A program made the position numbers and the translations under genes. A stretch of DNA of 64,000 nt from Saprospiraceae bacterium (GTDB taxonomy: Bacteria; Bacteroidota; Bacteroidia; Chitinophagales; Saprospiraceae), in assembly GCA_027080725.1 (NCBI GenBank), contig JALWRC010000017.1, positions 21,773-85,772 of the forward strand. The letters are read 5' to 3'. The notes below the pieces were generated by a model. The model saw only the letters and a list, made by a program, of their open reading frames with translations. It searched no databases and was not told where the DNA came from. Within the stretch, counting starts at the first letter, position 1. Every line of letters starts with the position of its first letter. Positions 1-64,000 of this stretch are shown piece after piece.

Positions 1-70
1 GCTTGACGAGCTCGGCGGCTTTGCGGCGAGAGCAAACTCCCGAATGAGCGACGTACTTATTGAGTTTCAT
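1..70 (-). CDS. Pseudouridine synthase, RsuA/RluB family (5' end only)
   Basis: Only the first 23 codons lie in the window, read on the minus strand from the ATG at 70-68. They encode MKLNKYVAHSGVCSRRKAAE followed by LVK, the classic start of the S4 RNA-binding domain of RsuA/RluB-type rRNA pseudouridine synthases, including the Arg-Arg-Lys-Ala-Ala core. The catalytic domain lies outside the window. A strong GAGGAG ribosome binding site sits 5 bases before the start. The gene begins 10 bases after the dnaB stop on the same strand, so the two are probably co-transcribed. Family assignment from 23 residues is good for the S4 domain and less certain for the exact synthase type. Confidence 0.75.
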   Translation of the reverse strand, partial: MKLNKYVAHSGVCSRRKAAELVK

Positions 71-80
71 AGTCTCCTCA

Positions 81-1595
81 TTAAAAAGGGGCGTCATCAA
101 ATCCTCCGCTGTCAAACCCGCCAAAGTCATCATTCTCTCCGCTCTGACGCAAGTCATCATTCATCATAGATGGAAGTAAAAAGCTATCATCCTCAAAGTT
201 GATAAACTTAGCAAACTGAGCGACAAACTTGATATTGACGGTCTTCAAAGCACCGTTACGATGTTTGGCGATAATGAGTTCGGTCTTACCGGGAGGATCT
301 GTCTCATCTTGAAGCTTGTAGTACTCCGGTCGATATAAGAAGGAGACGATGTCGGCGTCTTGTTCGATCGCACCGGATTCTCTGAGGTCTGACAGTTGTG
401 GGCGTTTGTCCGTCGTACTTCTCACCTCGACTTGCCGACTCAACTGTGCCAGAGCGATGACGGGAACATCCAATTCCTTCGCCAATCCTTTGAGTGCTCT
501 GGAGATACTACTGATCTCCTGTTCGCGGTTGGTGCGTTTATCCCCAGCGCTGGCCGTCATCAATTGCAGATAATCGATCATGATGAGTTCGATATTGTGA
601 TGTTGTTTGAGTCTACGGCATTTGGCTCGCAATTCGAAAATATTCAAGGCCGGGGTGTCATCGATAAAAATCGGGGCATCGCTCAGTTTTTCGATGGCGC
701 GGTTGAGCTGAGCCCATTCGTAGTCCTCCAGTTGGGCATTGCGCATTTTGCTCCCTTCGATTTCCGCCTCCATGGAGATAAGTCGCTGTGCCAGCTGCAG
801 ATTGGACATCTCCAATGAGAAAAAGGCGACGGCTTTGCCATGCTCCACTGCAGCATTGCGTGCGAGAGAGAGGGTGAAGGAGGTTTTACCCATACCGGGA
901 CGGGCTGCGAGGATAACCAAGTCCGAGCGCTGCCATCCATTTGTAAGCTTATCCAACTCTTCGAAACCGGAGGGAACTCCCGTCAAATCGATGTCGCTTT
1001 GGGAAATGGTCTCCAGCTGGGTCCTGGCCCTCAGTACGAGATCTCCTATGTGCTGGTACCCCCGGCGCAGGTTTTTATCCGTAATCTCATACAATCCTTG
1101 TTCTGCCGCATCCAACAAGTCGAAGACGTCTTTGCGATCTTCAAATGCATCATTGATGATCTGGGTAGAGACGCTAATCAATTCGCGTTGGATAAACTTC
1201 TGTGCGATGATACGGGCATGAAACTCGATATTGGCAGAAGAGCCCACCTTATTGGTCAGATCGACAAGATAGCTTAACCCTCCCACTTCTTCGAGTTTAC
1301 CCGATTTGCGCAGGGCTTCCGTTACGGTAAGGAGATCGACCGGTTGGGATTTCTCAAAGAGGGAAAGACAAGCTTTGTAGATCAATTTATGCTGCTCCTT
1401 GTAAAAGCTATCCGGCCGTAAGATATCCAACACGACGGTCAAGGCGTCCTTCTCGAGCATTATTCCACCGAGGACGGCTTGTTCAAGGTCAATCGCCTGT
1501 GGCTGCACCCTTCCATAAATCAAATTGGTCATATCCCCTGATAGTCCGCGGCGCCCCCCTTCTATCGTCCTAAGTGTTGATTTTTGATCCGCCAT
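81..1595 (-). CDS. dnaB: Replicative DNA helicase DnaB
   Basis: Hexameric 5'-3' helicase that unwinds DNA at the replication fork and recruits primase. The 504-residue protein has the DnaB N-terminal helical domain (about residues 30-135), a linker, and the RecA-like C-terminal domain starting near 200. The Walker A motif ARPGMGKT is at 231-238, and the Walker B region is MIDYLQLM. The SREQEISSISRALKGLAKEL-type region is represented by TNREQEISSISRALKGLAKE, and FLYRPEYY and IAKHRNG are typical of the family. The acidic, Gly/Phe-rich tail (near GGFDSGGFDDAPF) is common in Bacteroidota DnaB. No intein is present. The start at 1595 gives the expected length; a TACATTTG -7 box lies 36-43 bases upstream. 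The S4-domain pseudouridine synthase follows 10 bases downstream. Confidence 0.97.
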   Translation of the reverse strand: MADQKSTLRTIEGGRRGLSGDMTNLIYGRVQPQAIDLEQAVLGGIMLEKDALTVVLDILRPDSFYKEQHKLIYKACLSLFEKSQPVDLLTVTEALRKSGKLEEVGGLSYLVDLTNKVGSSANIEFHARIIAQKFIQRELISVSTQIINDAFEDRKDVFDLLDAAEQGLYEITDKNLRRGYQHIGDLVLRARTQLETISQSDIDLTGVPSGFEELDKLTNGWQRSDLVILAARPGMGKTSFTLSLARNAAVEHGKAVAFFSLEMSNLQLAQRLISMEAEIEGSKMRNAQLEDYEWAQLNRAIEKLSDAPIFIDDTPALNIFELRAKCRRLKQHHNIELIMIDYLQLMTASAGDKRTNREQEISSISRALKGLAKELDVPVIALAQLSRQVEVRSTTDKRPQLSDLRESGAIEQDADIVSFLYRPEYYKLQDETDPPGKTELIIAKHRNGALKTVNIKFVAQFAKFINFEDDSFLLPSMMNDDLRQSGENDDFGGFDSGGFDDAPF

Positions 1596-1630
1596 ATGTG
1601 TTTTTATCTTAAATTGTTTGAATGGTGGGA

Positions 1631-1638
1631 CAAATGTA
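1631..1638 (-). promoter_or_regulatory. Candidate -7 box for dnaB
   Basis: Read on the minus strand, TACATTTG fits the Bacteroidota -7 consensus TAnnTTTG. It lies 36-43 bases before the dnaB start codon. No clear -33 TTG is seen at the usual 18-21 base spacing, so the call rests on one box. Confidence 0.45.
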
Positions 1639-1678
1639 CCATTTTAATCATATTTACCGGATGTCCCCCCCTTTAGCC

Positions 1679-1693
1679 CATGTTAATAACATG
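1679..1693. promoter_or_regulatory. 15-base palindrome upstream of dnaB
   Basis: CATGTTAATAACATG is a perfect dyad of 7-base arms around one central A. It lies about 40 bases upstream of the candidate dnaB -7 box, a position suited to an activator or repressor. It could also be chance in AT-rich DNA. Confidence 0.3.
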
Positions 1694-2021
1694 TAATCAA
1701 CCGTGCATAACTATGTTAACTATATCCGATTTATACACCATTTGGTAATACAATGTATTAACAAACTTAATCATATAAAGATTCCATCAAATATACTTTT
1801 TCTAAAACCTGCGATACTATATCAGGATTTGAGATATCCGGGTAATAGAGGGATTAGCGCTCTTGCTACTCCCTTTCAACCGATTGACAGGCCCCAGCGC
1901 ATTATGTAGCATAGAAAAAAACAAACAGGCAAAACAGAGATAATTTTTTCATATTATAATAAATCGCAATACGACCTTAGGCGTCATTCGACAAATGTGG
2001 AAAAAGAATCTCAGGCCTTGT

Positions 2022-3392
2022 TCAGATTCTCTTTATCCATCTTGCCGTCTTCCATTCCCAAGCGATGAGGGCGGCGACAACCAAATACTCCAAAATCACC
2101 ACCCACATGGCTTCATGATATGGATAGAAGCTATAGTTGATATAGGTAAGAGTAATAAGAAAAGTCCATACCGGCACGATGCTATTGGGGACAAACACGG
2201 TTAAAAATAGGGGAAGTATCAGATACCATGGGTGGAGTATCAAACTACAGAGGGCAAAAATCAAATAGATCACCAGCAAATATGCGGGTAGCCGGCGTAA
2301 GCTATCTATTCGTTTCACTTGATAAGATACTATTAATATCAGTAAGAGCGCCAGAATCCCCATAGCCGGTCCGATGTATTTAATCAGATTATAGCCCACC
2401 ATTTCATACCCAATCGCCCTAAGTAAATAATAAAAGCCGGCATTAAACTCAAACTTACGGTAGTACAATCCGAGGCTTTGTGTGAAATGGTCCCATCCCA
2501 GCAGCCCGATATACGGGATGAACAGCAGGGTTAGACAGATGGCAAATCCCAGTAGAAAACGACCTCTGTCCCGGCCCTTTCGAAAGTAGAAAAAGAGGGC
2601 TGGCAAAAACATCAACGGCAACAACTTCACCCCTACAGAGCAAGCAAAAAGCACACCTGCCCATGCGAATCGCTTCTGAGCAATAGCAATACCGCTCCAC
2701 AGCAAGAAGGCGACCATCCACCCTTCGAAATGCAAGTTGCCCATCACTTCTACAATTGCCAACGGGTTGAGAAGGTAGAGCAATACCGTCCAATCGGGGA
2801 GTCGAAACATTCTGGCCACCCTATACAGGCCATAAGCAGTCATCAATTCGCCCACAAACAGAAAAATTTTCATGACCATCGTCATCCACAGGGTATTGGC
2901 AAGGAAGTCGAAGGTGGACAAGTAGAAAACGAGTTGGGCCACCGGAGGATAAACGGTATAGTAGTGGGGGGAATTGAGATGGGCGTATATCTCCTGCATT
3001 TGCCTGAGATGCATTAGCGGGTGTTGCACCAATTGATCGGGGAGGTAACGCAGTGGGTGAATGCCTTCGTGCATCAGGCGACCATCCCAGATAAATCGAA
3101 AAACATCATCCGACAAGGTAGGAAATGAGAATATCAATACACCTCTTAGCACCAAAGCGAGCAGCAGATAATGCTTCCAGGAGTGTTGGAGAATACTTAA
3201 GTGCAACGCCAACGCATATCCGGCGAAAGAGAGGGCATAACCCGTAAAAATAACCGTAAAGTCATCCTGTCTCGAATAAAATCCCAGCAGGAGCACCCCT
3301 GCCGTGAGCAGCACCATAGACAAGACTTCCCAAGCCCGGCGAACAGCCTCGTTTCCACTAAAACTCGAGCCGGTATAATCTGGGGTGGACAT
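2022..3392 (-). CDS. GT-C family polytopic glycosyltransferase (mannosyltransferase-like)
   Basis: A 456-residue integral membrane protein with about ten to twelve hydrophobic segments. The first extracytoplasmic loop carries an Asp-Asp pair at residues 95-96 in the setting SDDVFRFIWDGR, the metal/substrate motif of GT-C enzymes that use polyprenyl-phosphate sugars (GT87/DUF2029 and mannosyltransferase-like families). It probably transfers a sugar from a lipid carrier to a glycan or lipid outside the membrane; the substrate cannot be read from sequence. The ATG follows directly after the TAG of the DUF4293 gene (3393-3395), so the two are translationally linked. An exact copy of the dispersed 13-mer lies in the coding sequence at 2398-2410. 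Confidence 0.75.
   Translation of the reverse strand: MSTPDYTGSSFSGNEAVRRAWEVLSMVLLTAGVLLLGFYSRQDDFTVIFTGYALSFAGYALALHLSILQHSWKHYLLLALVLRGVLIFSFPTLSDDVFRFIWDGRLMHEGIHPLRYLPDQLVQHPLMHLRQMQEIYAHLNSPHYYTVYPPVAQLVFYLSTFDFLANTLWMTMVMKIFLFVGELMTAYGLYRVARMFRLPDWTVLLYLLNPLAIVEVMGNLHFEGWMVAFLLWSGIAIAQKRFAWAGVLFACSVGVKLLPLMFLPALFFYFRKGRDRGRFLLGFAICLTLLFIPYIGLLGWDHFTQSLGLYYRKFEFNAGFYYLLRAIGYEMVGYNLIKYIGPAMGILALLLILIVSYQVKRIDSLRRLPAYLLVIYLIFALCSLILHPWYLILPLFLTVFVPNSIVPVWTFLITLTYINYSFYPYHEAMWVVILEYLVVAALIAWEWKTARWIKRI
2398..2410 (-). repeat. Dispersed 13-mer GGTATGAAATGGT, copy inside a coding region
   Basis: Exact copy, read GGTATGAAATGGT on the minus strand, inside the GT-C transferase gene, where it encodes part of the residues GYEMVG. 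See the finding on the dispersed motif. Confidence 0.85.
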
Positions 3393-3854
3393 CTAACGCA
3401 ATCGGTCCATAGAACGCACTAATCTTTCATCAGCGGCAATTCGACGAATAGCGAAAAACAAGAATGTGATCGTCAGTACCGGCAATATGATCCCCGGTGC
3501 GGGAGACACGTCACAGTTGGGAGGCAAGGTTGTATAATTCATGTAGAACCAAATGCCCATGAAGAGGGTGAAAATCACCATTAAAACCAGGGATATCCAG
3601 GAGAAGAGAATCTGTCTCGGACGATTCTTAAACAAGGCAATGGCTACGATATTTAGTACGATAATCAGACCGACAATACCCGCGGATATCGGGCTATCAA
3701 AGGCCTCATACTTACCGTCAGACAATGGAGAATCTTGGCCAATTTCAGACAGCGCCGATCCATCAATATTGCATAGTGCCAATTGTTCCCAAAGTAAAAG
3801 GCCGGCTGCTATGGTAGCCAACAATAATAAGAGGGTTTGTATTCGTTGTATCAT
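3393..3854 (-). CDS. DUF4293 family membrane protein
   Basis: A 153-residue membrane protein of unknown function found throughout Bacteroidota. The typical start MIQRIQTLLLLLA is present, followed by the usual layout of four hydrophobic segments with a variable extracytoplasmic loop between the first two. I chose the ATG at 3854 because family members begin at this MIQRIQ motif. An ATG at 3866, with GGAA 7 bases upstream, is possible; the open frame back to 4031 has no family support. It is the first gene of a two-gene unit with the GT-C transferase and is divergent from the gene at 4081. Confidence 0.7.
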   Translation of the reverse strand: MIQRIQTLLLLLATIAAGLLLWEQLALCNIDGSALSEIGQDSPLSDGKYEAFDSPISAGIVGLIIVLNIVAIALFKNRPRQILFSWISLVLMVIFTLFMGIWFYMNYTTLPPNCDVSPAPGIILPVLTITFLFFAIRRIAADERLVRSMDRLR

Positions 3855-4015
3855 AACTTCATGCATTTTATTTCCAAGGGTAACCGTGCTGGGCATAAGC
3901 GTCCAACAGGATGCAATATTACGGAGATTCGGATAAATACGGGAAGTTCTTCGAGGTAAATCAAAGAGAAGAAGATTAATATTAAAATAATAAATAATAT
4001 CTAATATATTGGCAA

Positions 4016-4023
4016 TATATTTG
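4016..4023 (+). promoter_or_regulatory. Candidate -7 box for the 4081 gene
   Basis: TATATTTG matches TAnnTTTG and sits 58-65 bases before the start at 4081, in a very AT-rich divergent intergenic stretch. No good -33 TTG is seen. Confidence 0.4.
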
Positions 4024-4080
4024 TAATACAATAAAAGTATTTATAATATTAATATTATTCAGGGCAAAATCAAATTAGGC

Positions 4081-4776
4081 ATGCAGATCAAAAAACTAAA
4101 AAAACTCAATAAGAAAGTCCATGCGATTTTGGAAGCATTGGACCCGGAAGAAGGATTGAATTCAATCGAAAGGGATTTGATTGCCAGTTACCTTCTGAAG
4201 ATGTACGCCATTATTAAGGAAGAAAGCGGGGACGTCTCAACGAGACAAACATCCAATGGGATAAAAGCGGAGCCCAGCCTCCCAAAGTCAGAAGTTCAGC
4301 TCCCTCCGGAAGTCACCCCCCCCATTGCTGCAGCGGAGCCAAAGCCCACGCCGGAAGCCTCTACTGCGCCTCCTACCACTCCATTAGAAGAAAGAAGCAC
4401 GGTCCCTCAAACTACGACCATTCCTATTGACAATCCACATGAGGAAATTGAAGAGCGAATCCAAATCCTGGAAGAAATAATAACCTCCGGGCAGAGTGGT
4501 AAGGACCTATCGGACAAGTTGCGTATGCAGCCGATTCAAGACATAAATAAAGCCATGAGCATCAATGAACGCATCTTTACCGTCAACGAGCTTTTTGGAG
4601 GTAATCAGGAGGCCTTTGACAGGACGATCCGGGAATTGAACGATGCTCCCGGCTTTGAAGGCGCGAAGCGTTATTTGGCGGAGCATGTGATGGGGCCATT
4701 TGAGTGGGATAATCCGGCTAAGGCTAAGAAACTTCGACAATTTTTATCCTTAGTCCAAAGAAAGCATCTCTCGTAA
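4081..4776 (+). CDS. Conserved hypothetical cytoplasmic protein
   Basis: A 231-residue soluble protein. It has a helical Lys-rich N-terminus (1-50), a low-complexity linker rich in Pro, Thr and Glu (about 60-130), and a compact C-terminal part (about 135-231) with SINERIFTVNELFGGNQEAF and an acidic/aromatic GPFEWDNPAKAKK stretch. The C-terminal block looks like a small conserved Bacteroidota domain that I know only as hypothetical. There is no signal peptide or membrane segment. The gene is 25 bases upstream of pfkA on the same strand, so the pair is probably one transcript. No function is claimed. Confidence 0.6.
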   Translation: MQIKKLKKLNKKVHAILEALDPEEGLNSIERDLIASYLLKMYAIIKEESGDVSTRQTSNGIKAEPSLPKSEVQLPPEVTPPIAAAEPKPTPEASTAPPTTPLEERSTVPQTTTIPIDNPHEEIEERIQILEEIITSGQSGKDLSDKLRMQPIQDINKAMSINERIFTVNELFGGNQEAFDRTIRELNDAPGFEGAKRYLAEHVMGPFEWDNPAKAKKLRQFLSLVQRKHLS

Positions 4777-4801
4777 TCTCTCACCTGTCAAAACCAATAT
4801 T

Positions 4802-5779
4802 ATGTCAAAGATCAAAACGATTGGGGTGTTCACTTCCGGTGGCGATGCCCCCGGGATGAACGCATGCTTACGTGCAGCGGTTCGGGGTGCCCTCAAGGAG
4901 AACATAGAAGTCTATGGTATCGAACACGGTTATCAGGGCATGATAGAAGGCAAGATGCACAAGATGACCTGGAAGTCTGTCAGTGGTATCATCCAGCAAG
5001 GCGGGACGATACTCAAGACCGCGAGAAGTGAGCGATTCAGGACCAAAGAAGGCAGGGCCATTGCATACAGCCAACTGGGGCATTACGGAATTGATGCATT
5101 GGTCGCTATTGGGGGAGATGGGACGTTTAAGGGGGCGCTTGAGTTCTCCTCCGAGTTTGACGTCCCAATCATCGGTTGTCCTGGTACCATTGACAACGAC
5201 ATTTACGGGACCGACTTCACCATCGGATACGACACGGCGATCAATACAGCCATGCAAGCCATAGACAAAATCAAAGACACGGCCAATGCCCATGACCGGT
5301 TGTTTTTCATAGAAGTAATGGGAAGAGATGCGGGTTTTATTGCGTTGAGAAGTGGGATCGCCACCGGAGCGGAGGCCGTCCTCATCCCGGAGACCAGCAC
5401 CGATGTCAACCGTCTCATTGCTAAGTTGGAGCGCCTTTACCAGGTGAAGCAGCGCTCTTGCATCGTGGTAGTAGCAGAAGGAGATGACACAGGTGGCGCC
5501 TTTGAAATCGCCAAACAAGTCGGCAATCGCTTTGACAAGTACGATATCCGAATTTCCATTCTGGGACACATCCAAAGAGGAGGAAGTCCCACTTGTATGG
5601 ACCGGGTACTCGCCTCCCGTTTGGGTCTCGAGGCGGTTCATGGGTTACTCAAGGGAAAACGGGGTGTCATGGTAGGCAAAATATGTCATAAAATCATTTA
5701 TACGCCGTTAGAGAAGGCCGTCAAACACCACAACGAAGTCAATCCGGTATTGGTGGACATGATTGATATCCTATCCTGA
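4802..5779 (+). CDS. pfkA: ATP-dependent 6-phosphofructokinase
   Basis: Phosphorylates fructose 6-phosphate to fructose 1,6-bisphosphate, the committed step of glycolysis. The 325-residue length is standard for the bacterial ATP-dependent type. All key motifs are visible: the N-terminal nucleotide loop TSGGDAPGMNA, GGDGTFKGA, the catalytic GTIDNDI (proton-accepting Asp), MGRDAGFIAL, the phosphate-binding GHIQRGGSP and the final catalytic block. The Gly after GGD (rather than the Lys/Asp pattern of pyrophosphate enzymes) favours ATP as donor. It begins 25 bases after the conserved hypothetical gene. No terminator is evident in the 88 bases before the rhomboid gene. Confidence 0.96.
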   Translation: MSKIKTIGVFTSGGDAPGMNACLRAAVRGALKENIEVYGIEHGYQGMIEGKMHKMTWKSVSGIIQQGGTILKTARSERFRTKEGRAIAYSQLGHYGIDALVAIGGDGTFKGALEFSSEFDVPIIGCPGTIDNDIYGTDFTIGYDTAINTAMQAIDKIKDTANAHDRLFFIEVMGRDAGFIALRSGIATGAEAVLIPETSTDVNRLIAKLERLYQVKQRSCIVVVAEGDDTGGAFEIAKQVGNRFDKYDIRISILGHIQRGGSPTCMDRVLASRLGLEAVHGLLKGKRGVMVGKICHKIIYTPLEKAVKHHNEVNPVLVDMIDILS

Positions 5780-5867
5780 ATTACGGCTTTACTCAAAAAA
5801 CATCATTCCTCCCCCTTCTAAACCATTTACTTATTGTGCATGTTATAGGTTCATTCAAATTTGAAAT

Positions 5868-6563
5868 ATGGCGCAATACGATAAAAAACATTTACGAGCT
5901 GCACTGTTGTTACCGCTGGCAACCTGTTTAGTCGTCATTGTCCTTCACATCATCCGGACGGTCTTGTTCATTCCTGCACCTCCTTTCAGCGTATTACCGA
6001 GATCGATAGCTTTTTTGCCCGGCATTCTCACCTCTCCTTTTATTCATGGTGGTTATGGCCATCTCTTTTCCAATATTCTCCCTTTGTTTGCTGGTCTAGG
6101 GGTCATCCTGTTATTCTACCGCAAGGTGGCCATTCGAAGTATTTTACTCATCTATTTCATTACCGGGGGGTTGGTATGGTTACTTGCACGGGAAGTGTTT
6201 CATATCGGAGCAAGCGGAGTGGTTTACGGATTGATTTCCTTTATTTTTTGGTCAGGAATCTTCCGAAGAAGTCTCAAGGCTATCATGCTGGCTTTGATCG
6301 TCATCATGCTGTATAGCGGTATGCTAATCGGATTATTTCCGATAGAGGAAGGGGTATCGTGGGAGAGTCATCTTTTTGGGGTGGTAGCCGGCATGATCGT
6401 CGCTTACTTATACCGGCACGACAAGGAGCCCGATGAAATCAAACAGCCTTACGAATGGGAAACACTTGAAGAAGAAAAGAAGCCTTTTTTCGAAGAAGGC
6501 ACCTTTGAGGACTCCCCATATTACACAAAAGATAAACCGAATACATTTGACCAAGACCAATAA
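5868..6563 (+). CDS. Rhomboid-family intramembrane serine protease
   Basis: A 231-residue membrane protein with about six hydrophobic segments and an acidic cytoplasmic tail (from about 180). The rhomboid catalytic dyad is present: Ser116 in GASG and His168 in the SHLFG helix, with the HGGYGHLFSN oxyanion/structural motif at 60-69. Rhomboids cleave transmembrane substrates within the membrane; the substrate here is unknown. It sits between pfkA and a nitroreductase gene on the same strand with short gaps (88 and 30 bases) and may be co-expressed with the nitroreductase. Confidence 0.9.
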   Translation: MAQYDKKHLRAALLLPLATCLVVIVLHIIRTVLFIPAPPFSVLPRSIAFLPGILTSPFIHGGYGHLFSNILPLFAGLGVILLFYRKVAIRSILLIYFITGGLVWLLAREVFHIGASGVVYGLISFIFWSGIFRRSLKAIMLALIVIMLYSGMLIGLFPIEEGVSWESHLFGVVAGMIVAYLYRHDKEPDEIKQPYEWETLEEEKKPFFEEGTFEDSPYYTKDKPNTFDQDQ

Positions 6564-6593
6564 TCGACCGGAAAGCAATTATCTATATCATAA

Positions 6594-7322
6594 ATGAAGC
6601 AAGAAGATACCATCAAAGCCTTTAAATCCATCGTAGAGCACCGCAGAGCGATGCGCAATTATCTTCCCGAGCCCGTCCCTCAAGAAATCATCCGTCGCTG
6701 TATTGAGAGGGCCATTCTCGCCCCAAGCAGTAGTAATCTACAGCTGTGGGAGTATTATCACGTACAGGCTCCGGACAAAAAAAAAGCCTTGGTGGAGGCC
6801 TGTATGAGCCAACCCGCTGCCGCTAATGCCCCTACGCTTATTGTAGTCGTTACGAGACATGACCTGTGGAGGCAGCGTTGTGAGGCCAACCTGAATTTTA
6901 TCAGAAACCTAAACCAAAAGGAGCCGGACGACAAACCCATCAAAGCAGAAACATATTTTAAGAAGACAATTCCTGCTTTGTACACGGACTTCATGGGTAT
7001 CCTGGGATGGCTTAAAAAAATCGGTGCCTTCTTCATCGGACTTCGCCGCCCAATGTTCCGGGAATTGACCGCATCAGAAGTGCGGACGATGAGTCATAAA
7101 AGTGTTGCCTTGAGTGCCCAAACCTTCATGCTGGCCCTATCGGCTGAAGGCTTTGACTCCTGTCCGATGGAAGGCATGGACAGCAAGCGAATAAAACACA
7201 TCCTCGGGCTTCCCCGTGAGGCCTACATCAATATGGTTATTTCTTGCGGAGTTCGCGCGGAAGGCGGCATCTATGCTCCGAGATTTCGATTACCCGTGGA
7301 GGAAGTTTTTTTCACTCTATAA
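6594..7322 (+). CDS. Nitroreductase family protein (FMN-dependent)
   Basis: A 242-residue protein of the nitroreductase fold, which binds FMN and uses NAD(P)H to reduce nitro groups, quinones or related compounds. Family signs are the N-terminal RRAMRNYLPEPVP (FMN phosphate contact), the LAPSSSNLQLWEYY helix start, and the late SCPMEGMD segment followed by a GVRAEGG strand. The insert around residues 95-150 is longer than in minimal family members. The physiological substrate is unknown. The gene starts 30 bases after the rhomboid gene. Confidence 0.85.
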   Translation: MKQEDTIKAFKSIVEHRRAMRNYLPEPVPQEIIRRCIERAILAPSSSNLQLWEYYHVQAPDKKKALVEACMSQPAAANAPTLIVVVTRHDLWRQRCEANLNFIRNLNQKEPDDKPIKAETYFKKTIPALYTDFMGILGWLKKIGAFFIGLRRPMFRELTASEVRTMSHKSVALSAQTFMLALSAEGFDSCPMEGMDSKRIKHILGLPREAYINMVISCGVRAEGGIYAPRFRLPVEEVFFTL

Positions 7323-7440
7323 CTTTGTGTAATGAAGAGGAATTCTTATTACAATATTTCATAATATATAAAATACTAGTTTTATTTTAATAATATATTA
7401 CAGTGCATTCAACTAATTCAAGCATAACAGACCATGTGTC

Positions 7441-7465
7441 AACTGATAATTGTTAAATATCAGTT
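7441..7465. promoter_or_regulatory. Inverted repeat upstream of the Asp-box protein gene
   Basis: Arms AACTGATA (7441-7448) and TATCAGTT (7458-7465) are perfectly complementary across a 9-base AT-rich gap, 71 bases before the start at 7536. A TATATTCG sequence near 7494 is a poor match to the -7 consensus and lies between the dyad and the gene, so the dyad could be an operator. No T-tract follows it, which argues against a terminator for the nitroreductase gene. Confidence 0.4.
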
Positions 7466-7535
7466 AGAGTAGTGATGAACTTATTTTTTCGCTGTATATT
7501 CGCTTTTCAAATTATTCAACCAAAAAATTAAATTT

Positions 7536-9482
7536 ATGAAAAGAGTCCTACTTTTGACATTATTCATTACTTTGAGTGGCGGGTTAGCACTCTCCTCTCA
7601 CGCCCAGGTAAACCGGCTGAAGTTAACCAAGGCCATGCTGCAAACGGCTCCAGCTCAAAGAGCCATGTACGACGGATCGGAATCAATCGGTAAGGCGAAA
7701 AACAAAAAACACGTAGATCAGCGGTATCCTGACACGATTATCGGGACGACTTTTTACGACCTCCAGACCAACAACACTCTGATGCAACGCGTCGTGGCAG
7801 ACGGGAAGGGAGGATGTAAAGCGACATGGACCCATAGCCAAGATGACAGTGGCAACGGCTACCCTGACAGAGGAGCCGGCTACAACAGTTTAGATGCCAA
7901 CGGATGGGCCTTTGATCCATCAGATATCGAAAGAGTAGAAGGTGAGCGCTGTGGATGGCCCAACATCGATATGTTAAGTGATGGCTCCGTCGTTATCGTA
8001 AGCCACAGTACCGCCAGTGGCAGATTGTATTTTAGCAAGTTGGCCCCGGGGGCAACCGAGTGGAGTGGCGAGCTCTTAGCAGACGGAACCGGTGTCGGAC
8101 AGGTCTGGTCAAGAATGGCCGTAGGTGGAGAAGACGGCATGACCATCCATGTATTCACCTCTACCACTCCAACCGCTTTAGGTGGCGGACCATACAACGG
8201 AGTCGAAGGTCAGCCGGTGTATCACCGATCTACGGATGGAGGCAAAACTTGGGACAAGCAGGATGTCATCCTCCCCGGGATGGACAGCTCCAACTATGCC
8301 CGCTTTGACAATGATTCGTATGCTATGGCTGCGAGAGGCAACACTGTAGCTATTGCACTATTTGGAGGATGGAATGACATCGCAATCTGGAAGTCCACAG
8401 ACAATGGTGAGACATGGGAGCGCATCCTCGTCAATGACTTCCCACTGGACAAATATGCCATTGGCACTCCATACACGGTAGATGATATAGGAGGAATCGA
8501 CACATTGGGACCCGGAGGAGTGGACATGCCGGATGAAGCCCAGCAAATGGCCATCTTCACGTCTGACAACAGTGGATATATCACGATTGATCCGGATGGC
8601 AAATGTCATGTAGTCTTCGGTGAGATGTACCTGACCGATACGGATTTTACCGACCAAGGATGGAGTTTTTACCCCGGGTGGCCCTACTTGGACTATTGGA
8701 ATGAGGACATGGCGGGACAACGCCCCGTACGCATTATGGCACCATTGGATTTAGACGGTGACGGAAGCATACTATCCGGTTCGCAGGACGGTGCAGTTAT
8801 CGCCCCGTATTTTAGATCCTTGGCCTCCTTCCCTTACATCGCATCTGATGATGAGGGGACGCTATTCCTTTCCTATTCGGCGACAGACGAGCGCTTTTTT
8901 GAAAACGAAGATTCGGAATACTATCGCCATTTGTATCTGTCCAAATCGACAGACGGAGGTACCACTTGGGATGATCCGGTCGATGTCATCAACAAGGCCT
9001 TTTACGAAGGAACGGGATTTGAAGAGGACACAGCAGCTACCGAAGCTATTTTTTCCGCAATCGATTTAGATGATCAATATCTATATTTGGTTTTCCAAAA
9101 AGATTTTGATCCGGGACTATTCATCCCTCAAAATTCGACGGATGAGGTATCAGAACAAGAGATTTCTTATTTGAAATTCAACAAGCGGGACCTCAATTTA
9201 GTGGAGCGCGTGGTAAGCCCCAAGAACTATCGCATGTCGGTCAATCCAAATCCTGCACGACGCAATTCAAAGGTGAATGTACATTTTGAAATTCGCAAAT
9301 CTGCCAATGTCCGTGTAGAGATGTACGATATGGACGGACAAATGGTACAGCGACAAGCTCTTGGCCAAACAGAGGCCGGAGTACATGATTTGAGCATTGT
9401 AGCTCCGGATCATGATGGAGTCTTTGCTATCAAGTTATGGGTAGGCAAATCATCCACAACGAAAAAAATTATTGTAGAATAA
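7536..9482 (+). CDS. Secreted Asp-box (BNR) beta-propeller protein with T9SS sorting domain
   Basis: A 648-residue exported protein. It has an N-terminal signal peptide (cleavage near SSHAQ, about residue 24). The propeller-like body carries three clear Asp-boxes: STDGGKTWDKQ, STDNGETWERI and STDGGTTWDDP. The C-terminal ~80-residue type A T9SS sorting domain begins near SVNPNPARRNSKVNVHFE and ends in TTKKIIVE. Asp-boxes occur in sialidases but also in many non-enzymatic propellers. I see no convincing Arg triad or nucleophile Tyr setting, so sialidase activity is not claimed. The protein should be exported across the outer membrane by the T9SS and attached or released. A strong terminator follows 13 bases after the stop. 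Confidence 0.8.
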   Translation: MKRVLLLTLFITLSGGLALSSHAQVNRLKLTKAMLQTAPAQRAMYDGSESIGKAKNKKHVDQRYPDTIIGTTFYDLQTNNTLMQRVVADGKGGCKATWTHSQDDSGNGYPDRGAGYNSLDANGWAFDPSDIERVEGERCGWPNIDMLSDGSVVIVSHSTASGRLYFSKLAPGATEWSGELLADGTGVGQVWSRMAVGGEDGMTIHVFTSTTPTALGGGPYNGVEGQPVYHRSTDGGKTWDKQDVILPGMDSSNYARFDNDSYAMAARGNTVAIALFGGWNDIAIWKSTDNGETWERILVNDFPLDKYAIGTPYTVDDIGGIDTLGPGGVDMPDEAQQMAIFTSDNSGYITIDPDGKCHVVFGEMYLTDTDFTDQGWSFYPGWPYLDYWNEDMAGQRPVRIMAPLDLDGDGSILSGSQDGAVIAPYFRSLASFPYIASDDEGTLFLSYSATDERFFENEDSEYYRHLYLSKSTDGGTTWDDPVDVINKAFYEGTGFEEDTAATEAIFSAIDLDDQYLYLVFQKDFDPGLFIPQNSTDEVSEQEISYLKFNKRDLNLVERVVSPKNYRMSVNPNPARRNSKVNVHFEIRKSANVRVEMYDMDGQMVQRQALGQTEAGVHDLSIVAPDHDGVFAIKLWVGKSSTTKKIIVE

Positions 9483-9495
9483 ACGACATATATTT

Positions 9496-9539
9496 CACAA
9501 AAAGAGTGGCCAAACACAAGACTTGGCCCTCTTTTTGTG
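9496..9539 (+). terminator. Intrinsic terminator after the Asp-box protein gene
   Basis: Long hairpin: CACAAAAAGAG and GGCCAA pair with TTGGCC and CTCTTTTTGTG across a 9-base loop, with one bulged T. The 3' arm carries its own T-tract. It begins 13 bases after the stop codon at 9482, and the flanking A/T runs could let it work in both directions. Confidence 0.9.
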
Positions 9540-9611
9540 TTCTATTATCCATGATGCTCTATTTGCAGGGCATTTTGGGACATAAATTGGATCTTTTATT
9601 ATTATAAGACG

Positions 9612-10133
9612 TTGCCAGACCAAATATTGAAATTCAATAAGTACATAGCAATTTTATACTTACTAACTTGTGGCCTGTTCACATGGGGGCAACCGTTGGC
9701 GGGGATAGACCCGGTATTGGACCAGGAGGTCAAACTGCCACTGGTCTTTCAGATAGGTGAATATGAGGCTTCCTATGAGCAATTATTGACAGAGTACCCC
9801 AATATGTTACTAACAGTTTGTAACAATGATATGGCCGTGGCGTACGACAAATGGATTGCTTTTCTTATGGAACTCGAGCAAAAAGCCGAAGAGGAGAACC
9901 TTGATATATTGGGCGTTAAAATGTGGATCAATGTTTTTTGGGATCAAGATGGGCAGGTACAACATATCGCCTATCACCTTAAACCCAATTCTAAAAATGT
10001 CTCTACCGAAAAGATTGGCCAACTATTGGCTCGATTCGCCCGTGAACACAAAATGAACATAGAGGCTACCCTCCCCTACTCTCATTACGGCTCTGTGGCA
10101 TTCCCACTCTTTCCCCGCAGTGTAAAACGATAG
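9612..10133 (+). CDS. Small exported protein of unknown function
   Basis: A 173-residue protein starting with TTG at 9612; the next in-frame ATG would remove the signal peptide. The N-terminus has a hydrophobic core (KYIAILYLLTCGLFTWGQ), giving a mature protein of about 145 residues. The middle part (KMWINVFWDQDGQVQHIAYHLKP) looks like a beta-hairpin as in TonB-C-like or related small folds, but I do not recognise the family. The gene stands alone: a terminator lies upstream and 274 bases of non-coding DNA downstream. Confidence 0.6.
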   Translation: MPDQILKFNKYIAILYLLTCGLFTWGQPLAGIDPVLDQEVKLPLVFQIGEYEASYEQLLTEYPNMLLTVCNNDMAVAYDKWIAFLMELEQKAEEENLDILGVKMWINVFWDQDGQVQHIAYHLKPNSKNVSTEKIGQLLARFAREHKMNIEATLPYSHYGSVAFPLFPRSVKR

Positions 10134-10237
10134 TTTTAAGTCCCTACTATTCCCATGGCTCTAATGGAGCATTTTCTCTGTTATCCGCTAAGGTTTAATT
10201 TTCACAAATTATATTATTACAATGTGTAATATGTTCA

Positions 10238-10245
10238 TATCTTTA
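10238..10245 (+). promoter_or_regulatory. Candidate -7 box upstream of parE
   Basis: TATCTTTA differs from TAnnTTTG at one base. If used, transcription would begin close to 10250, which places the 13-mer hairpin at 10247-10303 at the very 5' end of the parE message. Confidence 0.35.
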
Positions 10246-10246
10246 C

Positions 10247-10303
10247 GGTATGAAATGGTTGACAAAGGGTAGATAGCAGCCCAACTGTCCACCATTTCAT
10301 ACC
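10247..10303. repeat. Inverted pair of the dispersed 13-mer (hairpin)
   Basis: GGTATGAAATGGT at 10247-10259 and its exact reverse complement ACCATTTCATACC at 10291-10303 form a 13-base stem. After one mismatch the stem goes on for four more pairs (GACA/TGTC). The loop is about 21 bases. An A-tract, not a T-tract, follows on the plus strand, so it is not a standard terminator for upstream plus-strand genes. Confidence 0.85.
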
Positions 10304-10407
10304 AAAAAAGTGCTATTAACATAAAGTAGATGACAAGATAGCCAAACGTCATATCAGGTATTTGTAGGGAAAATTAGCAAGGGAGTTAGTAGAAAAAAGC
10401 ATATTAA

Positions 10408-12300
10408 ATGAGTACAAAAATCAGTTATTCGGAAGACAACATTCGCTCGCTGGATTGGCGCGAACATATCCGTCTGCGTCCCGGGATGTATATCGGAAAA
10501 CTCGGTGACGGAACCCACCCTGATGACGGAATTTATGTGCTTCTCAAAGAGGTCATAGACAATTCCATCGACGAGTTTGTCATGGGATTTGGGAAGGTGA
10601 TAGAAGTGGAAATTCAGGATGGCATTGTACGAGTGAGGGATTATGGAAGGGGAATTCCATTGGGAAAAGTAATTGACTGTGTATCAAAAATTAATACCGG
10701 GGGGAAATATGATTCAAAGGCATTCAAAAAGTCGGTTGGTCTCAATGGAGTGGGAACAAAAGCCGTCAACGCTCTTTCGGAGCGATTTGTGGTCAAAGCC
10801 ATCCGGGATGGTAAAGTAAAGGTAGCCGAATTTGAACGAGGTGTGCTCATCAAAGACCACAAAATCACGAAGACGCAGGAGCCCAATGGCACGGAATTTA
10901 TCTTTCAGCCGGACCGGGAAGTCTTCCCCAACTACCGCTTCAATCTCGAAATAGTTCAGAATCAGCTTTGGAACTACGCCTATCTCAATGCAGGGCTCAA
11001 GCTAAAAGTTAACGGGACCAGTATTTACTCCAAGAATGGCTTACTCGACTTGCTCAGCAACAAGACGGACCCCGACTCCTTGCGCTATCCTATCATCCAT
11101 CTCAAGGGCGATGATATCGAAATGGCATTGACACATGGCAACCAATACGGAGAACAGTACTACTCCTTTGTCAACGGGCAATACACGACGCAAGGAGGAA
11201 CCCATCTGCAGGCTTTCCGGGAAGCGATTGTAAAGACCGTGCGCAATTTCTACAACAAAAATTTTGACGCCAAAGATGTAAGAAGTTCCATCATTGGAGC
11301 CATAAGTGTGCGCATCGAGGAACCCGTCTTCGAATCACAGACGAAGGCCAAATTGGGCTCCAACAGCATTGCACCCGGCGGGCCCTCCATGCGAGGATTT
11401 GTCAATGATTTCGTAGCTGAACATCTCGATAACTACCTGCACCGGAACAGTGAGGCAGCAGCAGCATTGCTCAAACGCATTCAACAGTCCGAACGAGAGC
11501 GGAAAGAAATCGCCGGCATCAAAAAGCTGGCAAACCAAAGGGCTAAAAAGGCCAACTTGCACAACAAAAAATTGCGCGATTGCAGAATACACCTCAACGC
11601 AAAAAAGCCCGGGTTAGAACAAAGGGAAGGCAGTATGATATTTATTACGGAAGGGGACTCCGCCAGCGGTTCGATCACCAAGGCCAGAGACGTCCAGACA
11701 CAGGCGGTGTTCAGCTTGCGCGGCAAGCCGTTAAACTGCTTTGGCTTGACAAAGAAGATCGTGTACCAAAATGAAGAATTTAATCTTCTGCAACACGCGT
11801 TGAATATCGAAGACGGATTGGAGGGATTGCGTTACAACAAAGTCATCATCGCCACCGATGCGGACGTCGATGGGATGCATATCCGGCTCTTACTCCTTAC
11901 CTTCTTTTTGCATTTTTTTCCTGAGCTCGTGTCCGAGGGGCACTTATTCATCCTCCAAACCCCTTTGTTCCGTGTGAGAGACAAAAACCAAACCTTCTAC
12001 TGTTATAGTGAACGAGAAAAACAGGACGCCATCCAAAAGCTCAGAGGGAAACCCGAAATCACCCGATTTAAGGGATTGGGAGAAATCTCCCCTAAAGAAT
12101 TTGGGCAGTTTATCGGCAAGGATATCCGTCTCGAGCCCGTCACTATAGGGGACAAAACCAATATCGACCAACTAATGACCTACTATATGGGAAAGAATAC
12201 ACCGGACAGGCAAAAATTTATCATTGACAACCTCAGATTTGAGACGAATGAAGATCTAACCGAGCCATCTCTTGTCGATGCGGACGTTTTGTCAGTCTAA
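10408..12300 (+). CDS. parE: DNA topoisomerase IV subunit B (type IIA, GyrB/ParE family)
   Basis: ATPase and TOPRIM subunit of a type IIA topoisomerase that decatenates and relaxes DNA together with ParC/GyrA-type partners. The 630 residues contain the GHKL ATPase motifs [10 protein letters not shown] (catalytic Glu48, Asn52), DYGRGIP and [13 protein letters not shown]. The transducer domain follows, then the TOPRIM motifs [11 protein letters not shown] and [10 protein letters not shown], and the terminal KGLGE block. Length and the short form without the enterobacterial GyrB insertion match the ParE-like protein of Bacteroidota. A GyrB assignment cannot be excluded without comparing both paralogues. 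The partner ParC gene is not adjacent; lon follows after 227 bases. Confidence 0.9.
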
Positions 12301-12323
12301 ACATGACACATCAGCACACCTGT

Positions 12324-12346
12324 ATGCCATTTTGAGAAAAAGGCAT
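12324..12346. other. Short hairpin after parE
   Basis: ATGCCATTTT and AAAAAGGCAT pair with one mismatch across a GAG loop, 24 bases after the parE stop. No T-tract follows in either direction except for the T's in the stem, so terminator function is doubtful. Confidence 0.35.
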
Positions 12347-12527
12347 GGGTGGTACAGTAATTGAATGCCATATAATAAGGCGGAGTGTGTCCTGTATTTT
12401 GCAAACGGCTGCTTGTTTGTCATCTATAGAACATCCACCTCAAACAGCCTTCTGCTAACGGCTCTGCAGTTATAGAGATAGTGGTGCAGAACGATGTTTG
12501 GATTAACGTGTAACAAAAATATCGCAC

Positions 12528-14900
12528 ATGTTTGATAAAAATTGGGAATCCATTGTTGAGATAGATGAAGTAGAATTGGACGAGGGCCACCCCATTCCCG
12601 ACATACTACCCGTAGTTGCATTGCGCAATACGGTACTTTTTCCCGAATCTATCATGCCAATCACGATAGGCCGGAGAAAATCCAAACTCGCCATCGAACA
12701 AGCGGAGCGAAGAGATCATTGGGTGGCTGTAATCACCCAAAAAGGTCAAGATATAGAGCAACCACGAAAAGAGGACATGCATACCGTAGGCATCGTCGCC
12801 AGGGTACTCAAGGTATTAAAACTCCCGGACGGCAGCCAGGCTGCCGTCCTGCAAGGCATCCGGCGTTTTGCGTTAAGAGAATTGACACAAGAGGAGCCCT
12901 ATCTCAAGGGAAAAGTGCATCTTTTGCCCGAGAGGACTCCGGCAAAAGATGCGAAGGGACATGCATTATTAATACGAGCAATCAAAGAGAAGGCAAGGGA
13001 GTTGATGGAAGTCTCTCCCAACATACCACCTCCCGCTATCCAATTTATGGACAATCTCCAATCGGACAGCCAGCTTCTCAACTTTATAGCTACAGAACTC
13101 ATTTCAGATTTGAAATCGAAACAGGAGCTACTTGAAATTGATGATGACCCCGCACACGCGCAACGCATCATTGCGATATTGGAGCAGGAATTGCAGCTTG
13201 CAAAAATCAAGCATCAAATAGAGCGCAAGACTCAAGGAGACATCGAAAAGCAGCAGAGAAATTATTTCTTAATGCAGCAAATGAAGCAAATCCAGCAAGA
13301 GTTGGGGCAAAATCCACAAGATGAAGAGTTGAAAAAACTCATCAAAAAATCCAAAGAGAAGAAATGGAGTAAGGAGGTCGCAAAGCATTTTGAAAAAGAG
13401 CTCAACAAAGTCAAGCGCATGAATCCACAGGTAGCGGAGTATTCCATCATGCTCAACTACCTAGAATTGTTAACGGATTTGCCTTGGGGAGAATACTCCA
13501 AGGACCACTTTGACCTACAACGCGTCCGGAAAGTTTTGGATAAAGACCATTTTGGTCTGGAGAAAGTCAAAGATCGTATCATTGAGCATTTGGCCGTTCT
13601 CAAGCTCAAAGGCAATATGAAATCCCCTATCCTTTGTTTGGTGGGGCCTCCGGGTGTGGGAAAGACATCATTAGGGCGTTCCATAGCACAAGCGCTCAAG
13701 CGCAAGTTTATCCGTATGTCTTTAGGAGGATTACACGATGAGTCGGAGATCAGGGGGCATAGAAAGACCTATATCGGCGCTATGCCGGGACGGGTCATCC
13801 AGTCCATCAAGAAAGCCGGGTCTTCCAATCCTGTTTTCATATTGGACGAAATCGACAAGATGGGCAAAGACTTCAGAGGAGACCCTTCATCCGCTTTACT
13901 TGAGGTACTTGATCCGGAACAGAATTCGACTTTTCACGACAATTATTTGGAAGTAGAGTATGACTTATCTAAGGTACTTTTCATCGCTACAGCCAACAGT
14001 CTGAACAGCATCCAACCGGCGCTATTGGACAGGATGGAAATCATCGAACTCAGCGGGTATTCGACCGAAGAAAAAGTGGAGATTGCCAAGCGGCACCTCA
14101 TCCCCAAGCAAATCAAAGCCCATGGATTGAAATCCTCGCAGGTTAGACTTGGTAAAAAAGCAATTCGAGTCATAATCGACCAATACACCAAGGAATCGGG
14201 TGTTCGCTCGTTGGATCGAAGAATAGCGGCCGTGATGCGAAATATTGCGAAGAAAGTAGCACTTTCCGAAGAGTATAAAATCGCCCCATCTGTCGAAGAT
14301 GTAAAAGAGATATTAGGTCCGGAGCGTTTTACCGATAATAAATATGATCGGCTGAAAGTACCCGGAGTTGCGGTAGGACTGGCCTGGACCAGCGTCGGAG
14401 GCGATATCCTCTTCATCGAGGCCAGTAAGAACAAAGGGAAGGGAAAACTCACCCTTACCGGCAATCTCGGCGACGTCATGAAAGAGTCTGCAATAACAGC
14501 ACTCAGCTTCATCAAAGCTCACATAAACACTTTGGGTATTGATGAAAACGCCATAAAGGACATGGACCTACACATCCACGTCCCCGAAGGCGCCATTCCC
14601 AAAGACGGCCCATCCGCCGGTATTACCATGCTCACCGCGATAACCTCCCTCTTGAAAAACCAGCCGGTCAAACCATGGCTGGCCATGTCAGGAGAGATTA
14701 CCTTGCGCGGAAAAGTACTCCCTGTTGGCGGAATAAAGACCAAAATTCTGGCTGCCAAGCGCGCCGGCTTAAAAGAGATTATGCTCTGTCGGGAAAACAA
14801 ACGATTTGTAGAAGAAATCGAACCGGAATATATCAAAGGTCTCCGCTTTATTTACGTTGACAGAATGGAGGAAGTGATCGAGCATGCATTGGGAAAGTGA
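12528..14900 (+). CDS. lon: ATP-dependent protease Lon
   Basis: Homohexameric AAA+ serine protease that degrades damaged and short-lived regulatory proteins. The 790-residue protein has the Lon N-terminal substrate domain (about 25-230), a coiled-coil linker, and an AAA+ module with Walker A GPPGVGKT (near residue 372) and Walker [10 protein letters not shown]. The C-terminal protease domain has the catalytic Ser in KDGPSAGIT (near residue 696) and a Lys in the [14 protein letters not shown] block. The length is standard for LonA. The N-terminal extension before [16 protein letters not shown] is normal for Bacteroidota. Its stop lies 15 bases from the 3' end of the convergent minus-strand gene at 14916. 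Confidence 0.97.
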
Positions 14901-14915
14901 CTTAACCCGTCCGAA

Positions 14916-15317
14916 CTACACCGCTTTGGACATCCCTGAAAACGCCCAGGTTTCATAGATGAAATACGGCAAAAAAGTGATGAGGAGATACCATGCAAAC
15001 TCGTGGTCCGGGGGGGCGGCAAACTTGCCATAAAAAAGCAGTATAATAATTAGTAAGAGAAATTTCAAGCCCGTCAAAGCCATTTGGAAAGTCAAAAAGA
15101 AAGCGCTCTTTGGCTGCTGGGTCAGGATAGCAGCACCGTACCTGACTACAACAAAGCTCCACCAGCCAAAAATTATCACACTCGCCCAACCAAGTACTTG
15201 ATAGGCATGCAGTCTATCTGAAAGAGAGGCTGCGGCCACACCACCAATCACAATGCCCGATACCAGCAAAAAAGGCCTCACATGGGTGTATGTGGCGAGA
15301 TTAGAGCTTCGTGACAT
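14916..15317 (-). CDS. Small four-helix membrane protein, AtpI-like
   Basis: A 133-residue protein with four strongly hydrophobic segments. Its start overlaps the end of the AtpZ gene by 17 bases, showing translational coupling. In Bacteroidota, bactofilin, AtpZ and a small membrane protein like this one commonly precede the F1Fo ATP synthase genes (atpB, atpE, ...), where the small protein is thought to correspond to AtpI/subunit I, a helper of c-ring assembly. I infer that role from position and topology; the sequence alone is not diagnostic. Here the cluster stops with this gene and runs into lon, which is convergent. Confidence 0.55.
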   Translation of the reverse strand: MSRSSNLATYTHVRPFLLVSGIVIGGVAAASLSDRLHAYQVLGWASVIIFGWWSFVVVRYGAAILTQQPKSAFFLTFQMALTGLKFLLLIIILLFYGKFAAPPDHEFAWYLLITFLPYFIYETWAFSGMSKAV

Positions 15318-15528
15318 CCCTGTAAAGTTGATAAAACCATGTCACAAAGAAGAACAGCACCAGCCCTACGGTAAACCACTGCCTTTCGGTATGAAAATAA
15401 TGGTCCAACTTCTTTCCTATCCAGATGGCCAAAAAGATGAGTATCAACAACTGAGAAGCCATCCCCGAATATTTCAGATAAGCATCCGTCTTCTTCTTAA
15501 CCTTCTTTTCTTTATTGGGCGGTGTCAT
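15301..15528 (-). CDS. AtpZ/AtpI family ATP synthase accessory protein
   Basis: A 75-residue protein with a Lys-rich N-terminus and two transmembrane helices, about residues 22-40 and 50-66. The layout LLILIFLAIWIGKKLDHYF is typical of AtpZ proteins encoded upstream of F-type ATP synthase operons and proposed to aid magnesium/calcium handling or c-ring assembly. It begins 9 bases after the bactofilin stop and overlaps the next gene by 17 bases. Structural ATP synthase genes are not in this window. Confidence 0.8.
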   Translation of the reverse strand: MTPPNKEKKVKKKTDAYLKYSGMASQLLILIFLAIWIGKKLDHYFHTERQWFTVGLVLFFFVTWFYQLYRDVTKL

Positions 15529-15537
15529 ATTTACAAA

Positions 15538-15990
15538 TTACCCCAACTTTAAAGCGTCTTTTTCATTCCCCTTGGAGCGGCCATTGCCCTTTTCAAATCC
15601 CTTAATGAGCTGACCGCCCATTGCACACTGGACATTAAAGACCGCACCGGACTGCACGACCAGTTTATCGGTAGAAATATCACCATTTACCACTGCGCTG
15701 TCTCTAATCGTAAGCATCTCACGCACCACCAATTTTCCGGTAAATTTACCTTCTATCATAGCATCTTGACAAGTCACTTCACCTTCGACTTCGCCTGTTG
15801 AACCTATGACCAACTTGCCTTGACAATTCAATACTCCTTTTAGTTTACCATCGATACGAATATCACTTCCGGCAGTAATGGTCCCTTCAATAGAGGTGCC
15901 GTGCACAATGCTGTTTAATTGCTTGTCTCCCACCGGAGACGAAGCGACAGACGGGTTATTCTTAATTGGCTTTTTAGATCTTCCTAACAT
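15538..15990 (-). CDS. Bactofilin (polymer-forming cytoskeletal protein)
   Basis: A 150-residue bactofilin. The central right-handed beta-helix (about 35-125) shows the repeating short strands with hydrophobic residues and Gly turns: ITAGSDIRIDGKLKGVLN, then LVIGSTGEVEGEVTCQDAMIEG, then GDIST. The unstructured N- and C-termini are typical. Bactofilins polymerise without nucleotide and act as membrane-proximal scaffolds for cell shape or localisation of wall enzymes. I chose the ATG at 15990 (MLGRSKK) because the open frame upstream to 16092 has no family resemblance. It heads the minus-strand cluster with AtpZ and the AtpI-like gene and is divergent from the PspA-like gene at 16162. Confidence 0.88.
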   Translation of the reverse strand: MLGRSKKPIKNNPSVASSPVGDKQLNSIVHGTSIEGTITAGSDIRIDGKLKGVLNCQGKLVIGSTGEVEGEVTCQDAMIEGKFTGKLVVREMLTIRDSAVVNGDISTDKLVVQSGAVFNVQCAMGGQLIKGFEKGNGRSKGNEKDALKLG

Positions 15991-16161
15991 ACCATTTGAT
16001 TTACTGATTAAGTGGAGGGGCAACAAAAATAATACTTTTTTCACAGGAATGACTAATTCGCATAAGGATATTTTCATTTTTCTATAAATCATGAAGTCCC
16101 AGATCTTGCTAGTTCGGAATAATAATTAACTTTGGGTTTTCTAATCAAACATTTCATATCC

Positions 16162-17187
16162 ATGTCAAATATTCCTACTCCCAACTTTAACACCAAACCA
16201 AAATCATTTTGGAAACGCCCGGAAGGAATCACAGGCGCGTTAGTCTTAGGTGGATTAGTCTTAGGCGGCGGGTACCTTTTCATGACCTTCCTTCCTACCC
16301 TTATCGCTTTGGCCAGTAGCACTTTATATCTTGCATTTATGTTGCTTGTGCTTGCAGCGATTGTCTATATGGTTCTCAATCCCAGAACACGCACACTGGT
16401 CAGCTATATGTATAAGAGTATTATGAGATGGATTACCGGAATCTTCGTCACGATCGACCCAATAGGTATTCTCAAGAACTATGTCGATGATCTGGAGAAG
16501 AATCTCAAGAAGATGAGTGGACAAATCGGAGACCTCCGCGGCCAAATGAGAAAGTTAAAAAATATCGTCTCGGAAAATGAAAAAGAAATAGAAAAGAGCA
16601 TACTCTTCGCCAAGAAAGCCAAAGAGCAAGGCAACGAACAGCAATTGGTGCTTCATACACGCAAAGCGGCTCGGACAAAAGAGACCAATGAAAAGTACAA
16701 GAACATGATCAAAAAGATCGAAGTTCTGCACAAAATTCTAACCCGTATGCACCAAAACTCTGAGATATTGCTCGCCGATACCAAGGATCAAGTAAAGCTC
16801 AAAGAGCAAGAGAGAAAGGCACTGCGCACTTCCTATTCGGCAATGCGATCGGCCATGAGCGTCATCAAAGGAGACTCTGATAAAAGAGCTGTTTTCGATC
16901 AGGCATTGGAAGCCATAGCTGATGATGTCGCGATGAAAGTCGGTGAGATGGAACAATTTATGGATCTATCGGAGAACTTTATGAATTCCATTGACCTCCA
17001 AAACGCGGTGTTTGAGGAGAAAGGACTCAAGATGCTCGAAGACTATGAAAAGAAGAGTCGCTTGCTCCTCTTAGGACCGGGTAAAGAAGAGGACATCGAC
17101 CTCTCTCTCCCCGCAAAAGAAGCCATACCGCGAGCTACTGACAAAAAGAAGGGAGATGAGGATGCATACGAGAGCTTCTTCGATTAA
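16162..17187 (+). CDS. Membrane-anchored coiled-coil protein, PspA/IM30-like
   Basis: A 341-residue protein if started at MSNIP (16162); an ATG at 16132 is possible but adds an unconvincing decapeptide. Two hydrophobic segments (about residues 27-50 and 55-75) are followed by a long charged helical region (about 100-290) rich in Lys, Glu and Gln with heptad-like spacing, then an acidic tail ending in YESFFD. The helical part resembles PspA/IM30 proteins, which coat and protect membranes, but canonical PspA lacks the double membrane anchor. It may be a Bacteroidota-specific relative. It is divergent from the bactofilin cluster with about 170 bases between starts, suggesting shared regulation. 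Confidence 0.55.
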   Translation: MSNIPTPNFNTKPKSFWKRPEGITGALVLGGLVLGGGYLFMTFLPTLIALASSTLYLAFMLLVLAAIVYMVLNPRTRTLVSYMYKSIMRWITGIFVTIDPIGILKNYVDDLEKNLKKMSGQIGDLRGQMRKLKNIVSENEKEIEKSILFAKKAKEQGNEQQLVLHTRKAARTKETNEKYKNMIKKIEVLHKILTRMHQNSEILLADTKDQVKLKEQERKALRTSYSAMRSAMSVIKGDSDKRAVFDQALEAIADDVAMKVGEMEQFMDLSENFMNSIDLQNAVFEEKGLKMLEDYEKKSRLLLLGPGKEEDIDLSLPAKEAIPRATDKKKGDEDAYESFFD

Positions 17188-17679
17188 TCCTCTATTGCCC
17201 TTAGGGCAGTGTAAATGCAGCATTAATGCAATCTAAATTGCTCTTGTATCTGCATGACAAAATAGTCAAAACCACTACAAAAAATCAGTTTGTATCCTCC
17301 AACCTACGGTTTTAACCGTGGTCTTTGCTCAAACTGCGGGATAGTTTGGACGGTACAGTGTATGCCTTTGGGCTCGCTATGTGTACTCTAACACCATGGC
17401 GTCACAGGTCGTGTACTCTACTTATCCTCCATGTATCCGATTGGACTTTCTCCATTCAGCGAAAAACAGTTGCGCTTGGCATTGCGAGAATTCCATTCCT
17501 ATAGCACCCGTCGGCAATGTATTTTACATTTTTGGCATCATTATTGGATTATCATCTATACATCACTACTTTACGAATAATAATAAATCATAATGTATTG
17601 ATAATCACCATTGGACCTCTGACATGTAGATTTTAATAGTTATCTTAAGAAATCCATAGTTGAAGTTTTTCATAGTTCG
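17188..17679. other. Non-coding region with small dyads
   Basis: About 490 bases without a credible gene. A short TGCCC-TTA-GGGCA hairpin lies at 17196-17208 just after the stop at 17187. The perfect dyad ACGGTTTTAACCGT is at 17306-17319, and CAAACT/AGTTTG arms are at 17330-17348. The two close dyads could belong to a structured leader, a small RNA or a repeat relic; I see no tRNA fold. The 3' part is AT-rich and precedes the thioredoxin-SPOR gene. Confidence 0.4.
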
Positions 17680-18519
17680 ATGAATTTGAGAATAAAAAAA
17701 CAATTTAGTATGTATATCAAACGAAATCTCATCATTACCCTGTCATTTGGCATCCTATTCCTCATACACATGAGTGCCCAGGCCAATGACCACATTCGTT
17801 CGTACCCACAAGAAGCCTACGACCAAGCGATAGACGAAGCACGGTCAGAAGGCAAGCTCATACTGCTTGACTTTACCGCAAAGTGGTGTACGCCTTGTCG
17901 TTGGATGAAAAACACGACATTTAAGGACCCTACCCTCACCAAATATCTCTCTGAAAGATACATTGTCGTCAACATTGACATTGACGACTTTGAAGGATAT
18001 ACCTTAAAGGAAAAATACCGGGTAAAGCTTCTCCCGACCTTCATTATTCTCAATTCAGAGGGCCAACAAATGGCAAAAATGGAAGAGTCGATGGGTGCGA
18101 CAAAGATGTATAATATCTGCAAATCATATGACAATGGCCATGGACCGGAGAAGCATCCCCGCCCTCAAGCGCTCCCCATCAAAGAGCCCGTACTGTCAGC
18201 ATCCTCTACAAGAAGTACCCCGGCTCCTGAGCAGCCAACGAAACAGAAGCATGGGCCCAAAAAGAGCGCCCCCTCCAAACGGGCGGAGGTCAACCCGGAG
18301 TCTCATTATCAACTCCAACTTGGCGTTTTTAATGACTTCAAGAATGCCAGCAAATTGGCGGATAAGGTATTTGAATACTTTACCGAAAATGTCGAAATAA
18401 AAAACATCAATGGTCATTTCAAAGTATTGCTAGGATACTTCGAATCCAAAGAAGAGGCTGAAGCAAAAAAAGAAGCGCTGAAGGCCAAATCATTTGAAAG
18501 TATTATCATCCAAATATAA
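17680..18519 (+). CDS. Exported thioredoxin-fold protein fused to a SPOR domain
   Basis: A 279-residue protein, or 269 if it starts at the ATG at 17710. It has a signal peptide or anchor (hydrophobic core ~15-31, cleavage near SAQA). A thioredoxin-7/DUF255-type domain (about 42-150) carries the redox motif WCTPC (Cys70, Cys73) and the cis-Pro in LLPTF. After a Pro/Ser/Lys-rich linker (about 155-205) comes a C-terminal SPOR domain (about 208-279: HYQLQLGVFNDFKNA ... GHFKVLLGYFESKEEAE). SPOR domains bind denuded glycan strands of septal peptidoglycan. The fusion would place a disulfide reductase/isomerase at the division site; this is inference. The gene stands alone. Confidence 0.82.
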   Translation: MNLRIKKQFSMYIKRNLIITLSFGILFLIHMSAQANDHIRSYPQEAYDQAIDEARSEGKLILLDFTAKWCTPCRWMKNTTFKDPTLTKYLSERYIVVNIDIDDFEGYTLKEKYRVKLLPTFIILNSEGQQMAKMEESMGATKMYNICKSYDNGHGPEKHPRPQALPIKEPVLSASSTRSTPAPEQPTKQKHGPKKSAPSKRAEVNPESHYQLQLGVFNDFKNASKLADKVFEYFTENVEIKNINGHFKVLLGYFESKEEAEAKKEALKAKSFESIIIQI

Positions 18520-18854
18520 CCCTGCTCCGGAGGATTCATCATCGACAAACTCATGGATGTCACCAAATACTTATTACCTCTGAGAAAAGTATAAAAAAAG
18601 TGGTAAGCCGTGCAGCATTCCGGGTTTTGATGTTATTATATCCATATTACAACTGGACAAAGTCGTGTTAATGAAGTTCGTTTGTATGTATGAACCTATA
18701 AAATCATATCAATTAGATTATAATATCCTTTTTTCGTTCGTCCGGGTATTTTGAGCTAATTCTACTCAAATATCTATGTGTACTCGAAAAACAGTGGATT
18801 ATATTTAATAATATCATACTTACAATGAATTAAAATAAGTATCCCAACAAAACG

Positions 18855-18928
18855 TTATTGGGTATGAAAAACCGGTAGATAACTTCAGCGAATGATATGC
18901 GCTGAATTCAACCATTTCATACCAATAA
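18855..18928. repeat. Composite inverted repeat with one intact and one decayed 13-mer
   Basis: The right half holds an exact ACCATTTCATACC at 18911-18923. The left half at 18861 keeps the first nine bases (GGTATGAAA) and has diverged after that. The outer arms TTATTGG(G)TATGAAA and TTTCATACCAATAA pair with one extra G. The inner arms TTCAGCG (18884-18890) and CGCTGAA (18900-18906) close the hairpin across a 9-base loop. The layout parallels the element upstream of parE. Confidence 0.75.
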
Positions 18929-18980
18929 TAATGCTAAAAAATCAAGGGTTTACCCGGATACGTATTATAATAAAATAACA

Positions 18981-18988
18981 TACCTTTG
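18981..18988 (+). promoter_or_regulatory. -7 box for the SprB-repeat gene
   Basis: TACCTTTG matches TAnnTTTG exactly and lies 39-46 bases before the start at 19027. No convincing -33 TTG is seen. Confidence 0.55.
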
Positions 18989-19026
18989 CACTCTGTTTTA
19001 AGAAAAGGATTAAAGCGCTTATTCCC

Positions 19027-22000
19027 ATGATCAAGACACTATGGACGGTTATCGTATTGACAGTTTTATCAGTTTTTACACAAGCTTATGGACAAGATTG
19101 TGTCATTTTAGAGACAACGGGAGGCCGGCTTGAACGTTGCAATGAGATCTGTATTGACTTTAAGGTTTCCAACTTCAAGAACGTGGTGAGCCTTCAATTT
19201 TCTATCAACTGGAATCCACGCGTGATGCGCTTAGTCCGCCTCTTTCAAAGTAGCAGCCCCCTGCCGGCCTTTACGATTAGCAACAACATCCTCAGCTTAA
19301 ATGGCGGAGGGGTTATTCGCTCGTCATGGGCAGACCCAAATGACAATGCCAACACTTTGGCAGATGGAACCGTGCTTTTTACCATGTGTTTTATAGCAAC
19401 CGGATTGCCCGGAGATATGACTAATGTGGAGGTTGGAAATTTTCCATTGGAAGTCGAAATGTTGAATGATCAGGACGAGGAGCTTTGCTACCGGACCAAA
19501 TCAGTCCCCATCACAATTGTGCCTGCTTCTACGCTATGCCTCAATGCCACTGCATGTGGTACCGATGGCAACTCTGCCAACGGATCGATTACTGCATTTG
19601 TAGACGGCGGCAAACCCGACTACACCATAACAATCAATCCTACCGGAGCTTCCCAAACTGTTTCTACTAATTCCGGGACTGTCACCTTTAGCAATCTGGC
19701 GCCCGGCACCTATACCATTACGGCGGTCGATGCCAATGGCAACACAGAGACGAAAACAATCACAGTCGGCAGTTCTCCAATAAAAATCATTCCGGTCCGC
19801 TTAATAAAACCTAAGTGCAAAGGACAAACAGGCTCTATCCTCATTGCTATCGAAGGAGGGGCAGGAGATTCCACCGAATTTGGCATTCACTGGATGCCGG
19901 GGGATGTTTATGGCAGCAAGTATTACAGTAGATTGCAACCCGGCAAATATACCGTTACGGTCATCGACTCACTGGGATGTGAAGCCAGTATGGAGTTTGA
20001 TTTATCCGACCAATTGTTTACCACCTCTTTGGATATTCTTGACAGTTCATCATGCACGAACAGCTTGGATGGTATTGCACAAGCGAAGGCGACGGGCGGG
20101 AAGTTTTTTCCGGGAGGCACCTATAAGTACTACTGGAGTCAAAACGGGGATGACGCCAATTGCGACAATGTCCCATGCGTCAGCTCCATCAACGACAGTG
20201 TCTCCGGCAAAAACCAATGGGTCATCATCCAGGATGCCAACAACTGTACGGACACCATTTATTTTGACGTACCCAGCCATAACGAACTCTTGATAGAATC
20301 TCTCGTCGTGGAAGACTCCAGATGTTCCGATGATTCGACAGGAAGTGTGGTAGTTACCGCAGTCAGCAATAACTCCACCAAGAATCAATTTACATACGAC
20401 CTCACCAAATCACCCGCAGAACCCATCACGGGGGGAATTGTCACCAACAACAAATATGAAAAATACAATTTGGCACCCGGCAAATACTTTATAAGTGTCA
20501 GTGACACCAATGGATGCACCTTTGTAGATACCTTTGATATTGGGGCACCACCGCCGATGGCATTGACGGTCATCGATGCGGATACCATCACCAGTTGTAC
20601 CGGAGGATTTGATGGTTACATTGAGGTCTTGGGAGCCGGAGGCAATGGAAAGCCCTATCATTACCAGTGGAGCAATAATAAAATCACTCCAAAGATCGAT
20701 TCGCTGGCACCTGGTGATTATTCGGTCACCATCACGGATGACAAGGGCTGCAGTATCCAACGGAGATTTCATGTCGAAGGGCCTACCCCTCCTGAAATTA
20801 CGGGTTTTGACGTCAAAAATGCCACCTGTACGGGGCTCTCCGACGGAGAAGTGACTATACTGTACAAAGAAGGCACCGGCAAGGTCACTTCTTTTAATTG
20901 GAGCAGTGGCCATACGACAGAAGTAGTCAAAATGCTCCAAGCCGGCTCTTATGTCGTCACCATTACGGATGACAATGGCTGTATGGATATCGACACCGTC
21001 GAAATTCAGGAACCGGCCAAGGCATTAACATTGGACAGCTTTAGATTAGAGCACCCCTCTTGTCCGGGAGAGACCAATGGTCTGATTGCCCTTACCGTCA
21101 GTGGTGGCACCCCCAAGTACAGCTTCAATTGGTCCAATGGAGCCACCACCCAATTGTTAATCGGCATCCCGGCAGGCACCTACACAGTGACCATCTCTGA
21201 TAATGGCAACTGCCCGGATGTGGTTAAAACATTGACATTGGTGGATCCGCCACACAACCAACTCGCTTTTTTAGACTCTGTCATTGTCAGCTGCAACGAT
21301 GGCAAAACCTGCGATGGCAAGTTTAAAGTACGCGCCTCCGGAGGAAAAGACCCTTCCTTGGCGTACAACTTCGAATGGTCATCCGGAGAAGTCTCATACG
21401 GTGTGACGGAAGATTCCGCCACAGGTCTGTGTCAAGGCCCTCAGTGGGTAATCGTCAACAATGACAACTGCTCTGACACCTTCCATTTTGTGGTCGGTGC
21501 ACCCGAAAAAATACGCCTTACTCCACAGACCACCTTGGTGCCCCCAAGTTGCTATGGGTATAGTGATGGCTCCATCCAACTCGACATAAGAGGGGGCGTC
21601 CAGCCTTACAGGGTCCTTTGGCAGGATATGCCGGTGACCGGGTTTAATCGCCCCAATCTGAAAAAAGGGTTTTACAAGTTCTTCGTCCGGGACTTTAATA
21701 ATTGCATCTATGAGGATTCTGTAGAACTCACCCAGCCGGATTCCTTCGTGGTGTCCGTTAACCAGACCCTGACAAAATCCGTTCGTTGCAATGGCGATAT
21801 GGATGGACGAATTGTGCTGTTTACTCAAGGGGGTAATCCGGGAAAACGGAGTTATGTTTGGTCGCCGAATGTGAGCAATGATTCCATCGCACAAAACATA
21901 CCGGCCGGGACGTATTATATCACTTCTACAGACCCGAAGGGATGCAAGGACACCATCACCGTCCGTTTGCCTAATCCACCCAAAATCAATTACGAATTGG

Positions 22001-22749
22001 GAGCGATTACTCCCCCACTCTGCGACGGTGATAAAACCCCGATTACGGTCACCCAAGCGAGTGGTGGTAATGGTCCGGCATTCAGTTTTACGATTAACAA
22101 AGGAGAAAAGTATGATATCAACGAAGAAGTAGAAGTATTCCCCGGCACCTATACCTTATCCATCTTTGATGCCAAGGGATGCTCCAGAGATACGACGATT
22201 ACAATCGATGCTCCCAGAAAATTGGATATTGTCTTCGACCCTGCAGAAGTCGAATTGGAATTGGGGGATTCCACAACCGTCTGTATCACTTCAGAAGTCC
22301 AGCCGGGTGATCAAATCACTTGGACCCCGTCCGGTAAGACTACCATGAATGGCAAATGCATCGTGGTATCAGAAACCAATTCTACGACCTACAAGGCGAC
22401 CATACAGGACAAAAACGGATGCGAAGCGGAAAACACATTTTCCGTCATAGTCATCAACAGGGGACGCATCTACATTCCGAATATTATCACCAAAGATGGC
22501 CCCAACAGCATCTTCAAAGTGTATCCCGGCAAAGGCGTCCGAAGCATTGACTTCATGCGCATTTACGACCGCTGGGGAGAGCTCGTTTACTCCAGGGAGA
22601 ACCTCCAACCGGACATAGATGGTTGGAACGGAGGTTTTAAGAATGGCTCTGAAAAAATGCTGCCCGGAGTGTATGTTTACATGATTCGAGTAACGTATCT
22701 AAATGGAGAAACACAGCTATTCAGAGGGGATGTGACCTTAATGTATTAA
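19027..22749 (+). CDS. Giant SprB-repeat surface protein with cohesin-like N-terminus and gliding-type C-terminus
   Basis: A 1240-residue exported protein. It has a signal peptide (cleavage near AYGQ, residue 23). Residues ~24-165 form a cohesin-like beta-sandwich (FSINWNPRVMRLV ... NTLADGTVLFTMCF). About eleven Ig-like SprB repeats follow, each ~80-90 residues with the signature C-x-G-x-x-DG ... SGGxxPYxxxWSNG ... LxxGxYxVTITDxxGC. The end is a type B (CHU_C, gliding-motility-associated) T9SS sorting domain with DRWGELVYSRENL, NGWDG-like DGWNGGF and LPGVYVYMIRV. Such proteins are displayed as adhesins for gliding or surface binding. Paired Cys in each repeat suggest disulfides, which fits the neighbouring thioredoxin genes. 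An exact dispersed 13-mer starts directly after the stop codon. Confidence 0.85.
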   Translation: MIKTLWTVIVLTVLSVFTQAYGQDCVILETTGGRLERCNEICIDFKVSNFKNVVSLQFSINWNPRVMRLVRLFQSSSPLPAFTISNNILSLNGGGVIRSSWADPNDNANTLADGTVLFTMCFIATGLPGDMTNVEVGNFPLEVEMLNDQDEELCYRTKSVPITIVPASTLCLNATACGTDGNSANGSITAFVDGGKPDYTITINPTGASQTVSTNSGTVTFSNLAPGTYTITAVDANGNTETKTITVGSSPIKIIPVRLIKPKCKGQTGSILIAIEGGAGDSTEFGIHWMPGDVYGSKYYSRLQPGKYTVTVIDSLGCEASMEFDLSDQLFTTSLDILDSSSCTNSLDGIAQAKATGGKFFPGGTYKYYWSQNGDDANCDNVPCVSSINDSVSGKNQWVIIQDANNCTDTIYFDVPSHNELLIESLVVEDSRCSDDSTGSVVVTAVSNNSTKNQFTYDLTKSPAEPITGGIVTNNKYEKYNLAPGKYFISVSDTNGCTFVDTFDIGAPPPMALTVIDADTITSCTGGFDGYIEVLGAGGNGKPYHYQWSNNKITPKIDSLAPGDYSVTITDDKGCSIQRRFHVEGPTPPEITGFDVKNATCTGLSDGEVTILYKEGTGKVTSFNWSSGHTTEVVKMLQAGSYVVTITDDNGCMDIDTVEIQEPAKALTLDSFRLEHPSCPGETNGLIALTVSGGTPKYSFNWSNGATTQLLIGIPAGTYTVTISDNGNCPDVVKTLTLVDPPHNQLAFLDSVIVSCNDGKTCDGKFKVRASGGKDPSLAYNFEWSSGEVSYGVTEDSATGLCQGPQWVIVNNDNCSDTFHFVVGAPEKIRLTPQTTLVPPSCYGYSDGSIQLDIRGGVQPYRVLWQDMPVTGFNRPNLKKGFYKFFVRDFNNCIYEDSVELTQPDSFVVSVNQTLTKSVRCNGDMDGRIVLFTQGGNPGKRSYVWSPNVSNDSIAQNIPAGTYYITSTDPKGCKDTITVRLPNPPKINYELGAITPPLCDGDKTPITVTQASGGNGPAFSFTINKGEKYDINEEVEVFPGTYTLSIFDAKGCSRDTTITIDAPRKLDIVFDPAEVELELGDSTTVCITSEVQPGDQITWTPSGKTTMNGKCIVVSETNSTTYKATIQDKNGCEAENTFSVIVINRGRIYIPNIITKDGPNSIFKVYPGKGVRSIDFMRIYDRWGELVYSRENLQPDIDGWNGGFKNGSEKMLPGVYVYMIRVTYLNGETQLFRGDVTLMY

Positions 22750-22762
22750 GGTATGAAATGGT
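22750..22762 (+). repeat. Dispersed 13-mer GGTATGAAATGGT directly after a stop codon
   Basis: Exact single copy that begins at the base after the TAA (22747-22749) of the SprB-repeat gene. No inverted partner is found before the trxA promoter, so it does not form a terminator hairpin. Confidence 0.85.
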
Positions 22763-22816
22763 GGAATTGATACCCACAATGTAACCTACATCACCTGTTG
22801 AATAGAATGCAAGCTG

Positions 22817-22824
22817 TACCTTTG
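22817..22824 (+). promoter_or_regulatory. -7 box for the thioredoxin gene
   Basis: TACCTTTG matches TAnnTTTG and ends 22 bases before the start at 22847. A TTG at 22798-22800 is 16 bases upstream, slightly short of the usual spacing. Its placement suggests that trxA has its own promoter. Confidence 0.55.
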
Positions 22825-22846
22825 TGGTTCATAAAAAACAGCAATA

Positions 22847-23155
22847 ATGGCATCAAAAAAAGGATCATTTAAAGATATAATAAGAAGCAGCAAACCGGTA
22901 TTAGTCGACTTTTCTGCCGCTTGGTGTGGACCTTGTCAAGCCATGGCTCCTGTACTCAAGCAGGTCTCTAAAAAAATTGGAGACGAAGCGCGTATCATCA
23001 AGATAGACATCGACAAAAACCCCAGGCTCGCCTCTAAATATTCTATCCGGGGAGTACCCACCTTTATCCTTTTCAAAAAAGGCAAACAACTTTGGCGCGC
23101 TTCCGGCATGCAATCCGCCGCACAAATCGAGCAAGTAATCAGGGGAGCGATGTAG
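22847..23155 (+). CDS. trxA: Thioredoxin
   Basis: A 102-residue cytoplasmic thioredoxin. It has the WCGPC redox motif (Cys27, Cys30) after VDFSAAWC, a buried Asp region IDIDKNP, and the cis-Pro loop RGVPTF. It reduces protein disulfides using electrons from thioredoxin reductase. The length is standard and there is no signal peptide. It lies between two large Cys-containing surface protein genes but has its own promoter, so linkage to them is not shown. Confidence 0.93.
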
Positions 23156-23458
23156 GTGTTATTGCTCCTGAAAACCTATTGAGGTGCATACCTAACATGC
23201 AAAGAAAGGCATACGGTGTGCACCATTACAGCCTATTCACCTTTCCATAACCTCGTGAATCCTTCCACTTATTGTCGAATAGACTCTCATATTGTAGAAA
23301 AGTAGTTCACTCACCAGGTTGCATTCCTGCTATATTTGCCTAACGCACCTAATAGCTGATAATATCAGAAAGGCTCAATTCAAAAAGGGACACTCCATTA
23401 AAGAAGCGCCCCTCGGAGCATAATCCTGATCTAACATCAAAAGAACGTAGTACGGTTT
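23156..23458. other. Non-coding region between convergent trxA and a surface-protein gene
   Basis: About 300 bases between two convergent genes. I see no T-tracted hairpin. The first bases (GGTGTTATTGCTCCTGAA) resemble the start of the gap after the glycosyltransferase gene at 30988 (GGTGTTATTACTCTTGAA), two mismatches over 18 bases, both just after a stop; this may be a small repeat or chance. Confidence 0.4.
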
Positions 23459-26400
23459 CTATCTCGGTCTTTCGACAAAGATTTTCTTATAGATGGGTTG
23501 TCGACCGGATTCTGCTATTCTAAGGAAATAAACTCCAGGAGATAATTGCTTGTCTAAAACATGCATAATCACAGTATTGGGTTCTTTATCCCAATGCCAC
23601 ATCACTTGTCCGTTCAGATTGATTAACTCAATCTTTGCTGTCTCAATCTTCGTCCCGCGGAGATCAATGGTAAATTCGCCAATAATCGGATTGGGAAAGA
23701 TGACGATGGGGCCCTTCGAGTCATCATTATAGATTACATCCGGCCTATTCTCCATACATATGGTGGTATCTGCACTACATCCCGTAGTCAGACTGGTAAC
23801 CACCAGATGATAACAGCCGAAGTTCTTGAGATTCTCTATTGTCGGTTGTTGACTCTCATAACCGTAAGGCCCTGTCCAGTTGTATAACAAATCCCCATCC
23901 TCATCGTAGTCCAACATTATACTCCCTGTGCGTCCCGGCCCCATTAGTTTGGTACTCTTTACCCTGATTGGAATCTTCTCCGGTTGGGTGATTACGAAGC
24001 CGGTATCGGTACCACATCCGTCGGGGTCAGTGATTTCGACATGATAAACGCCCGGGCAAAGTTGGTCCAGTACAGCAGTCGTATCTCCTGTATTCCAAAG
24101 GTACTTCAACGCTCCGGAACCGGTCAGTTTTATTAGGCCATCACAGGCTCCATAGCAAGAAATGTCGACATGCCCGACGGCATACTGTGGTTTGGGACAG
24201 GTCGCTCCGTTGACAAATATTACTTCTGTAGCAATACAACCGAAATTATCACGAACTCTTACCCAATACTTACCCGGCTTCAGATTTGAAATAGACTGTG
24301 TCTTCTCCCCGGTACTCCAAAGGTATTTATAGGGATAATTTCCCCCTGAAGGGTAACAAGTGGCTGTTCCGTCGTTATGATTGGGGGCTGTTTCGTCAGA
24401 AGCGGCAGCATGAACCATGAGTTCTTCTGGCTCGGAAATGGTGAAGCTCTGCATCGCTGTACAATTCTTCGAGTCGGTAACACTTACTTGATAATCACCC
24501 GGAAGTAGTCCCCAAATAACGGGTAGGTCATCTCCTTTATTGCTCCATTCATAATGGTAGGGCGCCTCTCCATGGATAACGTGGCGAATATCAATCTTGC
24601 CGTTTTCACCTCCCTTGCATTTAACATCACTCACACTCGCTATTAGGGCTCGGTATGCGCAAATATATTTTTCAATCATCACCTGAGCTTCTTTTGTACA
24701 ACCGTTAGCATCGGTTACCTCAATACTGTAGGTCCCCGGTGATAAATCACCAATAGAAGCTGTTTCCGAACCGTTGCTCCACTGGTAAGTATAACCCGGG
24801 GTCCCTCCATTTGCTTTGACGGAAGCCGTCCCGTCTTCAAACTCATTACCACTTTCGTTTGTGTGATTGACCTCTATGACTAATTCCGGCGGCTCGGTAA
24901 TCGTGAAGCAATCGCTCACTTCGCAATCATGCGCATCGGTGACAACAACGCAGTACTTTCCCGGGGCAAGTGCATCCAGGTCTTGGGTGACTGCTCCATT
25001 ATTCCATTGATAGGTATAAGGTGGAGTCCCTCCTGCCGTTTCGATGTCAACGTTACCATCATTATCCCCAAAGCAAGTAATATCCTTTGTTTTGCTTGAT
25101 GCAATAATCAACTCAGAAGGCTGATGCACTTCATAACACCGCTTTTTAACACATCCCCAGAAATCGGTAATCGTTACACAATATAAGCCCGCCCCCAAGT
25201 TCATTAACCCTTTACCCGTCTCTCCATTGTCCCATAGGAAATCATAAGGGGCTACTCCTCCTGATACCGATAGGACAATACTCCCATCTTTTGAATCATA
25301 GCACATAGCATCTGCAATATTGGCATTAATAACTATAAGAGGCGGTTCATAGACTGTATAACACTCAATGCGTTCACACGTGTAATCGTCCGTTATAGTT
25401 ACACAATATTCACCGGCCGGGAGATTATATATACTTTGACTTGTCTCCCCATTACTCCATTCAAAAGAATAGGGTTGATGACCACCACCAATACTCAATA
25501 GCTCCACGCTTCCATTATTGTCACCAAAACACAAGTTACTCTTTACCAAAGAAGATAATACTTTTATTTGCTTGGGACAACATGCAGATTCTACCTCCTC
25601 ACGACTATTGCAACCCGGGGCATTGTTCTGTATGTCTGCAACCGAGCCCGGTAGGCTGAGATATTTGCATATTGACTTCTCTTCACATACAGATAACTGA
25701 GGGTTCCCACTAATTGTAACAGAGGCTAGGGCATAAGGATCTACATTCTCAATAGCCGAAATGTCATTGAGCACAGAATTTACGGTGATGGTTATGTTAT
25801 CCTGAACTGAGCTTAGTGCGGATAAACCATTTAAGCTCTCAAGAGAGGCATTATTCCATATGTACATATGCCCTGCGATTGAAGATAGAGATGAAAGGCC
25901 TTCAAGACTAGTCAGAGAGCTGTTTTGATATATACTAAGATCTGTTCCAATAGTTGTCAATGAATTAAGTCCGTTGAGATTCACTAAAGAATTATTTCCA
26001 TCAATAGTTAAAAAATCACCAATTGAGGAAAGAGAGGAAAACCCTCCCAAATCCACGAGAACATCGTCATCACTTATATAAAGATAGCCTTCAATAACGC
26101 TTAAGGAAGAAAAGCCGTTAATGGACTCTAATAAAGGATTATGGACTACCCATAATGATTCTGTTAATTGAGTTAGTGCGCTAAACCCATCTATATCAAT
26201 TAAGGAACCATTAGATTTAATAGATATATAATTTACAGAAGATAATGAGGTAAATCCAACAATATTTGACAGCGCATTATTAGAAATGATATATAAATCA
26301 CTTCCTAATTCTTCTAAGTTGGATAAGCCATCTAGACTTACTAAGGCACTATTGTCCTTTATGGTTAAGTTACCGGCAATAGTTTGAATGGAAGACAATC

Positions 26401-26584
26401 CATCCAAATTAGTGATATCAGCACCGGAGATGATTACATCACCAGCAATATCGTGACAAAGTGGATAATCAATAGGGAAATCGTCGATCTCCTGTTGAGA
26501 GCTAAAGGTCACGTTGCCGGGTGGACATTGAGAAAATGTAAACATTGTAGATAAAGTCAAGAAAAAACAGAGTAAGTATTTCAT
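23459..26584 (-). CDS. Surface protein with leucine-rich L-domain, SprB repeats and T9SS sorting domain
   Basis: A 1041-residue exported protein. It has a signal peptide (cleavage near TFSQ, residue 19). A receptor-L-domain-like leucine-rich region (about 45-310) has regular ~24-residue units such as LDGLSSLSSIAGHMYIWNNA. From about 335 to 945 come around seven SprB-type repeats with paired Cys (for example C-FGDNDGNVDIETAGGTPPY). A type A T9SS sorting domain (about 960-1041) has IFPNPIIGEFTID and ends YKKIFVERPR. The leucine-rich half is visibly AT-richer than the repeat half, suggesting that the domains were joined relatively recently. Possible roles are adhesion or glycan binding; none is proven. 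A strong promoter lies upstream. Confidence 0.82.
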   Translation of the reverse strand: MKYLLCFFLTLSTMFTFSQCPPGNVTFSSQQEIDDFPIDYPLCHDIAGDVIISGADITNLDGLSSIQTIAGNLTIKDNSALVSLDGLSNLEELGSDLYIISNNALSNIVGFTSLSSVNYISIKSNGSLIDIDGFSALTQLTESLWVVHNPLLESINGFSSLSVIEGYLYISDDDVLVDLGGFSSLSSIGDFLTIDGNNSLVNLNGLNSLTTIGTDLSIYQNSSLTSLEGLSSLSSIAGHMYIWNNASLESLNGLSALSSVQDNITITVNSVLNDISAIENVDPYALASVTISGNPQLSVCEEKSICKYLSLPGSVADIQNNAPGCNSREEVESACCPKQIKVLSSLVKSNLCFGDNNGSVELLSIGGGHQPYSFEWSNGETSQSIYNLPAGEYCVTITDDYTCERIECYTVYEPPLIVINANIADAMCYDSKDGSIVLSVSGGVAPYDFLWDNGETGKGLMNLGAGLYCVTITDFWGCVKKRCYEVHQPSELIIASSKTKDITCFGDNDGNVDIETAGGTPPYTYQWNNGAVTQDLDALAPGKYCVVVTDAHDCEVSDCFTITEPPELVIEVNHTNESGNEFEDGTASVKANGGTPGYTYQWSNGSETASIGDLSPGTYSIEVTDANGCTKEAQVMIEKYICAYRALIASVSDVKCKGGENGKIDIRHVIHGEAPYHYEWSNKGDDLPVIWGLLPGDYQVSVTDSKNCTAMQSFTISEPEELMVHAAASDETAPNHNDGTATCYPSGGNYPYKYLWSTGEKTQSISNLKPGKYWVRVRDNFGCIATEVIFVNGATCPKPQYAVGHVDISCYGACDGLIKLTGSGALKYLWNTGDTTAVLDQLCPGVYHVEITDPDGCGTDTGFVITQPEKIPIRVKSTKLMGPGRTGSIMLDYDEDGDLLYNWTGPYGYESQQPTIENLKNFGCYHLVVTSLTTGCSADTTICMENRPDVIYNDDSKGPIVIFPNPIIGEFTIDLRGTKIETAKIELINLNGQVMWHWDKEPNTVIMHVLDKQLSPGVYFLRIAESGRQPIYKKIFVERPR

Positions 26585-26633
26585 TTGGTTACTTCTTTTA
26601 ATTGTTAAATAATAGGATAATACGAATGTGTAT

Positions 26634-26663
26634 CAAATCTAATGCAAAGATGAGAGGCGGCAA
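26634..26663 (-). promoter_or_regulatory. Promoter of the L-domain/SprB protein gene
   Basis: Read on the minus strand: TTG (26663-26661), 19 bases, then TAGATTTG (26641-26634). This fits the Bacteroidota TTG-N19-TAnnTTTG promoter precisely and lies about 50 bases upstream of the start at 26584. Confidence 0.7.
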
Positions 26664-26860
26664 CGGCTCGAAGGTTTAAGAGAAAATTAAAAAGTGTAAA
26701 AAAATGTAAAAACGAAATATCCGGGCAGGGGGAAAGATCAAAATGAATATTATTACAGCGTCTAAAAGATTTTTTTAGGCAATGTATAGCATTGGATGGG
26801 CTTAAATTATCGCCTTATAGCGGTTAGTGCTCCGGGGACAAAAACATCATAGCCTCCCAG

Positions 26861-29800
26861 GTGTTTTATATGCCAAAGTACGGTGATATGCCCAAAATTC
26901 TACGCAGCGTTTTCTCCATGTCCATGGCAGGTATCTATATGATTCTGTTTGCCATCGCGATAGGGGTGGCGACCTTTATCGAAAATGACTATGGGACCGC
27001 TACGGCGCAGAAAGTCATCTTTCATGCGCGATGGTTTGAACTGCTACTGCTGCTTTTTGGCCTTTCTCTTGTGGTCAATGTATTCCGGATGAAACTCGTT
27101 CAGCGGAAAAATTGGGGAACCCTCCTCTTTCACTTGTCCATGATTATCATACTGGCAGGAGCCGGAGTCACACGCTATTTCGGGCAGGAAGGGATGTTGC
27201 GCATCCGGGAAGGAGCTTCCAATAATCAAATCATCTCTTCAGACACCTACCTGTATGGCACCATTTCATACCAAGGAAAATCCAAATTCTGGAAGGACAA
27301 AGTACGTTTCGGGAGCTTGGGAGCCAACCGATATAAAAAACAAATCGACATCGCCGGAGCATCGTTTGAAGTCGTCCTCGACAGCTTTTATCCGGACGCC
27401 ATCCAAAGGGTGGTACCCGCCACGGAGGGGGGAATCCCGATCTGGACGATGATCTCCGCCGGATCTTCGGGACGTGTCCGCCACCTGCTGACTTCCGGGG
27501 ACAAAACGGATATCGGTGAACTTCACATCCGGGTTAGCCCGCCATCTACGGCTGATTCCACCCTGTTTGTTTGGGAAAAAGACGGAAGCTCTTATTTGAA
27601 ATTGCCGGCCGAAGGAACAGTGATGACCATGGCGACCCGCCAATTGGACACACTACAAAAAGACAGCATTTACCCACTGCGACTGCGGAGTCTTTACCAA
27701 ATCCGGGGACAATCCATCGTCTTTAAGGCGTTCGACCCAAAGGCCGCCATCGTCCCTGTCAACCGCTCAATGAAAATTACCTCCAATAACCCAAGCGCCT
27801 TAAAACTCCATGTCCGGCATGGGACGGAGCGTAAAGAAATCACTCTTTGGGGGATGCTTGGAGCGATCCCCGACAAGACAACGACCCAAATAAACGGTGC
27901 CGACATCGAAATGCAATACGGCTCCATCCTACAAAAAATTCCCTTCGAAGTCTATCTAAAAGACTTTCAGTTGGAGCGTTATCCGGGGTCACACAGCCCC
28001 TCCTCCTATGCCTCTGAGGTAGAGGTTATCGATGAGGTTTCCGGCCAACGATTTAGCCGGCGGATCTACATGAATCACGTATTGGACCATCGCGGTTACC
28101 GCCTGTTTCAATCCTCCTTTGATCCGGATGAGCACGGCACCATTTTATCCGTCAATCACGACCGGTGGGGTACCAATATCACCTATCTCGGCTATTTTCT
28201 TTTGGCACTGGGGATGATCCTGTCGTTGTTCTCCCATCGCGGGCGATTTCATAAAGTGCTGCACAACATCCATCACCTCCAAGAAAAACGCAAAGCCCTT
28301 TCGGCTGTAGTCGTGATCCTATTGGCCTCCGGGCAGCTACTCAGCCAAGGAGCATTCCCCGACACGCTGGCACCGATACCCACTGAGCATGCTTCCCTCT
28401 TCGGCAAAATTCTGGTCCAAGATCCCAATGGACGTATCGAGCCGCTTAACACCCTCAGTAGCGAGGTGGTGCGCAAAGTCGCAGGGAAAAACGGGCTTTT
28501 CGGCCAAAACACCGACCAAATTCTCGCAGGGATGCTCGCCTGGCCGGAAGTCTGGCAACGCCTGGCCATTATTAAAACAGGCCATCCGGGCATCAATAAA
28601 ATACTCCAAATCGAACCCGGGGAGTATGCCCGCTTTGTAGACTTTTATACGCCGGATGGAGCATATAAACTCGCCAACGCCATGCAAACAGCACTCAACA
28701 AACCGGATGCCGGGCGCTCTACCTTGGACAAGGAAGTCATCAAAACAGATGAGCGTTTTAATGTGCTCTATATGACTTTTACCGGGGACATGCTTCGCAT
28801 TTTTCCCAAGGCGGACGACACGTCCCACCGGTGGTACAACCCCAAGGAAGCCCAGGAGATGGACTTCGGTTCTGCCAATGTACTCACCCAAAACTTTATG
28901 CAATACTATGTCGGCAGATTACGACAAGCAATTAAAAGAGGAGATTGGACGGAACCCGATTTTGCACTTCATGGCTTGATAAATTATCAATATAAGGCGG
29001 GCAAAGATATCGCACCATCTAAGACCAAGAGGGACATCGAGATCCTTTACAACAAAATCAATCTCTTTGGATGGCTGATATTATGGTACATAATGGTGGG
29101 CTTGACCCTATTATTTTTGGCTTTCCTCGAGCTTTTCAAGTCGGGGCGCGTACCAAAATCTCTCTTTATTCTTCTCTCGTCTATGATTGTATTGGGCTTT
29201 TTGTCCCACACCATCGGACTAGGGGTACGGTGGTATCTCTCCGGGCACGCCCCGTGGAGCAATGGATACGAGTCTATGCTATATATAGGCTGGGCCGTAT
29301 TACTGGCAGGTTTGCTCTTCATCAAAAAATCCACGGTTACGATCGCCGCCACCTCCGTATTGGCCGGAGTGGTGCTCGGGGTAGCGGGCATGAATTGGCT
29401 CAACCCGGAGATAACGCCTTTGGTTCCGGTGCTAAAGAGTTACTGGCTTTCCATTCATGTATCTATTATCGTAGCGAGCTATGGCTTTTTTGCCTTAGGG
29501 GCATTGCTCGGACTGATTAATTTGATCTTGTTCATATTGCGCAATCGCCGCAACGAGCGACGCATAACCCTCACGATTAAAGAGCTTTCCAACATAGCGG
29601 AAGCCACATTGACCATTGGGGTAATCATGCTGAGCATTGGGACTTTTCTCGGTGGCGTATGGGCCAACGAATCCTGGGGGCGTTATTGGGGGTGGGACTC
29701 CAAAGAGACCTGGGCCCTGGTGAGCATATTGGTCTATGCCTTTGTATTGCACATGCGCATGATACCGGGATTTAAGGATATGTACTCCTTCAACCTGGCA

Positions 29801-29992
29801 AGTGTCGTGGCTTTTAGCAGTATTTTGATGACCTATTTTGGAGTCAACTACTATCTCTCCGGCCTTCATTCTTATGCAGCGGGAGATCCGGTACCGGTTC
29901 CCATTTGGGTGTATTATGCCACCGCGGTGGTATTAATTCTCGCCACCTGGGCTTATTTTAAGACTGCAGACAAATCAGAGAGACACGGATGA
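26861..29992 (+). CDS. Cytochrome c biogenesis protein, ResB-CcsA (CcsB/CcsA) fusion
   Basis: A 1043-residue membrane protein joining both halves of the system II heme delivery complex. The N-terminal part has membrane helices plus the large ResB-type extracytoplasmic domain (about 1-470). The C-terminal part (about 740-1035) is CcsA-like with the tryptophan-rich heme motif WGRYWGWDSKETWAL and flanking His residues. It exports and ligates heme to apocytochrome c CxxCH motifs. Fused forms are known in Bacteroidota and Epsilonproteobacteria. The middle section (about 485-730) is an extra periplasmic region. The start may instead be the ATG at 26873 or 26888. The last bases overlap the glycosyltransferase start. 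An exact dispersed 13-mer lies at 27260-27272. Confidence 0.9.
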   Translation: MFYMPKYGDMPKILRSVFSMSMAGIYMILFAIAIGVATFIENDYGTATAQKVIFHARWFELLLLLFGLSLVVNVFRMKLVQRKNWGTLLFHLSMIIILAGAGVTRYFGQEGMLRIREGASNNQIISSDTYLYGTISYQGKSKFWKDKVRFGSLGANRYKKQIDIAGASFEVVLDSFYPDAIQRVVPATEGGIPIWTMISAGSSGRVRHLLTSGDKTDIGELHIRVSPPSTADSTLFVWEKDGSSYLKLPAEGTVMTMATRQLDTLQKDSIYPLRLRSLYQIRGQSIVFKAFDPKAAIVPVNRSMKITSNNPSALKLHVRHGTERKEITLWGMLGAIPDKTTTQINGADIEMQYGSILQKIPFEVYLKDFQLERYPGSHSPSSYASEVEVIDEVSGQRFSRRIYMNHVLDHRGYRLFQSSFDPDEHGTILSVNHDRWGTNITYLGYFLLALGMILSLFSHRGRFHKVLHNIHHLQEKRKALSAVVVILLASGQLLSQGAFPDTLAPIPTEHASLFGKILVQDPNGRIEPLNTLSSEVVRKVAGKNGLFGQNTDQILAGMLAWPEVWQRLAIIKTGHPGINKILQIEPGEYARFVDFYTPDGAYKLANAMQTALNKPDAGRSTLDKEVIKTDERFNVLYMTFTGDMLRIFPKADDTSHRWYNPKEAQEMDFGSANVLTQNFMQYYVGRLRQAIKRGDWTEPDFALHGLINYQYKAGKDIAPSKTKRDIEILYNKINLFGWLILWYIMVGLTLLFLAFLELFKSGRVPKSLFILLSSMIVLGFLSHTIGLGVRWYLSGHAPWSNGYESMLYIGWAVLLAGLLFIKKSTVTIAATSVLAGVVLGVAGMNWLNPEITPLVPVLKSYWLSIHVSIIVASYGFFALGALLGLINLILFILRNRRNERRITLTIKELSNIAEATLTIGVIMLSIGTFLGGVWANESWGRYWGWDSKETWALVSILVYAFVLHMRMIPGFKDMYSFNLASVVAFSSILMTYFGVNYYLSGLHSYAAGDPVPVPIWVYYATAVVLILATWAYFKTADKSERHG
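27260..27272 (-). repeat. Dispersed 13-mer, copy inside the ResB-CcsA gene
   Basis: Exact ACCATTTCATACC on the plus strand, encoding Thr-Ile-Ser-Tyr in the gene's frame, a different frame from the copies in the GT-C and ftcD genes. Confidence 0.85.
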
Positions 29993-30981
29993 TGACGACC
30001 AAGGGCAACATATTGATAATTCGATTGAGTTCGATGGGAGACATCGTATTGACGACGCCTTTGATTCGGATTTTGCACCATATGGGGTATCGGGTAGAGT
30101 TCCTTATCAAACCCGCGTTCTCCGAGATTTTGGCAGGCAATCCGTACATCCACAAATTGCATTATTACTCCCCATCTTTTTGCAAATTCATACACTCCCC
30201 AGAAAAGCCCAAATACGACCACATCATCGACCTTCAAAACAATCTTAGAAGCCGTAAACTCACCTTGACCTTAGGCGTACCCACCACGCGCTTGAACAAA
30301 GTCAATTTGAGAAAATGGCTCCTTACAGCATTCAAAATCAATCTTCTCCCAAGCATCCACATCGTCGATAGATACATAGCGGCGGGACGTAAGTTGGGAG
30401 CTAAAAACGATGGTAAGGGACTGGATTTCTTTCTTGACGCAAGAGATATTCCGGGAGACGCCATCACCGGCACTACCCCCTTTGTGGCCATGGCCATAGG
30501 GGCCGCACATGAGACCAAATCCATTCCGGTTGAACTCGGCGCCCAGATACTCCAACAACTCCCCTACCCCGTCATCCTGATCGGGGCCCTGAAGGATTGG
30601 GAGCGGGCGCATGAAATGGCTGAACGCTCGGCACATCCCAATGTCAAAAATCTATGCGGAAAACTGAGTATTAGAGGCTCCGCTGGTATCATCAGCAAAG
30701 CAAAAGCGGTCATCGCTCCCGATACAGGAATGATGCATATCGCCGCTGCCCTCCGCAAGCCCCTCACCGTCATTTGGGGGAACACCGTCCCAGCCTTCGG
30801 AATGGGGCCCTATTATCCGGAGGACACCCCACATTTCAACATCGAAGTCTCCGGTCTTTCCTGCCGCCCATGCTCCAAACTCGGCCATCACCAATGTCCT
30901 AAAGGCACCTTCCAATGTATGAGAGGCCACAACCCCAAATCCGTAGCCGAGAAGATTTTAACGCTTGTAGAAACGAAATAA
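29989..30981 (+). CDS. Glycosyltransferase family 9 (heptosyltransferase-like)
   Basis: A 330-residue GT-B fold transferase. The N-terminal motif ILIIRLSSMGDIVLTTPLIR and the C-terminal nucleotide-sugar site APDTGMMHIAAAL ... ITVIWG-like LTVIWGNT are characteristic of family 9 enzymes that add heptose or related sugars to lipopolysaccharide core. The acceptor is unknown. The start overlaps the stop of the ResB-CcsA gene by 4 bases (a second ATG follows directly), so translation is coupled. A Cys-rich C-terminal stretch (CRPCSKLGHHQCPKG, then C) is a common addition in Bacteroidota members. Confidence 0.88.
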   Translation: MMTTKGNILIIRLSSMGDIVLTTPLIRILHHMGYRVEFLIKPAFSEILAGNPYIHKLHYYSPSFCKFIHSPEKPKYDHIIDLQNNLRSRKLTLTLGVPTTRLNKVNLRKWLLTAFKINLLPSIHIVDRYIAAGRKLGAKNDGKGLDFFLDARDIPGDAITGTTPFVAMAIGAAHETKSIPVELGAQILQQLPYPVILIGALKDWERAHEMAERSAHPNVKNLCGKLSIRGSAGIISKAKAVIAPDTGMMHIAAALRKPLTVIWGNTVPAFGMGPYYPEDTPHFNIEVSGLSCRPCSKLGHHQCPKGTFQCMRGHNPKSVAEKILTLVETK

Positions 30982-31077
30982 GCCCTTCCGGTGTTATTAC
31001 TCTTGAAGGCAGTGTTCGTCTCTGTTATTAGTGGTGAACAACGCTTCAAAAAAAGTTGAGTTGTCAGCGCACTATCA

Positions 31078-31113
31078 ACCATTTCATACCAAAATAATCA
31101 ACCATTTCATACC
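31078..31113 (-). repeat. Tandem pair of the dispersed 13-mer
   Basis: Two exact copies of ACCATTTCATACC at 31078-31090 and 31101-31113, in the same direction with a 23-base period, each preceded by ATCA and followed by AAAA. The second ends 14 bases before the SPFH gene start, so both would lie in its 5' leader or promoter. Confidence 0.88.
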
Positions 31114-31127
31114 AAAAAAACTAACTT

Positions 31128-31991
31128 ATGCAACCAACCAACAGACCCCGAACAGAGTTTCCATTTAAAACCTCCAGATCAAGAGGGGGTGTTACAAAAT
31201 ACATCATTGGAGGCGTATTGGGACTTATCTTTCTGCTCATCCTGACCCAAACCACCTTCCTGACCATTGATCCGGGGGAAAAAGGGGTCATCTTCAAACC
31301 TTTCGGGGAAGGTATCGTCAAGGACTACACCTACGATCAGGGATTTCATATGATTATGCCTTGGAATACGATGTATGTTTATGATGTGCGCCTGCAAGAG
31401 GGCTTCGAGACGATGAAAGTTTTGAGTAAAAACGGATTGAGCATCAATATTGACCTGACTTACCGATACAAGCCGCTCGCAGACAAAATCGCCTACTTAC
31501 ATGATGAAATAGGGAAGAACTACAAAGAAAAGATTATCATCCCGGAAATTCGTTCTGCAACGCGGGAAGTGATTGGCAAATACTTGCCGGAAGAGTTGTA
31601 TTCGAGCAAACGCGAATCGATCCAGGATGAAATTTTTGATCGCACCAAGACCGCCGTTCGCGATAAATATATCGATCTCGATGCTGTCCTCATCCGCAAT
31701 GTCATCCTTCCTAAGACGCTTCAAGCAGCTATCGAGCGAAAACTCAAGGAAGAGCAATCTTCCCTCGAATACGAATACCGCTTGGAGAAAGAGCGCAAAG
31801 AGGCGCAACGCCGCATCATCGAAGCACAAGCCAAGGCCGACGCCAATAAAATCCTCAATGCGAGTTTGACGGATAAAATCCTAAAAGACAAAGGTATCGA
31901 AGCGACATTGGAGCTCACCAAATCGCCCAATTCCAAGGTAATTATCGTGGGAGGCAAGGACGGGCTGCCGTTGATATTGGGTAATCAATAA
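31128..31991 (+). CDS. SPFH/prohibitin-family membrane protein
   Basis: A 287-residue protein with a single N-terminal membrane segment (about 25-45), an SPFH/band 7 domain (about 46-230: IDPGEKGVIFKPFG ... LPKTLQAAIERKLKEEQSS) and a helical region rich in Glu/Ala/Lys (KERKEAQRRIIEAQAKADANK). It is closest in look to prohibitins, which form large ring assemblies on the membrane and often regulate membrane-bound proteases. The Gly at ~280 in the short C-terminus is unremarkable. No gene follows in operon; a bidirectional terminator lies 64 bases downstream. Confidence 0.88.
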   Translation: MQPTNRPRTEFPFKTSRSRGGVTKYIIGGVLGLIFLLILTQTTFLTIDPGEKGVIFKPFGEGIVKDYTYDQGFHMIMPWNTMYVYDVRLQEGFETMKVLSKNGLSINIDLTYRYKPLADKIAYLHDEIGKNYKEKIIIPEIRSATREVIGKYLPEELYSSKRESIQDEIFDRTKTAVRDKYIDLDAVLIRNVILPKTLQAAIERKLKEEQSSLEYEYRLEKERKEAQRRIIEAQAKADANKILNASLTDKILKDKGIEATLELTKSPNSKVIIVGGKDGLPLILGNQ

Positions 31992-32054
31992 TATTTCCGG
32001 TTATTATTACAAAAAGGCATTACTCTGTCTTTATAGTCCGTATCTAAACGTCAT

Positions 32055-32097
32055 AAAAAAGCCATCCCTTCAAAGGTATTGAAGGGATGGCTTTTTT
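32055..32097. terminator. Bidirectional intrinsic terminator
   Basis: A perfect stem: six A's then GCCATCCCTTCAA pair with TTGAAGGGATGGC then six T's across a 5-base loop. It lies between the convergent SPFH and SusD genes and has a T-run in both reading directions, so it should serve both. Confidence 0.95.
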
Positions 32098-32144
32098 GCA
32101 TCTTACATTATTAATGATGCGGCATGGTTGCGGGTAAAACGATA

Positions 32145-33638
32145 CTACTCTTTATCCCACCACACACGGCTGGTAATCTTATCTCCGCCCGGAATCCTGT
32201 CAATCGCCGCTTGCACCTGGTCCGGATTATTCAGTTTTTCGGAACCGGGATAAACAAAGCGTCGTGGGATCGAACCACCCGTCAACTCCGGTGCTGATTT
32301 GAGCGGGGTCAACTCAGGATATCCCGATCGTCGCCAATTGGAAAAAGTCTCCATCCCATTTCCAAACGTCGCCACCCAATACTGCTCGTTGATCATCTTC
32401 AACGCCTGAGATGCGTCGAAGGGGTTATTGGCCAGATACTCATCGACCTGTGCATCGGTAATCTCTACACCATGGCCGTATAGAGAAAGGTATTTCATGG
32501 CAGCGCGCACTCCATTTTCATAATGCCCTTTGACATCACCTCCGGCTAACCCCCATCGCATTGCCGCTTCGGCCATCATAAATTCGACTTCGGCATAGGT
32601 CTGGAAGAAGAAAGGAGCGTCATAAACGATAACTCCGGATCCACCAAATATATTGATATTGGGTTTAGAGTTGGCATCTCCTCTATTGGCATCATTGATG
32701 TCCTGTCCCTCTTGCTTGTCAAAGGAGGTGTCTCCATCAACTGTCGAACATAATACGGAGACCCGGGGATCATTTCTCGATTTCAAGAAATCCATAAACG
32801 TTTTAGATATCTTTACTTGGTTCTTATGTCGCGAGGTAAAGCATTTGGTCAATGGATTGACATTGGGGCCTCCGTCATTGGGAGAGTTTTCGTATTGGTT
32901 ATAGCATATGTCCTCATTGCTCTCCATCACGCCGCCATTTATTGCTTTGGTCGCCCATGATTTGGCCCCGGCTTCATCCACTTTAACCATACGCATGGCC
33001 AAACGAAGCATTAGAGAATTGGCAAACTTTTTCCACTTGGTCACATCGCCTTTGTAGTACAAATCAGCGGATCCAAAGGAGCTCTCTCCTCCCCCTGCCA
33101 AAGTAGCTGCAGCACTTTCCAATGTAGCGAGCATATCCGCGTAGATATCCTTTTGCGCATCGTACTTGGGGAATCGTATTCCCTCCAGAAAACCCTTGCC
33201 GGCTTCAAAATATGGGATATCCCCATAACCATCTGTGATACGGCTAAATATCAACACCTTTTGGACCTTGACAATCGCCAGATCGATCGCTGCTGTAGCA
33301 CTTTCGCTATTCTCTAGTTGATATTGCAAGTCTACCACATTCTTGACCGTCGTCTTGTATTGCTCTTCAAACAGCCAATGCGTGTGACCGGGCTTGTAAC
33401 TAAATATCGGCCCGTAATGGGTCACGTTGATCTGCTGCATATCGGGCATGAGGTGAATCATATTCCAAAAAAGATATGCCACGTAGTTACTTCCACCCGT
33501 ATACAATTGGATGTAAGTAAGCTTTGTAGATGGAGCCAGCTGCGAAGGTTTTGTCGGGTTGACATTGATATCTTCGAAGCCCTTATCGCAAGCGCCGGCT
33601 GCAAATACAATTATCAATAATATAAATAATTTTTTCAT
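32145..33638 (-). CDS. SusD/RagB-family surface nutrient-binding lipoprotein
   Basis: A 497-residue lipoprotein. The signal peptide ends in the lipobox FAAGAC, with the lipidated Cys at residue 17 followed by DKG. The all-helical body is of the SusD-like-2 type, with SKTFMDFLKSRNDPRVSVL and FFQTYAEVEFMMAEAAMRWGLAGGD as typical blocks. It caps the partner SusC channel and captures oligosaccharides or peptides at the cell surface. The gene starts 23 bases after the SusC stop, a typical SusC-SusD pair. The ligand is unknown; no hydrolase genes are linked on this strand. Confidence 0.92.
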   Translation of the reverse strand: MKKLFILLIIVFAAGACDKGFEDINVNPTKPSQLAPSTKLTYIQLYTGGSNYVAYLFWNMIHLMPDMQQINVTHYGPIFSYKPGHTHWLFEEQYKTTVKNVVDLQYQLENSESATAAIDLAIVKVQKVLIFSRITDGYGDIPYFEAGKGFLEGIRFPKYDAQKDIYADMLATLESAAATLAGGGESSFGSADLYYKGDVTKWKKFANSLMLRLAMRMVKVDEAGAKSWATKAINGGVMESNEDICYNQYENSPNDGGPNVNPLTKCFTSRHKNQVKISKTFMDFLKSRNDPRVSVLCSTVDGDTSFDKQEGQDINDANRGDANSKPNINIFGGSGVIVYDAPFFFQTYAEVEFMMAEAAMRWGLAGGDVKGHYENGVRAAMKYLSLYGHGVEITDAQVDEYLANNPFDASQALKMINEQYWVATFGNGMETFSNWRRSGYPELTPLKSAPELTGGSIPRRFVYPGSEKLNNPDQVQAAIDRIPGGDKITSRVWWDKE

Positions 33639-33661
33639 TTTATATAGTTTTTAATTGTTGC

Positions 33662-36600
33662 TTAAAATTTTACATTAACTGCGAATCCCAGGCTTCTGGT
33701 CGCCGGCAGCCCAAAGCGCTCGATACCTTGAGAGTTCAAATTATTAAGGGAGGCCTCCGGATCAATATTGTCAATTTTTCGCATCAGGAAAAACAGATTC
33801 CGCCCGATTACAGACAACTTCAGGCTTCCGATAGAAGCCATACTTATCATACTTTTTGGTAAGGTATAAGAGAGGCTAAGTTCTCTAAATTTGACAAAAT
33901 CGGTGCTGTACACAAATGCCTCTGCAATCCCGGAATTTTCCGCAGCGATATACCCGTAATACGTTCTCAAATCCTTTGGAGCCACGGTAACGGAGATAGG
34001 CTCTCCCGTATCCGCATCTACGCCTTCCACGAGCAATCCGTCTTCACGCCCTTCCAATGTCATTTTGTGCAGGCCATTGGAGATCAGGGCCAGATTCGTT
34101 CCGGAGTGTACACTTCCTCCAAATTTGCCATCAATCAGGAATCCGAGAGACAGGTTATGAAAATCAAAGCTATTCGACAGCCCCAATGTGAGGGGAGCTA
34201 CTCCTTGACCCAAGATTTTATTTTCCCCTTGAACTGGTTTAGGAATAGAGCCACTCATATCGTACATGATATTCCCGTTATCATCTCTTGCATAACTGCT
34301 ACCAAAAATAACGCCGTAGTGTTCCCCTACGATGTGGGAAATAATGGCATTCTTGGAGCGGGTCTGGCTACCGTCGACATTGATTGGAGTATCTTCGTCA
34401 TCTGTACGAACAATCAGACTATTATTATACCCGACATTGAAGGAGGTATTCCATGAAAAGGCCGACTGACGGACAGGGGTACCACCTATGAGAAATTCAA
34501 TTCCCTTGTTGGACAATTCCCCAATATTGAGAAGTGCGGCAGTATATCCCGATGAAAGGGAGGCCGAAGCACTTACAATATCATTGGTCGTCTTGTTGGA
34601 ATAGTATGCGGCATCCATATACAACCGGTTTTTGAAAAGCCGTGTTTCCAGTCCAAATTCGAGCTCATTCTTTTGGAAAGGCACCAAGTTGGGGTTAGGA
34701 ATCGAATTGCCATTCAATTTCCCGAAAGACTGCCCTCTGAAGGAACCTGTAACGGCATAGTCCAAATTGAGTTGATAAGGCCTTCTCGCCCCTCCTGCCA
34801 CTTGCGCATAACTCCCACGCAATTTGAGATAGTCAACGGCATCCGGTAAACTCAGCGCTTCATTCAACAAAACACTACTGCTCAAAGACCAATAAAAATC
34901 ATTGTTGGGGGTGGTTTTTCCAGGGTAAGACAAGGTAGAGAACCAGTCATTTCTTCCCGTAAAGGTCAGGTACAACATTCTACCGTAATCCATTTCGACA
35001 GAACCATATAGAGAATTGGTCTTTGTCTTTGAATATAGATTAAGAGGCTCAGGCAGGGTTGTATTGTTCAGATCTTCTAAGCCGACCACGATAAATCCCC
35101 GGCCTTTTGCACTTAACCCGGTAAATTGATTGGTATGAGTATTGGCTCCGATGATGGTCGTGGTCGAGATCATATCTGACAAATTCTTATCCATCCCAAG
35201 CATCAGATCCGCATCAATCGATTGGTTATTCAACTTTGCCTGGTACAACTCACCTGCAGGACGATATGCCGTCCCATAAGGCGTCACACGCTTTCTATCC
35301 AAAGTATACGCATCAATCCCTGCTCTTCCGATAGCATACAACCAATCGGTAAGATTGAATTTTAGATTGGTCGAGGCAGTGATTCGATTTTTTGTATCAT
35401 CATTATTGAAATGGTTGGCTACCCAGTAAGGGTTGGTACGAAACTGGCTGGGTTGGTGTCTGAGTTCTAGTCCATCTTCCGTTTCTCCCGGTTTGAGGTC
35501 GTTAATATCCAAACTTCCCGGAAGGAGCCAGGCGATTGTATTGGCATTACCCGGAGTATCTCCGATAGTTACCCGGTTGTGGACTTTCTCACCGGTGTAC
35601 TTCGCATGAATGGAAGAGGTCAAGCGGGGATGAATCCTTGCGCTTGCGTTCAAAGAGAAAGAATTTCTCTTCAAATAGGAATTGGGGAAAATATCCTTGT
35701 TATTCAGGTTGGAATAAGAAAACCGGTAATTATAGATTTCATTCCCCTTTGCCAGTGCCAAGGTGTTGGTAGCAGTGGTTCCGGTCTGATAAAACTTCCC
35801 GATATTGTTTCCCGTATACGAGTAAGGACGTTTGACCCCGTCCCAATTGTATACCTGAGAACCATCATATTTTGTACCCCAGGATTGGAGTGAGCTGGTA
35901 TAAGCATCATCAATAGCCAATTTTTCATCCGAGATTTCGACGGGATTGCCATCCGCATCATATTCGTAGCCCGGCTTGAGGTGATTGTTACCCTGTCCAT
36001 AGGTCGTCTGCACGTCGATAAGACCCAGATTAACTTTATCCAAAGTGTAAGAGCTCGAATACTCGACCCCCAGGGACTTCTGCCCTTTACCGGACTTAGT
36101 GGTAATCATAATGACTCCATTGGAGGCCAACGAGCCATATAATGCCGCTGCCGAACTTCCTTTCAATACGGAAATGGACTCGATATCATCCGGATTAATG
36201 GAAGATATGTCGTCTCCTCCATCCCCATGCTCCCCTCCAAACGGGCCGACGACAGAACCATTTGTATTATTAATTACCGGGATTCCATCGATGACATACA
36301 ACGGCTGATTATCACCCGTCAGCGAACTGGCACCGCGAATAATAATTCGGCTCGACCCTGCAGCTCCGGAACTATTGGTGGAGACATTGACCCCGGCGAC
36401 CCTGCCTTGCAAAGAGTTGACGGCACTTGTCGTCTTCACCTGTGACAGGTCTCCACCATCGACTGTCGTCAGGGAGTATCCCAATGCCTTCTGCTCCCTT
36501 TTGATCCCCAAAGCCGTCACTACGACTTCATCCAGAAGTTTGGCATCCTTTTCGAGTTGGACGTTGATCACTTGATCCGTCCCGTCAAGGATAAAAGTCT

Positions 36601-36853
36601 GTGACTTGTAACCGATGAAACTAAAAATCAGGTTTTTCCCATTTGTGTTTTCGGCATGGATGGTGTACTTGCCATCCAGATCAGTAGAAGAACCGACCGT
36701 AGTCCCCTCTATAATGGCCGTAACGCCAATCAAAGGCTCACTACTTCCAAGCTCCGTAACGGTACCGCTAATGGTCACCTTCTGGGCAAATGTCTGATTT
36801 GCCCCTAGCGCCGCGAAAAGCAGTAGGAACAGAAAGGTAAAGTTTCTTTTCAT
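33662..36853 (-). CDS. SusC/RagA-family TonB-linked outer membrane protein
   Basis: A 1063-residue TonB-dependent transporter. It has a signal peptide (cleavage near TFAQ, residue 23), a carboxypeptidase-D-like regulatory Ig domain (about 25-105: ISGTVTELGSSEPLIGVTAIIEGT), the family's plug signature (GIKREQKALGYSLTTVDG ... RGASSLTGDNQPLYVIDGIPV), and a 22-strand barrel ending in the aromatic GFAVNVKF. It imports a ligand delivered by the SusD partner using TonB energy. No SusR-type or ECF regulator lies next to it. A good promoter precedes the gene at 36886-36914, so the pair has its own transcript. The nearest FecI/FecR set (48.6 kb) has its own receptor. Confidence 0.94.
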   Translation of the reverse strand: MKRNFTFLFLLLFAALGANQTFAQKVTISGTVTELGSSEPLIGVTAIIEGTTVGSSTDLDGKYTIHAENTNGKNLIFSFIGYKSQTFILDGTDQVINVQLEKDAKLLDEVVVTALGIKREQKALGYSLTTVDGGDLSQVKTTSAVNSLQGRVAGVNVSTNSSGAAGSSRIIIRGASSLTGDNQPLYVIDGIPVINNTNGSVVGPFGGEHGDGGDDISSINPDDIESISVLKGSSAAALYGSLASNGVIMITTKSGKGQKSLGVEYSSSYTLDKVNLGLIDVQTTYGQGNNHLKPGYEYDADGNPVEISDEKLAIDDAYTSSLQSWGTKYDGSQVYNWDGVKRPYSYTGNNIGKFYQTGTTATNTLALAKGNEIYNYRFSYSNLNNKDIFPNSYLKRNSFSLNASARIHPRLTSSIHAKYTGEKVHNRVTIGDTPGNANTIAWLLPGSLDINDLKPGETEDGLELRHQPSQFRTNPYWVANHFNNDDTKNRITASTNLKFNLTDWLYAIGRAGIDAYTLDRKRVTPYGTAYRPAGELYQAKLNNQSIDADLMLGMDKNLSDMISTTTIIGANTHTNQFTGLSAKGRGFIVVGLEDLNNTTLPEPLNLYSKTKTNSLYGSVEMDYGRMLYLTFTGRNDWFSTLSYPGKTTPNNDFYWSLSSSVLLNEALSLPDAVDYLKLRGSYAQVAGGARRPYQLNLDYAVTGSFRGQSFGKLNGNSIPNPNLVPFQKNELEFGLETRLFKNRLYMDAAYYSNKTTNDIVSASASLSSGYTAALLNIGELSNKGIEFLIGGTPVRQSAFSWNTSFNVGYNNSLIVRTDDEDTPINVDGSQTRSKNAIISHIVGEHYGVIFGSSYARDDNGNIMYDMSGSIPKPVQGENKILGQGVAPLTLGLSNSFDFHNLSLGFLIDGKFGGSVHSGTNLALISNGLHKMTLEGREDGLLVEGVDADTGEPISVTVAPKDLRTYYGYIAAENSGIAEAFVYSTDFVKFRELSLSYTLPKSMISMASIGSLKLSVIGRNLFFLMRKIDNIDPEASLNNLNSQGIERFGLPATRSLGFAVNVKF

Positions 36854-36885
36854 AATGATAGATTTATTAAGTTAGTTATTGCGAC

Positions 36886-36914
36886 AAATATACCCAATTA
36901 ATCTACATTCTCAA
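36886..36914 (-). promoter_or_regulatory. Promoter of the susC-susD pair
   Basis: On the minus strand, TTG (36914-36912), 18 bases, TATATTTG (36893-36886), about 33 bases upstream of the susC start. It matches the Bacteroidota consensus. Confidence 0.68.
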
Positions 36915-36972
36915 GCACATTGCCTAAATTTTATATATGAAATAGTAATTTATGTTAAATATCGTTAAATAG

Positions 36973-37003
36973 TTGGTATTACCATATTTAACACGTACCT
37001 TTA
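36973..37003 (+). promoter_or_regulatory. Candidate promoter of the small lipoprotein gene
   Basis: TTG (36973-36975), 20 bases, TACCTTTA (36996-37003), one base off the -7 consensus, 105 bases before the start at 37108. It is divergent from the susC promoter. Confidence 0.45.
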
Positions 37004-37107
37004 CCGTGTCATCGCAATCTATATACTTTATCAAGACAATAAACCGGAACGATTTAATCAGCGAAACCGGCATTCGACGTTTTAATCACAAATTAAATCC
37101 ATGCATT

Positions 37108-37512
37108 ATGAAATCACTAAACATTCTTTTACTCACAATAGCAATGCTTGCCCTCAGCTCATGCGGGGAAGATATTTCCGTCGATTTTCAAAAAGATAGC
37201 GATAATACGGGTAAAGTCATTCTACTACCGAGCAGGCGCATGCCGATGACATCCATGACTGTAGACGACCAATTACTCGTTCACCAAAAATATGTGAAGT
37301 CGATTGTGGTCAACAACCTTCCGGAAGGCCCACACCGGATTCATATCAGCTCCGGCTTTTCAGAGTTTGCTGAGACCATGGATGCAGAGATTCCGGTCAT
37401 TATTGAGAAAAACAAAACGAAAACCAAGCTCTTTGGTGTACCGCCGGACAATCCCGGGATTTATACCTATTGGGGTTTGTTCTTGGTAGCGCTTTTTCTC
37501 GGCCACCCTTAA
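37108..37512 (+). CDS. Small predicted lipoprotein with C-terminal hydrophobic tail
   Basis: A 134-residue protein. I place the start at 37108 because it gives a clean lipoprotein signal (MKSLNILLLTIAMLALSSC, Cys at residue 19); the open frame back to 36973 would bury it. The middle (about 40-110) looks like an all-beta domain (VVNNLPEGPHRIHISS), and the last ~16 residues are hydrophobic (YWGLFLVALFLG). I do not recognise the family. It is divergent from susC and convergent with the flavoprotein gene, whose 3' end is 6 bases away. Confidence 0.6.
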   Translation: MKSLNILLLTIAMLALSSCGEDISVDFQKDSDNTGKVILLPSRRMPMTSMTVDDQLLVHQKYVKSIVVNNLPEGPHRIHISSGFSEFAETMDAEIPVIIEKNKTKTKLFGVPPDNPGIYTYWGLFLVALFLGHP

Positions 37513-37518
37513 TCTCAT

Positions 37519-38727
37519 TTAGTTCGTTCCCGCAATATACCCTGTCGTCCATGCAGCTTGAAAATTGAAGCCTCCGGTGATGCCGTCAATGTCCAATATT
37601 TCTCCGGAAAAGAACAACCCGGGGCATACTTTGGACTGCATGGTGACAGGTGACACGTCTCGTAAGTCGATGCCTCCGCAGGTGACGAATTCTTCCTTGA
37701 AGGTCGTTTTTCCAAGGACTTGGTAAAGATCATGGCTCAGGGTGTCTATGAGTTTATTCATCCCCTTCTTACCCAGCTCTGCCCATGGCTTTTCTTCCGG
37801 AAGGGCGGCACGCTTCAGCAAGTATTGCCACAATCGTGTGGGAATATGAAAGGGTTTCACCGCCATGAGGTGCTTCTTTGGGGCCTCTTGCACCATCGCA
37901 ATGAAGTGCTCACGAAGCTCTTCAAAATTGCGAATTCCCGTCCAATTCACCCGGAGATTGAATCGATAATCCCTATCGTACAGATCTCGGGCAGCAAAAG
38001 AGGACAAAACGAGCACAGCCGGTCCACTCAATCCCCAATGTGTAATCAATAGGGGGCCGGAATGCGTCCAACGGGTTCCCTCTATACGTACTATAGCCTG
38101 CGGCACACTGAGCCCCGGCAAATCCAACAGTTCCTGTGGTGCCAGATTAAATGAAAAGAGAGAGGGAACGGGTTCGACGATACGATGCCCCAATTGCTCC
38201 AACCAATCCAAGCCCTCACGACGGGGAGACCCTCCGGTTGCCACGATGACTTTATCTGCAGACAGTACTTCGCCATTGGCTCCCGATATCAACTGCCAGG
38301 CACCGTCTGTGTATTTAATGGTGTTTACCCGGGTGTTCAGTTTGAGCGGGATACCCAATCGTTCGACTTCGGTTAAGAGGCATTGGACGATATCCGATGA
38401 TCGGTCGGTGACGGGAAATACCCTACCGTCCGGCTCGGTCTTTAGCGGAACGCCCCTGGACTCAAACCACCGCATCGCCGCATGGTTATCAAACACTTTA
38501 AAGCTCTTTTTAAGCCATTTGCTACCCCGGGGATAAGCGGCTAAGAGTTGCCTGTGGAAGGCCGCCCCGTTGGTGACATTACACCGTCCTCCTCCTGATA
38601 TTTTGACCTTGGCCAGGGGATGGGAGGTCTTTTCGAGGATGACCACCTTAGCTGTTGGATTTTCTTCTTTGGCCCGGATGGCCGCAAAGCACCCCGCAGC
38701 TCCACCTCCTACGATAGCTATTACCAT
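37519..38727 (-). CDS. BaiN/HI0933-family FAD-dependent oxidoreductase
   Basis: A 402-residue flavoprotein. It has an N-terminal FAD Rossmann motif (AIVGGGAAGCFAAIRA), the family motif SGGGRCNVTN near residue 45, and the C-terminal block CGGIDLRDVSP ... GLFFSGEILDIDGITGGFNFQAAW that closes the FAD site. Members reduce unsaturated or steroid-like compounds in some bacteria, but most have no known substrate. The start codon is embedded in an exact dispersed 13-mer (GGTATGAAATGGT, with ATGG as the start); an ATG four bases earlier is out of frame. The gene follows the ftcD gene on the same strand after 10 bases. Confidence 0.85.
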   Translation of the reverse strand: MVIAIVGGGAAGCFAAIRAKEENPTAKVVILEKTSHPLAKVKISGGGRCNVTNGAAFHRQLLAAYPRGSKWLKKSFKVFDNHAAMRWFESRGVPLKTEPDGRVFPVTDRSSDIVQCLLTEVERLGIPLKLNTRVNTIKYTDGAWQLISGANGEVLSADKVIVATGGSPRREGLDWLEQLGHRIVEPVPSLFSFNLAPQELLDLPGLSVPQAIVRIEGTRWTHSGPLLITHWGLSGPAVLVLSSFAARDLYDRDYRFNLRVNWTGIRNFEELREHFIAMVQEAPKKHLMAVKPFHIPTRLWQYLLKRAALPEEKPWAELGKKGMNKLIDTLSHDLYQVLGKTTFKEEFVTCGGIDLRDVSPVTMQSKVCPGLFFSGEILDIDGITGGFNFQAAWTTGYIAGTN

Positions 38728-38735
38728 TTCATACC
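38723..38735 (-). repeat. Dispersed 13-mer overlapping a start codon
   Basis: Exact GGTATGAAATGGT on the minus strand, spanning the gap between ftcD and the flavoprotein gene. Its ATGGT forms the flavoprotein start. Confidence 0.85.
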
Positions 38736-38737
38736 CA

Positions 38738-40426
38738 TTATAAAAGGCTCTCCAACTTTGCCCTCATCCTTTGCTCTGCAGCTTCGACCTCTGCTATAAT
38801 CGCATTGCCTTCCTCCAACACCTTTGACCGGAATGCGTCGTCCTCGACACCGGGCATATTGATCCGGACATTCATCCAGGCACCCAATGCTGCTGCGCGC
38901 AGGCACAGAATCCCGACGCCTCCATCAGAGGCGGAAGCGGGGTTGCCCTCCTCGATCATCTGCTCGACGAGCGGTATGGCCTCCAGCACGGTGCGCATCA
39001 CCTCGAGTGGCACCTCAATGGCATATTTTGTGGCTTCCTGCATGGCTTCCTTCCGCGCCGCCTTCTCTTCGGTGCTCCCTTTGGGCAAGCGCACCGCGTC
39101 AATTATCCTATTGAAAGCGTGGGTGTCTTCATCCACTAGAAACAGCAACTTGTCCACCAGCGCCTGTCCTCGTTCCGCTACGATGGAAAAATGCTCCCAG
39201 CGCTCATCCCATCCGCGTTTGTGGGAGGATAGATTGGCCACCATTGTCCCAAGTGCTGCCCCCATCGCACCGGCGTATGCGGACACGGATCCTCCTCCAG
39301 GAGCGACGCTTTCGGAAGCGATCTTGTAAGCGAAGTTGCGCAGTGACATCTTGACGAGCGGATCGCGCTCCCCGTCTTCCAATAAATATTCTATTATCTT
39401 TTTGTCCGGATCAAACGGGGCCAATTCGTCGAGGCCCATGGATTTGATGGCGATATGTATGATTTCCCGTTCGGGGATACCGGTAGACCGGTTTTGAAGG
39501 CGCAAAAAGTATTTTCCGGCATCAATCATGGCTTGTTTTGGGATAAGCCCCACGAGTTCGGAGCCCGTAACCCGCATATTCCGTTCCCGGGCAGAAGTTC
39601 TACACGCCTCGAAGGCGGTATGAAATGGTGTCATCCGCACATCTGTAATATTCATGGAAACCTGGGCGATACCATACTCCTCGATAAACCATCCGATCGC
39701 TTTCACCCCCATGAGTTTGCCGGGAATACGAACGGCCTCCCCCTTTTCATCCCGTACGATCTTCCCGGTCAGTGGGTTCCCTTGGCGTTTGACACGACCT
39801 TGCTCCCGGATATCAAACGCCACCGCATTGGCACGACGCACGGAGGTCGTATTGAGATTGACGTTGTAGGCGATCAGAAAATCCCGCGCCCCGATGACGG
39901 TAGCACCGGCACCGGGATGAAATTTGGTGGGGCCGTAATCGGGCTTCCATTCCGGGTCGGATAGTTTCTTTTCCAATCCCTCATATTCCCCCGAGCGAAT
40001 GACTGCCAAATTCTTCCTTTCCGGACGGGTTGCCGCCGCTTCGTACATATAGACGGGGATACCCAGCTCCTCCCCCACTCTATTACCTAAAACATGTGCA
40101 TATTGTGCTGCCTCTTCCATAGTCAATCCGGCCACAGGAATCAGAGGGCACACATCAGTCGCCCCCATGCGGGGATGTTCTCCTTCGTGCTTGCTCATAT
40201 CGATGAGTGCTGCCGCCTCTTTAATCAAAAGAAAAGCGGCTTCGACCACCGCCTCAGGAGGGCCGACAAAGGTGATTACCGTCCTATTGGTCGCCTTTCC
40301 CGGATCGACATCCAGAAGTCGAACACCTTCAACCTGTTCTATTACCCGGGAAACCTGACGAATGACCTCGGCATCCCGTCCTTCGCTGATATTGGGGACA
40401 CATTCGAGAATTGGTTTTGCCTTCAT
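38738..40426 (-). CDS. ftcD: Glutamate formimidoyltransferase / formimidoyltetrahydrofolate cyclodeaminase
   Basis: A 562-residue bifunctional enzyme of histidine breakdown. It transfers the formimino group from formiminoglutamate to tetrahydrofolate and then releases ammonia to give methenyl-THF. The formiminotransferase N and C subdomains span about 4-180 and 182-330 (LECVPNISEGRD, HEGEHPRMGATDVCPLIP with the catalytic His, KFHPGAGATVIGARDFLIAYNVNL). The cyclodeaminase domain spans about 355-550 (SVAPGGGSVSAYAGAMGAALG). The fused form is standard in Bacteroidota. Other hut genes are not in the window. An exact dispersed 13-mer lies in the gene at 39617-39629. Confidence 0.95.
   Translation of the reverse strand: MKAKPILECVPNISEGRDAEVIRQVSRVIEQVEGVRLLDVDPGKATNRTVITFVGPPEAVVEAAFLLIKEAAALIDMSKHEGEHPRMGATDVCPLIPVAGLTMEEAAQYAHVLGNRVGEELGIPVYMYEAAATRPERKNLAVIRSGEYEGLEKKLSDPEWKPDYGPTKFHPGAGATVIGARDFLIAYNVNLNTTSVRRANAVAFDIREQGRVKRQGNPLTGKIVRDEKGEAVRIPGKLMGVKAIGWFIEEYGIAQVSMNITDVRMTPFHTAFEACRTSARERNMRVTGSELVGLIPKQAMIDAGKYFLRLQNRSTGIPEREIIHIAIKSMGLDELAPFDPDKKIIEYLLEDGERDPLVKMSLRNFAYKIASESVAPGGGSVSAYAGAMGAALGTMVANLSSHKRGWDERWEHFSIVAERGQALVDKLLFLVDEDTHAFNRIIDAVRLPKGSTEEKAARKEAMQEATKYAIEVPLEVMRTVLEAIPLVEQMIEEGNPASASDGGVGILCLRAAALGAWMNVRINMPGVEDDAFRSKVLEEGNAIIAEVEAAEQRMRAKLESLL
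39617..39629 (+). repeat. Dispersed 13-mer, copy inside ftcD
   Basis: Exact GGTATGAAATGGT on the plus strand; read on the coding strand as Pro-Phe-His-Thr within VRMTPFHTAF. Confidence 0.85.
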
Positions 40427-40517
40427 TTTATTGTCTTTATTTTAGAGTGCGAAAATACGCTGAATTATCCGACTTGGAGAGGCGAAGGGGGAAATAATCG
40501 AATAACATTATGTCTAC

Positions 40518-40548
40518 ATTTCCCCTCTCTTTTCGGGAAAGGGGAAAT
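40518..40548. repeat. Imperfect inverted repeat between secreted-protein and ftcD genes
   Basis: ATTTCCCC (40518-40525) and GGGGAAAT (40541-40548) are exact complements, extended with mismatches towards a TTCG turn. It is of the CCCCTCTC/GAGAGGGG kind that is scattered between genes in many Bacteroidota. It lacks a T-tract, so I call it a dispersed palindrome rather than a terminator. Confidence 0.5.
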
Positions 40549-40664
40549 CAGTCGTACCGGAAAGAAAACTCTTCAACGTCAGAACGATTTATGAGGCAAT
40601 TCTTATTTCAAATTTTATTCAATTTCCGGAAATTCTTAATACCCACCTTAAATTATAGTCTTCT

Positions 40665-42917
40665 TCACCGTTGCAAAACAAACTTCTTTGAAACTGTTTT
40701 ACCCCCGAATTGTAGATTAATTAAATACATCCCATCCGGTAGATGGTTTAAATTCAAACTAAAATGGGTTCCTTTCACCGGTTTTTGAAGGACCACCTTC
40801 CCCTGCATATCGATTACTTGAAGAAGACCATTTTCAGTATTTGGCAATTCAATTTCAATAGTGCCATTTGACAATTTGGGATAAAAACCAATATCCATTT
40901 TTTTGAAATACACACTTGCTATTTTGGAATAAGAAAATGCTCCGTTATAATCTACATGCTTTAGGCGATAGTACCCCAAGCCCAAATGAGGAGTTGAATC
41001 AAAAAAATAATAGTATTCTTGAGCATAGCTGATACCCCGCCCTTTCCGTTTACCAATTGTATGCCATTCTTGGGCATTATCGGATTGCTCAATTTCAAAA
41101 TAATCAGTATTTTGATCTTCCACACACACCCATTTCAACATAACGCCATCACCCTTTTGGTAGGCTTGGAGCGGCGACAAATATTCCACACCCAAAGGAG
41201 ATTGATATTCCCAAGCCCCAATATCAGGTGTTCCGACGACAGGATTTCCACAAAAATCTATAGTAAGACCGACATCTGTCCCTGCGTCAATTGCAGGTGA
41301 ACCTTCTAGTAGCTTAAAATCTTCCGGCTCGGAAAAACTACCCGAAGCGTTTTCAAAAAGAGGGGTATCAAGCACACTTTGAGGGTCAAAAGTACAACTA
41401 TCCCATTGTAGTGCCTGCCATTGAGAAAAATTTCTCTCATTGATATAATCAGGAACATAAACCCAGTAAAATTTAGGCCCATCTAAATCGAAAAGATTGT
41501 AATCTGACCGAAGTGATATCGTATCAGCTCCGCTAAACCAATGAATATGGTACATCCCGGCATTAGCAGATATATTATTTTTAAAATTAACTCTGGCCCC
41601 TTTACCTGCATAATTTCTTCCTGAAGCAAAACTGCTTTCACATCCGTAAATCGTATTGTTATAACAATCTTGGACGTCTTCAAACTGCAAGCGAATCCCT
41701 ACCTTGCAATTAACTACGATATTATTGTATATCTCAATTCCACTTTTATCTGAGAACGAGTTATTATTACATTGGGTTGCGATTCCATAACCTGTTGCGC
41801 TACCATCCGGATCACAATCCTTTATGAAATTGTACCTTATAACCATATTAGTAAGTCTTTGGTTGGTAAATGTATATAGCAATGGTCCGCTACCACAGCG
41901 TTCGATATAATTATTCTCAATTATCCAACCGGTTCCTCCCTGTAAACCAATAGCATGTTCATCTGAATTTTGCTGTTCTGGTAAAACTCCAATATCGTGG
42001 AAATGATTGTCTTTTATTACGATGTGATTAGCTCCTCCCTCATCAGAGTTGTCAATGCCATAAACCCCATTTCCACACCATCCGATATCACAATTAACCA
42101 CTTCATTATAATCCTGTCCTTTCCAAAAACTTATACCATAATTTCTTTCCCACGCAATTTTACATCCATCCCAGCGTAAGTGATGATGATTATATTGTGA
42201 AGGCAAGCCTGAAACAGCATAGAGCGTTAAATTTTTAAAGGTAATAAAATGCAATGGTGCAAAATTGTTTATGTATTTGTCCCAGTCGAAACTATAACCG
42301 AAAAAGTAAGAATAAACCCTGTGTGTTGGATTACCATTATCTGTTAAGTGCACATAGAGGGAATCGTAAGGTGGTGGTAGGTACATTTTTCCAGGGGAGT
42401 TTTCTAAATCGGAATAATCATTGGCCACTCCGAGAATAATAGGGCTATTGGGGTCGGTAGTCTCTATATCCTGAAAATACCAGTTATAAGTATATGAGGC
42501 ATGTAGGCCGATGCTCCATACATTATTTCCCCGATTGTTCCAATCCTCATAATCCATTCGTGAGTGCCCCCATATGACTCCCGGGTCACCGGGATAATCA
42601 CCTCTAATGATGAGGTGATGCAAGGAATCTAGACCAGATTTAATACCAATCTTCCCTTGGATGGCAATGAGATCATGAGGCAAAGTGTCGTGAAAAACAT
42701 GCCGTCCACAAATATAGATTTCATCGGTCGGACCAATGGTGCCGTCTTGAAATTTTCCATTTAATATTTCCAGTCCATTCCAAGCATTATCATAAGAAGT
42801 GCCGTCCTCTGTCCCATACGTTTGTCCAGTGAATGCAGGACGCACATACCAGGTATTTTGGGCGAATAGCAATACGTTTAGCATTAAAAATGTCGATAGA
42901 ATAGTTAGTTTTTTCAT
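40665..42917 (-). CDS. Secreted right-handed beta-helix protein with T9SS sorting domain
   Basis: A 750-residue exported protein started at 42917 (MKKLTILSTFLMLNVLLFAQ is a clear signal peptide); the frame runs back to 43055 but that part has no signal. The body (about 100-560) has the Asn/Asp/Gly-rich repeating strands of a parallel beta-helix (IVIKDNHFHDIGV, WIIENNYIERCGSG, MVIRYNFIKDCDPDG, IEIYNNIVVNCKVG), as in polysaccharide lyases and surface glycan-binding proteins. A type A sorting domain (about 675-750) ends KTVSKKFVLQR. No lyase active site can be assigned from sequence. It is one of three successive minus-strand genes for T9SS cargo. Confidence 0.75.
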   Translation of the reverse strand: MKKLTILSTFLMLNVLLFAQNTWYVRPAFTGQTYGTEDGTSYDNAWNGLEILNGKFQDGTIGPTDEIYICGRHVFHDTLPHDLIAIQGKIGIKSGLDSLHHLIIRGDYPGDPGVIWGHSRMDYEDWNNRGNNVWSIGLHASYTYNWYFQDIETTDPNSPIILGVANDYSDLENSPGKMYLPPPYDSLYVHLTDNGNPTHRVYSYFFGYSFDWDKYINNFAPLHFITFKNLTLYAVSGLPSQYNHHHLRWDGCKIAWERNYGISFWKGQDYNEVVNCDIGWCGNGVYGIDNSDEGGANHIVIKDNHFHDIGVLPEQQNSDEHAIGLQGGTGWIIENNYIERCGSGPLLYTFTNQRLTNMVIRYNFIKDCDPDGSATGYGIATQCNNNSFSDKSGIEIYNNIVVNCKVGIRLQFEDVQDCYNNTIYGCESSFASGRNYAGKGARVNFKNNISANAGMYHIHWFSGADTISLRSDYNLFDLDGPKFYWVYVPDYINERNFSQWQALQWDSCTFDPQSVLDTPLFENASGSFSEPEDFKLLEGSPAIDAGTDVGLTIDFCGNPVVGTPDIGAWEYQSPLGVEYLSPLQAYQKGDGVMLKWVCVEDQNTDYFEIEQSDNAQEWHTIGKRKGRGISYAQEYYYFFDSTPHLGLGYYRLKHVDYNGAFSYSKIASVYFKKMDIGFYPKLSNGTIEIELPNTENGLLQVIDMQGKVVLQKPVKGTHFSLNLNHLPDGMYLINLQFGGKTVSKKFVLQR

Positions 42918-43014
42918 ATTTCTATTTTTGATAACACAATGACTTTTTATTATAAAATTTGATGTTGTATCCAATAAATTCCGCCGGGGCTTCGCCCTTT
43001 GTGAAAAGTTTAAT

Positions 43015-45933
43015 TCATTTCTTCTGCAAAACAAGCTTCCTCGACACCATTTCATCTCCTTTTTTTAAACCAATCAAATAAGTCCCGTCGGACAGATTAC
43101 TCAAATCCAAAGTGACATGATTTCCATTGAGTAATTGTCGAAAGACCACCTTGCCCTCTGTGTCAAAAACCTGGATATCGGTATTTACATTTCCGGGCAA
43201 TACAATTTCAACCCGCCCCGTCGTCGGATTGGGGAGCACCTTGAAATTGATGTCTTTGAGGGCTTCCGAAATTCCTGTCACAATCTCTTTTGGCACCAGC
43301 ATATTCTCCGGCGAATCGCTCAGATAAGGAGGAATATTTAGAAAATAAAAAGCATCCACCCAAAACAAATCCTGTATTTTCCAGACGGTATCTCTATCCA
43401 TTTCATTGGTGACAGGAATCTTCAAAAAACCCAGTTCATCCACGCTGTGCTGAGTGCCTTCTGTCTGCGACGGTGCTTTGATATTGAGATATGCCCAGTC
43501 GTAATGAAGAAAGATGGTATCCACATCGGCAGGAACATAAAAATACATGGGTGTCCAGTCATTGAAAGTTAAAGGATGTTCTTCTGATGCTTCCAAGACA
43601 AAACGGTGTGGTGTGTCAAAAAGTGGGAAATATGTATTATAATCCCCGTTGTCAAATTCCATCCGGTAAAGCCCCGGGTTGATAATGAGGTTGGTTATCT
43701 CATTGATGGCATATTCTCCATCAAAATAACCAATCTCCAGTCTTTTATCAAAAATATAGTCGCCTGTCGCCAGTTCCCTGACATAACCTTCACCGATTTC
43801 CGACTCCCAATCAGGAGTGTAAATATTGGATTGTCGCATTTCGATACTGAGCGTTTCGTTGTTTTCAGAGAGGAAATACCAATTGGAATGGCCGGAAGGG
43901 CCTGCCGAAGCACTTTCGTCGAAGGCTTCGATTTTGGGCTCAATCATGGATGGTGCTTTGTCAGGGTAAAGCGGAACAAGATGCTTCGAATAACTACGTA
44001 AAAGAGATTCTTCGGGGTACTTTTGTAAATCATCGCTTAGCATTGTTTGCATTTCGGCACTGGCAAAATCCTCTCCATTGCTCATCCACAAAGTAGGATG
44101 AATATCCATTTCGAAGAAATTCCAACCGTCCCATTTATCAAAATTCTCTAAGAGACTATGCTCAAAAAGCAATCGCAATTGAAATGCCCAAAACTGAATG
44201 ACTTGACGACGGCGGATACGATAACCGTATTGCAAAAGCGGTAGTGCCGCCTGTTGTGCCATGAGAGTATCATTGGTGGGAGTGGCCGCTTTCTCTGCTT
44301 CGTAATATTCGTGAAAAAGAATGGCATAATGCACATAGGCGTACATATCCTCCACACGCTTGTATTCAGGTGTACCGGGCTGTACTAAATCGAATGCTTG
44401 TTGTACAAATTTCAACCAACGATTTATCTTGATATACGTGTTGTCGCTGCGCAAAACGGAAGGGTCATTTTCCCAGTTTTCGTACAATGCTTTCATTGGA
44501 TGAGCAGCATTGCCAAAGGCTGATTCTATCCAGTCGTTGTAGAGGCTATCCGCGTTGGCATGGATGTCCCATAGGAGCTTGCGAGCGACGTAATACGATG
44601 GTCCGCCCCGCATCCAGTTGGCTTGTGATTCGGCAGAGAATGACCTTACGTTCCACTCATTGTAAATAAACGGAAGGTGCTTTTTGAGATATTCCAACGA
44701 TACTCGACCCTGCCCCAGAGGCAATCCCATATCCCACTGGTATTCTCCCAAATAATCATAGATGCCAAAATTCTGGAGTCCTGCGTTTTTCCAGCCTGTT
44801 GCTATCTGATTGAAGCTCAAATTCGTATTGTTGAAGGCCAAGGCCATTTGTCCGTAAAGATTTGGGGAAACCCTTGTATTGAGCGGTGGCACGAGATGTG
44901 AAGGGTAAATATAGAAGGAAGCCTGAGCTCCGGGAATGGCATCCACCAAACCATCGGCGACGTAGTTGGCGATATGGAGCATTTGGTCGGCTCCATTGCC
45001 CAAAGCCAGTGCATCGGGATGATAGGATATGTCATTTCCGTCGTTAGGTTCGATGGTGATCATAAACTCCTTAGGATTGTACTGCTTGTACATATTTAGC
45101 CACTCGATGCGATTTTCGAGCATGAGCTGTGCCAAATTGAGATTGCTGTATTCGAGGTTGACACCATCTCCATTGGCTCCATTGTCGATATAATCCTGCC
45201 AGGTATAAAGCGTACCATCTTCTTTGGTGGCGAAATATTCGGGATGTAACTGGAAAGTATCGGGGTCAGCAGCTATGTCATCCTGATAAGAGTGCCCAAC
45301 GGCGAAAGTCGAAGGATAAGCATCCCCTTGTTGGGTAATAATACTACCTTGTTGGGTAGCCCGAAAAAAGAACTCTCTATCCCGTGCATTTTTTGTTAAA
45401 ACGGATTCATATCCATCGCCATCTCCGTTGGCGTACCAAAGATTACGTGAAATAAAATCCGGTTCGTCAAATTTCTTCTTTGTGAATGCCCAGTTGGGGT
45501 TATTGGGAATAATCGTCCAGTCGGGAGAGGGCGTGAGGAATTTGCAACCCAACTGCTTAATAAAATCAAACATCCCATGTTCGACACCGATTCGTTCATT
45601 GCCGACTATAAGCACCCGATTGCTATTCACATCGGAGAGGAATGCTTCGCCATTCATAGCAGATAATGTCGCATCATCCGTGGCGGATAGCACCGTCGTA
45701 TTAGGACGTATTGCCAATAAAATACCGCTGCCGTCATAGCTGTCTGTAGTATTGACGGAATAGGTATTTCCTTCGATTTGCTGTAAAAACCCGGCGAGTT
45801 CTTCCGCCAGATTAACCATATTTGTATCTGCGGTGGGCTGTAGATATATATTCTTATCTGTAAGCTGCCCTAGTGCTTGGGAAGCAATAAACAGTAAGAA
45901 AAAGACCCAATTATTTATTTTTATTTTTAACAT
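43015..45933 (-). CDS. Secreted DUF4838-family protein with T9SS sorting domain
   Basis: A 972-residue exported protein. It has a signal peptide (cleavage near ALGQ, residue 22) and an N-terminal alpha/beta domain (about 25-150, ELAGFLQQIEGNTYSV) like the non-catalytic front domain of alpha-glucuronidases and GH20 enzymes. Next is the DUF4838 TIM-barrel-like region (about 170-480, with NRIEWLNMYKQYNPKEFMITIEPNDGND and YDYLGEYQWDMGLPLG). A long C-terminal part follows, ending in a type A sorting domain (RKLVLQKK). DUF4838 proteins are thought to be glycoside hydrolases but few are characterised. The sorting domain resembles that of the neighbouring beta-helix protein (both GKVV-LQ/FRQ and NHLPDG/NLSDG segments), suggesting a shared cargo set. 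Confidence 0.75.
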   Translation of the reverse strand: MLKIKINNWVFFLLFIASQALGQLTDKNIYLQPTADTNMVNLAEELAGFLQQIEGNTYSVNTTDSYDGSGILLAIRPNTTVLSATDDATLSAMNGEAFLSDVNSNRVLIVGNERIGVEHGMFDFIKQLGCKFLTPSPDWTIIPNNPNWAFTKKKFDEPDFISRNLWYANGDGDGYESVLTKNARDREFFFRATQQGSIITQQGDAYPSTFAVGHSYQDDIAADPDTFQLHPEYFATKEDGTLYTWQDYIDNGANGDGVNLEYSNLNLAQLMLENRIEWLNMYKQYNPKEFMITIEPNDGNDISYHPDALALGNGADQMLHIANYVADGLVDAIPGAQASFYIYPSHLVPPLNTRVSPNLYGQMALAFNNTNLSFNQIATGWKNAGLQNFGIYDYLGEYQWDMGLPLGQGRVSLEYLKKHLPFIYNEWNVRSFSAESQANWMRGGPSYYVARKLLWDIHANADSLYNDWIESAFGNAAHPMKALYENWENDPSVLRSDNTYIKINRWLKFVQQAFDLVQPGTPEYKRVEDMYAYVHYAILFHEYYEAEKAATPTNDTLMAQQAALPLLQYGYRIRRRQVIQFWAFQLRLLFEHSLLENFDKWDGWNFFEMDIHPTLWMSNGEDFASAEMQTMLSDDLQKYPEESLLRSYSKHLVPLYPDKAPSMIEPKIEAFDESASAGPSGHSNWYFLSENNETLSIEMRQSNIYTPDWESEIGEGYVRELATGDYIFDKRLEIGYFDGEYAINEITNLIINPGLYRMEFDNGDYNTYFPLFDTPHRFVLEASEEHPLTFNDWTPMYFYVPADVDTIFLHYDWAYLNIKAPSQTEGTQHSVDELGFLKIPVTNEMDRDTVWKIQDLFWVDAFYFLNIPPYLSDSPENMLVPKEIVTGISEALKDINFKVLPNPTTGRVEIVLPGNVNTDIQVFDTEGKVVFRQLLNGNHVTLDLSNLSDGTYLIGLKKGDEMVSRKLVLQKK

Positions 45934-45989
45934 TTCGATTGTTTTTAATTGTTAGAAAAAATACAGTATCATGCACTTAGTAGTATGTA

Positions 45990-48332
45990 TCACTTTGCGA
46001 TTACAAGCATTTTGGTTTCTGTCTTTTTACTTGTTTTCGCTATCACAAAATATGTCCCACTCATCATATCTCGAAGATCTACTCTTTTGTAGTTAAATCC
46101 CGTTTCGCTATTGATTTTATCTTCTTTAATAACCTTCCCATTGATATCAGTAATGAAGAGCTGCACATCGTCGTTTGTCATAGAAGTAAAGTCTATGTTC
46201 ATATAATCTGATGCCGGATTTGGATAAACACTCATTTCAAACATATCAATTTCAACCGGATGTGTGCTTGTCCTAACAAAAGAGGTATTTGTTGGCAATA
46301 TATTTAGTGTATAATCCTCCACCTCTCCATATTCAAAATACTCACAGGGAGAAGGAAATGCTTCGTAAGACATAGACACTCTCAATCGTGTTTCTCCGAT
46401 TGGGACATCAAAGGGAATTACGAAATCTCCCGATATATTTTCGCTGGATGACTGTGCTGATACAAAAACCTTTTCCATTTCATCGTCAAAATCTCCATCT
46501 CGATTGTAATCAATCCATATTGTCACGTTCTCTTCATAATTATCGAATTCAAAACCAGGAGTAAGTGCAAATTCTACTTTTTGGCCTTTTGATACCTCAG
46601 CTTTTATACCCGTATAATCACCATATCCCCAATCATTACCACTGGCATATTGAATTCCATTGAGTTCAAATGACTCTATCCATTCATAATATGCCTCTTC
46701 TCCTTTTGAGCTGCAGTAATCCGTGGTAGTTGTGTCACTATTGCCACATCTTGATAAATTGTCAAGGAGTACCTGATATTTTGGAGCTATGTCTTTGTAG
46801 GGAGCATTTTGTGTAAACTGGTTTTCCAATGACCCCCAAGAACCGTATTTACCATTTTTAGGACTTACCAAAACATGATGAATGAATAACATTTCATTAG
46901 GAGTAAGAGAACTAAGTGAATCCAATAGTTCCACATAGGCATCATACATACGTGCATCGGTTTGGGCCTCCACCAATAGATGATTGTAGGGCTGATCGGT
47001 ACCGAAAGGCTCTGGGGTGAAATGCTGTCCTCCTTCATAAAAGAGCAATTTTTTGTCTTTTTCAATTGCAAGATTGGCATACTTTCGGAAGCTTTTGAAA
47101 TAAGCGTTATCATCATCATAATTTATACCTCGAGTTGCTGCGAACACATCATCCAAAGTAGAATTTCCATCCAACTGACTGCAATCCACTCCTAGATAGG
47201 TGGCGATTGAAATGGCATCTACATATTGCGCCGTTCCCTCTGCTTCCATTTGTGCGAACTGGCGGTCTCCGATATCAAACCAAGCACCTTGAGAAGCCAA
47301 TACTCTGGTTACTCTGTCGGGCGCATCTCCAAATGCCTCTGTCCACGTCTTCAGTGCCCAGCCGATTTTTCCCACTGTGCGCTCTGGCCAAGGAAGAGAT
47401 TGGTCTCCGATACTATCTAAATAGCTGGTTTGGTCAAACATCCAATTCCAGACTTCATTGGAGTATTCTATGTATATTTTTAAATCCGGATTGAGATTAT
47501 TTTTAAACAACTTCGCAAGTTGAATAATATAATTTTCATCTGCAAGATGAGGGATATTTATCCAAGCATCTGAATTTGTCTCATTACAAAGTTGAATCAT
47601 CCATTCGTAGGGAACACCATGACTATCATTTGAACCGTAGGCATAATAATCCACCGGAGTCCGGTCACTCCATTTGCTTACTGTCGAACTATTAATATTT
47701 CCGAATTCCATGAAGCGTATAGTCTGGAAAGGAGCCAATTTATCCCTCCAAGAACTCGCCCATGGTTGGGTCTGATAAGTGGACTCTGTCCCCGGTAACA
47801 ATACTCGAATATTACGTACATGATTTCCTAATGTGGAACTTTTGATGGTCAACTGGAGATAGTCCGCATATTCTTTGGTCGGGTCAAAACTATACTCTAT
47901 TCGACCGGGAACATCGGAGATAATCTCAGTGACACCACCCCCAGATATATCGACATCCCCCTCTCCATCATACAGTATGACATAATTACCTGCGGGTAGG
48001 GTGTTGGCTGCTGACCAATGCGTGAATACTATTTGATCGGCTTCTGCATTGGGGTCATCAACCGCTACCGGAATTTGAAGGGGATAGCCGTTTTCATCCA
48101 ACGGAATTTGGCTGAGGAAACCGGTATTCCATTTATTCTGCCCGCCTTCGACATAAATGACATTAGTGGTTTGCCAGTTGTTTGCATTTTTCATAATATT
48201 GACAAAGGGATAAGAAGAGCCGTAATAACTTGGTGGGAATACTTGCATCCCGATTTGCAGGCAACCATTTTCTTGTGAAAAAAGAGAGAAGGACAAAAGT
48301 ACTAATGCGATTAAACTGATTGATTTTTTCAT
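45990..48332 (-). CDS. Secreted putative clan GH-A glycoside hydrolase with GEVED and T9SS domains
   Basis: A 780-residue exported protein with a signal peptide (cleavage near LFSQ, residue 20). Residues ~180-520 look like a TIM-barrel glycosidase: Glu293 in YIEYSNEVWNW matches the Asn-Glu acid/base motif of clan GH-A, and Glu433 in LLFYEGGQH is a fair nucleophile candidate. A GEVED domain (about 600-695, ending GEVEDYTLNI) and a type A T9SS sorting domain (about 705-780, SVYPNPASDYMNIDF ... TKMLVIAK) follow. The enzyme family and substrate are not certain; the front domain is unfamiliar. The start lies 293 bases from the divergent sigma factor gene. Confidence 0.68.
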   Translation of the reverse strand: MKKSISLIALVLLSFSLFSQENGCLQIGMQVFPPSYYGSSYPFVNIMKNANNWQTTNVIYVEGGQNKWNTGFLSQIPLDENGYPLQIPVAVDDPNAEADQIVFTHWSAANTLPAGNYVILYDGEGDVDISGGGVTEIISDVPGRIEYSFDPTKEYADYLQLTIKSSTLGNHVRNIRVLLPGTESTYQTQPWASSWRDKLAPFQTIRFMEFGNINSSTVSKWSDRTPVDYYAYGSNDSHGVPYEWMIQLCNETNSDAWINIPHLADENYIIQLAKLFKNNLNPDLKIYIEYSNEVWNWMFDQTSYLDSIGDQSLPWPERTVGKIGWALKTWTEAFGDAPDRVTRVLASQGAWFDIGDRQFAQMEAEGTAQYVDAISIATYLGVDCSQLDGNSTLDDVFAATRGINYDDDNAYFKSFRKYANLAIEKDKKLLFYEGGQHFTPEPFGTDQPYNHLLVEAQTDARMYDAYVELLDSLSSLTPNEMLFIHHVLVSPKNGKYGSWGSLENQFTQNAPYKDIAPKYQVLLDNLSRCGNSDTTTTDYCSSKGEEAYYEWIESFELNGIQYASGNDWGYGDYTGIKAEVSKGQKVEFALTPGFEFDNYEENVTIWIDYNRDGDFDDEMEKVFVSAQSSSENISGDFVIPFDVPIGETRLRVSMSYEAFPSPCEYFEYGEVEDYTLNILPTNTSFVRTSTHPVEIDMFEMSVYPNPASDYMNIDFTSMTNDDVQLFITDINGKVIKEDKINSETGFNYKRVDLRDMMSGTYFVIAKTSKKTETKMLVIAK

Positions 48333-48624
48333 GATATTACTTTTTTGAACTTACAATTTTTAAAATATGCCCCTAATACGGTAAGCATTTGATTTACCCT
48401 ACCTGAGAGCTCATAAAAAAATACCTTTTCTTTTTGCGCTCATTTTCCAACATTTCTCTGCACTCTAAAGGAATGATTGTTAGGTCTTACCTCTTCTAAA
48501 CCATTTTAGAAGCAAATTCAAATACCATATGTATGGGCAATTTCTGAATAGATTCTATATCAAGTAATCCAGCTTAACCATGAAATTGTTGTATTTTGTC
48601 CTCCTTTATAAAACCTCCTAAAAA

Positions 48625-49149
48625 ATGCCGGGAAAAAGCATTGTCAATATTTGCCTTGAAGCTGTTTATGAGAAAATTTTCTTCAAGTATGCAGATAATA
48701 TCCGCAATTTCATATTAGCAAAATGTGGGGACCTCAAATTAGCGGAAGATACGGTTCAGGAGGTATTTCTCAAGCTATGGGAAAAATGTGCTGACGTCCG
48801 GTTTGACTCTGTTAAGGCATTTCTATACAGGATAGCTGATAATAGACTGAAAGACCAGTTTCGGCATCAGAAAGTTGTGTTGTCCTACCGTTCAAACCAT
48901 CCAAATGAAGACTTCCACAACCAATCACCGGAGCACCAACTGGAAGAAAAGGAATTCAAAAAGAAACTGGAGGAGATTATAGATTCTATGCCGGAAAAAA
49001 GTCGTGTAGTCTTCCTCATGAATAGAATCGAAAAACTTAAATACCGTGAAATTGCGGATCGATTGGAACTGAGCCAAAAGGCGGTTGAAAAGAGAATGGG
49101 AATTGCATTAGAAATCTTTCGAAAAGGAATAAATGAATGGAAAAAGTAG
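48625..49149 (+). CDS. ECF RNA polymerase sigma factor, FecI-like
   Basis: A 174-residue sigma-70 of the extracytoplasmic function group. Region 2 (about 20-85: FFKYADNIRNFILAKCGDLKLAEDTVQEVFLKLWEK) and region 4 (about 115-170: IIDSMPEKSRVVFLMNRIEKLKYREIADRLELSQKAVEKRM) are both complete. It directs polymerase to a small set of promoters when released by its anti-sigma factor. It is the first gene of a FecI-FecR-receptor set, with the FecR gene 30 bases downstream. The 5' region is AT-rich with no clear housekeeping promoter. Confidence 0.92.
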   Translation: MPGKSIVNICLEAVYEKIFFKYADNIRNFILAKCGDLKLAEDTVQEVFLKLWEKCADVRFDSVKAFLYRIADNRLKDQFRHQKVVLSYRSNHPNEDFHNQSPEHQLEEKEFKKKLEEIIDSMPEKSRVVFLMNRIEKLKYREIADRLELSQKAVEKRMGIALEIFRKGINEWKK

Positions 49150-49179
49150 GGTAATATTCTATAAAAACGTAATAGGGAC

Positions 49180-50100
49180 ATGACAGAACCTGATTTTCAT
49201 ATATTATTGGCTAAATGGTTGGAGGGTAAGCTAACAAAAGAGGAAGAGGAACACTTGTCTTCAACTACTGATCTTGAGAAGTTAAAAGCTTCCCTTGATC
49301 GAATCGACAGTTACTCCTTTCCGCATTTGGATAAGGATGCTCTATTTGAAAAAATACAAAAGAAGAAAGTATCCAAGTCATTAAAGGCCAAACGCCTCGT
49401 TCCACTTTGGTTGAGATTAGTGGCAGCCGTATTTGCATTCGGCTTATTTGGTTTATGGTGGTGGAATACCCTCCCTACTACGATAGTTTCCGGATTGGCG
49501 GAGCACAAAACAATCCATTTGCCCGATCATTCAGAGGTTGTTCTCAATGCAGGAACAGAGCTGAAGTATTATGACAGGAATTGGAAGAATCAGCGTTTAG
49601 TTAAGCTCAAAGGAGAGGCCTTTTTTAAAGTTACCAAGGGAAAACCCTTCATTGTCGAAAGTGCAATGGGGAAAGTAGAAGTATTGGGCACCCAATTTAA
49701 AGTCAAGGATCGAGCCGATCTTTATCAGGTGGTTTGCTACGAAGGGACAGTCCGCGTTGGCTCTACAAGAGCGAATGCAAAGACTATACTTCATAGAGGA
49801 GAAGGAACCAGATGGGACGGAAAATCATTGGCTGACTTCAAAGATATGCACCTTTCACCGGAGTGGATGAATGGGGTTTCTTCCTTTACAAAAATACCTC
49901 TAGAAGAAGTATTTCAAGAAATAGAACGGCAGTATAACTGCAAAGTAAATATTTCTGATGTAAATTTGCACAGGTCATTTACAGGAGAATTTCCACATGA
50001 TGACCTCCGTGGTGCCCTTGACCGGGTATGCGGTGCGATGAATTTGAAGTATGAAATCTTACAAAATGGGAAAGAGGTTAAAATTGCACCGGTGGAGTGA
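49180..50100 (+). CDS. FecR-family anti-sigma factor
   Basis: A 306-residue inner-membrane signalling protein. It has a cytoplasmic sigma-binding N-terminus (about 1-70), one transmembrane helix (about 76-95), a periplasmic FecR domain (about 100-215: KTIHLPDHSEVVLNAGTELKYYDRNW) and a C-terminal DUF4974 domain (about 235-306: IPLEEVFQEIERQYNCKVNISD). It holds the adjacent ECF sigma factor and releases it when the outer-membrane receptor signals. The 3' end overlaps the receptor gene by 50 bases if the latter starts at 50051, so the two are translationally coupled. Confidence 0.92.
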   Translation: MTEPDFHILLAKWLEGKLTKEEEEHLSSTTDLEKLKASLDRIDSYSFPHLDKDALFEKIQKKKVSKSLKAKRLVPLWLRLVAAVFAFGLFGLWWWNTLPTTIVSGLAEHKTIHLPDHSEVVLNAGTELKYYDRNWKNQRLVKLKGEAFFKVTKGKPFIVESAMGKVEVLGTQFKVKDRADLYQVVCYEGTVRVGSTRANAKTILHRGEGTRWDGKSLADFKDMHLSPEWMNGVSSFTKIPLEEVFQEIERQYNCKVNISDVNLHRSFTGEFPHDDLRGALDRVCGAMNLKYEILQNGKEVKIAPVE

Positions 50101-52738
50101 TAGCATTCACCCCATCTCCTCCTCCATCTCCCTCCTGCTTTTCTTTTTTACTCCTTTTCTTTGCAAGGCCCAAAAAAGTGAGTTTTCATACCAAAACACC
50201 CCCTTAGAACAGGTGTTGAAAGAATGGAATAATGCACTGAATCTCCATTTTTCATACGACGATGATGAAATAAAAAAGTATTCCGTCAGTCAGTCTTTTT
50301 CGAAGCTTTCAAAAGAGGAAATGCTCCTAAAGTTACTCCGAGAGTTCCCTCTTTCCTACAAGCTTTTGTCCGCGCATAGCGTGGTTATCAGCAAATGCAA
50401 AAGTGATTTTTACCTTAAAAAAAGTGTACAACTCCATGGGCAAGTGTTCGACAAGGACACACGACAGGCATTGCCCTTTGTTAATGTCCTGATTAAGAAT
50501 TCCTCTGTTGGCGCTAGCACCGATGGAAATGGATATTTTACCCTTTCCATTCCACTTGTAAGTGACGATAGTATCCAGTTGAGTTTTGTCGGATACAAAA
50601 GCTTTATGAGGCCAGCGCAACAATTCAAGAAGAGGTCTTTTTCACCAATATATATGAGTATCCAAGCCAATCAAATGCAAACCGTACTGGTAGAAGGGAA
50701 TCGATGGGAAGACAGCAATATGATTGCAGCACTAAACAGCAAGGGGCCTGCTCATGAATTTAATATTTCTCAACAGGAAGATCTAGGGGGACTGGCTGAG
50801 AAGGACTTTTTGCAATATATCCAATTAATTCCCGGCGTCAACGGGACAGACGAGTCTGCTTCCAAAATTCATATTCGCGGAGGAGGCTCAGGGCAAAATA
50901 TGGTGCTATTCGATCATATCCCGATGTATCATTTTGGACATTTCTTTGGTAAAATTGCTTCGATCAATTCCAATATTGTAGATAAAGTTACGGTAGAAAA
51001 AGAGGGTTACGACGCACAATACGGAGGGAGAGTATCAGGAGTAATTAATATTGAAGCCATCAACCGCATTCCCGATACAGCTTATTTACAGGTCGAAGGA
51101 TCCCTGCTATCCGGTAATGTCAACCTTTCGCTGCCCTTCGCCCGACAAAAAGCAGCACTATTTGTATCGTACAGGCGTGCATTTACCGACTTTTACCACA
51201 GCCTACCATTTCAAGCCTATTTTGACCAAACCTTTCAAAATTCTCGCATTGCGGAAGACAGTGCGCATGTCAGGCTCAATGACTTGGATACTATTTCTTC
51301 GCTTACACCTAGAACATCTTTCAAGGACTTAAACGCCAAATTTGTGTGGCAACCCGATTCTCTCAATCACTGTGCATTGAGTTTTATAAAGACACTGGAT
51401 GTTTTGAATTACGAGTACATTGAAGGTGATTACTTTCATGAGCGGGACAAGCTGGATGTGGCTAATTTGGGTTTAAGCCTTAATTGGGATCATAAATGGG
51501 ATGCAAGATTGTCCTCCTCTGCAACTATCGCATGGTCTCAGTATGAAAATCATTATTATTATGTAGATGACATCGCCGTACCCAGAGACTCTTCGGAATT
51601 TGTTGATGACAATTTTAATCAGTTGAATGATTTTTCGTTCCAATGGAGCAATCGATTTCGTCGCAACTATGACCAAGTCACCATTGGGTACTCCCTCAAT
51701 GCAATACAAGAAACAATCGACAATTTTGCAAAGAATCCGGGATGGAAATCAAACTATCATTTTCGAGATGATACGATGGCCATCAACCAAACGGTATTTT
51801 TCAATTACCAGGCGGATCTGCATTCTAAGCTTTCCCTTCGCTGTGGGGCAAGGATAAACTACTATAACCTTACTCATAGCTACTATCCTGAGCCTCGCTT
51901 CACTCTCATTTATAGACCTGTAGATGCATTGAGAATTATGCTTTCCTCCGGCCTTTATTATCAAGCCATCAATCAGATTGTCAATCGCAATAATCTCAAT
52001 GCGGAAGCGCACACTTGGATTCTCTCCCGCTCGGTCGGCTACGACTCTTTGGCGATTTTTCCGATAGTTGAGAATAAGCAGAGCTCCTTGGGAATGGCTT
52101 ATCGTTATAAGGGCTGGACTCTGGAGAGTAGCGTTTTTCATAAACGCTTTAGTGGCATATCCACCCATATTATTCATTTGGACAATACCGATTTTCCAGT
52201 TGATATAATTGGTGATATGAAATCGCTGGGATTTGAAGCTAGCATCCAATCATCGGGTAAATGGTTCTACACTTTGGCCAGCTATAGCTGTAGTAAGGTA
52301 TTTTTTACATTCGAATACCCCACCTATCCGGTACCTGCTCCTTACGATCAGCGGCATAACTTTAGTTTTCTCCAAGGTTTTAAATACAGAGGTTTTCATC
52401 TCTCCGTATTATGGAAGCTTGGCTCGGGTCGTCCATATACGCTTCTCGGCTCTGTGGACAAAAATGGGATTATCTATGGGGACTATAACAAGGGTCGATT
52501 AGCCCCTTACCACCGATTGGATCTATCTTTTTCCTGGACATACATCCGGAACAATACACGCTTCAAAATTACCCTTTCGGCCCTCAACACCTTCAACCGG
52601 AAAAACTACCTCCAACGCTTTTATACCGCCCGATGGGAAAGCAATGACCCCGATGAAATCCCGAGGGTCATACGGACGGATCGCCAAGGCCTGCCCTTTA
52701 CCCCCAACATAGGCATAATGATGCGAAAGGATCTGTAA
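50051..52738 (+). CDS. TonB-dependent receptor with N-terminal STN signalling domain
   Basis: An 895-residue outer-membrane receptor. The start is 50051 or the in-frame ATG at 50066; both lie inside the FecR gene and precede a basic N-terminus and hydrophobic signal core. Domains in order: secretin/TonB short N-terminal STN (about 44-113, EFSYQNTPLEQVLKEWNNAL), carboxypeptidase-like Ig (about 128-205), plug (about 235-345, IHIRGGGSGQNMVLFDHIPM) and barrel. The STN domain is the part that talks to FecR in FecA-type cell-surface signalling, so the three genes form a full set in which ligand binding outside would activate transcription. The ligand is not known. The last bases do not show a typical terminal Phe but the domain is full length. 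Confidence 0.92.
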   Translation: MKSYKMGKRLKLHRWSDSIHPISSSISLLLFFFTPFLCKAQKSEFSYQNTPLEQVLKEWNNALNLHFSYDDDEIKKYSVSQSFSKLSKEEMLLKLLREFPLSYKLLSAHSVVISKCKSDFYLKKSVQLHGQVFDKDTRQALPFVNVLIKNSSVGASTDGNGYFTLSIPLVSDDSIQLSFVGYKSFMRPAQQFKKRSFSPIYMSIQANQMQTVLVEGNRWEDSNMIAALNSKGPAHEFNISQQEDLGGLAEKDFLQYIQLIPGVNGTDESASKIHIRGGGSGQNMVLFDHIPMYHFGHFFGKIASINSNIVDKVTVEKEGYDAQYGGRVSGVINIEAINRIPDTAYLQVEGSLLSGNVNLSLPFARQKAALFVSYRRAFTDFYHSLPFQAYFDQTFQNSRIAEDSAHVRLNDLDTISSLTPRTSFKDLNAKFVWQPDSLNHCALSFIKTLDVLNYEYIEGDYFHERDKLDVANLGLSLNWDHKWDARLSSSATIAWSQYENHYYYVDDIAVPRDSSEFVDDNFNQLNDFSFQWSNRFRRNYDQVTIGYSLNAIQETIDNFAKNPGWKSNYHFRDDTMAINQTVFFNYQADLHSKLSLRCGARINYYNLTHSYYPEPRFTLIYRPVDALRIMLSSGLYYQAINQIVNRNNLNAEAHTWILSRSVGYDSLAIFPIVENKQSSLGMAYRYKGWTLESSVFHKRFSGISTHIIHLDNTDFPVDIIGDMKSLGFEASIQSSGKWFYTLASYSCSKVFFTFEYPTYPVPAPYDQRHNFSFLQGFKYRGFHLSVLWKLGSGRPYTLLGSVDKNGIIYGDYNKGRLAPYHRLDLSFSWTYIRNNTRFKITLSALNTFNRKNYLQRFYTARWESNDPDEIPRVIRTDRQGLPFTPNIGIMMRKDL

Positions 52739-53127
52739 AATGTAATTCAAAAGCATAAATGTCATCTCTTGAAGCTTAAAAATCCAACTCCTTCTCCCTC
52801 TCTTGAGAGTAAGGGATTAAAAGAAGTAAGTGAAGTATTTCACTTGAGGGTGAATGAGGGAATGGTTATTGCATTGTGAAAGGAGGCCAATTCCTATTCC
52901 CACAGTCTGCTTTCTATTACCTCTTTAACAAACTGACTAAGAGATTTGCCCTTCATTAGTGTGTCAAGAACAACATAAATACAGTATAGAGTGTACAGAC
53001 GCAATGCATTGCGTCTTCTATCTTCCCTCCGACTCTTCGTTGCTCAAACAGTCATTATGCTACGGCATAACTCCCGCTTTAGGGCCTCGATTCAGAGATA
53101 ATAGCTTCGGGTAAAATGGTATGAATT
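52739..53127. other. Non-coding region with a 20-base palindrome
   Basis: About 390 bases between the receptor gene and the GNAT gene (convergent). It begins with a CTCCCTCTCTTGAGAG-type fragment related to a common Bacteroidota intergenic repeat, and contains a perfect palindrome at 52997-53016. No gene or RNA gene was seen. Confidence 0.5.
52997..53016. repeat. Perfect 20-base palindrome
   Basis: AGACGCAATG followed at once by its reverse complement CATTGCGTCT. From memory, nearly the same palindrome (GACGCAATGCATTGCGTC) is scattered in intergenic DNA of other Bacteroidota and some cyanobacteria; I could not check. It is probably a REP-like dispersed element rather than a terminator. Confidence 0.6.
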
Positions 53128-53631
53128 TCATTCCTTGTGCACTAGATTTTGCCACTCATTCCAAGCAATTTCTCTTCCAGGGTATGCAACACTATTGAAA
53201 GGCCATTTTGAATCTATCCACTCCTGTACGGTGTCAAACAAATAGGCATCTAATCCAGTTTGAACTTCACTTTGCCTTACCCACATATATACTTCGGCAT
53301 CAAATCCCATTTTTGTTGAAGGCTCAATGTAAAGGCAGCCAAGGCATTTTGCTTCATTAGGAGTCATAACCGTATATGCAAAGGTTGAACCCATTTGAAA
53401 TTCTTTATGATGCCATCCAAGGTCAATTAGGTTTTGCTCGAGAGTCAATCCTTTGGGCCATTTCTGATTGGGACCAAATGGTTTTGTTCTTTGTAAATGC
53501 CCAATGCTTGACATTACAGCATCATAATCCTTTACCACATCGGACACTTTTAACATGCGGATTTTCACCCTATTTGTTTCGAGGCTTTTCGGGACTTCAA
53601 AACCTTTTGGTATAAAATGCTTATTACTCAT
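53128..53631 (-). CDS. GNAT-family N-acetyltransferase-like protein
   Basis: A 167-residue protein resembling a distinct GNAT subgroup: EVPKSLETNRVKIRMLKVSDVVKDYDAVMSS at the start, LTLEQNLIDLGWHHKEF, then FAYTVMTPNEAKCLGCLYIEPS as the core beta strands. The acetyl-CoA pyrophosphate loop is not obvious, so activity is uncertain. Substrate unknown. It is alone on the minus strand between non-coding stretches in the accessory-looking part of the window. Confidence 0.7.
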   Translation of the reverse strand: MSNKHFIPKGFEVPKSLETNRVKIRMLKVSDVVKDYDAVMSSIGHLQRTKPFGPNQKWPKGLTLEQNLIDLGWHHKEFQMGSTFAYTVMTPNEAKCLGCLYIEPSTKMGFDAEVYMWVRQSEVQTGLDAYLFDTVQEWIDSKWPFNSVAYPGREIAWNEWQNLVHKE

Positions 53632-53745
53632 TATCTTTAGTATTCTGCACTCTTTTACTTATTGCTAATTACAACTAACTTAGATATGAGTTGTTCTATC
53701 CTGTATTCCTCTATTTTCAGATGCAGCTAATGGGGGCACTTCAAT

Positions 53746-53931
53746 TCAAATGTTTTCTTTGTTCGATTCTCTACCTATTTTGGGATGGATTGCAAGTAAC
53801 TCGGCTGCTTCAATAATAAGGCGGTTTAGTTTTTTACTATAAAGTACTGATTTGTTTCTTTTGTTCCAATACGAAAAAATACATTTTCTATCTTCTTGGG
53901 CTCTTTTAGACCAAATTATTTGTCGAGCCAT
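53746..53931 (-). pseudogene. RelE/ParE-family toxin, C-terminally truncated
   Basis: A 61-residue remnant. The N-terminal half matches Bacteroidota RelE/ParE-type toxins (IIWSKRAQEDRKCIFSYWNKRNKSVLY, then SKKLNRLIIEA and HPKIGRESNKENI), which are normally 90-100 residues long. The frame stops at TGA where full-length relatives continue with an Arg (ENIR...), compatible with a CGA-to-TGA change, but the following bases do not resume the family's C-terminal strands. The part that normally holds the catalytic or gyrase-contacting residues is missing. The start overlaps the antitoxin gene by 16 bases, the usual arrangement. Confidence 0.65.
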
Positions 53932-54155
53932 TCTTCCATCTCTTTATTAGCTTCTGAATGGGACAAGTAATCTCCATTGCGTATTTGACTCCTTGCATCA
54001 GATACTGCTCGTTCCATTTCTTGCGACAACGTATATGGAGATTCGATATCAACCATTTCGATATCCATTAACCGAGAGGCTTCCCGAAGTAACTCGACAT
54101 TCTCAATTGAGCTAATTTTATCTATCAGTTTTTTCTTAAGCTCTGCTGTTGACAT
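53916..54155 (-). CDS. Antitoxin of a RelE/ParE-type module
   Basis: A 79-residue acidic helical protein (MSTAELKKKLIDKISSIENV, ending EANKEMEEWLDK) of a kind regularly found just upstream of RelE/ParE toxins in Bacteroidota. It would bind and neutralise the toxin and may repress the operon. It is intact, while the overlapping toxin gene downstream is truncated. No clear operator was seen upstream. Confidence 0.72.
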   Translation of the reverse strand: MSTAELKKKLIDKISSIENVELLREASRLMDIEMVDIESPYTLSQEMERAVSDARSQIRNGDYLSHSEANKEMEEWLDK

Positions 54156-54323
54156 AATAAAGGCTTTTAATTCATTATTAGAAACAAACTTCTAAAACAA
54201 CTTGTTCCATTACATTTCAACTCTCCTCTTCTTTTCATTTTTTGTTCTAAAAATATAAGGATCTTCCATAAAGTTACTCTTTACCACCTCATTATTGTTT
54301 CTTAAGCTACACTTAGTAACAAA

Positions 54324-54353
54324 CCCTCCAATCGTGGGTATTGCAAAGTGCAC
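54324..54353 (+). repeat. 30-base direct repeat, copy A
   Basis: Begins CCCTCCAATCGTGG and ends CAAAGTGCAC. It matches copy B (54568-54597) at all but four positions. Function unknown. Confidence 0.6.
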
Positions 54354-54547
54354 AAAAATGAGCCTATGCATCGTTTTGTCACCATTTTTGCAGACGACAC
54401 TTCTCAAGCATTTAGCCTATTGGACCGGGCAAAAATACCGCCAAAACGGCTTTAGGTGTTTTTATTTACCCTGCACTTCGCTATGGCTCGTACAGGGTTA
54501 CAAAGGTGACATCCCTACGGGGTTGTTATTGCTTTTCAATATAGAAC

Positions 54548-54597
54548 AGTGCATTTTGCTATACGCACCCTCCATTCGTGGATATCACAAAGTGCAC
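54548..54597 (+). repeat. Junction of two repeat types, copy B
   Basis: The first 30 bases (AGTGCATTTTG ... CCTCCATTC, 54548-54577) recur with three mismatches at 55237-55266. The last 30 bases (54568-54597) recur at 54324-54353. The two repeat units overlap here in CCCTCCATTC, so this may be the most complete copy of a ~50-base element. Confidence 0.6.
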
Positions 54598-54871
54598 ATT
54601 TGTGCTTTGAGTAAAAAGCATTTGTATTCACAACAGAATTCATATATTGACTAGCCTTACTTTTTGGCATTGCCCCAAAAAGTAACAAAAAGGTTGGGTG
54701 TCCTATCAAGCATTTTCTTGACGCACCAAGTATCGTTCTTTTGCCTGATATCTGCGTTCAAATTTTTATCCGTAGCTACGGCTACGCAGAAAAATTTCGC
54801 CTTGCTATCAGACAAAATAACTTCTACTTATCCATCAGAATACGCTTGTCAGGACACAGGCGAAATTAAGA

Positions 54872-54995
54872 GCTAACGATAGTGGGGCGGCCATACCTTC
54901 TGTTGAAGGGAACACGGCAACTATGCTTCGAAGTAAAACTTTGCCTTAATGATATTTAGACCATAGAAGGTATAATAACACTATCCCGGGTTAGC
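54872..54995. repeat. 124-base imperfect inverted repeat (MITE-like or structured RNA)
   Basis: Left arm segments GCTAAC, GATAGTG and ATACCTTCT (54872-54901) pair with right arm segments AGAAGGTAT, CACTATC and GTTAGC (54965-54995), with small internal loops. The central ~60 bases carry a minor hairpin (CCTTCTGTTGAAGG). The layered arms suggest a folded element rather than a terminator. Confidence 0.55.
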
Positions 54996-55232
54996 GCCGG
55001 TTCCCGCTTGGAATTTCGCCGGAATAAGCCATAGAATACATCTATCCTGTATAGTAACCTATGTTGACTTTAACTTTGTCTTTAGAATAGACACCTATTC
55101 TAAAACTACCGACGTCGTTTCTAAACCATAGACATTAACAGATTAATTGTTCTTGTGGCGCAATCAGGAACCGCAGACTACATCCACCTCAGAAGTGACG
55201 TATTATACATCTATCTTCTCAACATTCTTAAA

Positions 55233-55266
55233 TAAAAGTGCATTTTGTAATACACACCCTCCATTC
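55233..55266 (+). repeat. Repeat upstream of recD
   Basis: TAAAAGTGCATTTTGTAATA followed by CACAC (55233-55257) recurs downstream of recB at 63772-63796 with three mismatches. 55237-55266 recurs at 54548-54577. It sits about 70-100 bases before the recD start, where a promoter would be expected. Confidence 0.55.
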
Positions 55267-55333
55267 AGACCATACCCGTATCAAAGGGAAAATCACTACC
55301 TTTATCCTTCTAAAAAAGACGAACGCTTCCGGA

Positions 55334-57091
55334 ATGGATATACACCAAATTTTTGGCAAATACTTTGAAGGGGATGACATCGCCCCGGTGGCCACATTGC
55401 TGTCCAAGCGGTTGGAAGAAGGCAATATCTGCGTGTATGCATCGGACGAAGGGACAGAGGCCGCTTCCCTCCCTCCGTGGTCCAAGCTCAAGGATTCCCC
55501 CTGGGTGGGCTCCCCCGACAGTACCCTAAGTCCCTTCATCCTGGATAACGAGCGCATCTACTTACAGCGCTACTGGACATATGAGACTGCCATTCTGGAT
55601 AAGATCAGGACGCTGCTGTCCTCCCCTGCCCCGCTCCCATCTTATGATGAAATAGCGGCTCTTCCCGGCATTGAACACCCCTCCTCACCCACCGGCCAAA
55701 CGGAAGAGACCGACTGGCAGCGCATTGCCATACTTCACGCATTGAAGTATCGATTGACCATCATAACAGGAGGGCCCGGGACGGGCAAAACGACGACCGT
55801 CGCCCGCTTGCTCGGGATGCTTTACCAATCTTTCCCGACCCTGTCCGCCATCGTCGCCGCTCCGACCGGAAAGGCCGCGGCACGCATGAACGAGTCCCTC
55901 AAAAATGCTTCCGTCCGGTTGGAACTCCCCGACGACACAAGACAAAAACTGCTACATCTCGAAGCCTCCACTATCCACCGTCTGCTCGGTTACCATCCGG
56001 CCACTCGACAGTTCCGCTACAATGCCCAACGGCGGTTGCCCTACACCCTGTTTGTCATAGACGAAGCCTCCATGCTCGACGCCCACCTCTTCGCCCAATT
56101 CATGATCGCCCTCCCCGATGACGCCCGGCTCGTCTTAGTCGGCGACCGGCATCAGCTTTCCGCCGTAGGGGAAGGCTCCATCTTTGGGGATTTGTGCCGG
56201 TCTGCGGGGACCAATGCATCCTTCCCTGAAGAGGAAAGGGAGTATTACCGCCACTTCATGCCCCATGCTTTTTTAACCGGCCCTCCCCCTGCGCAAGAGC
56301 CGGTGACGCTTTTGTCCGGTCATGTTATAGAGCTCCAACACAGCCACCGGTTTGACCCTTCGAAAGGCATCGGTCTCTTCAGCCGGCATGTACTCCACGG
56401 GGAAGCAGACCCCGGCAAGGTCATCCAACCCTTCTTGGGACAGGATACGGCCCTTACCATCCTCCCCGACACTACACACCGTGCATTCGAAGAATTGCTG
56501 CGCCTATATGAGGCATACGCCCGCGAGGAGGACACCTTAGCAGCCCTCAAAAAGCGTGCGGCCATTCGTACCCTGTGCACCACACACGATGGACCGCGTG
56601 GAACCAAAGCGCTCAACCTTGAAATCGAAGCCTACTTGAGAAAGAGAAACCTGCTCGGCACGTCTCAGCCCTTCTACCACAACCAACCCATTCTCATCAC
56701 CGTCAATGACTACCATCTCGGCCTTTACAATGGAGACGAAGGGCTTATCCGCCGCCACCCCGACACCGGAGAGCTGATGGCGTGGTTTGAGGGCGAAGAG
56801 GAGCCCTTGCGCTCCTTTGTCCCGTCTATGCTACAAGGATATGTCACCGCCTTTGCGATGTCCATCCACAAAAGCCAGGGATCCGAGTTCGACACCGTCA
56901 TCGTCGTGCTTCCCGACCGTGCAGACCACCGGATTTTGACACGCGAACTCCTCTACACCGCAGTGACCCGGGCGAAAAACAAAGCCCTGCTCATCGGCTC
57001 CGAATCCATCCTCCTCGAAGCCATCGAAAACAAAATTGAGCGCATGTCCGGCGTCATTCCACGATTAACCCACAGCCCCTCCCAACTCTAA
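55334..57091 (+). CDS. recD: Exodeoxyribonuclease V subunit alpha, RecD helicase
   Basis: The 5'-3' superfamily 1B helicase of the RecBCD enzyme. I start it at 55334 (MDIHQIFGKYFEG), giving 585 residues; the open frame back to 55238 has no family match. Motifs: Walker A GGPGTGKTT (Lys152), Walker B VIDEASMLD, motif III LVGDRHQLSAVGEGSIFGDL, and C-terminal MSIHKSQGSEFDTVIVVLP and YTAVTRAKN. The N-terminal RecD domain that contacts RecC (about 1-125) is present. recC follows after 11 bases. The order recD-recC-recB differs from that of Escherichia coli (recC-ptrA-recB-recD). GC content is clearly higher than in the preceding accessory stretch. Confidence 0.94.
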   Translation: MDIHQIFGKYFEGDDIAPVATLLSKRLEEGNICVYASDEGTEAASLPPWSKLKDSPWVGSPDSTLSPFILDNERIYLQRYWTYETAILDKIRTLLSSPAPLPSYDEIAALPGIEHPSSPTGQTEETDWQRIAILHALKYRLTIITGGPGTGKTTTVARLLGMLYQSFPTLSAIVAAPTGKAAARMNESLKNASVRLELPDDTRQKLLHLEASTIHRLLGYHPATRQFRYNAQRRLPYTLFVIDEASMLDAHLFAQFMIALPDDARLVLVGDRHQLSAVGEGSIFGDLCRSAGTNASFPEEEREYYRHFMPHAFLTGPPPAQEPVTLLSGHVIELQHSHRFDPSKGIGLFSRHVLHGEADPGKVIQPFLGQDTALTILPDTTHRAFEELLRLYEAYAREEDTLAALKKRAAIRTLCTTHDGPRGTKALNLEIEAYLRKRNLLGTSQPFYHNQPILITVNDYHLGLYNGDEGLIRRHPDTGELMAWFEGEEEPLRSFVPSMLQGYVTAFAMSIHKSQGSEFDTVIVVLPDRADHRILTRELLYTAVTRAKNKALLIGSESILLEAIENKIERMSGVIPRLTHSPSQL

Positions 57092-57102
57092 GTTCCACCA
57101 TC

Positions 57103-60100
57103 ATGTCCGTAACCCTACATCTATCCAACGACCTCCAAAAACTAGCCGGCCAAGTGGCGAAAACTCTTCGCGAGCACCCGTTGGGCGTCTTCGAAGAAGA
57201 GCATTTCGTAGTCCAAACAGAGGGGATGCGCCGGTGGCTCTCCGTATATTTGGCACAACAGAATGGCATAGCCTCCCATTTTAAATTCTACAGTCCGGAC
57301 GAACTGCTCAGAAAGATTTTTTTCATAGCTGGGCTCACGACGGAGCATATGGTTACGCCGGCCCAATTGCGGTGGGTTTTGTATGAAATACTCGGTGCCG
57401 ACGATTTCATACAAGAACATCCCGTGATAAGTGATTATTACGCCGGAGAGCCGGTAAAACGCCTGCTTCTGGCCGCCGGTATCGCTGACCGGTTTGATCA
57501 ATACACGGTGTACCGGCCGCAGTTTATCCTGTCGTGGAATGCCGGGGAACCGGTCTCCCTCAAGCATAAAGAGCTGGAGAAACACGCCCGATGGCAGCAA
57601 GACTTGTGGCAACGCTCCAAGCAAAAGCTCGCCGGATTTCAACTGGATGTGGACAAATCGGAACTCGGGGTACAGCTGGAAAAACGGCTGCAAGATCCGG
57701 AGGTGAGGGCCGCCATTCGAAAGGCTTTTCCGCGCATTAGCTTTTTCGGATTATCGACTTTTACCCCGTTTCACCTGCAGCTCTTTCTCCGGCGGATTTC
57801 GACCATAACGGAGGTGTCCTTTTCTTTTATGAATCCCGCGCCGGAGGAGTATTGGTATCACGATATTTCGGAGAAGGCGGCGTATTGGATACAGCGCATC
57901 TATGGGATGGACCCTGCGGGTCAGCATTTCACCCTGGGCAATCCGCTGCTGATGGACTGGGGGCGCACTTCCAAAGAATTGACCGCTGTATTTTTCGGGC
58001 AGCTCTCCGAAGAGGTGCAGATCGACAGCGAGCAACACCTCTCTCCCCCGGAGCTCCGTCAAAAAAACACCTTACTCCAAACCCTGCAAACGAACATCTA
58101 CCGCAATCTGCACCCCAAGGATTCCCCGCCCATTGACACGGAATTGCTCCGGGATGATTCGGTCACCATTGCGTCCCACTACACCCGCCTTCGCGAGGTG
58201 GAGGGGCTCTACGACTACCTCTTGCGTCAAATCGAGACCCATGGTTATCATCCGCATGAAATGGTGGTCCTCGTACCCAATATGGACCAATACACTCCTT
58301 TTATACGTGCCGTCTTCGACAATGCAAAGCATCTGATACCCTACAGCATCGCCGACAGAAGTTACAACGGTATGGACAATCCCATCGGTGTCTTGCAAGC
58401 GCTCTTGCAATTTTCAGAGGAAGACCTCACCTCCGAACGGGTCTTGCAACTCCTCGAAACCCCGTTTTTACTCCGGAAGTCGGGGATTCGGAGTCTGGAG
58501 AATGTCCGGACGCTCGTCCGGGAAGCCAACATCCGTTTTGGCGCAAAAGGCGACCCGGACCTCGAAACCGACCTGGTGAGTTGGAGTGCCGGCATCGAGC
58601 GTTTGATCTTGGGATACGCCATGGTTTCCGAACAGCCGGTCGAAGTGCCCCGGCATCCTCGCCCGGTACTCCCGAGCGCTTTTATGCACGGCAATATCGC
58701 GGCGGATGGTTTGCTCCTCGCCGGCTTTGTCAAAAAACTTTTGGCCTTCCTGGCTGCACGCAAAAAAGCGAGAAACCTGTCCGGGTGGAAGCGCTACACT
58801 TTGGACCTCATCGATCACCTGATGGATATTCCCGAAAACCAAATGGAAGATTACCATTACATACTCATGCACTTAGATGCGCTGGATGAGATTGGGCCAC
58901 TCCTGTCCGGTACCATTTCATACGAGATATTCGCCAAAGGTTTTGGCAACGAACTCTTCACTAACAAAACGCGGGGAAAACTCATATCGGGGCGATTGTC
59001 CTTTAGCGGGATGATCCCGATGCGGACCATCCCTTACCGGCTGGTTGCCATCCTCGGGCTCGACAAAGGGGCCTTCCCGCGGCAACCCGACGCCTTCAGT
59101 TTTGACCTGATGCAAGACGAACGCGTGTGGGGGGACCGCCACATCAAAGAACACGACAAATACTTGTTTTTAGAAACACTGATTGCCGCCAAAGATCAAC
59201 TGTACCTGAGTTATGTCGGGCAAAACATAAAGGACAGAAGTCCCTTGCCTCCTTCTCCGGTCGTGGACAACCTCATCGAATATATCGGCCGCCTCCCCCC
59301 CCAGATCCCCGGACGGGACAATGCCCAATATGTGCACGACGCGCTCACCACTCTCCACCCGATGCACCATTATCACAGCAAGTATTATGACCCCGGCGAA
59401 CCCCGGTTTTACACCTATCTCCAATACGGCAACACGCCCTTGCTCTCCGAGCAATTGGCCAACACACCGGAGGTCATCGACCTCCCGGTCCGCTTCGAAG
59501 ACTTGAAGTCTTGCCTAAAGCATCCCATCCGGTACTACTTCAATAAGACGCTGGGCATCCGGTTTGAGCAAACGGAATTACTCCTCCCCGAGTCGGAGCC
59601 ATTTGATATCAATCGCCTGGATGCGTACCAACTAAAAACGGCCCTTCTGGAAAGTTCGGGAGACACCCCGGTGGAGGATTTGATGTTGCGCTGGAAAATA
59701 GAGGGGCGACTCCCGTTAAAAAACAGCGGAGCCGTCATTATCCAATCCCTACAAGAAGATCTCGCCCCCTATCAAAAGCTCTGGGAGCAGTGGACAAAAG
59801 GCAAAGAAGCCGGGATTTTAGACGCCGCCGTGACCATCGGCGAGCATCTATTAGAAGGGCAACTCACCACCTACGGTGACACCTATATCGAAGTGTGCCT
59901 GTCGGCCACCCACTACAAACAATTCATCTCCTTCCAACTCGCACGTTGGCTGATTGGGACACAGGAGGGCCATCAAGTTCGTCAAGCCGTCCTCCTCTTC
60001 CAATACAAAGGGAAAATTGTTAGTAAGTCGTGGCGCATTCCCGATCCCAAGACGAGCAGAGCGGCATTGTCCAGATGCATCCAATGGGAGCGGGCTGCCC

Positions 60101-60366
60101 GGCAAAAAATCCTCCCATTTTATCCCGCAGCTGCCGGAAAATGGTTGGATACCCAACATTCTTCACGAGCGAAGAGAAGCCCGGAACAAGCCTATTACGA
60201 CACGATCATGAGCAAGCGCAAATCCGGAGTTAAGTATGTTATACAAGACCCCTACCTCGCGGCCATTGACCCCGAACACTATATCAAGCCCTATTTGGAT
60301 ACCATTGACGAGCCGGACAATTTGCTTTGGGAGATGATGACTTTGTTTTATGAAAATGTACGATAA
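57103..60366 (+). CDS. recC: Exodeoxyribonuclease V subunit gamma, RecC
   Basis: The 1087-residue structural subunit of RecBCD, which splits the duplex and reads Chi in Escherichia coli. The N-terminus has the dead-helicase start LHLSNDLQKLAGQVAKTL ... FVVQTEGMRRWLSVYLAQQNGIA. The helicase-like blocks (VLVPNMDQYTPFIRAVFD, YSIADRSYNG, IPYRLVAILGLDKGAFPRQ) and the C-terminal nuclease-like fold follow in order. It overlaps the recB start by one base (TAATG). A near-copy of the dispersed 13-mer (12 of 13) is at 58912-58924. Which Chi sequence this protein would recognise is unknown. Confidence 0.93.
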   Translation: MSVTLHLSNDLQKLAGQVAKTLREHPLGVFEEEHFVVQTEGMRRWLSVYLAQQNGIASHFKFYSPDELLRKIFFIAGLTTEHMVTPAQLRWVLYEILGADDFIQEHPVISDYYAGEPVKRLLLAAGIADRFDQYTVYRPQFILSWNAGEPVSLKHKELEKHARWQQDLWQRSKQKLAGFQLDVDKSELGVQLEKRLQDPEVRAAIRKAFPRISFFGLSTFTPFHLQLFLRRISTITEVSFSFMNPAPEEYWYHDISEKAAYWIQRIYGMDPAGQHFTLGNPLLMDWGRTSKELTAVFFGQLSEEVQIDSEQHLSPPELRQKNTLLQTLQTNIYRNLHPKDSPPIDTELLRDDSVTIASHYTRLREVEGLYDYLLRQIETHGYHPHEMVVLVPNMDQYTPFIRAVFDNAKHLIPYSIADRSYNGMDNPIGVLQALLQFSEEDLTSERVLQLLETPFLLRKSGIRSLENVRTLVREANIRFGAKGDPDLETDLVSWSAGIERLILGYAMVSEQPVEVPRHPRPVLPSAFMHGNIAADGLLLAGFVKKLLAFLAARKKARNLSGWKRYTLDLIDHLMDIPENQMEDYHYILMHLDALDEIGPLLSGTISYEIFAKGFGNELFTNKTRGKLISGRLSFSGMIPMRTIPYRLVAILGLDKGAFPRQPDAFSFDLMQDERVWGDRHIKEHDKYLFLETLIAAKDQLYLSYVGQNIKDRSPLPPSPVVDNLIEYIGRLPPQIPGRDNAQYVHDALTTLHPMHHYHSKYYDPGEPRFYTYLQYGNTPLLSEQLANTPEVIDLPVRFEDLKSCLKHPIRYYFNKTLGIRFEQTELLLPESEPFDINRLDAYQLKTALLESSGDTPVEDLMLRWKIEGRLPLKNSGAVIIQSLQEDLAPYQKLWEQWTKGKEAGILDAAVTIGEHLLEGQLTTYGDTYIEVCLSATHYKQFISFQLARWLIGTQEGHQVRQAVLLFQYKGKIVSKSWRIPDPKTSRAALSRCIQWERAARQKILPFYPAAAGKWLDTQHSSRAKRSPEQAYYDTIMSKRKSGVKYVIQDPYLAAIDPEHYIKPYLDTIDEPDNLLWEMMTLFYENVR

Positions 60367-63300
60367 TGAAGACAAAATACCTGCCATTTGACGCATTTTC
60401 GGTTCCCTTGGAGGACATCAACCTCATAGAGGCCAGCGCCGGTACCGGCAAGACTTACTCTATTACGCTTTTGGTGTTGCGGATTTTACTCGAGAAAAAT
60501 ATCCCCATTCAGGAGATTTTAATGGTGACCTTCACCAACGCTGCGGCAGCGGAGCTGGAGATCAGAATCCGCCATTTCATACGCCGGGCACACCAACTGG
60601 CCACATCCGGTGTCACGCATGCAGAAAAGGGAATCGATAGGGAAATTATCAAAATTTTCGCTCAAGCACCAACGGACAACGACAAGACCATCGAAGAAAA
60701 ATTGAGTGATGCCATGCTATTTATGGACGAACTCAAGGTGATGACCATCCATGGATTCTGCCAAAAAACCCTTCAGGAATACGCATTGGAAACCGGGCAA
60801 CTCTTCGGCTCGAAGATCAACAACGACCTCAACGAAACGATAGAAAGAGAAATACAGCGCTTTTGGAGAGCGCGGGTGGCTACTCTCCCGCCTTTTGCCC
60901 TAAAGTTGTTGCGAGAAAACAAGTGGGAGCAGTCGATTCTCCACGATGCCACTTCCAAGATCATTGAGGGATACGAGGTGGAGGAAACGCCCTTCCCCGG
61001 CTTTGAGGAGCTGGAGGCACTGTATGCGTTCCAACAGCATTTGGACGAACACCTCCACGATTTCATAGAAACGCATTTCGAAGCTTATGTGGAGGCCAAT
61101 AGCGGGCAAAAATGCAGCAGAGCAGCGAGCGGGAAGGCTTGTAAAGAGAAGGACCCTTCCCTGCTTCACAAAGGACTTCAGAAAGCATTGACGAATGCCA
61201 AGGAGTACGAAACATGCATGGAGAGGTCTGAGATCGAACGGTATGCCCCGCTTTACGAGTGGCTCCAGTTTGCTAAGGAGAAAGAGCTCAAACTCCGGGA
61301 AAAAACCCGGGATTTGATGAATGCGCTGTTGTACCGGTTTCAGGAGGAAGGCATCCCGATGATCGAAGCGCATAAAAATAAAAATGCCATCCTCACCTTC
61401 TCCGACCTCACGCGCAATCTGTATCGCGCGCTCAACCGTCGTCCAAATCCCGGTCTCGTCCGTAAGTTGCAATGGACGTATAAAGCGGTCTTCATCGACG
61501 AATTTCAAGATACGGACCATTGGCAATACGGCATATTCAAGACGGCCTTTCACCAAGCCCCCTCGCCTCTGGTCTTTTATATCGGAGACCCCAAGCAGCT
61601 GATTTACTCCTGGCGGGGCGCCGATCTCGAGATGTACAAGCAAGCCGTCCAGGAGATTCCCCGACGCTATTCGATGAGCGTCAATTATCGCTCCGCCCCA
61701 TCTTTGATCGCCGCCCTCAATGCGTATTTCCCCACCGGCAAAGGCTGCACGGCGGGAGCACTTTCCTCACCATTCTGTGACGAATCCGTCCGGTACCTCC
61801 CCGTCACGGCAGGGAAAAAAGACCTCGGAGCCCTGAAGGTGGCCAATGAGGTAATTCCCCCTTTGGAAGTCATAAAGCTACCGGAGAAAAGCACAAAAGA
61901 GGAAGCCCTCGAGTACATGGTCCACCAAACGGCACACCTGCTCAACAACGGGGCCATAACCCAAAAGAACGGCACCACTCGCCCGGTAAAACCCCAGGAT
62001 ATCGCCATTCTCACCCGCGGCAACAAAGAGGGCCTCCAATTGAAAATGCGTCTGGCGCGGGTGGGCATCCCTGCCATCGTTATCGATGAGACCAAGGTGT
62101 TGACGACCGAGACCGCCGTGCAATTGCACTACCTGCTGATCGCCTTGTTGGACCTCACCCCGGGCAATATCCGGCGAGCGCTGTACAGTCCCCTCACGCC
62201 TCAATATGCCAATCCGGAAGTGCACCCGGACTTGGGAAAGCATGCCGCTCAACTCTCTGCCTGCAAGCGAATATGGCTGGAATCCGGAGTTTTCTCGGCA
62301 CTTCAGCATTTTTTGGCCATTTACGCTGTGCGCCACCATTTGCTCGAAGAGCAGAACCCGATGGGGGAGCGTATTTACTCCAACCTCATCCAGCTTCTCG
62401 AAATCCTCAACCATACCGAGCATTTCGAACAGCTTTCTCCGGAGAAGTTGACAGATTGGCTCGGTAGAGCCATCGAAAATCCGCCCAATATCTCCGAATA
62501 CGAACAGCGTCTGGAGACCGATAATCTCGCCTTGCGCATCAGCACGGTACATAAGAGCAAGGGCCTTCAATACAATATCGTCCTTCTACCCCATTTTAAT
62601 CTACCAATTCCCCGAAAGACGAATTCAATAAGCGAGCTGGTCTCCTACCGGGACGAGAACCAATCGTACAAACTGTGTATCGGCTATCCAAATGCCACCA
62701 TTGAAGAGCAAAAATTGCTCGAACGCCAAGCGGAAGACCGGCGGCTGTTCTATGTAGCGATGACGCGCGCCATCTACGCCGTATTCCTCCAGGATACTGG
62801 TAAATCCGGGCTGCTCGGGGACTTTACGGTGCCGGAAGACACTGCTTTGGCACGTGTCATGCCGCCGGTTACGGTGGACAAATCTGCGCGGTACAAGGCG
62901 CCGCACCCCCCACAATATCCGCGCAATGTGCAGCCGTTTGAAGGGGATACGGGGGTGAGATTGTCCGTCACGAGCTACTCCGCGCTGGACACCCACCAGC
63001 ATCAATCCATCCGCACTTTACCTCCGGAGACCTGGCCCACGCTCTACGACCGCTTTATTTTCAATGATCTCGGCAAGGGGCCACAGATAGGCACCTTTCT
63101 CCACGACATTCTGGAGCACATCGACTTCGGGTCCATGGACCATCACCCCAAAGTCATCGACCGCGCGCTCAGCCTCTTCGGGATTCCGTTGGAGGAGAAT
63201 AAGGAGGGCTTGTATGAAATGGTGGAGCACATCACCCGGGCGGACATCCGATTGGATTCCAACAGTTTTGTGTTAGCCGACATTCCAAACCCTGCAAGGC

Positions 63301-63743
63301 TGAATGAATTGGAATTCTTCTTTGACTTTAAGCGCTGGGATCTCGCCTCCTTCCCGGCTGAAGGTGGACCGCTACAAAGTATGCGGATTGCCCATCCGGG
63401 CATCATGCACGGGTATATCGACTTGATGTTCGAACACGGTGGAAAGTACTATATCTTAGATTGGAAGTCCAACCACCTGGGATACCACACGGATGATTAC
63501 GACCGGGACGGTCTTCTGAAAGCCATGGTCGATAACAACTACACCTTACAATATCATGTTTACGCCCTGGCAGCAACGCGTTACCTGCGTGCGCAGCTAC
63601 CGGCATTTGACTACCAAAAGCATTTTGGTGGGGTGATTTATCTCTTTATACGGGGAGCCCGCAAGGGGCAAACTTCCGGGGTGTTTACCGCTCTCCCCAA
63701 GGAATCGACTCTGGAATGGTTAGAAAAAATGGCCGGGGAGTGA
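60366..63743 (+). CDS. recB: Exodeoxyribonuclease V subunit beta, RecB helicase-nuclease
   Basis: The 1125-residue 3'-5' UvrD-type helicase and nuclease of RecBCD. Motifs: Walker A EASAGTGKTYS (Lys29), MTIHGFCQKTLQEYA, DEFQDTDHWQY, GDPKQLIYSWRGAD, STVHKSKGLQYNIVLLP and FYVAMTRA. The C-terminal RecB nuclease domain keeps the PD-(D/E)xK core: His/Asp in HPGIMHGYIDLMFE, then YILDWKSNHLG with the catalytic Asp and Lys, and a QYHVYALA helix. So both motor and nuclease look intact. Near-copies of the dispersed 13-mer occur at 60571-60583 (11 of 13) and 63211-63223 (12 of 13). Confidence 0.95.
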   Translation: MKTKYLPFDAFSVPLEDINLIEASAGTGKTYSITLLVLRILLEKNIPIQEILMVTFTNAAAAELEIRIRHFIRRAHQLATSGVTHAEKGIDREIIKIFAQAPTDNDKTIEEKLSDAMLFMDELKVMTIHGFCQKTLQEYALETGQLFGSKINNDLNETIEREIQRFWRARVATLPPFALKLLRENKWEQSILHDATSKIIEGYEVEETPFPGFEELEALYAFQQHLDEHLHDFIETHFEAYVEANSGQKCSRAASGKACKEKDPSLLHKGLQKALTNAKEYETCMERSEIERYAPLYEWLQFAKEKELKLREKTRDLMNALLYRFQEEGIPMIEAHKNKNAILTFSDLTRNLYRALNRRPNPGLVRKLQWTYKAVFIDEFQDTDHWQYGIFKTAFHQAPSPLVFYIGDPKQLIYSWRGADLEMYKQAVQEIPRRYSMSVNYRSAPSLIAALNAYFPTGKGCTAGALSSPFCDESVRYLPVTAGKKDLGALKVANEVIPPLEVIKLPEKSTKEEALEYMVHQTAHLLNNGAITQKNGTTRPVKPQDIAILTRGNKEGLQLKMRLARVGIPAIVIDETKVLTTETAVQLHYLLIALLDLTPGNIRRALYSPLTPQYANPEVHPDLGKHAAQLSACKRIWLESGVFSALQHFLAIYAVRHHLLEEQNPMGERIYSNLIQLLEILNHTEHFEQLSPEKLTDWLGRAIENPPNISEYEQRLETDNLALRISTVHKSKGLQYNIVLLPHFNLPIPRKTNSISELVSYRDENQSYKLCIGYPNATIEEQKLLERQAEDRRLFYVAMTRAIYAVFLQDTGKSGLLGDFTVPEDTALARVMPPVTVDKSARYKAPHPPQYPRNVQPFEGDTGVRLSVTSYSALDTHQHQSIRTLPPETWPTLYDRFIFNDLGKGPQIGTFLHDILEHIDFGSMDHHPKVIDRALSLFGIPLEENKEGLYEMVEHITRADIRLDSNSFVLADIPNPARLNELEFFFDFKRWDLASFPAEGGPLQSMRIAHPGIMHGYIDLMFEHGGKYYILDWKSNHLGYHTDDYDRDGLLKAMVDNNYTLQYHVYALAATRYLRAQLPAFDYQKHFGGVIYLFIRGARKGQTSGVFTALPKESTLEWLEKMAGE

Positions 63744-63771
63744 CAGATATGCCTCTCTTGAAATGATGTAT

Positions 63772-63796
63772 TAAAAGTGTAGCTTGTAATACACAC
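63772..63796 (+). repeat. Degenerate repeat copy downstream of recB
   Basis: Matches 55233-55257 at 22 of 25 positions (TAAAAGTG ... TTGTAATACACAC). It lies 29 bases after the recB stop and 150 bases before the next gene start, in the same orientation as the copy upstream of recD. Confidence 0.55.
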
Positions 63797-63945
63797 ACTA
63801 ACACTGTTTATGTGGACTCACCTCAAACACTAATTTGTACTCAAACATCATATTATTGAACACTCTTTGCACTTGGGCTGTTTGTATATTTCAAGGAATC
63901 TATCATCCGAAGCTATTTTTCATCATCTATAAACCCAATCATTTT

Positions 63946-64000
63946 ATGAAGTATTCATTCATTTTATTACTCATCACAGGACTATTGATTACATCATGCG
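63946..64000 (+). CDS. Predicted lipoprotein (5' end only)
   Basis: The first 18 codons of a gene cut by the window edge. They encode MKYSFILLLITGLLITSC, a lipoprotein signal peptide whose lipobox ITSC ends with the lipidated Cys at residue 18. Nothing can be said of the mature protein. The gene is on the recDCB strand, 202 bases after recB. Confidence 0.7.
   Translation, partial: MKYSFILLLITGLLITSC

Follow-up and report, generated by a model that had tools for sequence, protein, structure and literature searches.

The inverted repeat at 54872-54995 is the inner, central piece of a 680-bp MITE without a transposase gene, and this genome contains many such MITEs whose insertion sites keep a constant spacing to putative promoters downstream of them. 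The best explanation, and in our judgement a highly probable one, is insertion of MITEs into a promoter slot by an ISKra4-like transposase acting in trans: an ISKra4-like enzyme of the Mutator type would recognise the 20-bp ends and insert the element with a 9-bp duplication, the edge of the slot lying 36-39 nt upstream of a Bacteroidota-type -7 box. MITE A, and then MITE C, would have been placed in this way next to the promoter of recD, with three copies of one 9-mer as the result, so that the repeat block would have arisen because of repeated insertion into a single promoter slot.

The inverted repeat is internal to a 680-bp MITE

The window (the whole 64,000-nucleotide stretch of DNA analysed) contains a layered inverted repeat exactly where it was originally predicted: an outer arm of 6 pairs (GCTAAC 54872-54877 with GTTAGC 54990-54995), a middle arm of 6 (ATAGTG 54879-54884 with CACTAT 54979-54984) and an inner arm of 9 (ATACCTTCT 54893-54901 with AGAAGGTAT 54965-54973), all 21 of them Watson-Crick, enclose a centre at 54902-54964 that measures 63 bases and had been put at about 60. 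Its description as unlike a terminator agrees with the positions of the three terminator-like sites in 54300-55400, all of which lie outside the segment, and this identity was rejected. Alone, the 124-nt segment folds little better than chance, with a modest signal in each of two runs (-32.1 kcal/mol, z -1.71, 13 of 200 shuffles as good; then z -1.60 on the + strand, 10 of 150 shuffles, and -2.26 on the - strand, 4 of 150). When 11 copies were compared, the full set of 21 Watson-Crick pairs was found in the window copy only; eight others have 15-18 pairs, L024 and L158 have 4-5, and with the helices taken one by one 68, 76 and 79% of cells are paired.

Reading of the edges and alignment of the copies gave the borders of the true unit, which runs from GTGTGTATTACAAARTGCAC to its reverse complement (Table 1). 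The remark that no target-site duplication was obvious holds for the wrong borders only, as CCTCCATTC flanks 54578-55257 on both sides with 9 of 9 positions identical. This unit has the terminal inverted repeats (TIRs), target-site duplication and dispersed copies of a MITE and lacks an internal transposase gene: no ORF of 80 aa lies inside 54578-55257, and two predicted ORFs merely overlap its edges. A small non-autonomous mobile element had thus been named correctly as to kind, but the mobile unit is 54578-55257, within which the segment is internal and without ends of its own.

Table 1. Features of the repeat block and the adjoining recD gene (positions in the window; for MITE C, + is an orientation of convenience and not a known direction of transcription)
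Feature	Position	Strand	Remark
Reported layered inverted repeat	54872-54995	.	crosses helix P2
Outer duplication of MITE A, CCTCCAATC	54325-54333	.	one base off
MITE of family A	54334-54568	+	235 bp; stacked beside C, same kind of ends
Target duplication CCTCCATTC	54569-54577	.	common to MITE A and MITE C
MITE of family C	54578-55257	+	680 bp; true unit holding the repeat; TIR to TIR, exact 9-bp duplication
Left TIR of MITE C	54578-54597	+	3 mismatches to GTGTGTATTACAAARTGCAC
Hairpin TTACTTTTTGGCATTGCCCCAAAAAGTAA	54657-54685	.	22 genome places at 3 mismatches or fewer
Optional long hairpin insert	54695-54857	.	lacking in many copies; borders accurate to within a few bases
Conserved, folded core	54859-55020	.	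162 nt
Helix P1, 5' arm	54859-54867	.	pairs with 55012-55020
Helix P2, 5' arm GGGAACACGGC	54908-54918	.	one bulged base; pairs with 54996-55005
Right TIR of MITE C	55238-55257	-	0 mismatches to consensus
Target duplication CCTCCATTC	55258-55266	.	promoter side of MITE C
Putative -7 box TACCTTTA	55297-55304	+	one mismatch to TAnnTTTG; 39 nt outside right end of C
recD (exonuclease V alpha)	55334-57091	+	NCBIfam TIGR01447, 444 bits, cut-off 310

A search with 54280-55290 returned at least 55 matches, which fall into blocks, and MITE A matched at least 22 further places in the genome, 40 of 178 candidates having been scored in both cases. Two long hairpin inserts are present in some aligned copies of family C and absent from others; the optional insert of Table 1 folds with z -6.5 and -9.2. 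The whole of 54578-55266 folds strongly, at z -6.05 and -6.08 as RNA on the two strands (0 of 20 shuffles each) and at z -7.99 as DNA (0 of 20).

A conserved, folded core and the question of an RNA

The core of MITE C is two- to fourfold less diverged than the sequence beside it. Among 12 copies, the core has a mean pairwise divergence of 0.107 and the hairpin block one of 0.042, as compared to 0.200 in the 5' region and 0.266 in the 3' region; without L024 the corresponding values are 0.061, 0.037, 0.180 and 0.258. The core also folds better than chance, with z -3.85 on the + strand (1 of 150 shuffles as low) and -2.57 on the - strand (0 of 150).

Pairing within the core was analysed in 11 of the 14 whole cores, leaving out three with a second insert together with the partial copies; the 13-copy alignment comprised columns filled in at least 7 copies, and L016 was left out of the folds. 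Helix P2 has 10 of 10 pairs invariant in all 11 copies, and helix P1 shows two compensated changes, one of them visible only once the L013 row is corrected by hand (a gap moved and one base dropped; otherwise its C-G pair counts as unpaired). Because P2 crosses the reported arms, the two would form a pseudoknot or be mutually exclusive. Taken jointly, a structure of 40 pairs has 85.9% pairing versus 84.9% in shuffles (1 of 500), and covariation of 0.026 versus 0.036, with 495 of 500 shuffles at least as high.

A structured RNA, which had been proposed as an identity for the repeat, is a possible one: the core shows low divergence and a better fold than expected by chance, but the reported arms are fully paired in a single copy of 11, the pairing that is conserved best is not theirs and no Rfam family scores above threshold. 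The broader reading, in which the family C core is a functional structured RNA gene, maybe pseudoknotted and carried as MITE cargo, we consider unlikely. Its low divergence relative to both sides, the compensated changes of P1, the constancy of P2 and folds that reach z about -6 for the whole element on either strand argue for such a gene, but the covariation of the 40-pair structure falls below that of its shuffles, the P2 pairs are invariant and therefore uninformative on pairing, either strand could be the transcript and the DNA fold is equally significant. Nor do annotation searches lend it support: Rfam 15 gave 0 matches in the window at the gathering threshold (three in a relaxed search, E 2.5-6.9), and the sole promoter-like site inside family C, of Bacteroidota type with one mismatch, occurs in one of three copies scanned. 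Searches of the window for tRNA and tmRNA gave 0. The case for the core acting as an RNA is thin. Somewhat more doubtful again is a combined reading, in which promoter-seeking MITEs, stacked again and again by the transposase at one set position ahead of many promoters, deliver a species-specific, possibly pseudoknotted module of RNA or of DNA, and the core is conserved for function there, as a transcript or as a promoter-tuning structure bound by protein. Under promoter-slot insertion, the folded core would most likely be kept as a feature of the element itself, with a role as transcribed RNA possible.

MITE ends are phased to promoter motifs

The -7 box of Bacteroidota promoters is TAnnTTTG. 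We examined 157 MITE ends, a sample selected on TIR quality and on membership of families A and C, and excluded 17 that had another TIR within 30 nt outward. Among the 140 non-tandem ends that remained, 37 have an exact outward TAnnTTTG at 36-39 nt (3, 7, 12 and 15 at 36, 37, 38 and 39 nt, respectively), as compared to 16 over the remaining offsets between 0 and 51 combined and 0 at 40 nt; with these 16 motifs in 48 positions as the background, the binomial probability of the peak is about 3e-40. The signal is directional: 160-nt flanks of 138 non-tandem ends hold 61 outward and 15 inward motifs in total, and 40 outward versus 0 inward in the 30-39 nt bin. When one mismatch is allowed, boxes lie at 36-39 nt from 55 of the 140 ends, and other 4-nt blocks contain 2 to 8, except for a second, smaller and unexplained bump at 28-31 nt (15 of 140). 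No -33 motif stood out at the MITE ends.

Counted by element, 37 of 58 two-ended MITEs are accompanied, at 35-41 nt from one or both ends, by a box that departs from the motif at no more than one position. Of the 37, 3 have it on both sides, and the other 21 MITEs lack it on either; in family C a box accompanies 7 of 12 elements, four by the 3' end and three by the 5' end. Outward ORFs that begin with ATG 15-120 nt past the box and span 60 codons or more were found in the 600-nt flanks of 19 of 26 slot ends, as compared to 4 of 26 on the opposite strand and 29 of 69 non-slot ends. From their sequence and position, the phased -7 motifs are predicted to be working promoters.

The phasing peak is weaker in the relatives G027 and G004, where exact boxes lie at 37-39 nt from 3 of 28 and 4 of 41 ends, with 4 and 3 at all other offsets; the G004 sample includes some internal look-alikes. 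At L075:3-335 on the - strand, an ORF with a presumed resemblance to Rpn-type nucleases has a TIR immediately upstream.

A survivor effect, in which insertion is random and only those insertions that spare genes and promoters are kept, would accord with the tendency of bacterial MITEs towards AT-rich intergenic DNA (PMC10969869). Selection alone predicts a broad preference, however, and not 37 ends within 4 nt with no exact motif at 40 nt, nor does it predict stacking with the same 9-mer; we regard this explanation as quite improbable.

Two MITEs are stacked upstream of recD

The window offers a close view of one proposed slot. The putative box beyond MITE C starts 37 nt before the ATG of recD, the first of three genes for RecD, RecC and RecB in order, of which RecD scores above its NCBIfam cut-off and RecC and RecB just below theirs. 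The recD of a genome of the same genus, G001, is 53% identical and has TATCTTTG 42 nt before its ATG; no TIR with 6 or fewer mismatches was found in that locus (4752 bases).

If, as promoter-slot insertion has it, the position of the slot is fixed by the promoter, a further element could insert at the very site used before, and stacking with one 9-mer is expected. MITE C is nearest the promoter and would for that reason have inserted later than MITE A. Among 14 tandem rows for which flanks of 600 nt were available, the gap is 9 in 6 (three junctions, that of the window included) and 6, 7, 10 or 20 in the others. Circular intermediates with 6-10 bp between the ends are mentioned in PMC3942029 and would be another route to tandems; A and C, however, belong to different families.

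Several other features were seen in the surroundings. A degenerate TIR-like end with 6 mismatches lies 7 nt from MITE A (54307-54326, - strand); 0.22 such ends are expected per strand, and we do not claim a third, older MITE to the left of A from this one end, which could be there by chance. Just past the recB stop is a lone TIR-like end with 3 mismatches and no partner in the window (63777-63796, - strand). At approximately 53730-54157 on the - strand, a 79-aa protein without a Pfam match precedes a 61-aa ORF, possibly cut short, whose match to ParE_toxin (27.3 bits, cut-off 23) covers positions 1-48 of 89.

The elements are numerous in one genome

At 3 mismatches or fewer, the 20-bp TIR matches the 3.8-Mb genome 286 times (144 on the + and 142 on the - strand), and a reversed TIR used as a control matches it 0 times. 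The other 59 of 60 genomes searched have 0 to 3 matches each, except for G004 (32), G027 (19) and G031 (8). The 60 TIR pairs examined represent 58 distinct sequences, which fall into five clusters, with 4 to 19 members each, plus two singletons; the ends are common to all clusters, and the interiors are unrelated in most alignments among those listed. Duplications match at 7 or more of 9 positions in 24 of the 58 two-ended elements, a 1-nt shift being allowed, and at fewer than 7 in 34. The MITEs examined in G004 and G027 have ends like ours and no interior match among the best 40 BLAST rows. Two further observations concern interiors: in families D and E (for example L071:238-789 and L068:610-1065) small palindromic modules such as AACGCC..GGCGTCACAGGT are gained and lost, as if small repeats insert into MITEs, and the G004 MITEs (L164-L172), whose ends are related, contain nested palindromes (GCCCACGGTT..AACCGTGGGC and GGCTACCA..TGGTAGCC) unlike those of the own-genome MITEs.

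The 124-nt segment itself recurs at 15 places in its own genome, 12 covering at least 110 of the 124 bases and 3 partial, so the copies that the original prediction had called for do exist. It can hardly be an independent mobile unit or a site like the attC of integrons: GCTAAC/GTTAGC at its borders presumably resembles attC core sites, but conserved complementary core sites are absent (of 11 rows, 3 keep each of the two inner pairs in the GCTAAC arm), its copies run on into the same larger unit and none of the 15 places was seen starting and ending at the segment as a separate insertion.

Among the 60 genomes searched, the core sequence was found in its own genome only. A covariance model of the core, run with strict filters against 396 genomes of the order with 7 candidates scored per listed genome, returned the own genome and two weak matches (E 0.035 and 0.052) that we take as chance. 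Plasmids and phages gave no blastn match, and IMG/VR and GTDB contigs, collections that may omit records near the own genome, gave 0 exact pattern matches, a kind of search that can miss diverged relatives.

An ISKra4-like IS has similar ends

A 1530-bp IS in the relative G002 has MITE-like ends and an exact 9-bp duplication, and its transposase has ISKra4 as best NCBIfam match (168 bits versus a cut-off of 205). This transposase has one match in the own genome, 56% identical, within a 1280-bp IS (C100:27235-28514) with ends that show 3 differences in 20 from the MITE consensus and a duplication, read by eye, of 8 bp. The own transposase likewise has ISKra4 as its best NCBIfam family at 183.7 bits, under the cut-off of 205, and no Pfam family at E 0.01; because both proteins score below the cut-off, we name them ISKra4-like only. 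The own IS is itself phased, with TACCTTTG at 37 nt, and its gene is spread over two overlapping ORFs, a trait described for the ISMich2 group (PMC3942029). An ISKra4-like transposase is the likely mover of these MITEs. Two other candidates were set aside: the two PF01609 transposases of the genome each have one lone TIR-like match (5 or 6 mismatches) and no pair, and the idea that C arose from the ISKra4-like IS by deletion was rejected, the likeness, judged by eye, being limited to the ends.

Comparison with known systems

The phasing offers an explanation of how repeat blocks grow beside genes without breaking them, and a promoter marker read from sequence alone for genomes of this kind. 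It also opens a question to experiment: does the transposase recognise the DNA of the promoter or the polymerase bound there? In family C, the extra-conserved core is a concrete candidate for a selected non-coding module.

Promoter-phased insertion has already been published for autonomous elements of the ISKra4 group and of the TnGBS type; here the same signature appears in a large non-autonomous population, at promoters of Bacteroidota type and with a peak four bases wide. ISKra4-group elements insert 13-17 bp upstream of the promoter -35, and those with symmetric ends have promoters on both sides, in both orientations (Guerillot et al. 2014, PMC3942029). The present MITEs share the fixed promoter distance and the use of both orientations with that group (p-MULT 4, prokaryotic Mutator-like; PMC3942029), which is also the best NCBIfam match of the transposase. 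They differ in that the transposase is below the family cut-off and encoded in two overlapping ORFs, that most copies are non-autonomous and that the promoters are of Bacteroidota type, with TAnnTTTG at -7; the word MITE is absent from the main text of PMC3942029. Within the part of the PMC literature that was searched, we found no report of promoter-phased MITEs.

Among bacterial MITEs, QMITE2 of Coxiella and others are similar in having TIRs of 20-30 bp, direct repeats of 7-9 bp, a folding interior and no transposase gene (PMC10969869); ours differ in length (680 bp as compared to the usual 500), in being promoter-phased and in a core conserved above the rest. BrickBuilt and related MITEs of Porphyromonas gingivalis also belong to a Bacteroidota genome, are intergenic, number about 19 copies and hold a passenger inside, but their ends match the IS5 family, they carry a 23-nt minisatellite and no fixed promoter distance was seen in the accessible text (PMC4596501). 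MITECca01 of Cardinium is likewise a MITE of a Bacteroidota genome with a parental IS, in that case related to ISCca4, and no promoter analysis was seen in the accessible text (PMC9769881). Set beside these systems, the family described here combines a known kind of element, the MITE, with an unusual and sharply measurable targeting rule and a conserved core of candidate function.
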